Source of the DNA: Tetrahymena thermophila SB210
Lineage: Eukaryota; Ciliophora; Oligohymenophorea; Hymenostomatida; Tetrahymenidae
Assembly: GCF_000189635.1 (NCBI RefSeq)
Contig: NW_002476418.1
Location: forward strand, 496,001-560,000
Length of the DNA: 64,000 bases
Direction: 5' to 3'
Made by a program: the position numbers and the translations under genes. Below the pieces are notes generated by a model that did not search any database, was not told the origin of the DNA, and saw only the letters and a list, made by a program, of their open reading frames with translations. Numbering within the stretch: position 1 is the first letter of the stretch; every line of letters begins with the position of its first letter. Shown one piece after another: positions 1 to 64,000 of the stretch.

Positions 1-1289
1 AATTCCAAATAGTTTTTATTTTAGCCTATATTTAGCTGCTAAAATTAAAAATTTTTTCCAAGTGAACATGCTATAAATACTCTTTCTAACTTTAAAAATC
101 TTGCAATTGTTATTTTCGCAAATTTTTTCAACTTTCATACTCCATAGATTAAAATAAATTGTTCATATTAGTGATGCAATTAAATTATAATTTATTCTTA
201 AAATAAATTCATAAAATATTTATTTTTTTCGGACTAAATTGACTACAACTAACTAATTTAATTGAACTAGAATTATTTAAAATTAGAAAATAAAACAACA
301 ATGCTACAAAGAAATAACTTATATTAAAATTAATATATAAACAGTTTTTATAAAGAAGTATTTATTTAGTTGTATTTAACTCGATCTATAAATAGAAAGA
401 AAATAAGTAAGTTAAGTTTGATTAGAAAAATACAATTATAAATTAATTTTTGTATCTATCTTTCTATGTTTTTATCTTTAAAATTAAATAAAAACAATTT
501 AAGAATTTCAATAATTTTATGTTAAAATATTATTTTTTTTAGTTTATTTATTATAAATATAATATATTAGTGTTTTGTTTTTGCAATTAAAGTTCAAATA
601 TCAAGAGTTATTTAGTAGTCATTTAGGTAAGTAAATTTATCATTTTTTAAGTAGTGATTTAGTAGGATTGTGCATTGACCTAAATGCCTTTCTAACTGAC
701 TTCATTTTATCTATTTATTCTTTCTTTGTTTCTTACTTTTCTAAGAATTAGGATTAATTAAAATTTGAAGTAGTTTCAGAGGGTGTTGCGGCATGTTGAT
801 AATTCGTCCTCATATATTACATATTATTTTTGTTATTTGAGTCATTAGATCTTTGTTAATCACTAATTGATATCACATCATCTATTTATAATAATTAAAG
901 TTATATTTACAAATTATTAATATAAAATTTTCTAAATAAATATTTTAAGTAAGCTAAAAATATTAAAATTGTTTGCTTTTTATTGTTTGAAATTTTATTT
1001 AAAATGACCTTTATCTTAAAAAATTATATTTCTAGTTTGATCTATTGTTTTAAGATAATTAATTAAATAGCTTCTTTTAGTTTTTATGTAACATATTTTA
1101 CATTATTTGAAATTTAATATAAATAAATTGTATGTATTTAACTAATATTTATTCTAGATAATTTTAAAATGAAATCAAAATTGTTGAATAAAATTTCATC
1201 TTTTTTAATTAATTTTCCTCATTCATTTTAAATTAAATTAATGTAATAAATTAATTTTTTAAAAGCCTATTTATTTGCATACTTAAAAG
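1..1289. other. A+T-rich non-coding flank
   Basis: Homopolymer and ATTT-type runs dominate. I see no conserved protein motif, no RNA gene and no telomeric repeat. It lies downstream of the minus-strand tetraspanin-like gene, so its right edge should hold that gene's 3' UTR. Confidence 0.6.
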
Positions 1290-2933
1290 TCAAGGAATAA
1301 TAACTAATTTTAATTAATTTATTTATTTACGTGCACGCCAATCGAAGTCGTTATTACTTGCACCAATGATACTCACACTATTTACTGATTCATAAAACAA
1401 CAAGCCATTTTCACTCAGGATTTCTTTGATCTTTATTTTCCTTAATCTTATTGAAGCAAAAAACGAGAATATCATAAAAAACAATAAGATTATATTAACT
1501 GAAAGGAAAGCAGCTCTCATTTTATCGAATTCTTATTGTACTTATTTAAAACATCCATTCTAGTTAGTAGGAATCCCTTTTGAAGTCTATTTATTTAATA
1601 CATATTTTAATAAATAGAATAAATATGCTAATAAAAATTAAAAATAAGAAAGTAATTATTTATTTATAAATAGAATCATCATTAATTCATTCATTCATTA
1701 CTTAATTAATAAATAATATTCTCATTAATATAGAATTTAATTGAATCATCTAAATTTGTATTTATGATTGCGAATTATTTATTTTAGATGTTAAAAATTT
1801 GTCTTTTTAACAAAAATATTGTTCCAAAATAAACTTCATCTATCTTATTTTAACTTATTATTTTTATTTATTTTTTACTTACTTTTCTAAATGAATAAGT
1901 TCAAAAAATAATTATCATTTTTGTTGTTTTTTCTAAAAATAAAGATGCTAAAAATGTGTATTAGGAATTATTAAAGGTATTCATAAGTAGATATTAAATA
2001 TGTTTTTTCTATGAATTTATTTCTTTTAAATACATTTCCATAACAAAATTCATAGCTTATGTAGTATTTTTGGTCTATTAATTTTATTGTTTGCTTTCTA
2101 CTTGAATGGCAAGCTACTTTGATTAAATCTTTTATAAATTAATTCCTTTTATGCTTTACAACAAAGCCTTATTTCTAATCTTAATAATTCGAAAGAATGA
2201 TTATTAATCATGGAAATATTAAAGTAACAATAAGTCTATTTATGTAGTATTAATCTACAAATGCTTAAATTTATTGAAAATATATTATTTATACTCCAGC
2301 AAATGTGAAGGCAGGATTATTATTACAAAATCCAGCACAAGAATAAGTCCTTTCCATCTGTTTAAGCTTTTCGAAGGTACTTGTTTCTAACTTACCCTCT
2401 TCAGGCCTACAGAGTGAAATATCTTCAGCCCCAGTTACAGTAGAGTAGTTCATAGAATACAAAACAGATTTAGGATAGTATTATAAATCACTTTAACTAA
2501 TTTTACACTAACAAGAATGACAAAAATTATTATACGCTTATAATCCTTCATCATAAACTTCCTTTCCCCAAAGATTGTATAATCTGCTTACTTTGCAGGT
2601 AGACTAATTAGAACTCGAAGTAAACTAGTGAATCGTAATTCCACCCATTAGTGTAACTATTAAATACAATAAGGCTCCAAATAGCAATGCTCTTATCGAG
2701 CTTTATGAGCCATCGTAGTTTTTATTAAAGCCAAGTGTGTATGAAACTCTAGTTAGAATTATTATGCAAAATAATCCTGCAAGAATCATAAAAATAAAAC
2801 TGAACATTATAAGTTGAGGTAGCTATCCACCCCAACTATCACCTCCTTATATTAAGTATAATATTGCAATAATTAAAGGAACTATATTAGAAAATAGAGC
2901 CATAAACAACAATGCTTGCAATTAAGTTTTCAT
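1290..2933 (-). CDS. Tetraspanin-like four-pass membrane protein, two exons
   Basis: Exons 2933-2295 and 1559-1290 give 302 residues ending in TGA, with one 735-nt phase-0 intron (GTATAA...TAACTAG). The sequence shows four hydrophobic segments, at about residues 8-29, 43-65, 82-105 and 227-249. Between the third and fourth is a Cys-containing loop (CHSCQCK, CAGFC, NGCF) followed by a helix that leads straight into the last membrane span. This is the topology of tetraspanins, which organise membrane microdomains at the cell surface or on vesicles. The short C-terminal tail is basic (RLRK). The last exon alone looks like a 65-residue open frame, but its upstream codons read NGCFKQVQQEFDK, the expected end of the large loop, so I joined it. 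The classical CCG motif is absent, so a ciliate-specific four-pass family remains possible. Confidence 0.75.
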
Positions 2934-5367
2934 TTTTAAAGCAATTGTCTTAAAAAGCTATTAATACCTAAAAATTAGACTTCTTTTTATTTTTTTGTAA
3001 TTAAATAGCTAAACAGCAATTAAACAGACTTATTTTTCTCAGAATTACCCAAATGATAATCAATTTGAAAACTTTTTTCTATTAAAGATGCTTATAGGAA
3101 ATAATTTGATTCTAATCAAAAATCTTTGAAAAAAAAAGTAAATTATGCTATATCCATCATAAATACATATTTACTATTAGTACTAACTATCAAATATAAT
3201 GCAAATTTTAATCAATGTTATGTATATATGTATGTGACTGGCTGGATATAAATAAACTAATTCTCAAATAAAAACATTCATTTCAAGTAGAAATTAATCA
3301 AGTATTTAATGTTAAGTAATATTTTTCTTTTATTTATCAATTAGTTAGTTTTATTGGCATCTATTTACTTATTTATCTATCTATTTAAAATTGTTATTCC
3401 TATTTGCTTAACTTTGAAATCAATCTTTACTGTAAAAAAAGTAATTTATTTACTTATTTATTTTTTCATATTTTTAGAATACTATTTTTAGCAATTAAAA
3501 ATCAAATTTTATAGTTTCATAATATTTTACAAATATTTATTTTTATAAACTATAATTCATACAATTATTAATAGTTTAAATAATTAATATTTATTTAATT
3601 ACATGCAATTAAATATAATTTTTCTAATTAATCTGTATTAATAAATATCTTGTTTACTTCAACTACTTCAAAAACATATTTTTTCTAAAAGTTTTTTTTA
3701 CATGTTTAAAAAAACAATTTATATTATTAAATTAAATTTATTCATAATTATAATAAAATAGTTTGCAATGCTTATTTTTTATAAACTATATTAAAAAGAA
3801 TTTTAATAAAGATATTAAGTAAATAAATCTTATTTACTTAATCTGGATTTTTGAATAATAAGTTTTTTTTTGACTTAACGGTCATTTATATCATAATTTT
3901 GCAAAAAAAAGTTTTTAGATCTTACTTTAAAGGATTTAAATAGATGAAAATATACCAACTTAGATTTTAAAATTGTAACTTATTTTTATTATGTAGTGAA
4001 AAAATAATATTTTTGTTAAATTTATTTAAAATATTGTTAAAAAATTAAATTAAATAAGAAATAAAAAAATAAAGGATAATAATGAATTATTTTTAATGAT
4101 CAACTTACTATTTTATTTAAAATAATTGATATGCTTCATGTTCATATTTTAAAAAATAATTTCTTAAAGAAGGTGAATGCTAATTTGAGAGTATGTGTAG
4201 CTTTTAATATTTAAAGAATAAAATATATTTCTCAATTTTGCCTTATAATTTGGGTAATTTTATGTATGTTTAAAGATTATTTTTTCATAAATATATTTTT
4301 AAATAAATTTATTATAAAAACTTATTTATGGACAATTATCTTTAAAAAACTTAAAATTTAATGGACAGAAAATAAAATAATAATTATGATTTAATGTTTT
4401 TATACATACTAATTCTAAAAATCAGCTAAGAAATATGCTTTTTTCAATAATATTTGAGTAAAATAAATTTTAATAACTTAAAAATTTTTAAATGCTGTTT
4501 GAATGTAAAATAATTATCGTTTTTTAGTTGCACAATTGTTTTATGATCATTTTGCTGCAATAAAACTAATGCATCTGAAAGTATTTCAAATATATATTCC
4601 ATCTTTAATTTTATTCTAGAATAGATTGCAAATTTAAAGAAATTAGATCACAAAGATTTTTTTGAATTTAATTTAAAGTAATTAATTTTTTAAAATGAGG
4701 TGGATTTTAATCTAAATGAATGTAAGAAACCTTTTAATCTATAATCTAATTAATATATCTATATAATAAAAATCTAAAATTTGATTTTTAGATATTAAAG
4801 TGATTGATGTATTTTGATTTGTTTAATAATTAACTGAATAGAATTAAATAAATATATGCCATATAAAAAATGAATAATAATAAAAAATATTAAGTATATT
4901 ATAAAGGTTTAATTGTAAACTCTTGAAAGTATGATAATAACTATAGAGAGTACTATAAAATACACTACTGAGCTAAATATTGGTTCTTTTTCAAATAATA
5001 TTTGTTCTGCATAGTTATAAATACGAACAAACTAAAACGATTTAATTACAAAAATAGGAAATTAATTAATATAGATAAATTATTTAGAACATAAAAATTA
5101 TTTAAATTAATAAAACCTAAATTTGTAATTCAGGTTATAATTTAAGTGAAATAATTGATATATCAATAGCCAACGCATAATTAATTAATTTATTTATTTA
5201 TTGATTTACTTATTTGAAGGAGTTAGTTTTTTATTAGTATGACATTAAGTTTCAAATACACATATTAAGATACTAAATTTAATATTATTATACATAATGA
5301 GAGTACTATAGATTAATAGAAAGATAGATAGATAGATCTATATGTTTTTATAAATAAATAACAAATA
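2934..5367. other. Intergenic, no gene seen
   Basis: About 2.4 kb of very A+T-rich sequence with long T and A runs. It includes a short (AGAT)n tract near 5320-5340. Both flanking genes are on the minus strand, so the 5' region of the tetraspanin-like gene starts at the left edge. No conserved domain was found on either strand. Confidence 0.55.
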
Positions 5368-6330
5368 TCAAAAGTCGAAAGAGACATCAGCTCCTTCACC
5401 TTTAAGTACGTTTTTCATTTTTTAGGTAAAATATAAAAGAGTTTCTAAGAGGACAAAAGCATTTATATTGCCACCTCCTTAGTTAATATTAATGTCTACT
5501 TCTCTGAAGGTACCAATACTATCAGCTTTATATTTGGCATTTCCGATTTCGACACCATCACCATTGACTATTGTGAATTCTGCTCTATTAGTGCAGCATT
5601 TATAAGCAAGTAAATAAAGAACAGGACAGCAACAGCAGCAAAGAAAACTAAATTAACGATTTTAGAAAATAGCAACTCTGTTACCATTTTACTCTGCAGC
5701 AACTTAGAAGGAGCCACAGCTTCCTCTGTTTAAAGCTACTGTTCCAAACATATCTCTTTGTCCAGTTTACAAGTTATATATTTAGGCAGATGTGTTTTTA
5801 ACTTGAATAACACCAAAAGGATCATGGAAATCTACAACTTCGATAGTAGCTTCCCCTTTGGAGTTAGCAAATCCGTAAGCGAAAGGAGCTGATTTCTCTC
5901 TGCCATAAATACCAAATTTGTGACCTCCTTCTGGGCGGAAATTAGGTTCCATATATCTTACAGTAAAGTTATTACTACTTTTGACAGCATTTAAGAGAGC
6001 ATCAATTTAAGGGAAAGGAGGAGATCCTGGAGTATGCATTTAGCCTTGATTAGGTAGCATCATTTGATTTGCAACGGGTAATGGTTGAGCAATTTAAAGG
6101 ACAGGCTAAACAGGCTATGCAATCATAACTTAAGGTTAGACCATAACCTATGGTTGCATCATCATTTAAGGCTATTGCTGATAAACAGGTTGCTACTGGT
6201 AAACTGGTTGTTATTATTATTGGTACATTTATTGTTAAGGTGGATACATTGGTTGGCCTTGCATAGGCTGCATTTATACAACTTAGGGTTGTTAATAGTA
6301 TCCTGGTTGTTATTGTTATTATACGTACAT
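5368..6330 (-). CDS. Pro/Gln-rich protein with scramblase/tubby-like C-terminal region
   Basis: A single open frame of 320 residues starts at ATG 6330-6328 and ends at TGA 5370-5368. Residues 1 to about 110 are low complexity (Gln, Pro, Met, Tyr; many glutamines are TAA/TAG), with repeats like PVYQQQP and MYPPQ. From about residue 115 it is a compact globular region with GGHKFGIYGRE, HDPFGVIQVKN, GQRDMFGTVAL, then a run of five cysteines before a hydrophobic stretch (CCCCCPVLYLLAYKCC), and a C-terminal AFVLLETLLYFTQ. A Pro-rich N-terminus, a central Cys cluster and a hydrophobic C-terminal segment are features of phospholipid scramblases, which belong to the tubby-like superfamily. I infer membership only from this pattern. 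The gene itself is clear; the function is tentative. Confidence 0.8.
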
Positions 6331-8177
6331 TTAACCTATATTGTTTATTTGAATTATATGTAGTTTATCTTTTTATTAAATAAGAGATGCGCTTTATTAA
6401 TTTGTTATTTTAATAATTTTTTGTTCATAAAAAATTTATTTGCGCAACATATAAACTCCTCCTCTAATTATATTTATGAATTACATTAAACAAAGCAAGA
6501 GAGGTGGAGCCTTTTTGCTTTGTTAATTTTTGGCATGAGCATAATTTACATAGATTACTTTTTAATTTAATATGAGGGAATTATTGATCATAAGTAGTTA
6601 ATCATTGTTTATTTTTTCAAGGCATTTAATTATTTTTTTAAATTCGAGAAAACAAATTTAGCAAGTAAATTTAGATAGGTATGTAGGTAGGTAGTTAATA
6701 CAAATCTCATCGAATTAAATGTAAAAACAAGTGCAAAAATGTAAAAAATACCAATCTCATTATTCTACTCAAAATCTGCTATAAAATAATGTTAAGGATA
6801 TTATTTTATCCCAAAACATTATCATGCTTATGATTTTATTCTTTTTCATTCAAAGATGCTTCTTAAAATTGTAAAAAATACAAATCTATTAAGAAAACAA
6901 CCACTTATTTAGCAATAGAATAAATATATTTATATTAAAATCTCGATACTCAGAAGTAAATAATAAAACCTTTTTATAGTATTTTATTTACTTTAAGTAT
7001 TTTATAAATAAATAGCAAGTTAATTAGGGTAAATTAATTAATATTATAAACTAGATCATACTTTTTAACTAAAAAATAATACCAAAGTATATTTAATGGA
7101 TGGATATCAAGCAAAATGCTTCAATTATTTAATCAAGAAATAAATACATTATTTATTTATATTTATCAAAAAAAAAACAATTAATTCACATTAAACAAAT
7201 TGCAATAATTGAGATAAAGCTCTTTCCTTTGTCCTTCCTTAATTCTTTCCATCCTTTTTTTCTTTTTTCTTTCCTTTTTTATAGATTCAAAATAAATCTA
7301 TCAATTGAATTTCAAAATTTTCTTTTTAAAAAATTTAATGAATTAAAGTCCACAATTTTATTGAAACAAAAATAATTAATAATTAATTAATTAATTATTT
7401 AATACATTTTTGAAATTCGAGTAAGAATAAAAAATATGTGAAATTAAATTTGTTTGTTTTTATTCATTCATTTATTCATTTTTCTGTATAATTATTTTTT
7501 AAACGCCCAATATAAATTTTAAATACTGAGTTTTTATTATTGAATTTATGACTTATTTCTTAAAGAAAATTTTTTTCTGGCTTAGAATTTTTTATTAATA
7601 ATAAATACTTCATTAATTTTAAAATAATTGTTAAAAATAGAAAAAAAGATATTTTAAATTTTTACAAATAATTCAAGTAATACACCAATAGCAAACTATA
7701 TATAAATAAACAAAAAAATGATTAGCAAAAAAAATAAGTTATTTTATTTAAATAATCCATAGAATTAATTATTGCAATTAGAGTTATTTAAAGACAAAAA
7801 ATATTTTTTTTAAATAAAAAAAAAATGTTTAGAAATGTTTTCATATATTGATATTTTTAAATATTTTTTTATAAAGAGCTAAACAATTTAAAATAAAAAA
7901 TGAAAATACTAATAATTATTTACATTAAAAATAATAATTAGTTTAAATTTTATAGAATAAAAAATAAGTGGCAGTTTTATTTGTTATATTTATACCATAT
8001 ATATTCACTAAAGAGTTGTCTAAACTTACTAATATTATATGTGACTAAGATATTATTTATAATTTACTAATCTTAAGCCATGCAATAGCTAGTTTTTTAC
8101 TTTTTTGTTACTGTAGCTAGCATGAAATCTATATAAATTAAAAAAATTAATTTATTATTTCATATAAAATCAGATTA
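6331..8177. other. Intergenic between two minus-strand genes
   Basis: The stretch is A+T rich, with the poly-T/CT tract near 7240-7275 and several ATTT runs. The only structure I could pick out is a 10-bp perfect inverted repeat at 6489-6498 and 6515-6524, inside a locally less A+T-rich patch. No coding region was recognised. Confidence 0.55.
6489..6524. repeat. 10-bp perfect inverted repeat (hairpin)
   Basis: The arms AACAAAGCAA and TTGCTTTGTT are separated by a G-rich 16-nt loop (GAGAGGTGGAGCCTTT). It lies about 160 bp upstream of the start codon of the scramblase-like gene, on the 5' side of that minus-strand gene. It could be a promoter-proximal element or chance; no RNA family was recognised. 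Confidence 0.5.
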
Positions 8178-9954
8178 TCAATTAATTAACTTATCAATAA
8201 AAATATTTAATTTAATCAAGCGAGAACATCTGCTTATTCCTCTGATTAAGTCTCTCATTCCTTACTATCCTGCATTCAAAAAACTAAATATAAAAAATTA
8301 TTAATTTTATTATTTTTAAAATATTAAATAAAAGCTAACTCAAAAATAACCAAAGTCAAAGATTTTAGTTTAGTCTGTTCTGATAAGATCACTCCTAACA
8401 ATTATGAATCTTCTTAATTCACTTTATAGCCTCTTTTAAAGCAAATAAACAATATAAAAATAAATAAAAAATCAAGGAGTTTAATAAAAGAAGTAAAATT
8501 AAATTTTAATATACTATGGTATTTCTAGTTCTAAATTTGTTATTAGAGGCAATTTGCTTAATAATTCACATATAGGCTTAACACCATTAATATTTACTCC
8601 TTTTTTTTACTATTTGTTATCTATATGCATAGAAGTTCTACAAATTTTATTTGAAGTTTGTTTATTTAATAGTTTTATTTGTTAAATATAAATACTGAAG
8701 ACTTAGCTATAATTTTTATAATCCTTGCATAGACTAAAGCTGACTAAAAAAATTTTAGATTCCTTTCAGAGAAACAGATGATGATCTTATATTAAAAAAG
8801 TACTTAACAAATAGATTTATTAAAAATTTATTTAAATATCATTAGTTAACTCATAATAAGCATTGATTACTTAAACAATTTTCTAATAAAAATAAAATTA
8901 CTTTGTCATAAACTGCAAATAATTTACTTATTTAAGTTCTTTGATCCCTTCAACTACAAATTAAAGTCCTCCATTTCCAAATGAACTTTTTTATAATAAA
9001 TTTAAAATAATATATAAATAAATAAATACACAATGGCTAGTTATTCTACAAAAAAATTTGTAAGAATTTTGCTAAAATAAAAATATTTGATTAAAATAAT
9101 TTAATAATTTTAAAAGGGATCTGTAAAGAGTGATCTTTATTTTATATTTATAAATTTATTAATTATTTATTTATTACTCATAATATCTGATCTTCAGAGT
9201 TTGTAGATTCCCCTATTTTTTTAGAAAGTCTCTTATATATTTTCCACTCAACTCAGTGTGATTATAACCACTTAAATTACACAAAAAAGATAAATAAATA
9301 AATAATTAATTTATTTTTTCATGCAAAAAACTTATTTATTCTATCTTATTATCATTTTATTTATTTTTCCTTTCTTTGAACTTTTACTTCTACTTAGTAT
9401 ATAAAAAAATATATATATATATTATTTTACCCATTGTCTTCTTATATTTCTAATTCAAATTAAAGCAGACTTTTAGTAGTATTTAATTGCTAAAAAAACT
9501 CCTTTACTGCTTAATCGTCCAGTCCTATTTCCCTTGTTTTATTAAAAATAATAAATAATCTTACTCTGTTTTTATATTTATTTTATTTTACGATGCGAAT
9601 ATCAATTACAACTCTTAAAATTCGTAAACGCTTAATGCTTTTCCAAGAATTTAAAATCCTTATATTCCTAGTTTATTATATCTATAGAAGTAACTAAATA
9701 AAAATATAAACTGAATATATAGATAAATACTCTCTTATTTCCAGACTCAACTTTTTTAAATTTTGAACGTTTTTTAAAGCTTCAGATATTCCAAAACATC
9801 CTTCAACTCCTAAATTAGAATTTCTAAAAATGTATATATAAATATAAACTTTATCTAACAAGAAATTATACGCTGGTATAAAAATTGATAAAGCTTAAGA
9901 TGCTGGTTTACAATTTTTTTAAATAGTCTTTTTCCAATGATCTAATTTATTCAT
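8178..9954 (-). CDS. Leucine-rich-repeat protein, ten small exons
   Basis: Exons in transcript order: 9954-9860, 9823-9731, 9681-9592, 9532-9431, 9270-9178, 8985-8902, 8785-8696, 8637-8515, 8432-8340, 8283-8178. They total 322 residues ending in TGA. From exon 2 on, each exon encodes one LRR of the RNI/NLRC-like type, for example NSNLGVEG...ALKNVQNLKKLSL, then YNKLGIQGFQILGKAL, then GNLQTLKIRYYE, and last CSRLIKLNIF. Every intron interrupts codons in phase 2, and most exons are 84-106 nt, about one repeat. LRRs of this kind form a curved protein-binding surface; the partner is unknown. The first exon is the least certain: the chosen ATG gives a phase-compatible donor, but open frames continue upstream to about 10450 and the true N-terminus may be longer. 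Confidence 0.75.
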
Positions 9955-11328
9955 GATTAGTTAGTTAACAAAATTTCTTTTTTAAAAGTAAAAATTTATT
10001 TATCTTTTAATAATTAAGATAGAACATTAAAATAAATTCGTAAGGAGACTCTTTAATCAAATCTATTTTTATGTGAAGGAAAACCAACTAATTCTTAAAT
10101 TCAATATAAATTAATTCTTTTTAGATATCTCACTTACACATAGATATATCTTTTTATTTAGATTTATATGTAATAGGTTTTGTTATATCATCATAAAAGA
10201 TATGTTAAAAATAGTCTAATTGAACTAAAAGCTGCTACTATAATTGAAATTTACTTTATTTTTACATAGTTTAATTAATTTTATTATCTTCATTAAATTC
10301 ATAACTCTTCTAATATAAAAAGGAATAGATTATGGCTTTAATTCTAAGTATTTGCATTTATATATTTTTTAATCAAAAAAATTTGTTTTCTATATTAAAA
10401 ACTTATTTGGCGTTCCTTAAAAATCTAATTTTTTGAATTCAATTATTACTGTTTAAAGCTTTAAAATAATAATTAAAAGATTATATTCTTATTTTAAATT
10501 AATTTCATTTAATAATAAATATTATTAAATTACAAAATAAATTTTATTTTGTTAATATTTTATTTGTTTTATTGTTTGTTTGCAGATAATTTAATTATCT
10601 GCCAAATAATTAAAATTTTAGATAATTATTACTTTAAATATCTCACTTTAAAAAACGTTTAAATAAAATAAAAAAATTAAATTAAATTAGTTATTTAAAA
10701 AACAATGTGAAAAATAGCTATTAACCCAGTTTTCATCTTTTATTGTATTCAAAAATTAAATAAAATATTCAAAAAATTAAAACTTATTTACAGAGCAAAA
10801 TGTTATTGAATTAGAAGCGTTGGTTTCATATAAATAACAGAACAGATCTTTATCCAGATTAATAAACTAAAAAAATTCAATAATCAATCTATTTTATTTA
10901 CTTGGATACTAAATCTTTAAGTTAGTATATGAGAATTTTTTTCAAAATCTTTTTTAGTAATAAAAAATAAATAAATAATGATTTAAACAACATTTTTTAT
11001 GAACATAAAAATATCTTTAAAATTATTTATAATTGAATTAAAATTTAATAAATATTTAAAACAAGAACTAACTTGATAAAACTTTTATTAATACTTACTT
11101 TTTTAAAGTAACATTTCCATTTTTTATATTTCATTTAAGAGTATAGAAAAGTGTTTATTTGTTCTACTTTTATTATATAGAAAAATAGTTATTAATATTT
11201 TATTAGTTTATTATAATTTAAAAGCTTTGCAATTTATTATTGAAATTTATAGTTAATTTATTCATCTCTACTTCAAATAATTTAAGTAACAATAAATCTA
11301 ATCATAGATAAATAAATAAGTCAATAAA
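9955..11328. other. Region between divergent LRR and TTLL genes
   Basis: The 9955-10450 part keeps long minus-strand frames open under the ciliate code and could hold 5' exons of the LRR gene. The rest is A+T-rich sequence. The two flanking genes diverge from here, so both promoters should lie inside. No recognised motif. Confidence 0.5.
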
Positions 11329-13297
11329 ATGGACTTATCTGTTTAACCCTGGGCAACAAATAAGAAAGATTAATTTCCTGAATTTAATGGATTTGGCTCT
11401 GATGACTCTGTTGATTACTCTGAATAAAATAAATAGCCATTAAAAAACTACAATTTATTAAATAAAGACATTGATGAAGATAGTAAAGATGACTATGATG
11501 ATGAAGATCTAAAATCTTTAGGTAAAATAATTAATGAAAAATTTTATTAAAATATCAGAATATTTAATAAAATAGGGCAGAATACTGAATAAAGTGTTTC
11601 TTAAGCATCATCAAGTTCGTCTTAAAATTAGAGAAAGAAAAAGAAAATAGTTATAAAAGTTAATACTTCAAAAAGCAGATCTGAATTAAAGTTATTGAGA
11701 ATTTTAATTGATAAGAATGGATGGAAGGAAACATTTGGATATGAAGGTAAAATATTATGGTCTGGACTATCAATGAATGGAGAATAACTAGCTTATGATG
11801 AAATATGCGTTAACAGATATCCTTAAATGGAGGAACTGGCTCACAAAAAGACAACTGGATATTTTTTGAATTTATTTAGAGAATACTTTCCAGAGCACTT
11901 TGATTTCTTTCCTAAGACTTTTCTCATACCTGAATAAATGGATGAGTTAAAATAAGAGTACAAGAAAAACTCTAAAAAATTATGTATAGCGAAACCAAGT
12001 TCTGGTTGCTAAGGTGATGGCATTAAATTAATTGAAGGAATAAAAGATTTACCTATCTCTTCATATACACCTCATGCCAATTAATTAGTTGTTTAAGAAT
12101 ATATTAATAATCCCATGCTAATTTAAGGCAAAAAGTTTGATCTAAGGTTGTATGTACTTATCAGTTCTCTTGATCCTCTTATTGTTTATTTACATGATGA
12201 AGGTCTCGCTAGGTTCTGTACTGAGCCCTATGAGAAACCATCAAAAACAAATATAAATAACTCGTATATGCACTTAACAAATTACTCATTGAATAAAAAT
12301 AATCCAAATTTCAAGGTATCAATTCATCAATCAATTTTTTGAATTTGATAAATAAACATTAGAAATATAACTTTTAATGCATTTTATCAATCTTCAGTCT
12401 GATTTAATTTATTTATTTATTGTTAAAAAAAGCTACCAACTGAAGAAGATTTATATTAAGATAATGATGCCTCTAAAAGAACTATGTAGGTGACCTGGGA
12501 ACAAATAGTGAAAGCTGGCTATGATAAAGAAGAGATCTTAGGAAATATTGAAGATTTGATATGTAAATTCTTAGCTAGTATGCACCCATACTTGCTTTAT
12601 AATTATTAATGTGTCTTTAATAAGAAGTAAGCTAAAAGATTTCATGTGTTAGGATTTGATATACTTCTTGATGATAAAGGAAAACCATGGTTTTTAGAAG
12701 TAAAATGTTAAATATTTTTAACTAAATAATTACAAATTTATATTATAATTAATTTAGGTAAACGCTAATCCCAGTTTTAATATTGAGCATGAAGTATATC
12801 AGCCTGATGGTAAAAAGAAAGTAGAGTAAAGTCCTTTGGACAAGTATGTAAAGTGCAGAGTGGTTGAAGATGCCATTTTTATTGTTAACAAAAAGATAGA
12901 AAAATAATTAGAAATAGGAAGAGATAATCACTTCAGGGGTTTCAAATAAATAATAAGTGGAGATTTTGAAGAGTATAAAATTATGGATATGTTCTCTGAT
13001 ATTCTTAAAATATATGGCAAATTAAGCGGATTTAAATTTAATTCTGCTCTTACCTCCTCTAAATTTTCAAAATTAGCTGCATACTAAGGAATGTAAAATG
13101 ATAAAGTTATCAAAAACGATTATGATTTAATATTCAAAAAAGTTTTATAAAATTCTTAAGAATAAGCTATGAGCTTTTACGATTTCATAAGATCAATTGA
13201 AATTCTAGCTTAGAGATTAAACCCATAGAATTTTGATCCAAAAAATAAATTACCTTCTGTATCATAATTAGTTAATAATTTAATTAGATAATTATGA
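11329..13297 (+). CDS. Tubulin tyrosine ligase-like (TTLL) family enzyme
   Basis: Exons 11329-12315, 12433-12699 and 12758-13297 encode 597 residues. The TTL domain, an ATP-grasp fold that adds amino acids to tubulin or other proteins, spans roughly residues 120-440. Visible family motifs are [21 protein letters not shown] (ATP-binding, near 220), VVQEYINNP (near 255), [11 protein letters not shown] (near 270), [13 protein letters not shown] (near 315), [11 protein letters not shown], and LEVNANPSF (near 418). The GCQG-GI form resembles TTLL4/5/6/7/11/13-type glutamylases more than glycylases, so polyglutamylation of ciliary tubulin is the likeliest role; that is inference. The N-terminus is acidic and Ser-rich. 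The C-terminal 150 residues are helical and may bind tubulin. Both introns are short and phase 0. The second acceptor is fixed by the conserved EVNANP, which spans the junction. Confidence 0.93.
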
Positions 13298-14449
13298 AAA
13301 ATATTTCATAGGCAAATAATTAAACAACCAAATAAACAAACAAACAAATAAATAAATAATTAATAAAATAAATAATTAAAATTAAAATTATATAAAATAA
13401 ATTTTTATTAAAAAAAAATCCATAACTAATTATTTAAATGAAAATATAATTTTTGAAAAATATTTAACAAAAAGTGTTTATGCAAATATAAATCTTTTTA
13501 TAATCAGTATTTTTTATTTTCTTAAATACTAAATTAGTCATAACTAAAATACTCAGCAAATAAAACATTTCCAGGAATTAAATTCTTTTGAACGCTGAGA
13601 TACAAGAACTTAATTCATGAATTAGATATAAAATAGATTAAAAAAAATAATAAAAATTTATCAAATTTAGGCATTTAAGCCATTTTTTATATTTATTTTA
13701 AATAAAATTTATAATTATATTTATTTACCGAATAACTTTTTTAGTTCTTTTTCTCATTATTGATTTATACTTTTTATAAAAATATATTTTTTTTAAAAGC
13801 AATCAAACATTTGAAAAATTATTTTTTTATCTTAAAATTTTATTTTCAAAGAAAGTGTTTTTTAATAAAAGTATAAAAAAATTCAGATTGAAAAATGCTT
13901 TACAATTCAACTAAAGTTTGCAAAAAATAAAAATTAAATACATATTTTATTTTTTTATATAGAATACATAAAAGCGTTATCAATATATTTATTTAATTTT
14001 ATCAAAAAATCAAGAAAATTATAAATAATAATAAGATTAATACAAACTTTAAGTTAGTTTTATGTGCAACACATCCTTTTTTATCTGAATTAGCTACATA
14101 ACCTTAATTTACACAATCGCTACATTTTATTATTTTAATTAATAAAAGTAAAAGAACTTTGGATTTTTTATGGTTTAATTATGAGTTTATTTATGATAAT
14201 TTGTATCATTAAAAAATTATTTAAGTAACTCATAAAATTAATAATTTAATACTTTTAGATTAAATTATCATCTGTTTCTACAGAATTTAAATCCATTTAG
14301 AAAGAAACAAAAACATTTATAAAATAACTTTTTCAAATACCATTTTCTTGTTAATTATGAAGTTTAACAAAAAATATTGCATACAATCAAACATACAATT
14401 ACTTTTATTGATATATTATTTGAGTACTTTTCTAATCTATATTAACCCC
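13298..14449. other. Intergenic between convergent genes
   Basis: The TTLL gene ends at the left and the Cys-rich surface protein gene ends at the right, so this should hold two 3' UTRs. It starts with an (AAAC/AAAT)n tract at about 13320-13370. No gene or structured RNA seen. Confidence 0.55.
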
Positions 14450-15676
14450 TCATAAAGTTAGTATAACATATAATCCAAATAAGATGGATATAAACTGTAA
14501 ATGGATTTTATGTGATTATAATTAAATAATACCTCCACAACCATTAAAATCTGAATTTACACTACTGCTTTAGCAATCGTTGCACCATTAGCTTGTATAT
14601 TAACCTTACTTAGGATTAATAGAGCAGTTGCTTATAATACAACCACTTTTGTTTGAATTTGGATATGCACCAACCTATGAGCAAACTTAACACCAGCTTG
14701 CAGTATAAGATCCTGAGGCTATAGCGCTGCTACAATTTAAAAGTACACAATTAGATTTATCAGAATCAGCATATGGAGTAAAAGGTTAGCAGTCACTGCA
14801 CCATTAGTTTGTAAATTTTCCTTAGCTTGGCATAGATTAACAGTTACTAACAACACAAGAATTTGAGTCTGAACTAGCATATTATCCACTTGAAGAGCAG
14901 GCTGAGCACCAGTTGCTTGTTACTTTACCAAAGCCAGGATAAGCTTAGCAATTTTAATCAATACAAGCTGTATTGAGTTAATTAGCAAACGGTGTTGATA
15001 GCTGACAATCGCTACACCATTAATTTGAAAATGATCCAGAACTAGGTGCTTTAGAGCAATTGCTAACAACACAAGAGTTTTTATCAGTACTTACATTTTT
15101 TTTGGTAGAATTACAATCACTGCACCACTAATTAGAAAATGCTCCTGCGCCTGGCGTTAATGAACAGTTGCTAACCACACAAGAGTCGTTATTAGGACTT
15201 GCATATTAAACAGATGAAGAACAACTAGAGCACCATTCATTTGTGTATTAACCTGATGTTGGGGTAGTTGAACAGTTTTAGGCATTGCAGCCTGTATTAT
15301 CTTTATTTGCATAGGGAGTTGATGCATCAGAACAATCTGTGCACCACTAATTTGAGTAACTACCTGAGATTGGAGTTGAACTACAATCTGACCATATGCA
15401 TTTAGTTCCCGTTTTGTTAGGGAAAGGATTATAAGGAATACACGAAGTGCACCAGTCTAAGGTATATATATTAGGAACTATTGTGCAATCCTAGACTTAA
15501 CATGTGTTATAATCTCCAGATATATACTTTCCACTATAACCTGGACTTTGTGGCTAGCAATTTACACAATTTCCAGCAGAATTTTAGCATGTCATCCAAG
15601 AACCAGAAAAAACACCTTAGATGGTAGTAATCATCATCATCAACAATAAAATCACTGAGAGAATTTCTTTTTTCAT
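14450..15676 (-). CDS. Cys-rich repeat surface protein, probably GPI-anchored (i-antigen-like)
   Basis: One exon, 408 residues, ATG 15676-15674 to TGA 14452-14450. It opens with a signal peptide (MKKEILSVILLLMMMITT). It then carries about nine imperfect repeats of 35-50 residues built on the pattern NC-(S/T/A)-x-P-x-x-G-x-(Y/F)-x-(N/S)-x-WC-x-x-C, with many Ser, Thr, Asn and Gln. The C-terminal 20 residues are hydrophobic (FISILFGLYVILTL), preceded by a small-residue site (FNGCGG). That end suggests replacement by a GPI anchor. This layout matches the immobilisation antigens that coat ciliates such as Tetrahymena, whose genes are expressed alternatively with temperature or other cues. I infer surface-coat function from architecture only, not from identity to a particular Ser gene. 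Confidence 0.88.
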
Positions 15677-17695
15677 TTTCCTTGATATTAAAATTTTGAA
15701 ATTTATTTGATTGGCAATATATTTATTATATACTATTGTTTAGGTTTTTAGCTGGTACACTTTTGATATTACTTACAAATAAATTAAGATATTTGATTTA
15801 AATATTTATTTACTCATTTTGCTTTCAAAAAGAAATTTTAAACAAACTATTTGCTGATTATTATCAAAATCAATTTTTAATTAACTTTTCATAAAGTAAC
15901 TCAAACATTCTATATTTGATCAGGTTTCTTATTATTTAAATTAAATTAAAAAGAAACTGTTTATAAATATGATTTAATATATATACTCCATAGTTTTCAT
16001 TTATTTTATTTGATCCCCATTAATAAAAAATTTAAGTTTTTAACCTGTCATTTGGTAAATAAAAGCTTATTCTATCAATTTTCTTAACAAAATTAAACAG
16101 TATTTAATTTACCACAATTTTTTTATTGTTTTTTATATTAATTAAATTTACTGCCTATTATCTATCAGAATTCTCTCGAATTATTTTCTCTGACAATCAC
16201 AATTAAGTAACCTTATTAAATCAATTGATAATTTCAGATTATTTGTTTCTCAAATCTATTTTCTTTTAGCTATTTCTCTCTCTCTCTAATAATCTCAAAA
16301 TGATTAATTTGTAAATTATAACTAAAATTCTTGAAAGTTAATCATAATTGTTTACTTGATTAAATTTATGAGATAATGCTAATCCAATATTTCCTAAAAC
16401 AAAATTTAACAAATTATTTCATTTTAGAATTTTATGTATTTTAAATAAAAAAAACATATTTAAAAATAAAATCTACTTTTTTTATTTATTTTGTCAAAAC
16501 AAAAGTAGCTTTTCTCATTAAAAATAAGTATAGGTAGGATCAAATAACTTAAAAAATAGATATTTCCTCTTTACATTTTCTTTTTCATAACAAAATTAGT
16601 AGGGTTATCCCAGAATATTTATAAATTTTAATCCTTCTTATCTAAACAGTTATTTGTCTTCTCTCTTACTCACTATCATAATCACTACAACTATCTTCTG
16701 GATTATAGTTGTCTTATTTGATGTTGATTAATGCTTTACTTATCTCCTCTTTTAAAAACTAACAAACAAATTCTATTTTTTATATATTTATTTTCTATGT
16801 TTTTCAAATAATACCAAATAAATGGCATAAAATTCAAACTTCGTTCTTATTATTAATTCAATTTACTAATAGTAAAAAACATATTTAAATAATTAGCTTT
16901 TAAAACAAAAAGTAAAATATAATTTTGATCAATTTAGTTTCGGTTCGACTCAGTTAGGTTTAAAAAATGGTTTGGTTTGAGAGGTGTGAAACTCTATTAA
17001 TTAATACAAAAAAAATTGTTAATTAAATAAAGATAAAATTTTTTTAAAGTGTTATTTTCAATGTTATTTTTCTAATTTACTGCTTTTTAAGTTTCATTAC
17101 ATTATGAAGAAGAATAGCATAATTATTCAATTTATATTGGATTATCTAATATTTTTTTTTACTTCTGAAATTATTATTAAATTATGAATTAACCAAGCTT
17201 AGATTCTTAAGAAAAATTACTTGAAATTAAAATATATTAATAATTATGAAAAATATTTCATTTTATTTTTAAAAATTATTTCTATTTAATTTGGCTTGAG
17301 AGAAGAAAAAGTTTTATCATTTTAATTTAAATTAAAAACATTTGCTTTGCTGAAATTAAATTAAGCTAAAAAAAATTATAAAAAATGGTGGCCTTAAATA
17401 AATTTCAGAAATTGTGAATAAATAAAATTTACTTTATTTGTTAATATATTATTTAAATATCAATAAATTAATGAAGATTAATTAAATAATTACTTATTTT
17501 AACTTTTTAATAAACATGATTTACTCATTATATGTATTAAATGTAAAAAGCTAATAAATTTCAAAGGATATTTATTTATTATTTGATTATAGTTCTACCA
17601 ATAATTAGTAACAAAAATCAATAATTTGTCTAATTAATTAAATCAAACAAGTTTTATAAAAATAATAATAAGATCTAAAAATTGAACTGATAAAA
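15677..17695. other. Intergenic between divergent genes, one unresolved open patch
   Basis: A+T rich, with a CT microsatellite near 16275-16287. On the minus strand between about 16480 and 16760, frames stay open under the ciliate code and one reads NPEDSCSDYDSEQERR, unlike the surrounding sequence. At this base composition open frames of such length are expected by chance. A possible small exon, not called as a gene. Confidence 0.4.
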
Positions 17696-19903
17696 ATGAG
17701 AAACTGTATGTTCGATTTGTTTTCATCTCATTTTTTTTTTAAAGTTAATGGAAAATCTATAAAGCAAGGAACATCTTTAGGTTCATTTGTCTCTTTTGTC
17801 ATTATTACATTGGGAATTAGTTATTTATGCTACCTCTTGAATTAGTACTTCAATAATTAAATAGATCCAAATTATAGAGCATAAAATTTTACTAATAACT
17901 AGTCAATTGATTTAGATTTATCAGATGACTTAATATCCTTCAGATTCGAATACGATTATAACTTAAGCGTTGATGTTTTGTAGGCTTAGACAAATAAAAC
18001 TTATGTAGTTTACATGGCTTATTTTATTTAACTTCAATAATCTGGTTATTAGATGATCCCAATTAATATAGTAAAATGTAAAAATCCTAAATTACTAGGA
18101 TATAACTGCATAGATTATTCTACAATTTCTAACTCAACTTTGCTGTAAGATAGCATTGAAAACATTCAGACGCAGATTTAAATATTTGTTTATGGATGTC
18201 TAGATTAAGATTTTCAGAAAACAACAATTCCTAATAATTGTGCTCAGTAATCAGAAATTAATGATGTAATTAATGGAATTAATGCTTTCTTCAAGCTATA
18301 AATAAAGACTTCTTAGTATAATGTCAAGTCAAAGCAATTTCAAACAGCCTACAGGAGTTCACAAATTTTTACTCTAACCAGCTAGTATATACAAAGTACT
18401 TTGAAAATTTAAAAGTAAATAACTACTGTGAAAGAAGGATTCTTTTTTTAATCTGAATTAACTTAAGAATCTCCTTAATAATATGATTTAGAAGTATAAA
18501 CACTAGATAGATAATCAGCTATTTAGTTGATGAATCTATAGTGCTACTGTTAATCAGGTGTAATTGTAGATTAATTATACCAGCAAGTTCAAATTTAATA
18601 TCCAACAATCCCATCTATTCTAGCACTAGCAAATAGTGTTTTTTCAATTCTAATGCTACTAGGATTCATAGGTAGAAGATTTTCTCTTAAATTAATAGAT
18701 AAAAAATTTTTTATGATTTTATTTCAAAACATATTCCAATAATCCTATATTTAAGTTCTTAGCTTAAATAACTTGCTAGAGAAAAAAATGGAAAAAAACT
18801 AGTAAAATAATTTATAAAATGAGCAAATTTAAAGAAAAACAGATGAATCAGAAGAAATTAATATTTAGAAAGAGAACGAAAGTGCCATTGATAAGTCTAA
18901 CAGCTTATCTCCCCCGCTTTATTTTAAACCAATGAAATTATTGAACATGCGAAATTCTGTGAATAATAAAGATGAACACAATTCATCTGGAAAAATAGAC
19001 TTTTAGCCTTCCCAAAAACATATTTCTGAATTAAATATTCCTAATATTTTAACTTTTTAAGATTAAAAAGAATCATTAGAAGAAACTTGTAATTAATCAA
19101 AAGAATTCCTTTAAACTAAAAATAAATTTTAAGAGAAATTATTTTAAAACGAAAGATCATTTTACTCATAAAATGAGTAGAAAATTAACAGGATTAAAGT
19201 AACGAGCATTTCACTTTTCGAATAGAGATAAAAGAGTAATAGCAAGTATTTGAAAACAAAGAAGTTAATTTATGAGAAAAAGTAATTTTAAGAAGATTTC
19301 AGCAAATACAACCAAATAATCAAATCTCTTCAAAGCAGAAAGGCTTAGATTGAACTCTAAAAAATTTTAAACAAATCTAGGTATATTTTTTACATATAAC
19401 TAATTAGCTAAATAAATATATAAATAATTTATAAAAAGAATTCTTTCAAGAAACAGCAAGGAAACTAAATCAAAAAACTTGAATGACATTCAAAAATAAA
19501 ATATTTAGAATTTACTAGATAGAGAACTTGATATTTATTAGTTTTATGAAGATATTTTGTTTCTCAAAAAGGCTGTAATGATTTTGCTGAGCTAAGATTA
19601 GTTGGCTGCTTTGAAACTAGTAGGATGCTCTTCCTAATTTCTTGAACTTAATTTAAAAGAGCTAGAAGAGAGCTAACTTTAGTTGTGTAATTATAAAATA
19701 AAAATAATTCTTAAAGCTTATTTGATTATTTAAAATTAGAAAAAAACTTGAGCCATTTTGAAGAATAATTTGCAATTTAGTTATCAAATGAATTAAAAAT
19801 AGAAAACATTAAAAAATTCTTACAAAAATGCTAAAACAAAAACAACTTATCAGACATAGATCTTAGAATAATTTCTTCAATTTCTAGCAGTTTAAATCTT
19901 TGA
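17696..19903 (+). CDS. Two-pass membrane protein, tandem paralogue A
   Basis: Exons 17696-19380, 19439-19686 and 19740-19903 give 698 residues. An N-terminal segment FDLFSSHFFFKVNGKSIKQG precedes a first membrane span at about residues 28-52. An outside domain of about 250 residues follows, with scattered cysteines (KCKNP, YNCIDYS, YGCLDQ, NNCAQQ, CYCQSG). A second span lies near 307-330 (SILMLLGFIGRRF). A long charged, Ser/Lys/Gln-rich cytoplasmic tail ends in a helical conserved block (DRELDIYQFYEDILFLKKA, LVGCSSQFLEL). I recognise it as one of the large ciliate-specific families of uncharacterised two-span proteins; no function is known to me. The neighbour at 20819 is a close paralogue and supports both the start codon and all splice sites. 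Confidence 0.9.
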
Positions 19904-20818
19904 AAAAATTATATTATTACTTTTTAATAAATATTTTAATTATCCTTAAATAATTCCTTTATAATTATAATCAATTTACTTACTAAATATAGCTAGCTAG
20001 TCCGTCCTGAATTTAAAATATCATTTTTATGTTTTTAAATTAATTTTGTTTATTCTAAATCAAACTGTATTATTTTATTTTTCTAAAAGTTTAATTATTT
20101 TTGTCAAATTTCAATTGAATGTAAAAAATTATTATTTACGAAAATTATAAAAACCTTAAAAAAATTAAAAAAACAAGAGAATGAGGTAAAGAAAATGAAA
20201 TAAAAAAAATAATAATTTAAAATGTAAAATTAATAAATTAAATTAAGATTTTTAATAAAAGTAAAATTTATTTTAATTTTAATTACATATTTTTAAAAAA
20301 TTTTAATTAAAAATAAATAACATTTTCAGTAATAAAATTTCTTTTTTATTGGCTCTTTATAGCCTTCTAAGTCATTTTATGTTAAAGAATACTGATCAGT
20401 TACTACTTTAAAAAAAAAAACAAATATTATAATGAAAATTAAATAATTAAAGCATATTTTCATTATCGTTCTTTCTGATATATTATTTGATGATAAATAA
20501 TTTATGATTAAATATTAAATATATAAAAGATTTAAAATAATAATAAAATATATAACACAGACGATATATTGTTAGATCTAATTATCACCTCAAAAAATAC
20601 AAAAAAATTTCTATTCTTACTTTATTTAACTTTACATTTGCACATAGTAATCAATAAAAATTATAATCTATTAATATAAAAATAAATTGGTACTATCTTG
20701 AATCAATAGCAAGTACTATACTTCTACTATTGATAAATAATAATTAGAAAAAAGCAGCTAAGTATTAATTAAACTAATTATTAAGTAATTAATAATAATA
20801 AATACATAATAATCGCAA
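19904..20818. other. Spacer between tandem paralogues
   Basis: About 0.9 kb of A+T-rich DNA holding the 3' end of paralogue A and the 5' region of paralogue B. No coding remnant or mobile element recognised. Confidence 0.55.
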
Positions 20819-23010
20819 ATGAACCAATACAAATTTGATTTATTTTCATCTCATTTCTTTTTTAAAGTTAATGGCAAATCTATAAAATAAGGAACATCTA
20901 TTGGATCCTGTCTATCCTTCCTAACTTTCTCCTTTTTTCTGATCTATTTATTGTATCTCTTGATTCAGTATTTCACTAATTAAATAGATCCAACTTATAG
21001 AGCACAAAATTTCACTAACAATGATTCTGTGCATTTAGAGTTAGAAAATGATTTAATATCATTTAGATACGAATCTGACTATAATTTAAGTATTGATGTC
21101 TTGTAAGCTTAGACAAACAAAACTTACATTGTATACAAAGCTTATTTTTTATACACTAACTAAACTAATTACGAAATGATTCCAATTAATATTATCAAAT
21201 GCAATAATCCTAGCTTGGAGGGATTTTACTGCTTGGATTATTCTATGCTTTCTAACTCTACTTTAGTTTAAAATAACATTGAAAAAATTCAGTCGCAAAT
21301 TTAAATATTTGTTTATGGGTGCCTTGATATAGATTTCCAAAAAACAACTATCCCAGATAATTGTGCAAGTTAATAAGAGATAGATAATCTATTTAATGCT
21401 ATTAATTCTGCACTTAAAGTATAAATAAAAACTACTTAGTATAATGTCAAGTTAAAATAATTTTAAACAGCCTTCAGATATTCTCAACTTTTTACTTTAT
21501 CCAATTAATACTTATAAGGAACACTAAAAGTTTAATAACAAAAAACTACTGTCAAATAAGGTCTATTTTTTTAATCTGAAACAAACAAAGCATCTCCTCT
21601 CCAGTATGATTATGAAGTATAAACACTAGATAGAAGTTCAGCGATTTAGTTGATGAATCTATCCTGCTATTGTTAATCTAGTATTGTTATAGATTAATTA
21701 TACTAACAGGTTTATATCCAATATCCAACAATCCCTGCAATTCTTGCAATAGCAAATAGTATGCTTTCAATTATGTTGCTACTAGGATTTATTGGTAGAC
21801 GTTTTTCCCTAAAAATAATTGATTAAAAATTTTTCATGATACTGTTCTAAAATTTATTTCAATAATCCTATCTTTAAATTCTCACCTAAAATAAATTAAT
21901 TGAAAAGTATCAGGACTAAATTTAATAACCCAATAAATAATAATAAAGTCAACCTATGCTAGACAAAACTAGTGAATCAGAGGAAAGAAGTGGCTAGTTT
22001 GAAAATGAGAGCGTCATAGATAAGTCAAATAGTCTATCTCCTTGTATATATTTTAAACCAATGAAAATGTTGAATGTGCAGAATTAAATAAGGAACAAAG
22101 ATGAAACCTTTCAATCTATTTTAATGGAAAATTAGGCTTAGCAAAAAGATGAAAGAATTTTATCTTTTTAAAGTTAAAAAGAACCAGCTGCAGTTGAGAG
22201 CTGCAATTAATCTAAAGAGATTCATAAAAAGGAAAATAAATTTTAAGAGAAATAATTTAAAAACAAAAGTTGTTTTTAAAAGTAAGTGTTAGAAAAAAAT
22301 AATAATATCAAAAATAATAATTAGGATATACATGTGTAAAAAAAGTAAAATCCTTGCAAGAACTAATAAAATAAAACTTTGATTTAAAATAAAAATTAAT
22401 AATAAGATAATAACAAATATAATTTGATAATAAAATCTCTTTAATGTAATAAAATTGAGTAACAACTCAAAAAAATTCTAAATTAATCTAGGTATTTTTT
22501 CTTTTAAAAAATGAAATTTATTATTAAATATTTTTATAAATAAGCTGCTGTTCAAAAAACAAAGTAGAAGATAAATAAAAAAAATTGAATGATTTACAGA
22601 AATAAAATATTTAGGATTTGTTAGATAAAGAACTAGACATTTATCATTTCTACTAAGATATTTTATTTCTCAAAAAAGCAGTAATGATTCTCTTCAGCTA
22701 AGACTAGCTAGCAGCTTTACAATTAGTAGGATGTTCTTCTTAATTTCTTGAGTAAGATTTCAAGAAGCTTAAAAAAGGTTAACTTAAAACATGTAAATAA
22801 ATTAAAAATAAATTTCTTAAATTAATAAAATTTTTTTTAATTTTAGAAAAAAGTTTGAGTCATTATGAAGAGTAATTTGCAATTTAGTTATCTGATGAAT
22901 TAAAATTACAAAATACAATAAAATTTATAAGGAAGTGTTAAGACAATAAAAATTTAACAAATATAGATTTGAGAATTCTTTAATCAATTTAAAACAGTAT
23001 AGATTCATGA
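20819..23010 (+). CDS. Two-pass membrane protein, tandem paralogue B
   Basis: Exons 20819-22491, 22545-22792 and 22847-23010 give 694 residues. It aligns end to end with the upstream gene: same N-terminal FDLFSSHFFFKVNGKSIKQG, same two membrane spans, same Cys pattern outside, same C-terminal DKELDIY block and LSHYEEQFAIQLSDELK. Exons 2 and 3 have exactly the lengths of their counterparts (248 and 164 nt), and intron phases match (2, then 1). Intron sequences and the cytoplasmic tail have diverged, the tail being slightly shorter and poorer in recognisable motifs. This is a local duplication, old enough to have lost intron similarity. Function unknown. Confidence 0.9.
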
Positions 23011-23211
23011 ATAATATGTTAATTAATTAGTATCTTAATTTAAGTGTTAATTAATAAAATTATTTATTTACTTTGTTTTATAATAAGAAGTTAAAAAAAA
23101 ATTTGTTAGTTATTTTATCTAAGCCATACTTTTTTTTATTGCAAATTCAAATTAATTTTTTATTAATTACTTTCAAGATAAAAATCAAATACTGTAAGCT
23201 CTTATTAATTA
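23011..23211. other. Spacer before transposon relic
   Basis: Short A+T-rich stretch between paralogue B and the candidate left end of the transposon relic. Nothing recognised. Confidence 0.4.
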
Positions 23212-24443
23212 ACACCCACCCCATTTTAAAATTTTGTGTGATATTTTGGGTGTAATTTTTGGCAATTTAAAATAAATAAATAAATAAATAAAGTGAATTT
23301 AAAGTGAAGATGTGAGGTGAATACAATTCACACTCTCAATTTTTATAAAAAATATTTTTTGTTAATTTAACAGTATATTACGAATGAGGATAAATATAAT
23401 TCAATAAATTATAACATTGCCTTTCCCTTGTATGACTAATTAAAATCTTTTTGGCATTGAATTTAAACAATTATATATAAATTTGAATGAGATATTATCC
23501 CAAGTTTTTATTAAAGCATTTCTAATTCTTCTTTGTTATCAATTTATTTATTTGATAATTCTTTTTTCACAAGAACCCATCCCATATATTTTTAAATGGG
23601 ATTCAATTCAGGAGAAACTGACACCAACAGTCAATCATCAATTAAATTAAAATTCAAATCTGTTAGTTTTTGTTAAGCTATTCTACAATATGTGTAGGAT
23701 CATTATCCTAAAGTAAAATCCATTTTTTTTTTCAATAAATAAATTTTGAATCAGGAAAGATAACAACTTGAATAATTTTTTACATAGATTTCTCCAGACA
23801 TATTCTCTTGGATAGATATAATCTAGCAATAACATCTTTAGTTATTCCTGGAAGTATGTTGATTATTTATGAATAATTAGGAATTTAAAATGCAGAAACA
23901 TTATCCTTTTCCCACCATATTTTTTTTCTAAGTTTAAAGAGTCCAAAATGTTGGTTGACTCATAACAGAATAAGACAGTATACCAATTTTAATTATTACA
24001 TTTTTCAACAAATTAAACTCTGTTAATTTTATGTTATTCAGTTAATAATGGTTAAACTTTTGTGTATAAATAATAAATATAAAATTTATTTAAAATTTGT
24101 CGAATCTTAGTTAAGATGATCTACATGTGTATATATTTTCTCTAATATAATTACATATTTTAGTTTTCATCAATAATAGTATTTTCTCTTTCATTGGATT
24201 TTATAAGCAATTTTCTCGCATACTTAATGAAATATTTGAAATTATTGTAAATAGGAGCTTTTCATAACATAACCTATGAGTGCCAAAATCCTTGCTTCTA
24301 AATTCAAGTTATTAGGATCTTCCTCGTCCAACTGTAAATATGATGATAGTTTCAAAAATCAAACAAAACTTATTTTTTTTTGAAGATAAATTAAAAAATT
24401 CTACATAAAATCTAAGTAAAAAATATACACACCTCCATTTTAA
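23212..24443 (-). mobile_element. Candidate bounds of a decayed Tc1/mariner-type element
   Basis: The transposase relic is flanked by related motifs about 1.2 kb apart: ACACCCACCCCATTTTAA at 23212-23229 and ACACACCTCCATTTTAA at 24427-24443. The left one also has an inverted ACACCCA/TGGGTGT pair (23212-23218 and 23247-23253). The spacing suits a Tc1/mariner element (about 1.2-1.3 kb), but the two outer motifs are in direct orientation rather than a clean terminal inverted repeat. The bounds are therefore tentative. Confidence 0.35.
23390..24335 (-). pseudogene. Tc1/mariner-type transposase, frameshifted relic
   Basis: Pieces of one transposase appear in order along the minus strand but in different frames and with TGA stops between them. 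At about 24190-24335 is an N-terminal helix-turn-helix-like piece (NLNLEARILALIGYVM). Around 23890-23930 is KYGGKRIMF, the usual WGG/KYGG block. At about 23650-23722 is WILLQDNDPTHIVEQL, which holds the second catalytic Asp. At about 23480-23625 is SPELNPIQKYMGWV, followed by EELEML. In active Tc1 enzymes the last block reads NPIE; here the catalytic acidic residue is Gln, encoded by TAA. Frameshifts, internal TGA codons and that substitution mean no active product. Transposons are normally removed from the ciliate macronucleus, so this is a retained old insertion or an unexcised remnant. Confidence 0.75.
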
Positions 24444-24675
24444 TGAGTTAATTTATAAAAAAATGGAATATATTTTTTTTCTTAAATACTAAAATAAAAT
24501 TTTTTATGTAAACACAACTTTATTTATTGGTTATTAAATATATTTAAAATAAATATGGAGTTAACCTTTATGAGTAAAACTATATTCAATTCAGATAATT
24601 AAATCTTTTTTACCATTATGCTTAAAATATATTCATTTAGCTAGCATCTATCTTTCGTTAAGTAATTTTATTTTA
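24444..24675. other. Spacer
   Basis: A+T-rich stretch between the transposon relic and the 3' end of the minus-strand LRR gene; nothing recognised. Confidence 0.4.
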
Positions 24676-26469
24676 TCAAATTTAAATAAGCAACCTGCAC
24701 AATCTTAAGTTATTCTTTCTTATTTTAGTGAGAATTTTTTTGTACTTCTATATGTTATCAAAATAACCTTTAACTTAGAAATTTAGAAGTATTAGAGTTT
24801 TGATGTTTTAAATAATTAGTAAAAATTATGTTGCTCCTGAGATATTAACATCATGTTAACAAAAAATCACTTTGAGATATTTAATTTAAGGTAATTTTAC
24901 TATTGAGTTAGCAAAATATTCAGCACCTGCATGCCCAATTTCAGAATTTTTTATTGTCAAATTAAGATGAGTTAGTTCTAAAAGATGCGAAATGCCTTAT
25001 GATAAGAAAGAAGCTCCTTGAACACTTATATTATTATGAAAATCAATATTTAAATTCAATTTTTCTAAGTTAACAAGATTCTTAATTCCATCACCTAAGG
25101 CAGAAGCTCCTTGGCTATCAAAGCCATTGAAAATGTTGATGCTTATGTTCAACTCTTTTAGATTTTATAAGGATCCCAAAGATGATCCAAATCTTTAAAT
25201 TCCACTTTAAAGTCTCAAATTAGGGCCTATTTCAAAAGAAAGGACCTTTAATTGGTTTAGAAATTTTATGCTTTCTCCTAATTCTGCAGCTCCTTATTCA
25301 GGAATATTATTTTCGCTCCATATTGAGAATGAAAGCTCCTTTAAGTTTTTCAAACTCTTTACCCCTTCAGCTAATCCTATTGCACCTTCTTTAGAAACAT
25401 TATTTCCTTCAAAAATCATATACGATAATTTGTTAAGATTTTACAATTTTTTCAAACTCATTCCTAAGGCATATGCACCTTCTTCGTTTATATAATTGTT
25501 CTCATAAATAACAAATGAAAGATCTTTTAAATTTTTTAAGAAGCTTAATCCATTTGCTATTCCTATCATTCCATTAGCTCCAATTTGATTACAGCCTCCT
25601 ATGTTAAATGAAAGACTCTAAAGCTAGGCAATATTTTAAAAATAGCTAGCTAAAGATGAAGCTCCCTCCGGTCCTATATCATTTTAGTCAATTTATATCC
25701 TTAAATCTTTAAGATTCTTAAGATAAGAAAGACCTTTTCCAATATACTATGCACCTTAAGAATTGATTGAATTACTTCCTATTTCTAAAGTTAAACCTTC
25801 TAAATTGGTAAGTTTTGAAAGACATTACTCAAGATGGTACAAACCTTGAATTTAAATTTAATTAGACTCTTCAATTTTAAGAGTGAGATAAATCAAATTT
25901 GTTAGTTTTGAAATTCCTTGAAATACTTATTCTGCTCCTTCTATTCCTATTTAATTTCTAGGAATGCACAAATAAAGAGACTCCAGAGTAGTAAGTTATG
26001 AAATGGCTTTACCTAAATTTTCAGATCCAAAATAGCCAATATAATTATTTCCAAATTCTATTTGCAAATTTTTTAGCTGAGTTAATAGATTTAAGTTCTA
26101 AACTAATATTTTAATGCTTTAATTATTGAAGTTAGAATTATTTTTTAATATTAAAACAAAATCTTTAAGCTAAAGAAGATTTTCAAATAAATTGTTGATT
26201 CTTAGGCATTCTTCCTCACCCAATTTTATATTATGATTTATTTTAATTTTGAGAAAAGTTAAATTTTTTAAGTTTTTTAAGCTATCAAATATTTCAAAAA
26301 AAGCTTCTTATTACAATTTATTCAAGTTTAATTCAACTTTGGATAATCTGTCTTCGAATTTGAAGAATCTACAAATTGATTCATAATTATTGGAATTTAT
26401 GGTGAAATAAGTTATTTAATCTTTGTATATGTTGCTGAAGACCTATTTAATCTAGTTTTATTTCAACAT
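24676..26469 (-). CDS. Leucine-rich-repeat protein, single exon
   Basis: An uninterrupted frame of 597 residues, ATG 26469-26467 to TGA 24678-24676. After a short N-terminal segment of about 50 residues, almost the whole protein is a run of about a dozen RNI/NLRC-like LRRs with the period N-x-I-G-x-E-G-A-x-x-(I/L)-G-x-x-(I/L)-x-x-L-x-x-L-x-x-L-x-(L/F). Clear examples read NQIGIEGAEQVFQGISKLTN, NDIGPEGASSLASYFQNI and NIPEQGAAELGESIKFLNQL. No kinase, F-box or membrane domain is visible at either end. Such proteins are protein-binding scaffolds and are very numerous in Tetrahymena. It shares the repeat type with the gene at 8178 but has no introns, so the two differ sharply in gene structure. 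The specific partner is unknown. Confidence 0.92.
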
Positions 26470-27475
26470 TTTTTTTTTTCTTTCTTTTCTTGTAAAATAA
26501 GTGTTTTTCTTTATATCTTAGATTAATTTTCATAATTTAATTTATTCAGATTATTGAAATTGTCTATGAGAATTTAAATAATATTCTTACAAATCTCAAA
26601 CAGAAAAATTCTCAATTTATTTTAATGTAAATGAAATCTTTGTTTGTTTATCCATTTAATTTTATTTGATTAACAAAATTATTAATATTTAACCTATTTT
26701 ATTTATTTATTTGAAACAAAAAAAATTCTCAAATTAAAGAAAAAAAAATTAAATTTAAAGTAAAATCTAAATAAATAGATAAATTCAATTTCATAACTTT
26801 TAACTAAAAATAAATTCAATTCCATCAAGTGACTATCCTTAATCTCTTAAAATATATCTAATTGATATGTTAAAAATTCTTTTAAAGATTATATTTATAT
26901 TAAAAATTACTTAAAAAATTAATTATAAAATGATAAAATAAAAAATAGACAAATAAATAAACAAATGAAAGGAAAGAAAAGAAAAGAAAAGAAGTAAGGA
27001 AGGAAGGAAAAGCTGAAAATGCAAAGTTTGAGGTGTAGCAGACAAACATAATATAGGGATATATAACAAGTAATAACAAGAGTAAGATTATTTACTTTTT
27101 AATTTAATTTTAGTATAAATGTTTAATTTGAGGCTAATTTAATCGATTAGTTTTATTTGTGCTAGCTAGATATTTTATAATATAAGCTTGTATGTATGTA
27201 TGATTTATGTAAGGAAATACTAAAAAATAACTGCAGCATATTTTATATTTATTTATTTATTAATTAAAAATCGATATTTTAAATTATTACCAACAAAATA
27301 GATAGATTTATTGATTGATTGATTCTTAGATAAATTGAATGTAAATTTAGAATTAACTTTGCTGAATTAGTTTGTTATTAAATTTGATTTATATTATATA
27401 TATGCTATTTATTTGTTTATTTATTTATCTATCTCTGATTTATAGTCTTTATTATTTACAAAACTTATTTCAATT
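26470..27475. other. Intergenic, purine-rich tract
   Basis: Both neighbours are on minus: 5' region of the single-exon LRR gene on the left, 3' end of the MORN gene on the right. The stretch at about 26965-27010 is nearly pure A/G on plus (GAAAG/GGAAG repeats), and short (GATT)n and (TGTA)n tracts follow. No coding region recognised. Confidence 0.55.
26965..27010. repeat. Polypurine simple repeat (GAAAA/GGAA)n
   Basis: About 45 nt of almost uninterrupted purines in GAAAA and GGAA units, standing out from the surrounding A+T background because of its G content. A low-complexity tract with no assigned role. Confidence 0.7.
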
Positions 27476-29518
27476 TCACTCAGGACCAGTTTCTTCATTC
27501 TTTTTAATCCTATATTAAATATTAATAAAAAATTCAATACTAATTACTTAAAATTTATTAAATTACCATTTAACTCTTTTACCATCACACCATTCTCCTT
27601 CCTTTTCTATACCTTGAGATCCAATATAAATACCTTTTCCATGTTGGCGTCCATTAGCCCAATAACCTTTGTAAGTTCTATCTGTAATAATAGAAATAAA
27701 AATAAAAATGAGATATTATCAAGTATTTAATTTAAAATAATTACTGTCAGGCCATTCGAAGACACCATAACCGTGCTTTTTATCATCTTTATATTCTCCT
27801 TCGTATTTACGTCCATCAGACCAGGTGAAAACACCGTTTCCTTCCATTTTATTATTTTTCCATTCTCCGTTATATTTTCTGCCATCTGACCAGTCGTAGC
27901 AGCCTTTACCATGAATATTATTTTTATAAAATTCTCCTACGTAAGTAGATCCATCAGCCCAATGGAATTTGCCCTAGCCATGCTTTTTACCATCAACGTA
28001 ATCTCCTTCGTAACGAGCACCATCAGGCCACTCTTCAATTCCTTTTCCATGTTATTTATCATCCATCCAATCTCCTTCATAGACTGCTCCATCCATGTGA
28101 AGATATTTACCTTTTCCATTTGCTTTATCTTCCTTCCATCTACCAATGAAAACATCACCATCGCTGTGAATCAATCTACCTTTGCCTTATGCCATGTCTA
28201 AATAAATAAATAAACAAATAAATAAAAAATAAATTAATAATCAAATAAATAAAAAAATAAATAAATAAAGTAGTTTATTATGATAAATAATATAACGCAA
28301 AAGTTATTTATCTATTTATTTAATCATGTTAAAATTTTATCAAACAAAAAGCCACCCAAATTGAATATTTTTTTAAATTAACTTTTCAAAAGAAAATCAT
28401 AAAAATTTATCATTCTGCCTGAAATTCAATTAAATTTTTGGAGTCTTCTTCAAATAAAAAATCTTAATACTGAATTGTTTGATTATATCGATTGATTAAT
28501 ATCTTTAATATATAGCTAATTTGTATTAGACATTTATAATATTTTTCTATTCAAAAGCTATTTTACATCAGTAATTACTTTTAAGCAAATATCAGCTCCT
28601 ATTTCAAAATAAGTGAATAGGCTAACTACATAATTACTATAGAAAGTGAGTTTTATTTGCAGTAGATTTTAATTTTTTAGATGAATTCCTTTATTTAGTT
28701 TAATTTTTTTTGATTGGCTCTCATTTTCATTTTAAGATTTTAAACGAAAGTTGTTTGTTCGTTTGTTTATTTATTTATTTATGGTAACTAAATAAAAATA
28801 AAATAATTATTTACTATTTCTCCAATATCCTTCATACACTGAACCGTCTGACCAGTATTGAACTCCTCTGCCGTGTCTTTAACCATTTTTCCATTAACCT
28901 TCATAAACAGAACCATTATCAAATTAGTAAGGACCAAGTTTAGGTAAATCTTAATCTCCTGCCTCATCTTCATCATAGATAAAGTCACCTTACTCTTGTA
29001 GAGTTTTTCTGCCTTTTTCATTCAAGAAGTTGGGAATTTCTTTAATTGGCCATGCTACTTAAGAAGGAGGAGCATGTGGGTTAACATTTTCTTGTCCAGT
29101 TGTGGCTGGCTAAGTTACATCAGATGGACTAGGTTTATACTCTTCTTATACACTTTTTTCAGTGGGCACTCTGTTTGTTTCGCGTTAGTTATCAAAAGCC
29201 TTTGCATGAACATTCACAGCATAGTTTTCTCTAGCTTTTTACTCTATTTTACAAAATAAAATGGAAAATTGTAACTTAAAATAGCTATAATAAATGCTAT
29301 AAGTTCAAGTAATTATAAAACTTATGTTTTATTATCAAATATGAATTCTTTTTTGCATGCCTACGAAAAATTAGCTATTGAAAGAAATAAACAAAGTGTA
29401 TAAATTTACCATTAGCTCCCATTTCAGCATCTTATTCCTATTCCTCAACTGGCTATGGGTTGTTTGTAATCTATTCTGTTTTATCCTATCCAGGTTAGTT
29501 GCTACAGCAATTACCCAT
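27476..29518 (-). CDS. MORN-repeat protein with lipidated-type N-terminus
   Basis: Exons 29518-29410, 29243-28815, 28197-27745, 27681-27567 and 27509-27476 encode 379 residues. The start MGNCCSN is a typical N-myristoylation (Gly2) plus palmitoylation (Cys4, Cys5) site, pointing to membrane attachment. Residues 40-140 are an acidic, Pro-rich linker ([15 protein letters not shown]). From about 142 to 365 there are ten MORN repeats (VYEGQW, VYEGYW, VFIGRW, VYEGDW, RYEGDY, TYVGEF, KYNGEW, KYEGEY, TYKGYW, EKEGEW), which fold into a beta-sheet used for membrane or protein contact at the cell cortex. MORN proteins often act at basal bodies, the cortex or division furrow of protists. The second intron is 617 nt. 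Splices are fixed because repeats continue exactly across them (RNN|MAQGKG, WPD|NRTYKG). Confidence 0.92.
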
Positions 29519-32210
29519 TTTTATAAATTAATTAGCTGATTCTTAATAATAATAATAATTGATTGTTATTAATTATATGAAATTTGATGAATAATAAGAA
29601 TTAATTTGTTTTCCTTTAGTTCTTTACTAATTTATTTAATAACTAATCTTTTACAGTTAATTTTTTAAGACTATATTAGCACAGCTTTTTCTTCTTATTT
29701 TTTAAAAACTCTTCTTCCAAGTATCATCAAACAAAAATAGCATTCAAAACCCTTTTTAATACTTCGAAAAATTATTGACAAAAAAATAAACAAATAAATG
29801 AGTGAGTGAGAGAATGAATGAATGAATAAAGAAATAAAAGCTTGCTTGATATTTGTTTTTCTCTTTCAAACTAATTCCATTTGTTAACTTTCATTCATTC
29901 ATTAACTTTCATATCAAGTTTTTTATTTATTAAATATGCAAATACTCATTCATGTAATTATAATAATAATTCGTTAAAAAATGTCCTGATTATTTAGCGA
30001 AAAATATTATTTTTACTACTGAATCAAATTTTTGCTAAAATATTTGTAAATATTTACTATATTGTTTTAAGCAGACAAAATATTCCAGTATTGAAAAATA
30101 ATTCGAATTCGCTCTTATTTTTTGATACTATTTTTAAAGATAGAAAATAATTTAAATAGATCTAATTCGAATTACATTCATACATAGCAAAACCAACGGA
30201 ATCTATATCTATTAATACATTAATTACTATTCATAAAAAAAGATATAGAAAAAAAATTAATTGCAAGATTTATATTAATTGTAATCCTATCAATAATACC
30301 AAAAATCACTTAATAATTAAAACATTTTTTAGAATATTTCAATTAAAAAAGTAATAAAAAATATTACTTTGTAAAAATAAATGTTTAATTTCTAAGTCCA
30401 ATAAAAACCAGTAATATTTGCATTTTTTACCTTATATTAGACATTTTGAACAAAAATGAATGTATTTATTTTACAAAAATAAAATAATGTTAATAAAGTA
30501 ATCACTTAATTAAAATCAAACAAACAGACAGACAGTCAGACATTCAGACAAATAAAAATGATACTTTTTATTTAAAAAAAAAGATAATATTTTTGTATTT
30601 TTTATAATTTACCAAAATAAATAAAACCTAAAATATTTTATTTTCATTAAATAATATCATGTAAATAAATTTTCTTAAATAATTTTTCGATTTAAATTTG
30701 GAAATCTAAATACTTTATTTTATTTTCAACTTTTGATGATATTACAATAATTGGATTACTTAAATATTTACTAAAAGTAAATAAATATCATAGCTTTGGT
30801 TAATAATATTGTTTTTTTAATTTATAATACCAATTAATACTCTATTAAAAGGTTTTTTTATCACTAAATAAATAGAATTGATTAAATGAAAAAAATTTTT
30901 TTTGTATGTTAAATTAAATCGTTTTTATTTAAAAAGATTTTAAAGAATTTATTTTTAATATATTAAATTTTAAGAACCTTTCAAAAATATTTAATTAATA
31001 AATAGAGGAAATATATTTATTACCATATGGCTTCTTTAATTAAAGATGTCCTTTAATTTAAAACAATTATTTAATCAGGTTGAATTTTTTTAAAATATTA
31101 TTTTATCATTCATTTTATCCTAAAATCTGAGAAAAAGTTTTTTATTGTGAAATCACTCACTTAATGTCAATAAATTTTAACTTAATGATAGTATATTTTT
31201 AAATTTATCTATTTATTTTTTCAATTCAAATATTTGAATCGCTTTATTTCAAAATAAAATAAATTATTAAATTTTATATGTTTTTAAAGTTATAAATAAA
31301 GTATATAATATAGATTAAATTAATATTTTTGAGGTGTAAATTTTCCCTTTAATTATGTATGGTCCAGTACAAAAAAATATAGAATCAACAAAGTTAGCTT
31401 AATATCATAAAAATTAATGAATTATATCATATGTATATACACAATTAGCTAGCTATATTATAATTTTAGAATTAGTAATATTAGAGTTGTTTGATATTTT
31501 TATTTAATAACAATTGATATTTAGAAATTTTAGTTATTATTTACTAAAAATGAATGAAAAAATAAAAATAAAAATCTATCTTAATCATATCGAAGTTCAA
31601 TATATCAGTACTACTTTTGTAAATATTCTCTTTCAAGAATAAAATAAATAAGTTAAATGCATCTTTTAATCAATTAAATTTTCTATAAGTAATTATTTAA
31701 TATAATTATTTATTTATTTTCTAAAAGTAAAATTAATTTTATAAGACTATTTTTTATTATTTAAAGATAACTTTAAATAAATTTTATCATTTTTTTATTT
31801 AATTTGAATGATATATTTTTCTTTAAAGAAATAATTTTAATGAAAATAGTAATCAAATTTTTTATATTTATCATTAAAATTAATGGTAGAAGAAAGATCT
31901 ATTAAATGAAAATTAAACTTTTATGTTAATTTATTTGTATGTGAAATATTCTTAGATTCTTTTAGATTAACTTTAAGGAGATTTTTAAAGATTAATTTGT
32001 TTTTCTTAACTTAAATTAAATTATATGAAAAGGCAACCATATAAATAAGCATTTATTATTATCTCAGTCTTTTTAATTAATTAATAATTAGTATTTTTTA
32101 TATCATTGAAAGTAAAATTTATCACAAAAATTTAATTAAATTTTTAGAACAGTTTTTAAATTCTACTTTGGGTTTCAGTAAGTAAAAAACTTCTATTTAC
32201 CATCTAAAAG
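29519..32210. other. Long intergenic between divergent genes
   Basis: About 2.7 kb of very A+T-rich DNA. Small tandem tracts occur near 29797-29830 (GAGT/GAAT units) and 30525-30552 (CAGA units). The MORN gene starts at the left edge and the 1808-residue gene at the right, so both promoters are here. I found no domain, RNA gene or element. Confidence 0.55.
30525..30552. repeat. Imperfect (CAGA)n microsatellite
   Basis: Short run of CAGA units interrupted by GTCAGAC and ATTCAGAC. Relatively G+C-rich for its surroundings; no role assigned. Confidence 0.6.
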
Positions 32211-35200
32211 ATGAAATAATTAAAATTAGGGAGAAACTTAAGCTAGCCTCAGTTGCTATCTTAAAGTGAATGCTTTTCTATAACAGCAAAGACAATGAAT
32301 CTTGAACAATTTCAAAATCCTCCACTTTTAGCATCGCACCCATAATTTTAGTAGAAATATTTTTAATAAGTACTTGATAAAAATATATTCAACTAGACTT
32401 TAAGAAAAAATGAAAGTTTAGAGAATAACAAGGACAGTAGCCTTTAAAGAGGCATTGGGACTAGTCAAAATGAATAGGCTATTAAAAATTCCCAAGATAG
32501 TATTATTAGATATCAATAAAAAGGTATTTCGTTTTCAGATTATATTGAAGATAAATATCAAAAATTGAGTACTAAATAAATAAAAATGATTCCAGCGTCT
32601 TTTCTTAAAACTTTTAATCTCATAAAAGAAGATTTTGTAGTCCAATAATAGGTCATTAAATCTCCTAAAAAGTAGAAGACTGATCTTTAGCTAATTAATG
32701 TATAGCAAAATATATTTTAAAACATGAAAAATAAATCGATCCCTCAAATCTAAATGTTTGATCCCTAAGATGATTAAGTTATTTAGACATTAAGTGAATA
32801 GTTTGTCACTAGCAAGCAAAATACCTTAATAGACGTAAATGGACATTAGAAAAAATAAAAAAGTAGAATAGAACTAAATAGATAGGTCCTTTTGATGAAA
32901 GAAAGCAGAAAAGTTATTAAACTTGATCAATTAGCAAAGGTAAAAGATTAATAAAGTAAAGAAATAATTTAAAGCAGCACCCATAGCAAAAACTATAAAA
33001 ATGAAGTGCAATAAATAAATAGCTCAAACAATAGAGAATATACTAATAAACCAAGCTCTTAGAATAATATTTAAAGAAATAATCAATTTAAGAGCATAAG
33101 TATCTAGCAAAATTAATAAATTGATGATTTAAACTATTAAATTTAGAGAGCAGATAATAAAAGTAGAGATTATAAACAAATTGAAGAAAAGAGTAATTAA
33201 AACAAATTCAAACAAATATGCTAATACTGCTGCTTTTCGAATGAGAAAGGTGATCAAGTTGATTATCCCTAAAACTGTGTTTGCCTTTCAAAGTTAAATT
33301 TAACTAAAAAAAACCAACTGCTAACTGAAAAAAAGGTGAATAGTTCGGAGTAAGAAGAAATCAATCTTGATTTCTTAAAGCTCAGAAATTCTTAGTCTTA
33401 TTTTCCTTAATTCAATTCCGAATATCCATAAAAGCAAAGTGGTGCTAATTAAAAACAATAGCAAAATATCTCCTAAGAAAGCAAAAATAAAAGATAATTT
33501 TTTTCTTTAGAAAAAATAGGGAGTAAAAACGACTAATACATAAAAAAATTAGAACTCTTTGAAGAAAAGCTTTAAAGCCTTAAAAATGAAGAAATTTAGG
33601 CAAAGCAAAAGACTTTGATGGAGTAATTCGAGAGATAGTTTTAAAAAAAGTCTCCTGTGAATAATTATCTCAACTTTAAGAAATAAATTCACAAGAGCAA
33701 GGATTTATATGATAATTCAGATAAAAACTCCTAAAAGGGCACTATTTTACAAAGTTAATTAGATGGAGTTAGGCAATAAGAAATACACAAAAGACTCTAA
33801 TTGGTTGGTGAAGATGAAGTTAACGAGTCTGAAGATGGAAATTATGCTAGTAAAAGCTCATAAACAAAAAAATTGCAGTCTACTCCATAATCTCCGTTTC
33901 AAAGTTTTAGAAATAAAAATAATACAAATTAAAAACATCCAAATTAGATTATTTCTACTACTTTAAAAAAAATTCTTTAATAATAAAGAGAAATTGATGA
34001 ATATGAAACAAAACCAATGATCGATTATGCCGAAATAGAGTAAACTCTTAACAAAAGATAAAGTAAACTTGATTCACCATTATCTAGTCCAAAATAAAAC
34101 AAATAAAGTTAATTTTCATCAAGCAAAGACTCCTTTTACAACAATTCCTAAGATTTTGTAGTAGATTTTAGCAGAAATAACTCAGTCAATTCTCCAAAAT
34201 CTGTGTACAGCAGTTAATCTCCCATAGCTAAAATTGAAAACTTTTCTTTAAACATGTAAATTAGCCAAATACAATCAGATGCAAGGATAAGATCATTTAG
34301 CTAAAAAGTTAATAGCAATTAAACAAATGAACAAGCGTAGAGATTAGATTTAGTAAGCAAATACTCTGACTAAAAAGCACCTGATTCAAAATATATTAAA
34401 AGTAAGTTTTAAGAGACTAAAGAATTTATGACACCTTAAAATAAGTCATAAATAAATAACACTATTTGGGGTTTGAACTCTCCTTAAAATACACCAGATT
34501 AAATTGAAAATCTCAATTAGGCAACTGGAAAGTTTTTTAATAGCAATGAAGAATTATTTAACAAAATAGGAAGTGACGGAAAAAGACTTTATATTCCATC
34601 TAGAATTAGAGGAATTAGTGAAATTTTTAAAAAGTAAAGCGAACAACAACTATAATTAAATTCTGATTCAAGAGATCATTCTATTTCTTTTAAGACAGGC
34701 TCTTTTGAATAATAAGATCCAGCTAAAAATCATGTGCAGAATATTGCTGGCTTTTAATCTTAAGAAAATTCTCTCTCAATTTTTAGTCGACTTGATGACA
34801 TTAAAAAAGAAAGAAAGATAGAATCCTCTACTCCAACAAATAAAGCTAATAATTATTAAAGAGCAGATTCTTTTTCTTCATAAAATAAGCAGTAAAATGC
34901 TCAAAGAGAAAGCTTAAAAAACTCTATCTATGATGAAATAGTTAAAAAGAGAAAAGAAAGAACTATTTAACATTAAGAACTGCAAATAAAAAACAAGTAG
35001 CAGATGATAGAAGCTTTTGATCAGAAAATGAGGGAACAGTAAAAATTAGAAATAAACAGCAAGTTAGCCAAATTGAGATTGAAACATTAAGGCTCTATTT
35101 AGCTTCATTAGTAAAAATTAACTAATCAAAACTCTGGTCAAGATAGGGAGAGTGACTTAGCCTCTTTGCATTAAATTGAAGGATTAATAAAGAACGAATC

Positions 35201-37637
35201 ATAAATTTTTGGTGTAAAAGATAATCAGATAAAATCATCTGAAAGTATCTCATTAAATTAGATTACCTTGAATAACAGAGATAGTGATTAGCTAAATTGC
35301 GAAAATATTAAAAAAGATGAAGAAACTTAAAATGAGTAGAGGCACGCTGAGAAGTAGCATATAGACTAGAAAGAAAAACCATAAGATTGCTAATCAGAAT
35401 AAAAAATATCAAGAATTTTATCAAAAAGAAACAATATTCAGATTTCAATTAATACCTAGAATTTCAAGGAGGCAGAATAAGATTCTTAAAGTGATTTAAG
35501 CAAAAGTAGATAAGAAAATGAGAAATAAAGTCACTCACCTCTTCCTTAAATACATATGATGATTAATAATGATATGATGGTCAGTTCTTTAAATTAAAAG
35601 AGTCCATCTCGTCTTTCTATGATTGGATCGAGAAGAGTTTCTATATTTTAAAATATAACTTAAAAGGAGTTAGAAAAATAGCAAAAGTGTTTAAAAACTC
35701 TTTACGATGATACAAATAAAATAGTACAGCAATTTATTGATAAAATTTACTGTGGTGAATAAGAAATCAATGATGATGAGGATGAGGAAGAAAAGAACAC
35801 AGGCTAAACTCAACAAATAAATTACTATTCAAGTATAAACAAAAAATATATAAAAGAATCATAAACTAAATATGATATCATTTAGCAGTACACTAAAAAG
35901 TTAAGAAAAATATTTAAAAGAGAAATTATTTATGCATCAGAATTGTAAAACATCCTCAAAAGCTATTTCGAAACATGTTTTATTGAAAATTGTGTACCAA
36001 AAAGTGAGATTTTTGTTTAATTCAAGCTTCAGAAAAAAACTCTTGAAATCATTTTTTCAGTTTTTATGTTCATTCTGGAAGATAATGAGTATCCTATTGA
36101 TGTGATTGCCTAAGCAGAAATAAATTTGAAAAAGAATTATAAGTTAATAGCATTTTTGCCTGCTCTGCATGACGAGTTAGGGGGATCTAACTATATGAAC
36201 AAAATTAATTTATAATACTCTGCAGTGCTGATGAAGAGATTGCTGGATTTGTATAAAAATGTAGAATAAGACAATTTTCCGAATTAAAACACAACAAATT
36301 AGGATATTGATCCTTCTACCAATAACATTAAATCAAAGCAAGAAATAAACCTAACTACTAACTAGTAGCCACCTATGACTATAAACATTTATCCCAGCGA
36401 ATAATAAAATAACAAAAAAATAGCTTATTCTATAATTGAATCAAATATAGAAGAACACTTTGAGCAAGTATTTCTGAGAACAAGCATGAAAAGGATCAGT
36501 GCAATGAATTTAGAAAGCTAAAATATATTTTCAAATAATTCTGAGGCAGCTATCGAATCATAGCAGGATAAGAACATAAAGTACAAGTATACAACAGAGC
36601 AGATAGAATGCCTCCATTAATAGATATTGAATCTTTTAAGGTTTATTTATCACAATAATAGCTATTCTTAGTTGGATATGAGCAATATGGTTGATAAGTC
36701 GAGTATTAAAGAAATTTGCAAGGTCTTTGAGGTAAATTAGATTTGCTTTTTTGAAATAAAAGAGTCAATGTGGAATACGTTGTAAGATTTTAAAGTATAT
36801 ATAACAACTATTCTCAGACTTTAAGAGTAACTTGAAAGATACAGATATATAATAACCCTTGTCCCTCTTGTTGATCACCTTCTGTCTGACTCATCTCTCT
36901 ATGAGTCGATAACTAGAGAAATGGAGTGGAGAGTTCAAAGCAACGATTCAACAGTTCATGGAATCTTTGAGAACCAGCAAACTTTCAAGGCATTCTGCCA
37001 CACGCTAATCTCGGAAATCGTTTTGAAGATTAAAAGCAGCTACAACTTAGATATTTTCTTCAGATATCTAAATTTAAATGTTTAACAATTTGATTTTATT
37101 TCATCAATATTCATTAAATCTATTTCTCATGTTGGCTTTGATCATAGTTTTTGTAAAGATGCAGAAATAAAATTTAAAAAAATTAAGTATAAGCTTGATT
37201 TGCAAATATCTCCTATCAAACTGATAGGTGGCCAAGCTGGCTTAAGAAAAATTATTGATTAAGCCCATTAAATGATTTTAAATCCAGCATACGAAAATGA
37301 GTATACAGAGTATGTTAAAAAGTTTCCAGAAGACTTACATAACCTTCTTTACGAAATTCCACCTAACCATATTTCCAGTAAATATAATCGTAGACCTGGA
37401 CTAAAATTTTTAGAATATATCATGCTTTCTCTGTTTTCACACGAAGATTGTTATAGTATTTAAGATCTAAGAGCAGGAGTGTAAACTTATAACATAGCAA
37501 AAACTACTCCTATTCATTGGAAATCTCTTTTAGAATATTCAATGAATAATCTTAAATATTCATAATCCACTATTAAAACTATCATTCAAGAAATTAATAC
37601 TTAGCTCTTAATAGTTTTTATTGATTTGAGCGAATGA
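32211..37637 (+). CDS. Large Gln/Ser/Asn-rich protein of unknown function
   Basis: One frame of 1808 codons runs without a TGA from ATG 32211 to TGA 37635-37637, far beyond chance even with one stop codon. Residues 1 to about 900 are low complexity, rich in Gln, Ser, Asn and Lys, with a small Cys cluster near 340 (ICQYCCFSNEKG...NCVC). A basic/Gln-rich coiled-coil segment lies near 905-960 (KKRKERTIQHQELQIKNKQQ). The C-terminal third, from about 1150 on, is globular and better conserved-looking, with PLVDHLLSDSSLYESITREM, MEWRVQSNDSTVHGIF, SHVGFDHSFCKDAEIKF and GGQAGLRKIIDQAHQMIL. I do not recognise the family. It may be a ciliate-specific scaffold. The start is the first in-frame ATG, and an upstream exon cannot be excluded. 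No introns were needed. Confidence 0.88.
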
Positions 37638-38570
37638 AGAAAGTTTAATTGATTGAAATGTTAAATAAAAAAGAACATTAAAATAAAAAATATTAAAACC
37701 TATAAATTTTATATTCATGTCTTATTATTTTTCCAACTGAATGTAATTTTTTCTTATAAATCCCTTTTTAAGATCAAAATCATATTTAAATAAATGCGAA
37801 TTTTAAAGTATTTTTAAAACAAAAATAAAGTGTTTTTCTTATTTTGATCATATTTATAATTTTTTATTTTAAATAAGTTAAAATTTATTTTAATTTTTTT
37901 TAAATAAAGAAAATTTGATAATAAAAAAATAATGATAAATAATAAGTAATATATTTATCTATCTTCTTATTATTTATTTCTAAACTATAATTGACATCTT
38001 TGAATCTAATATGATATTGAAAATTTTAGAAATGAAAACGGTTAAGCAAGAAATTTATAAGTTTAAAAGTATTTGTAATTTTAAAAAAAGTTATATTAGA
38101 TGTATCAAAAATACAAGTCAGTTAATTACTCTAAAACTATTTCATCTAATATTAATAGATTAATTAAAATTAAATTTAAAAAATAGAATAAATGGATAAT
38201 GTATACTAATGTTTATTTTTGTAAACAGATAGAAGAAAAAAAAAATAGTTTTATAAATTTAAAATAACAAGTTAAAATAATAATAAAAATTACTTTGTAT
38301 TGCAATATGTACAAAATTTTTAATTCATTCATTTTAAAAAGAAAGTTAAAAAAAAAATAAAAAATCCTACAATCCCATTTATTTATTATATGCCTATAAA
38401 ATTTTTAAGAGTCAAAAGAAGATGATGATTAATTAAATTTTCTTTGATTATAATTGCAACAAATTTAAAAGTCAAATTAATTGGCAATTTTATTTTTTTT
38501 TATTTGATGTAGAATCTTTCTTATCAAATAAATATAATAATTAATATCAAAAAATATTTATTAATTTTTA
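37638..38570. other. Intergenic, no gene seen
   Basis: A+T-rich spacer between two plus-strand genes, with poly-A and poly-T runs; no conserved sequence recognised. Confidence 0.55.
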
Positions 38571-39270
38571 ATGATATTAAATAAATTAAAAATTCCTTTT
38601 ATTAGGGAATCATAATATTATGAATATTTTTAGAAGGATAAAATTTATTAATTGTGGGAAAGTAGTAAATTTCTCATTTACTTAGTAGAAAATAAATTCA
38701 TTGATGTATCAGAAAAAACTATACTTGATTTCAGCTGTGGTATTGGCTTATTAAGCGTTTATTGCTTAGCAAATAACTGTAAAAAAGCCATATTAACAGA
38801 TATTTAAGATAGCCAGCTTTAGGAAATTACTGAATAAAACTTTTCCTTAAATTAAGATTTAATTAATTAAAAACACGCAGACAAAGTTATAAAATAATTT
38901 AATTTATCAAATAAATTTATTTATTTAAATAAAATGTTAGACATAATAAAATTGGTACTTTACTAGTATTGACTGGATAGATTTAGTTTAAGAACCTTTA
39001 AAATACAAGTCTTTATTAGACTAATCTGATGTTATATTTATGAGCGATCTATTCTATGATGAATCATGTAATTTATTTTTTGTTTATTTCTACAAATAAA
39101 TTAAATAAAATTAACCAAAAATTTTAATTTTTGTAAAGTTTATGAAATCTTATTCACAATAATACTTGAACTTTTCTAGAAAAAAACAATATTTATATCA
39201 TACTAAGAAAGAGGCAACACAGACTTAATTTATTGTTATGCTGATAAATTTAAAATCTAATTAAATTTGA
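38571..39270 (+). CDS. Small METTL/Methyltransf_16-type methyltransferase
   Basis: Exons 38571-38885 and 38941-39270 give 214 residues, joined over a 55-nt phase-0 intron (GTTATAAA...ATGTTAG). An N-terminal IYQLWESSKFLIYL matches the W-x-(A/S) lead-in of the family. The SAM-binding motif I is TILDFSCGIGLLSVYCL (around residues 52-68), followed by AILTDIQD (acidic end of strand 2), then FTSIDWID and DVIFMSDLFYDE, the motif that in this family replaces NPPY. Family members methylate lysines of chaperones, elongation factors and other non-histone proteins; the substrate here cannot be told. The usual Glu of ELGxGxG is Asp-Phe-Ser, a modest departure. Without the intron the frame runs into TGA right after the core, so splicing is well supported. 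Confidence 0.85.
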
Positions 39271-40132
39271 TGGCTCATACTCAAAATATACAGCACATCA
39301 ATTTTTAATGTAGTAAAGAGATTTATGTTTTTTAAATTAATTTATGATTGATTTTTAATATTTGAAAATAGTTAAACAATAACTAACTAACTGTATGTAA
39401 TTTAATATTTCTATGTTTATTATTTACATATAAATGAATGAAACAATCTTTTATATAAAAATATGATGAATTAAATATTGTGGAATCTCAGAAGCAATAA
39501 TTTATTTCCTAAGTTGCTAAAAATAAGTTTTACAAAAATTTCAAAAGTTTAAAAATATTTGTTAAAGCAAAAATAATTTTTAAAAAAATAGAATATATGT
39601 TATTAACTAATTTTAATTTTAAATGTTGAATAATACTTTTTAATTTTGTAGATCTATCAGTTGGATTACTACTATTTAGAATATTTTTTTAAGTTATTAT
39701 TTAATGTAAATAAATTTTTATTAGCAATGTGAGGAAGTTTGAATAAATAACACATTTATTTATTTGTTTTACTTTTGAAAATTGATAAAAGCTAAATTGA
39801 TGAATTAATGAATGAATGAATGAATTAAAATAATGAAAGATTGAAAATAAATAATAAAATTTAAAAGTTACTTGAGCTTAACAATCAAATTACTCTATTT
39901 GATAAAAAGGATAAAAACAAAATTTCAGAAAAAATTATATTATTATTGTATTGAAAATCAAATTATACTAATATAATTGATTGAGTCTTGTTAGTTTGTG
40001 TTGAATTGCTTTAAAAATTAGAACAGATTGATTGATTGAGTAAACGATCTAATTTAAAATAAAAGATATCAGAAATAGGTACAGATAGTTAGTTAGTTTG
40101 TGATAATAAATAAATATTATAGACTAAGAGGC
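39271..40132. other. Intergenic, no gene seen
   Basis: A+T-rich spacer with GAAT repeats at about 39800-39825 and (GATT)n near 40027-40042. It lies upstream of the ubiquitin protease gene. Nothing else recognised. Confidence 0.55.
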
Positions 40133-44588
<4,456 letters not shown>

Positions 44589-45298
44589 TTGATTTATTGA
44601 TTTGATAAACATTTTTTATAATACAATATTAAAATAATTAATTTAAAAAATATCAATCTTAATTCGTTCATTCATTCATAAATTCATTTTCGAAATATTT
44701 CCAAATTAGTTAAAATAAATTAAGAGTTAAATTAAATCAAGTTAGTTTTATCATTCAAATATCATATTTCTAACTACCAATTCTATTTATTTAAAAACCT
44801 AATAAAAAATTTTAATCATTTTTATATAGCTTAGATTTGCAATAACTTTTTAAATGTTCATTTTTATTGTTACCTAAACATATAAAATAAAATTAAAAGT
44901 GCAAACGAATAATAAAATAGTGTATTATGAAACCTCATTAATTTAGGTACAAACTTTTTTTCCAAAAATTTAATTTACAAATAAGATTTATAGATTAAAT
45001 TTGAGAATTTGAAAATATTTAAAAAAGTCAATTTTAACTTAATTTAAGGTTTATTACATGAGTTTTAAAATATAATTTGAATGTAAAAAATGACTAAAAT
45101 AAAATATTTAGTAGAAAATGTACATTGATTGTAATTATATTAATAATAGGATTAGAAAATTTATCAATTTTATTTTTATAATTTTTATTTACAATTTATT
45201 TATATATTTTTTATTTGTGTTATCAAGAGAAAATTTCACTTTTTTTGTCATTATTCCTTCATATATTTGTTTATTTATTTATTCGTGTATTTACTCAC
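44589..45298. other. Intergenic between convergent genes
   Basis: Two 3' ends meet here (USP on plus, coiled-coil protein on minus). A+T rich; no gene recognised. Confidence 0.55.
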
Positions 45299-48200
45299 TC
45301 ACTACTCATAGAATTGTGTGTAAGTTTTTTTCCAAGAATCTACCTCTTTGCACTTTTAATCAAATATCTTTTATAGGTGCTCGATTTCTGATTAAAGGAC
45401 AGAGTAGCTTTGGTACTGAGATTAGTTAGATTGATTGCTTTAGTGTTGTTATTATTAGAATTACTACTTTTATGAAGATGAGAGTTGTTGTTCAGGTTAT
45501 TTTGAATTTGATAAAGATCCTCTTTGCTATTGTTAATACTGTTATTCAACTTGCGATCTGATTGGCTATGGAGAAACAAAACTGTTTTAATTTTATGCTT
45601 GTCTAGATAATGGAGATTCGTAATTTCTATTCATGAGGACTTGATCATTTGTTTCGAGATAAAGCTAACCCTTTCCACCAGAAGTTGTTGACAGTTTACC
45701 CAATTAGCTAAATTGGGCTTACGATTTCATATAATAAGCAGGATTAGTCTTAAGTTCAATAATTTCTTATTCTTTAAGAAGCAATTATTTCTTGAGATTT
45801 TCGTTTTATCTCACAAGTTCCTCAAGCATACACATATCACAATCATCACAGTTTTCTTCTTCAATATTTTGTTGTGGTTCACCTGAATCCATTTAATTGT
45901 ATCCATGAATAGGATCTTCTTATTGTTCATTTTAAACACTATCTAACTATTACTCATTTTATTACTGATAGTTCTTTCCTCCCTGACTCTCCTTCATAAA
46001 TCTTGCACTACTATGAGCAGATGAATCTTTTTTTAATAGAAATTTAATTAATTTAAAAATATTAAAAATTAATTAACAAATAATGAGATAGAAAATCTGA
46101 AAGTAAAATTTAAATATTAATTTGATAAATTATATTTGTAAATAAATGCATAAAAAAATTAATTTAATTTTGTACAGCGATGAGAGTGCTTTGATGATAC
46201 AGAATTATTTATATCATTTTAGTTTTGATGGTGAGATCTCTTTCTGTTATTATCGTCTTGTTATAACTCTTCTTCGTCTTAGATGTTGAGCTCTTTTTTG
46301 AGTTCTTGAATACTTTGCTGGATCTCGTCATGCTCTTCATCACCTGGACCTTTTTGCACTAAAATTGATTTTAGCTCTTGAGTTTCTCTTTTTAACTGTT
46401 CATGTTAATTTTTGCTGAGGCTGAAGTTGTGCTGAACTACTTGCAAATTATTTTCCATTTCTGTAAGACTCTTAAGTAATTCATCGTATTCAGCTTAGAT
46501 TAAATCTCTTTGTTAGTTTAATCTCTCAATTTCTTAGTTCTTTTACTCAAGAAGCTCTTGTAACTCAGTTATGTGCTTGATTGCATCTTCTTTAATTTCA
46601 AGATTTTAGTTACGGGTTTCTTCAAGCTGATCTATTCTCTCCTTAAGTTCATTATTTTCTAAGATTAAATTGTCTTTCTTCATTTCTATTTCAATGTATC
46701 TTTGCTTTATCTGCTAAACTTCTTATTCCAAATAAGCTATCTAATCTGCTTATTCCCTAGCCTAATTCTAAACTCTTATCAAATCTTATTCAAGCTCTAC
46801 ATTTTTGGATACTAAACCTTCATTTTGCTATTCGTTAAATTCAATAAGTTATTTTTCACGGGTTTCATATTCTTCTTTGATGTTTTAAATTTATTTTTAT
46901 AGTTCCTCTATTTATTTTTCCTATTCATTAACAGTGGCAGCTAAGGAATCTTGCATGTCCTTAGAAAACATATTCTTAATTTGTTCATTTTCAAGTAATT
47001 CATCATAATGACGAACTAATTTATTAGTCTTTTCCTAATTGAATCTACTAACATATTCAATATGCTAAGCTTGATAGAAACCTAGCTCATCTTTGACAGA
47101 TTTTAGCAATTTGTTTAATCTTGCTATTTCATCTTGATAACTGACACTTCTCTCCTTTTATTCTTATTCCAATTCGCTTAGTCTTTTTGAGTAGTACTAT
47201 TGCTTTTGCTGCATCTCAAGTAGCTCAGAGTCTCTTCTGACTTAATCTTATATTTATTCTTTGGGTTTATTTGAATCATAATTGCTTCCTTCGACTGAAG
47301 AATAGGCTTCTAAGCCTTATTAATTAACTTAGTCTAAATTATTGTTTTATCTCTATTGCTACATTTCTATAGCTTCTCTTTCTATATTATGCAGACGAGT
47401 TTTTAGTATTTCATTTTCTTCAAGGAGGAACTTGTTTTGATCTTTTTCCGAAGTGATATTTTAGATAAGAATTTGTAAATCTCCCTCCTTCTCTCTTAAG
47501 GCTTCTTGTAATTCTTAAATAATCTAGCTTTCAGGCTGATCTTTATTAATTGTGATAGGTTGTTGCTATGTGATGCTAGATCTCGAACCTCTAGACATTA
47601 AGCTAGAATATAAATCTTTAGTTTCTGCAGAAATCAATGGCTTCTTAATAAATTAAGCGTCAGCTATATTTTTCTTGAGACATTCATTTTCATCAAGGAG
47701 CTCTTTAATCTGCTTTTCATACAAATAAAGTTGCTATTCTAACTAACTTTTTTCTCCTTAAGAAGCTGAATTAGGAGCCTTATAGATACTGTTGATTAAT
47801 TGCATACTTGTTTAGATGGATTGCTCTAGTTTCTGCTAAGCTGGAGATGGTTATTGATAAGATTAATAATTTGACTGATTAAGCTATTATTAAGGATTTG
47901 ATTAGTAAAGTTATTGTAAAGAGGCAGGTTTTTTCTAAGAAGCTTTCAGGGAGTAAGATCCAGTTAATTAAGCTTGTGAGGAGCTGTTTTAATTTTCTTA
48001 TTGATTCTAAAGCGAGTGTTAAGAAGATACAAATTGGGGCTAAGCTTTTTATGAATAGTTGCTCTAGTTACTGTAGTAGAGCTACTAATCATTTTTATCA
48101 TAAACAACATTTTAAGGGTTTAAAGATGAAACAATGTCTTTGTCCATTTACTAAGAGCGATTAAGCACTCCTGACCTTTATAAATCCTTTTGGATGTCAC

Positions 48201-49308
48201 TCTTTTTAGATTAGCTAATAGAGTTTTATAAAGACTATCTTTATGATTAATTGTTAGAGTTTCTTCCTTACTGATCAGCATCAAAAGGAATTTCGCCTTA
48301 ACCACTCTGCAACTGGCGTTCTGTATTATTAGGATTGTTTTATTGATAGAAATTTTACTCTTATGTTGAAGCCATAAGAGAAGTAGGGTTATTAAGAATA
48401 TCTTATTAATTTAATAAATTAGGATCATTTAAAAATACTTATTACTATCCTGTACTTTTATTGCTTCTTATTGACTATTACAACGGATTTTCTCTTTGAG
48501 AAGCGACCATATTCTGAGCATTACTACCAGATTTCAAACTGCTTTAGAGTGATCCTTGTTAATTTTATTTAATTTATCCACTTCTTTACAAATTAGTGTT
48601 ATCTTCAGCTTGCTAATTATTGTCATTTGGAAGAATTTGCTAGTTTGGTTAAATTTCAGATTGACCTACTGAATTATATAAAAAAGGATTTTAGTAAATT
48701 TGAGGAGCATGCTCAGATTTTTCATTTGGAATAGAAGCCCTCTTTACTTTATCCTCAGATGCTTGCAAATTCTAGCTAAAACTCAAATTTTGAATATCTT
48801 CATTGATGCTTTAATAATCAGATTTCAACTTTTCAATTTCTTCTATTTTTTATTAGTCAATGTTAACATTACGATCTTGATCAAGATTTTTAATTAAGTC
48901 TATTAAATAATCCATCTATGCTAGGAGCTTTAATTCGTGTTCTCTAGCTGCAATTTCCTATCTCAGCTTCATTTAGTCGATATCTTGAGGACGAAGGGGA
49001 ACGCCTTCTGTTGAGACGTAATTCTAGAAATGAAAAGGGGCTGATGGTGTTTGCATTTAGGCAAGCTTCTAGTGTAATAATGGCGATAAGTCTGCATGTG
49101 TTGATTCTGTTTGCTATCCTCTCTAGTGATAAGGTACTCTTTTTTATGTATTATCGCTAAAAGGAGAAGTGTAATCAATCTTTATGTTTATGCTAGCTGG
49201 CTCTTTGCTCTGAGAAGAAGATAAAATTGGCTATTGCTTCTGAGAGCTGCTAGTATTTTTATATCTGATAGGTGACTAAGAGTGTTTGTTGCAATAATGG
49301 TGACTCAT
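45299..49308 (-). CDS. Large coiled-coil protein
   Basis: Exons 49308-46176 and 46026-45299 give 1286 residues, with one 149-nt phase-1 intron. Residues 1 to about 500 are Ser/Gln/Asn-rich and disordered-looking (MSHHYCNKHSQSPIRYKNTS at the start). A long heptad-patterned region runs from about 520 to 1020 (for example LQILIQNITSEKDQNKFLLE and KDNLILENNELKERIDQLEE). After the intron comes an acidic Cys cluster (ENCDDCDMCMLEELVRQNEN) that leads into a second short coiled coil, then a Gln-rich tail. Such architecture suits a structural protein of basal bodies, ciliary rootlets or cortex, but nothing in the sequence fixes the location. No motor or kinase domain is visible. I do not recognise a named family. 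Confidence 0.9.
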
Positions 49309-50420
49309 TTCTTGCTAAAGGAAGCTATTTTAATAAATACGAATATAAATAAATATCTTTAAATATTATTTAGAGGTGTCTGCCTTTTTAGTATTTATTA
49401 ACTTGTTTTTAATAAAATTAAGTCGATTCCTTGATTGAATAGGATTTTGAGAGTATTTATTTTTTTGCTTTTAATTCCTTCTTTATATTGTTATCTAAAC
49501 GAATATATATTGTTTGATTGATTGTTTGTTTGTTTGGTTAATAAATTAATTGCTAATATTAAAAAATATTTATAAGTATGCAAATTAATTTTTATTATTC
49601 TTATTGTTTTTCTTTTGACAAATATGTCAAATTCAAATTTCAGCCATTCATTAAAACTTTTCTTTTCTCGATCTTAAATAATTATTATTCTAATTGATTT
49701 ATTAATTTTTATTTTTGATATTTCTTTCATTGGTTGCTTACTTTCCACTTCTTTTGGCGAGTCATCTCTTCATTTTTCAATCTCAATTAGATATCTTTAG
49801 ATTTTATAAATGAAATAATAAATAAATAAATTTAGATATTTTTAATTTGTTTTTATTTTTAGCAAAGCAATGCTTATTAAATTTTTAATTAATGTTTTGT
49901 TTTTTAAGAAAATTAAAATCCTTACTTTTATTTAATTACAAAATTATTTTTAATTTCAAATCGTTTAATGATGTAACATTTTAAAGTAATAAATTAGCTA
50001 TAAAATTTCTAATTTCTTCCAAAAAATTAACAAATACAGGTGTTCTTAATTTTGTAAAAATATCACTATGAAAAGGGTAAGATTTATTATGTTATTAATT
50101 TATGTTTATAATTTAAATAAAATATATTTTTATGGAATCTATTCTCAAATTTTTTACATTAAAATCTTATAAAATATCTTTAACATATTTAATTGTTAAT
50201 AAAAATTTTTGAAGTGAAAAGTAAATTTTTTTTAAATTATAATCTAAATGACATAAATATTTATATATAAATATGTTTGACAGTATAATATTTTTTAGAT
50301 TTTAAGTGGTTTAATTATAATTTTAAGTTAGTTTAATTTGAAAAATATTTAAATTAATTTTATTTGAAAAGTTGTTAATTTATTTTTTATTTTATTGTCC
50401 AATTTTGTAGTTTTTTAAGA
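49309..50420. other. Intergenic between two minus-strand genes
   Basis: Upstream region of the coiled-coil gene and 3' region of the CBM20-TPS gene. A (TTTG)n tract lies near 49510-49540. A+T rich otherwise; nothing recognised. Confidence 0.55.
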
Positions 50421-53400
50421 TCAAAAGAAAGATGCAAAAGACTCTGATAATACTAATAATTCTATCACTTTTTCTACCTCTTCAAATGCTATGTAATAGT
50501 AAGCATTTGATGGCTTTATTCCAATAGTCACATAAAGAGGTTTCATTTTCTACATTAAATAAAGTAAGGCTTTAATTTTATTTTTAATAAAAATTATTTA
50601 CTTCTTAAAATTCTTTATTATGATTTCTGTAAAACATTTGGCAAGCACAGAACATATCTTCGTCAGTCATGCTGCTTCCCAATATTAAAATGTAATCTAT
50701 TTTGCCACACTCTATGATTTTCCTTTCTATTAGCAGCTCTGCAACTATTCCCTGTTTTTACAACACAAAAAAAACATATTAATAAAATAAATATGTTTTG
50801 TAAATGTAAAATATAATTAATTAATTAATTAATTACTTTATTTAGATTGCAAGGCCTAACTTCTACACTTTCGTTATGGTGTGATATTTCTAAGTATTTT
50901 AGCTAAGAAATATTAGATTCTAATTGTAGGAATAGTTATTCTGCTTACTTGGCCCCAAAATCTATGTTAACTTTGTTATATTTCCATATTACACTACTTT
51001 CTTTTACTTCTACAGAAGAACCTTGAGTTCTAATAGCATAGCTTTCCATGATTCTATAAACTGGCTCTTTCCAGCTCATATCCAAATCAATTAACCTAAC
51101 CCACTCTGTATTTGGTTTTCCTCCTTCTTAGATCACTTTGTGGAAGTAACCGTTTTCACATATTAATCCCAAACCTTTTACATCTGAAAACCATTCATCC
51201 ATGAAATCTATTGATAGTTCTGTTACTATATAAACCATATTCCTTTTATCAGCACATAGCTTTTTTAAATTCTCAATCATCTTTTCAGAAGGTTTTTAGT
51301 GATGTCTAATTAAATAAAATTAAAATGTTTAAATTCAATTTTTAGTATAATTTATTTATTTATTTATTTACCTTCTTAATTAATACTCTTCAGCTTGAAT
51401 ATACATGTATTTATCTAATGGAACAAGAGTGCCAACGTATCCAAATATTATTAATCTTCTCACACTTTTTCTATAAAACTCTGTTGCTTCTTTGATGTTT
51501 AGCTATTTAAAATATGCAGAATGAGCAACTTTTTTAAAGTTAATTCCTTTGTTTGACCCTGTCATGTTGGCTTGAGACATAAACTTTGCATTCTTTTTTA
51601 GTTCTCCAATATGCTTTTCAATCCATGTGTTAGTGTTGAATTGCTACAAAATTTCAACATCTTTGGAAAGTACTTTTTCCTTTAAGGACAACGAAAGAGA
51701 TTAAATATCGAGTATATTTTTCTCAAATTCATAGTAACTGTTTGGATTGAAAGCTATACAACTTCTGATTTATTTGTAATTGTAAGATCCAAATTTATTA
51801 ATCAATATAAATCCACTTTATTGGTTGGCTAACACATACTCCAAAGGATATATTTCATTTTCTTAGAAAACACTAGTTTTCAAAAATATATCAGCAAGTT
51901 TCATATAAGCCAGTCTTTCTTTGAGAGTCATGTTTTGATAAATAACCAGAAGCGGATTTCTGCTCCTAAAATTTTTTTGAATTTCATTAGCAATCCTGTT
52001 AATGCTTTTCATGAGTTCTTTATTACTATAATTTCCTTGAGTAGAATAATTCTTTTACTTTTAATTAAAATGATAAAAATATTAGATAAATGAAATCAAA
52101 AATATTTTGATACTTCAGGAAGTATGATTTAAATCAATTAAACTTTGAGATCAGGATGATTACACAAAAATCTCTCATATAGTTTAAATTTCAATTCAAT
52201 TTTATTGTTTTCGTGCAAGGTATCCACAGAGAGCATCAGTAATTGATTATCTTGGTTTAATTAATTCACTCTTATTTTTGTCACATATTCTTCATAATAT
52301 TGTTAATGCTTTATGTAATTAATTGCTTTTATATTTACTCCAGGGTTTCTAATGTGGATAATTATTTGGTTTCCCATATAAATTAGTCTTAAATTACCAC
52401 GAATTGACTCATAAGGAAGTTTCAACTTCACTCTTATAAACTTCAAAAAATTTTATGCAGCTTCAAAATTCATAAATGAGACCATATTAGAGCATAGAAT
52501 GGCATTAATGAGCTTTTCTCCAAAAGGAAGTATCATTAACTTATCAATATCAGGGAACTACGAATCATGAAAATAAGCTATACTCAGTTTATTTGCTCTA
52601 CACTATGAAATATAAATGATAGAAAAGATTATCCTGTAATCAGCAATCATAATGTTTGTATCAACATCTATAATCTTACTTATTTACTAAGCAAATATAA
52701 AGCTTATTTTTTTGACTTCTTCAAATATCTTTGAATTATACTCTATAAATCTATATAAATAAATATTAATAAATTAATACTATTATGTTGGTTGATCTAC
52801 AAAAATAATTTATCACAAATTCACAGAGTAATTTTAAATAAATGTTTCACAAATAATTTTTCAAGTAATTTTATTATTCTTTAAAGCAATTTTTCATTAA
52901 ATATTTTTACTATTAATTTTAAGTCTATTTTTCACAAATAATTTTTCTATTAATTTTAAATCTATTCTAAGTAAATTAATTTACGAATTCTTTTAAAGCA
53001 ATCTTTTATTCATTTATTGTTTTTACAATTAATTTTAAATCTTTTTTTTATAAATTAATTTTTCTATTAATTTTAAATCTATTTTTCGTGAATTCATTTT
53101 AAAATTCTTTTAAAGCAATCTTTCATTAAGTAATTTTAAATCATTTTTTTCATATCTTTCAATTTATTTTAAAGTTAATTTTTCAGAAATACTAAAATCA
53201 ATTTTTCAAAAAATCTTTTTATTGAAATTATTGAAAATTGAAAAAAAAAATTATATTCAAATTAAATAAAAAATTTTTTTTATTTTCAATTTAATAAATC
53301 AGCATTTTGCATTTTGAAAAATAGTAAATTATTATTATTATTATTATATATAATATTAAAAAATAAAATTTTAGTTGAAAATGAAAATAAATTAAAAATA

Positions 53401-56400
53401 ATTTTTAAATAAAATTTGTTTAATTAGTGATAAAACTTACCTGAAATGTTAGAGATCAAATTGATTTGTCATAATGTTATCATACATGTTGAAACAAAAG
53501 TTGTTTAGAAAAGAATCAATCATTTCATTCTCCATAAAAACAGGATAAAATCTGTATTTGTACATAAGATAGTTAGCTAACTATAAGAAAAAATGAGATT
53601 TAACTAGAGGTATTTTAAATTATAAATGAATAAATTTACTTTTTCATGCAAATTAGATGGAATTTAATAGTAATTTGGCAAAACACCTACCCATCTCAGG
53701 CTTGTATATGAGTTGTAAAAGTGAAAATAAAGTGAAGACTCTTAGATTTCTTCTTTGAAGGTATCGGTAGCTTGGTCATATGTAACTATAATAGGCAGGA
53801 AAAATGTAGCAAGACAAAGCTCATCTTTTTCAGACATGTTAACAAGAAATTCTTCACTTGCTTCAAAAACAATATCATTTTCTGAAGTTATAAATGAGTA
53901 TTTTTAATTTATAATGCTTTTTTCATGAATTTTTTTCATTTTTTCTTAGAAGAGGGTTTGCAAGGTATGACCGGAAGACTAGAATAGTTTTTCTGCAAAA
54001 ATGGATTCTTATTAAGTAGGTTGTCTTCTTCCTTTTCTAATTTTACTTTTTAGGCTTTATTCACTTTATATAAGACCACATTCATCAGACTTGTTTGAAA
54101 GTGTTCCGCTAACTTTATTCAGGCTTGCCAATTTTTTTTGGCTTTTTTATGATGATAAACCTGATTAATCGCTTTCTTAATCTTTATTATTTCTTAAATT
54201 ATTTTCTTCAAAATCATCCTCCTCTTCCACTCCAGGAGAGTCTTGATCTATCATTTTTTATTTTCGAATTAATTTTTTATGCAGCTCAGGATCTCCTAAG
54301 CTTTAATTATCTGTTTCTTGATCAGTGTCTTTAATTTCCGAAGTTAATCCTGTAAATTGTAAGTTTTTGCGAGGTAAAAGCTTGTTTTTCCTCATATTAG
54401 AATTGAGATCGCTCATTCTATCTAAATTGCTCTCCGATCTTTCTTAATCACTCAAGCTGTCAACATTTAATATGTCTCCATTTTCTCCAATTTTTTAGAT
54501 ATTTACTTTCTTGCCAAACAGTTGTTTCTTTTACGCTCCAGAGGCTTCAATCAGGGAATGATCTTGTGTGCCCATAACCTATACTGTTTGCATAGAATCA
54601 GTATTTTTGAAATTAGATGGATTTAAAAGAGAAGAATTATTAATCTGATTGCCTCTTTAGAGAGCTTTTGTAGTGTTGCTGCTAGCAGCGCTATTAATAG
54701 TGACATTCATTTCATCAAATTCATTCTAAATACTCGCATTTTCATCAAATTCAGATGCAGGTTTGCTACTTGGTTTTATTTATTACTTGCCAAATATTTC
54801 ATATTCTTTAAATTAAGTATTGAATATTGGATTTTTAATGTTCTTTTATAATAATTTTGGAAGTGACTAATCATGACTCAGATTAACGCCTTAACTTTAA
54901 ACTTATTGTTGCTCACCTTTTGATACCTTTTTGATATCTTCATTATCTTAAATATGATTAATTTAGTGGCTTTTTAGAAGCAAAGCATTTGTTTTGATTT
55001 ATTCGTCTGTACCAAATTACTTTTAGTGGTTTGCATTATATAAAAATTATTAACAATTGAGCAAGTGCTGCTAATTATTATAGCTGATGTGATAATTATT
55101 TTATTGACTACTGGGTTATTTCTAATGGTTGTGGGATGGAACCTAAGAAACAGGACTAGCTTGTTCTTTATTTTAGTTTGCGCTTTTATCATCTTTCAAG
55201 TTGAGTACTTAAACCTATTCCTACTCAAAATTGTTATTTTATTGCATCAAGGGTAGTGGAGGTTAAGGAAGTCTTTGTAATTTTTTCTTTACTATTTAAG
55301 TTGAATTATCACTATCATTATTTGTAGCAGGATTATTGTTATTATTATTTTCTTTAAAATTATTTTATTTGTTAAAGTCTATATTTTCATCATGCTCTTC
55401 TATTTTCTTTGCTGCTCCGAAATCAGAATCGTTCGAGGAATCTGTTCCTGCTTGCTCATAAGGAACGAATACTCCCGATATTTTAAATTTATGCACCTTT
55501 ATTTCATCTATATTTAGATATTTAATATTATATATACATTTAAAAATGACAACATCAATAAAAAAAATGTGATTAAACTGGCTTATAATTTTTATTTAAA
55601 ACATATGAGAGTAGTCAAAAAGAGTTAATTTCTTGTAAAATTAAATAATTTTATTCTAAAATATTAGTTTGTTTTGCTAATAAATTGATAGATAGCAAAT
55701 TAGGTAAATTATAAAGTTTCAATAATAGTGTAGTAATGTTATAAATTAATTATGCAAAATATCAAATTCAGAATAATTTTATTCTAATTTCAATAAATAA
55801 ATATACTGTTTGAAAAGACATTAGAGCTGGCATATTTTTTATTTGGAATTTCTCTTCCTGAAAAGTCATTCCACACTGCTTTCAGCGTTACTGATTGATA
55901 CCTGGTTCTGTATTTTCTATTCAAATTATTGGGAAAAACCTCCCATTCTTAGTTGCCTTGTCTTAGCTTTACAAATTTAAATTGAAATTTGGATCCTATT
56001 ATTTAATTGATTTATTTATTTATTCTAAAAAATACTTTTTATTCTTATTTTGTTGCATTTTTTCTAATTCATTTGCTTGGAGACAAATTTAAATTTAAAA
56101 ATATCCAACTTATTAAATGATGAACCTTTGCTTAACTAGATAATTGACAACAAATTATATCGTCTCCATGTTTATATTGTCTGCTAACATAGTTAATTTT
56201 GCTTATTGGTCTTCATTTAATACGCTTGACTATTTTATCTTTTATTTATTAATGTAAAAGTGGTTTACCTTTTTGCAACATCAAAGGATTTTCAGTGTAC
56301 CAATTTGGGTAATTATCATCATCTGTTTTCATTACTATTCCTTTGTATGGATTCCAATTACCTAACTGGGGAGTATTGCCTACGATAATAAGCTATTCCC

Positions 56401-56455
56401 CAAACGCTGTTTTGCATATAATTTCGAACTTAACTTCGCAATCTGCTATGATCAT
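50421..56455 (-). CDS. CBM20 starch-binding protein with degenerate TPS and TPP domains
   Basis: Nine exons: 56455-56269, 55995-55807, 55507-53640, 53580-53441, 52750-52114, 52057-51372, 51305-50837, 50751-50602, 50549-50421; 1484 residues. Residues 6-110 are a CBM20 starch/glycan-binding domain (FGEQLIIVGNTPQLGNWNPY, FQFKFVK, WEVFPNN). A disordered Ser/Asn/Gln linker reaches about 640. The TPS (GT20) region runs to about 1205 (LRWVGVLPNYYQIPSN, SIAYFHDSQFPDIDKLMILP). The phosphatase-like region completes the protein (NMVYIVTELS, LGLICENGYF, ILILGSSMTDEDMF, YVTIGIKPSNAYYY). Key catalytic residues are altered. The TPS block DRLDYxKG reads DTLHENNK, so the Arg and Lys for substrate are gone. 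HAD motif I DYDGT reads GYVGT, losing both Asp. GDD before DEDMF reads GSS. It is probably a regulatory or scaffolding pseudo-enzyme of storage-glycan or trehalose metabolism. Confidence 0.9.
52870..53180. repeat. Three-copy tandem repeat of about 111-117 bp inside an intron
   Basis: Within the 690-nt intron of the CBM20-TPS gene, the motif ATTCTTTTAAAGCAAT recurs at about 52876 (one T fewer), 52987 and 53104. Copies of TATTAATTTTAAATCTATTT lie between them. The units have diverged. Confidence 0.65.
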
Positions 56456-57740
56456 AATCGCTAAAAAAAAAATTTTTACAAGTAATCTTTGATAGCAGAT
56501 TTATTTTCCTTATACTTATTTCTATTTCTTAATATATTCTGCTTGCTTGTTTGTTTGCTTAAACAAATTAATGATAATCTATTAATTTCACAGAGATTTT
56601 CATTTACAAAAGATGAAGTAACAAATTCATTCATCATTGAACATAAGAATATTTTAAAAGCTTACATATTAATAAACTAAAACAGAATTTTAATTAAATA
56701 TCTTCCAAAAAAAATATTGATTTTTCATTCATAAATCGAAATTGAGCAATTATTGAAGACGCAAAATATATCACTTAAAACCCTTTTAAATTCTAATAAT
56801 AGCTCCTAAGTATTCAACTTTATTTTTTTGATTTATTTTCTTTCAGGTTTTTTTTGATCTTATCCAAAGCAAAGACTACTAAAAAATTAGTTTTATTATT
56901 TGTAAAAAATGATTTGAATTTTATTTTAAAAAGTTTGAAAATAATTATTTTATAAATTGATGGAATATTAAAAATATTACAGAAAATTATGTTGATTCAA
57001 ATAAATATATCTTGTTTAATAATAATTTCATTTTTATTTCAAGATAATTAGTGAGAAAAATAAAAACATACTTTGAAATAATATTCATAAGATGTTTTTA
57101 TTTTAGTAAATGCTAAAAATATTAATGAAAATTTTAGTTTTTTAGAGAAATTTTATTAAAATTGTTTTGCATTTATAAAAAATAGTAAAAATGATATTTT
57201 TGATCTCTTTTTTTGAAATTATAGTTTATAAGATTGAAATTATTTAGATTGCAAACTTAAATTAAATAAATTTTTGAATTTAGTTTTAATAGACATAATA
57301 AAATTCTGAAATCAAGCTTTTAGAATGATCTCATATTAAATTAAAAAATTAATAAAGAATCCAAGAAATTTTAAATGATAATTAAAATTATTTGATTTTT
57401 ATACCTTATAATTGAAATATTAAGATATAAATATAAATCCACATCCAGTAAATTATAAAAAATTAATAAGTTTTTGATATTATTTTAATGAATGATATGA
57501 GATAAAAAGCTTTGAAAATAAATGCTATTTTTTTATATAGAATTCTTTTAGTTAGTTTGTACTTAAAAAAATAAATTAAACCTAATAAAAAATAGTTTAT
57601 AAAAAAATAATTTTTAAAATAAATATTTTTTTTCAAACTAAAACAAAAAAAAACTCAAATTTTACAAATTATAAGCAAATTTTTGTATTTGATAAAAAAT
57701 TTTGATTTAAAAAAACAATAAAAAAGAAAACAGTGATTTT
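56456..57740. other. Intergenic, no gene seen
   Basis: Upstream of the CBM20-TPS gene and downstream of the 1024-residue membrane protein gene, both minus. A frame is open on minus near 56490-56640 but does not join the CBM20 frame by any reasonable splice. Otherwise A and T runs only. Confidence 0.5.
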
Positions 57741-60700
57741 TCAATCTTATTTTTTAGAAGACTCCTGCTTTTACTATGTTGCATTCTCATAAATTTCTGA
57801 AGAGTAGAAGTATGTAACATTGCTAGGATCTTAATTTTTAATATAGTTGTATCTATCATTAATTGTTTCATAAGCAAAGCTCTTTACTTAAGAGCTACTA
57901 ATAAATGGAAAGAGAATTTATTTCTTAAATTTTTAAAATCTTTGTTAAATTCTTGCTTGGAAGTTCTTTAGTGAGCCCTCTCCTTTAATAGCATTAGAAA
58001 TAGAGTTAAATTACTACTTTTTGACAGTTTAAATTTCTATTCTCTTGTCCAACTCATTTATAGGATAAAGAATGTTAGGGTCATTAAATATTGCTATTAA
58101 AAACTTCTCTGTAATAGATTTGAAATCATTTTCTTCAATGTCTTATTATATAAATAAATAAATGTAATTAAATTAATAATATATTTTTTTTAGATAAAAT
58201 TAAATTGTTAAAAATAAAAATTTAATATTTTAAATTTTGAAATAGAAAGATTTACCATATTTTTTAAATACCCAGCTCATTTTTCTTTATTCGATAAACT
58301 ATCTTGACATACTCTCACACTCATAGAAAACTGCAGATAATTCTTCTTAAGTGAATTTTATATTACAGTTTGGAGGATTAGGATATTTCTTTTTCCTATC
58401 CTAGATTTGTTTTGACAAGATGCTTTGCAACTTAGCTATGTTTTAACTAATGAATTAACTGGAGCCTTATTGTAAGTCATAATTTCTTTATAAAAATAAA
58501 TCAAAAATTAGATTTTTTTTGAAAAATATAAAAGTAAGTTTTACTTAAAAAGACTCCTAGAGAACTCTTCATATTCACTTTAAGGACCTTAAATTCTTTA
58601 TCTTAGTCTCTCATTATATTCTTCTAACTCTGTGGATTCTAAGTGCGATCTCATCTGTTTATAAATTTAATAATAAATTAATTGTTTCTTGTATATAAAA
58701 TATAATTACCAAAAATTTAACATCCTCAATATCCATGGAGTAGGAATACTATCTTGTAACTCCAGATCCTCTTACTTTCCAAGCAATGAAGGTGTCTATC
58801 TCGGGCTAACGTCCAATTTTTTTGGTTACAAAGAACATAATCTCATCACTTATTGAAGTCAAAATTTTTCTTAAGTAAGCAAAAATTACACTCAGAACTG
58901 CAATTAAAGGATGAATAAAAATCATGCTTATAATACTAACTATAATCTCAAATAGGCCAACAATTAAATCAAAAGAAGCTTTAACAATAGGTAGTCTTTC
59001 AAATGTCTGATATCTCAAATAATCATATGGGTAATAGATTTAGCTGTGTCTAGTAGGAGAATCAAAATCCCACACAAAAATGTGATACAGCCATCTAAAA
59101 ACCAAAGTGATAGGTATCCAAAGCCAGCTTGTTATTGCTAAAGCAAAACTAAATAAGCAATTGAGTATTATTACAATAGGCATCAAAATGCCTACTAAGA
59201 ATATAGCAACAAACAATAATCTAAATACATAGCACTCAATGTATTTCACACCTCTAGCAAAATTTTTGCCAAATAAACCTCTATCTGGTAATGCTTCAAA
59301 ATCTTCCATTGTCTTTTTTATTCCATTTAACGTTGTTTTTAAAATATAAACATATGGATGAAAGTATCCATAGTTCTTTTCCTCTCCAGTCCTATACTCA
59401 ACATACTAATTTTTGATATAAATTTATTTAATATTTTTGCAATTTAATTTCAAATAATAATTTAACATCAATAAAATTTTTTATTAAAAATCCAATATAA
59501 AAAAAAAAATTTATTTTATTTTAATCAAATTTTTTTATTTATTAATTTTCCTCTTTAATTAATCAGAAAAATAGAGAGATACTTCAAGAATAGAAAAATG
59601 TATTTTAAAAACATAAAATAAATTACTGTTCCTCTAGAAAAAGGCTAAGTATAGAATAGACTCTTGAGACCGAATTAGCCATTAATTAGATTTTAAGTTA
59701 GATTGATGAAGACATTGATTGTCCAAACTTTATATCTTAATACTTGCAAAACTACTCTCCAACCAAAAAAGTCAGTGTTTGTTTTGTACTCTTTACCATT
59801 TTCGTATTGATAAAAAGTTACTCCATTGTAATCTTTAGATTGAATGATTTTGTAGGGAGGCATATATTTTTAGAAAGTGCTAAAAACTCTGCAAGGAGTA
59901 GTGCTTTATTGTTGTATTCTTTTGTAGTTGTCATTGTAAATCTGCTTGAAGGCCTACTAAAATTCAGTGAAGCGAACAAATAGTATCACTTCGCTTTTTA
60001 AGTTGGCTTAAGTTAAATCTTTTAGTATTTTTTAATTGCAGTCAACTACTAATTTTTCAATAATTGGTTGCATTTATTCTTTTACCACTCTTGATTTCCA
60101 AAGTTCTACTCTTGACTTAATAGGGTGTTTTTCCTTAATCTCTTTAATTTTCTCAGCTTCCTTTTCGTTAATTTACTTGTTTAGTTCATAGTATTAGCGA
60201 TTTGTAATCTAAGTTGCCTAAATCAAGTTAATTAAGTGCTACTAGACATCCTTTTCTTTGACATATGTGCCACTTTAAATCAAATTGAAAAGATAATTTT
60301 ACTTTTCTTAAAATATCTCCATTAAGGCTTCATCCTCACTTTTATCTGATTTCTCTAATTCCTTTATTTTTTCGGTTTCGTATTTACTAGCCCACTTATC
60401 AAAATCTACGCTTAGCTAGTTAAAATCAGCAACTGCGTTTTAAAATTATTTAATTTCTTTTTCATCTAATTCAAACTTGGACTTATCTCTATAATACTAA
60501 GACTTAAATACGAACTCAAAGAAAGAAACACGCATTTGCTAATGGTGCTGCTTAAGAGTGGCTTTCATTCTCTCCTTAAGAATCTCACTGATGACTTGCT
60601 GCTTTGAGTAAATTTAAACTTTCTTTATACCAAAAGTTAGATTCAAAGCCTTTGAGAAGAGAGACAAAATTGTCTAGAACCCATCAACTAGATTTGGGTT

Positions 60701-61411
60701 TAAGATTTGTGATTTTAAAAAGTAATTTCTAGCAAATTTAGGAGTAATTCTGCATTGTATTTGCAATAATTAATGCCATGCCACACTAAGAGCCTACTAA
60801 AAGCTTTTTGTAATTTACTCCTCTCCTCTTATAATCCAATCATTTATTTTCCAAGTAGTGACCTGGTCTTCAGTTTGACCTTGCACTTAGAATTCACCTT
60901 TCTTAATTAAATTGAAAAAAATTGTATATTAAGTTAAAATTTCTGATAATTAATCAATATATTTTAATAATTATTATTGTATATCATTTTAGAATTTTTA
61001 TTACCAAATTTAGATAGAATTATTAATAAAGTTATTAAAATAAATTACTTGCTTAATCTACAAGCATTGATCAGGAGTTAATTTTTTCATTTCGCTTGTT
61101 CCAATCTCCTACTTAGGTTAAAAGAACTGAATGGGAGCTTCATTTCCAGTAAACATAGTGGAAGGTAAGTTGAACTGCCAATTATTCACATTGTCCCATG
61201 TATAAAGGTGAGTTTCAAGTACTTTATCTATTTATTCAACAAGATTTTGGATATCTTTATTGCTTTTTTCAAGTTCTTTTCTGCTTGAGTGGTAAAGCTA
61301 AGAAGGCTTCACTTATGACTTAGTTGGTAGATTATAAACATTTTCGTCATCTAAACTGAAAGGAGCAATGTTGCTATCGCTTTATCTAATTAGATTTTTT
61401 TCCTCTTGCAT
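57741..61411 (-). CDS. Multi-pass membrane protein of unknown function
   Basis: Exons 61411-61049, 60901-59627, 59405-58710, 58654-58545, 58485-58256 and 58141-57741 give 1024 residues, ending in TGA. Residues 1 to about 480 are hydrophilic and mostly helical, with a Trp-containing stretch (VTTWKINDWIIRGEE) and a coiled-coil-like part (EKEAEKIKEIKEK). A semi-hydrophobic segment at about 490-515 (FFGWRVVLQVLRYKVWTINV) is followed by two strong membrane segments at about 598-655 (LLFVAIFLVGILMPIVIILN, ITSWLWIPITLVFRWLY). Another hydrophobic hairpin lies at about 694-726 (LIVGLFEIIVSIISMIFI). The C-terminal 300 residues are charged again. I do not recognise the family; a conserved protist membrane protein is the most I can say. 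All five junctions keep frame (phases 0, 0, 0, 2, 1). Confidence 0.87.
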
Positions 61412-64000
61412 TTATATTTTAGATGTATCTTCCTTTCTATTAATATTTTTTATGTTTATTATTAATTATAAGTAATTAAGATATAAAAACACAAATTTAA
61501 TAAAATTTTGCGAAGTTTGTTTTAATAAAAAGAAAATATCGATTGAATGAATATATTTTTTCTATCAATGTTTAATATGTAAGATAAATCCTGAATTGGT
61601 GATGCAAACATAAAAACTGATTTTAGAAAAATCAACTATTTTTTTTAATATAAATTAATTAGATAATCACGCTTTCAAAACACTTAGCAATATCCTATTT
61701 ATCTTTGGGGATATTTTACACTTTGAGATATGAATAACGATAATATTAACTTCATTATATACTAATTAATTAAAATAGAGCAAAATTAATTTGAAATATG
61801 ACATGCATGCGTCATGATAAATAATGTGAATCTTTCTATATCTTCAACTTTTAAGACTTTATAAATTCTGGTTTGAGAAATTTCATAAAAAAAGAAAAAT
61901 TAAAATTTTAGGTCAAAGATTAACAATTTATATTAAGATTATTCAATATCTATTTTGGTAGATGCATCTAATTGCATTTACTGTAAACTAAGTATTTTCA
62001 CATTAACTTGCAAATAAAGTTTGATTTTTTAGCAATAGAAAATATCTTAATTACTAAAATTATCCTTAAGAAAATATTTCTAGATCTTTATTTTTTTAAA
62101 AACTTTAAATTCATTCAGTAGATACGTGATTTAAGTGACATTTTGAGAAAAGTAAAAATTAAAAATTATTTGACAAAATCTTGTAAAAATATTATTTAAA
62201 TTGAGCCTAATTCTTTTAATTTACACTTGATGTTAGTAAAACTTAAATATTACTTTAGAAAAGTTTAATTTATAATAAGATAAAATAAAAAGAAAAATGG
62301 TATTTTAAGCTGATGATACAAAACTTATTTATTATTTTTTAATCAACATCTACTTATTTTTATTAATTACATTTTTGAATCAGGATAGTATGTTTGAAAA
62401 GATAAATCTAAAATATCTCAAAAACTCAAGAGAATCAAAAATAAGAAATAGTTTATAAAATTTGATTCTCAAAAATACTTCAAAGAATTCAAATATTTAA
62501 TCAGCTAGATTATTGATAAAAATAAAATTTTATATCAATTAAATAGTATATTTTATATGAATTAATTCTAAACTTGATGAGAAAATAACTATTTTATTCA
62601 GTTTTAGTATATCTTGATCTATTAAAAAAATCAAAAGGAAATTGAAAATATTTTAAATATTTAAAAAATATGATAAATAATATAAGATTAATATTTGTTT
62701 GTCATAAAATAATCCATTAAAATTTGACGTTAAAATTGAAAATAGAAAGCTATTTATTTTTCATAATTTTGCCTTTCAGAAACCACAGCTAACAAAATTA
62801 TTAGTAAATCCTTTTTTAGAATTTAACTTATAATAAAAAACTATGTAAATAGTACAAAAAAATTTTGTTCCAAAAGATATAAAAATCAAATAAAAGATAA
62901 ATTTTATTAAATGATCAAATTAAATAATGTGCTTACTCTTTCAATAATTATCTAAATTAAATTTTATTTTTAATAAATTTTTATCAATATGATAAAAGAA
63001 GATTTTTTAATCGAAATAAAATAATTTTTTATATTCAAATAATTTAAATTAGATGATAATTTTGATATAAATAAAAGTAATTTGTTAGAACATTTAATTT
63101 TTTTATGTAAAAGAAGCTTTTTAAGTTAATAATTAGAATGATTTACGATGACAAATGAAGACCAAGTAATAAACAGAGAATGTATATAATGAATTAAAAT
63201 TATTGAGATTTAATCTAAAATTTAAATAATAAAAAGTTGAGTTGATAACAATTTCATCCAATATAATTGAATTTATTTTCTTAGTAAATAACTAACTAAA
63301 TAAGATTCTCCTTTTGTATCATAAATTTAATTGATAAGATAGCTTGATACTTAGATATATTGTATCCTGTAATTTACCGATAGAACATAAATTAGTGAAG
63401 CACACACTTGTCAATGTATTCAATCTTAATATTAGTGAAAGTATAATTTCAATGTTTGTTTATAAGCTTGGAAGTCAGCTTAGTATTATAGTTAGGATTT
63501 AAGAATGCTTTATAGATAGTTAGATTGGTTGGTTGATAGATAGATAGATTTATAGATTGTTTAGTTGATAGATTGATTTGTTGCTTCATGTCATATACTA
63601 AATTAAAAAATATATAATAATATATTAGAGATGAGTGATTGATAGATTTTTATAATGTCAAATACTATTTTATTATTAAAAAAATTTATTAAATTCTTTC
63701 ACTTATCCTTAACTTTTAAATATTTAATAGCTCTTGTTTGTTTTTTTATTTATTTATTCACATAATTTTTTATTAAAATAAATTAAAAATCTTACACATC
63801 GTCATCACAGCCAGCTAATTTGATATAAAAAAAATAGTTAATATAAAAGTGATTAAATAAATAATAGAATTGTGGATTAAAATAATGTTATGTATAAAGA
63901 AAGATTATAATTTGAGTAGAAAATTCTTGAAAGATATGTATTAAAATTGAATGATTTTTACATTAAAAGGCAATACATATCAAATTAATTAAAAATCCAG
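61412..64000. other. A+T-rich flank, no gene seen
   Basis: About 2.6 kb with a (GATA/GATT)n tract near 63530-63585 and many A/T runs. A short less A+T-rich patch at about 63795-63820 (ACACATCGTCATCACAGCC) could be a small exon of a gene lying beyond the window, but it cannot be assigned. No telomere repeat at the right edge. Confidence 0.5.
63530..63585. repeat. Degenerate (GATA/GATT)n simple repeat
   Basis: Successive TAGATAGATAGAT and TTGATAGATTGATT units. It is similar to short tracts near 5325 and 27310, a common background repeat of this genome. Confidence 0.6.

Follow-up and report, generated by a model that had tools for sequence, protein, structure and literature searches.

A CBM20 head on a trehalose-6-phosphate synthase/phosphatase with two degenerate active sites: a candidate storage-glucan regulator in a ciliate

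The gene described here encodes a protein in which a CBM20 head precedes trehalose-6-phosphate synthase (TPS) and trehalose-6-phosphate phosphatase (TPP) domains, both of which have lost key residues of their active sites. We consider it reasonably probable that this protein regulates the storage glucan as a pseudoenzyme, a role suggested by analogy with a Toxoplasma protein of the same architecture, and the lost active-site residues suggest energy-storage regulation rather than trehalose making. All positions are those of the window, the whole stretch of 64,000 nucleotides that was analysed, unless another contig is named. A preliminary description of this DNA had proposed a glucan-binding head on a TPS/TPP in which both active sites are missing key residues; the domains and alignments support this, and the observation as a whole was confirmed in that the gene was rebuilt and the domains and quoted motifs were found.

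Gene structure and domain order

The window was read with the ciliate code, in which TAA and TAG specify glutamine and TGA is the stop codon. In the rebuilt model (Table 1) the start codon at 56455 and the stop at 50421 fall exactly at both ends given in the preliminary description, and the eight introns are all of the GT-AG type. The 1482 codons contain no internal stop, whereas chance would place 29 in-frame TGA codons in the gene according to base composition, and 37.5 according to a first-order Markov model (200 runs, minimum 24); because the exons were picked partly by alignment, this open-frame statistic serves as supporting evidence only. GC content is 0.296 in the exons versus 0.076-0.216 in the introns, and ranges from 0.154 to 0.290 in 2-kb steps across the window. 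By eye, intron 4 (52751-53440, 690 bases) appears to contain an A+T-rich phrase (attaattttaaatc...) repeated many times with imperfections.

Table 1. Positions of the rebuilt gene, its domains and motifs, other genes of the window, and three loci on other contigs.
Feature	Position	Strand	Remarks
CBM20-TPS-TPP gene	50421..56455	minus	9 exons, 1482 aa, ciliate code
Exons	56455-56269, 55995-55807, 55507-53640, 53580-53441, 52750-52114, 52051-51372, 51305-50837, 50751-50602, 50549-50421	minus	rebuilt gene model
CBM20 domain	55889..56440	minus	residues 6-98, split by one intron
Linker	53814..55822	minus	residues about 120-690 (about 570 residues), Q/N-rich, 23% Q+N, 15% S+T
GT20 (TPS) domain, degenerate	51596..53708	minus	Pfam and alignment
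IADYRI	52647-52630	minus	TPS domain
FHDSQFP	52572-52552	minus	TPS domain
DTLHENNK	52224-52201	minus	residues 971-978, TPS domain
QENEIYPLEYV	51865-51833	minus	residues 1070-1080, donor motif, TPS domain
HAD motif I	51428..51445	minus	residues 1210-1215, FGYVGT replaces xDxDGT
Trehalose-phosphatase domain with cap	50496..51301	minus	Pfam span
Cap VEVKE	51013-50999	minus	kept
Cap VEVRP	50866-50852	minus	kept
Motif III Lys (LNKG)	spans intron 50836-50752	minus	kept
HAD motif IV	50650..50679	minus	residues 1415-1424, GSSMTDEDMF replaces GDDxTDEDMF
SerH-type surface immobilisation antigen gene	14450-15919	minus	Pfam SerH 2.5e-14
Adjoining paralogous genes	17354-19486 and 20702-22588	plus, plus	similar translations
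DUSP and ubiquitin carboxyl-terminal hydrolase domains	40707-44588	plus	in two reading frames, Pfam
Lips family gene	58611-61564	minus	PF25228, E down to 4.8e-97
Second CBM20-TPS-TPP gene (L015)	contig C22, 492500-501000	minus	both active sites degenerate
Laforin-like gene (L011)	contig C424, about 100357-100623	plus	CBM20, then dual-specificity phosphatase, HCTAGIGR
GH63 gene (L016)	contig C398, 441696-442238		single trehalase-profile match

The spliced protein was compared with the CBM20, GT20 and trehalose-phosphatase profiles, a check proposed in the preliminary description, and Pfam matched all three of the domains it had named in one chain, in the order CBM20, TPS, TPP seen in known CBM20-TPS-TPP proteins. 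The matches were CBM_20 (residues 6-98; E 1.3e-19; 70.2 bits versus a cut-off of 23.3), Glyco_transf_20 (residues 726-1159; E 8.5e-38; 130.7 bits versus 32.5), which spans profile positions 44-472 of 473 with the first 43 unmatched, and Trehalose_PPase (residues 1236-1458; E 2.1e-40; 138.7 bits versus 27; profile positions 17-229 of 235). With the joined residues 710-1482 as query, the NCBIfam equivalog cut-offs were missed by far for OtsA (101.2 bits versus 564.85) and for bifunctional TPS/TPP (217.4 bits versus 634); the phosphatase half passes that of the T6PP equivalog TIGR00685 (69.6 versus 68.05), so that automatic annotation can call such a protein a trehalose-phosphatase. Both enzyme domains would be expected to fold; AlphaFold, run on two single exons, each apart, gave mean pLDDT values of 53 and 34, too low to support a structural reading.

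The CBM20 head keeps W34 (in LGNW), the Lys of FKF and the Trp of EWEV, and its LGNW, FKF and EWE line up with LGDW, YKF and EWE of glucoamylase 1ac0. A W/K/W set is reported to be important for glucan binding in TgLaforin (PMC9254107), and we equate the kept residues with it, the mapping being our own. This retention and the Pfam match bear out the preliminary claim that the CBM20 part keeps its core motifs, and the head can probably still grip a stored sugar polymer.

Elsewhere in the window lie a SerH-type gene, of a family typical of Tetrahymena, a Lips family gene, a DUSP and ubiquitin hydrolase region, and two adjoining paralogous genes that both carry FDLFSSHFFFKVNGKSIKQGTS, the first of which (17354-19486) has no Pfam match. 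The SerH gene and the low GC content of the window indicate Tetrahymena or one of its near relatives. Rfam, applied to the whole window at gathering scores, returned no matches.

Loss of key residues at both active sites

Fifteen TPS positions were inspected against the solved Tps1 chains 5hut and 6jbi, two glycines and a Trp among them being poorly aligned, and two are kept, these being the HDYH Asp and the donor-motif Glu. The side chains R280, K285, H171, D379 and E387, which contact UDP-glucose in Candida albicans Tps1 (PMC5527307), correspond to T, N, D, Q and E in the window protein, so that one of the five is kept (residue numbers obtained by counting along 5hut in the alignment). The His, Arg and Lys and the GMNL loop are lost, and the protein retains two of the nine UDP-sugar sites listed for red algae. 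The reported change of DRLDYxKG to DTLHENNK is present at residues 971-978. For the donor motif, described as changed from GMNL-xxEY to NEIYPLEYV, the altered sequence is likewise there, but the Glu of the motif is kept.

The GDD of HAD motif IV is a metal site. Among 18 TPP positions inspected against the solved TPP 5dxl, 11 are kept, including ExK and EVRP of the cap, the motif III Lys and TDED. In motif I the nucleophile Asp has become Gly and Asp+2 has become Val; in motif II the Ser is replaced conservatively by Thr and the Arg after it by Leu; one His is replaced by Lys; and both Asp of GDD are Ser. These alignments contain both of the phosphatase changes reported at the outset, DYDGT to GYVGT in motif I and GDD to GSS before DEDMF. 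In the Brugia TPP, replacement of either the nucleophile Asp or Asp+2 of motif I abolished detectable activity (PMC4081830).

All four of the quoted degenerate motifs of the two domains sit within exons and have alignable sequence on both sides. A pattern search covered the three minus-strand frames at both TPS/TPP loci of the genome, the second of which is described below. It yielded no match to D.DGT, R[LIV]D..KG, DR[LI]D, GDD..DE or H[DE]YH, and the looser patterns D[YF]D, G[MLV]NL and GDD gave five stray matches, all beyond the modelled enzyme exons. Since none of the canonical motifs searched for turns up in an enzyme exon, whichever minus-strand frame is read, no splice reading was found that restores them, and the alternative splice model that the preliminary description had named as a refutation was thus looked for and not found. 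The TPS/TPP body is open and near full-length, yet judged by its residues it is probably non-catalytic.

A second degenerate copy and the search for trehalose enzymes

The 101 Mb assembly (445 contigs) was searched exon by exon, a procedure by which a very divergent gene could be missed. In the whole assembly the four GT20 matches fall in only two places, the window and contig C22, and the two TPP matches lie there as well; a query of 773 aa covering TPS and TPP of the window protein, run at E up to 10, gave eight matches, all at these two loci. CBM20 has ten matches in the assembly, two in the TPS/TPP genes, one in the laforin-like gene and seven others. The second, intact TPS gene that the preliminary description suggested looking for was therefore not recovered, the sole other TPS/TPP locus being CBM20-headed and itself degenerate. 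Relatives were also sought in viral contigs, where none of 18 pattern matches was confirmed.

The paralogue on C22 matches CBM20 (1.7e-20), GT20 (1.6e-41) and TPP (1.5e-28; profile positions 24-206 of 235, in a gene model whose C-terminus is incomplete); its identity to the window copy is 35% for CBM20 and 26% for each of TPS and TPP. Both CBM20 heads have W, K and W. In the paralogue DRLDYxKG is replaced by DSISRNSG, the donor motif reads ETRHFHYMEY, the region of motif I reads FGFSS, and motif IV is VGGRKTTDEEM. It keeps two of the 15 TPS positions and seven of 15 alignable TPP positions, the remaining three of the 18, all in motif I, lying in a gap; in the pairwise alignment with the window copy its nucleophile position is Gly. 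It lacks the cap ExK and the Glu of EVRP.

The trehalase profile has one match in the assembly (E 3.3e-4; 24.8 bits versus the Pfam cut-off of 21), which was rejected as a trehalase, the gene belonging to GH63 (2.6e-51 versus 6e-8); a match that passes the Pfam cut-off in this way is a trap for automatic annotation. The GH65 profile has no match in the whole assembly. The same exon-by-exon procedure recovered glycogen phosphorylase, the positive control, with 12 matches on two contigs. The glycogen synthase models GT3 (PF05693), GT5 (PF08323, E up to 10) and glgA (TIGR02095, E up to 1) gave no match in the whole assembly, so either the search misses divergent genes or the glycogen synthase is unusual, and the same caveat attaches to the trehalose-enzyme negatives, for which absence is not proof. 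It should be noted, however, that an intact TPS or TPP would be expected to outscore the degenerate copies that were found, so that the lack of an intact one in the genome is fairly safe within the completeness of the assembly. With two TPS/TPP loci that are both degenerate, a trehalase match that is a GH63 gene and no GH65 match, the searches lend no support to the earlier suggestion that the protein joins stored polysaccharide to trehalose metabolism. Trehalose synthesis may occur in other ciliates, which counts against the pseudoenzyme reading: transcripts annotated as TPS are reported from a rumen species and a salt-lake species is cited as a trehalose user (PMC6925433).

Relatives, alternative explanations and storage-glucan regulation

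The architecture itself is not new: a starch-binding head on a class II-like TPS/TPP is on record in algae, and Toxoplasma has a published protein with the domains in this order. The Toxoplasma gondii protein TGME49/TGGT1_297720 shares the order CBM20-TPS-TPP and the alveolate lineage, but is distant and differs in length (1222 aa versus 1482 aa), and the authors of both papers on it leave its enzyme activity open. The comparison with it covered domain order, lineage and the published phenotypes. The proportion of PAS-positive vacuoles changed on mutation of S1073 but not of S1054, and under bradyzoite-inducing pH only, falling with Ala and rising with Asp, and neither trehalose nor T6P has been identified in this parasite (PMC11414933); of the two phosphosites, which lie outside the domains, one affects amylopectin. 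Two knock-out clones had more glycogen/starch, unlike a knock-out of an unrelated gene, and lower degrading enzymes, with significance varying by enzyme and clone (PMC12607534). The same paper warns that pleiotropic effects are common to unrelated knock-outs and states that assays of the recombinant enzyme failed, which is not proof of inactivity (PMC12607534). The phosphosite and knock-out results lead us to favour a storage-glucan regulator. Against the pseudoenzyme reading stand the TIGR00685 score of the phosphatase half and the red algal PhTPS4, reported to take part in a synthesis despite its changed donor sites.

PhTPS4 also bears on the improbable alternative that the window protein is an enzyme with changed chemistry, using another donor or acceptor like the TPS-like makers of floridoside phosphate in red algae. 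The CBM20-TPSs of red algae, diatoms and a brown alga likewise carry an N-terminal CBM20 before TPS-TPP and have some changed UDP-sugar sites, and PhTPS4, with three altered (G198K, R464D, M564L), has a reported part in (iso)floridoside synthesis (PMC6642608). Other substrates have also been raised by the Toxoplasma authors (PMC12607534). However, PhTPS4 keeps six of the nine UDP-sugar sites, whereas the window protein keeps two (the HDYH Asp and the donor-motif Glu), has lost the His, Arg, Lys and GMNL loop, and has no Asp left in motif I or GDD. PhTPS2 has all nine sites intact and is reported as inactive (PMC6642608), and the behaviour of the two algal proteins means that residue loss does not prove inactivity. 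Decay into a relic without function, which the loss of catalytic residues in both domains of both copies might suggest, appears highly improbable given 1482 open codons in nine exons with eight regular introns, near full-length domains and a paralogue in which all three domains recur. Least probable of all is a regulatory subunit of a trehalose synthase complex resembling fungal Tps3/Tsl1, with an active TPS encoded elsewhere. Tps3 and Tsl1 serve a complex with active Tps1/Tps2 and are not known to carry a CBM20. They have a degenerate TPP-like domain, and the four PDB entries matched by the TPP half include, weakly (E 1.3e-4), 5hus_A, which bears the name trehalose synthase regulatory protein, but the exon-by-exon search found no intact TPS or TPP locus beside which such a subunit could work.

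The strongest of the alternatives, though still unlikely, is that the phosphatase half is a ligand sensor, which would bind but not hydrolyse a sugar phosphate, T6P or some other, and would signal this through the glucan-bound body. The pattern of retention fits, since ExK, EVRP, the motif III Lys and TDED are among the 11 kept TPP positions while the four Asp of motif I and GDD are lost, and the TPP half is closer to solved TPPs (35% identity to two) than the TPS half is to solved Tps1 (20-22% to two). In fungal TPP structures ExK and EVRP reportedly contact the sugar directly. In the Brugia TPP, mutation of cap residue Q332 reduced kcat 110-fold and that of K334 400-fold, while Km was not dramatically altered, and orthologues are stated to have Glu or Tyr in place of Q332 (PMC4081830); these results would favour a sensor if the two residues equal the Glu and Lys of ExK. 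Plant class II TPS proteins are described as catalytically inactive, held to act in sugar signalling and proposed to bind and signal Tre6P (PMC12589705). Against a sensor, the paralogue lacks ExK and the Glu of EVRP, and no T6P-making enzyme was found in the assembly. Class II proteins have a TPP-like C-terminal part. The preliminary comparison with them draws support from the lost TPS residues and from the published branching of PhTPS4 with class II TPS (PMC6642608): AtTPS5-11, like the window protein, are TPS-TPP proteins with altered TPS catalytic residues. They differ in that plants possess class I TPS and TPP that are active, whereas no intact TPS/TPP was found in the ciliate genome, and in that the cited passages on class II mention no CBM20 (PMC12589705), whereas the window protein has a CBM20 head.

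A storage-glucan regulator, the reading that we favour, would act as follows. The CBM20 head would dock the protein on the storage glucan, the long Q/N- and Ser-rich linker would supply reach and possible phosphorylation sites, and the non-catalytic TPS/TPP body, as a scaffold or a sugar-phosphate-sensing surface, would set the rate of glucan building or breakdown. The storage glucan of a Tetrahymena-like ciliate is glycogen. Laforin offers another case of a CBM20 regulator of storage glucan, differing in its unrelated second domain, a dual-specificity phosphatase in which CX5R is kept; laforin has been reported in Tetrahymena thermophila (PMC2714694), and the laforin-like gene of Table 1 has this arrangement.

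In the open-licence literature we recognised no account of a doubly degenerate, duplicated CBM20-TPS-TPP in a ciliate without trehalose enzymes. For alveolate CBM20-TPS-TPP proteins the open question is trehalose making versus storage-glucan regulation only, and a free-living ciliate in which both copies found are plainly degenerate and no trehalose enzymes were detected is a clean test case. We may speculate, as a rather unlikely extension, that the ciliate lineage dropped trehalose synthesis and breakdown and that the TPS/TPP chassis was kept and duplicated as a trehalose-independent, glycogen-bound sensor, one copy reading sugar phosphate through its phosphatase cap and the other serving as a pure scaffold. 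If this were true, storage-glucan regulators with optional catalysis would form an ancient class, and the CBM20 forms of Toxoplasma and algae would be members of it.
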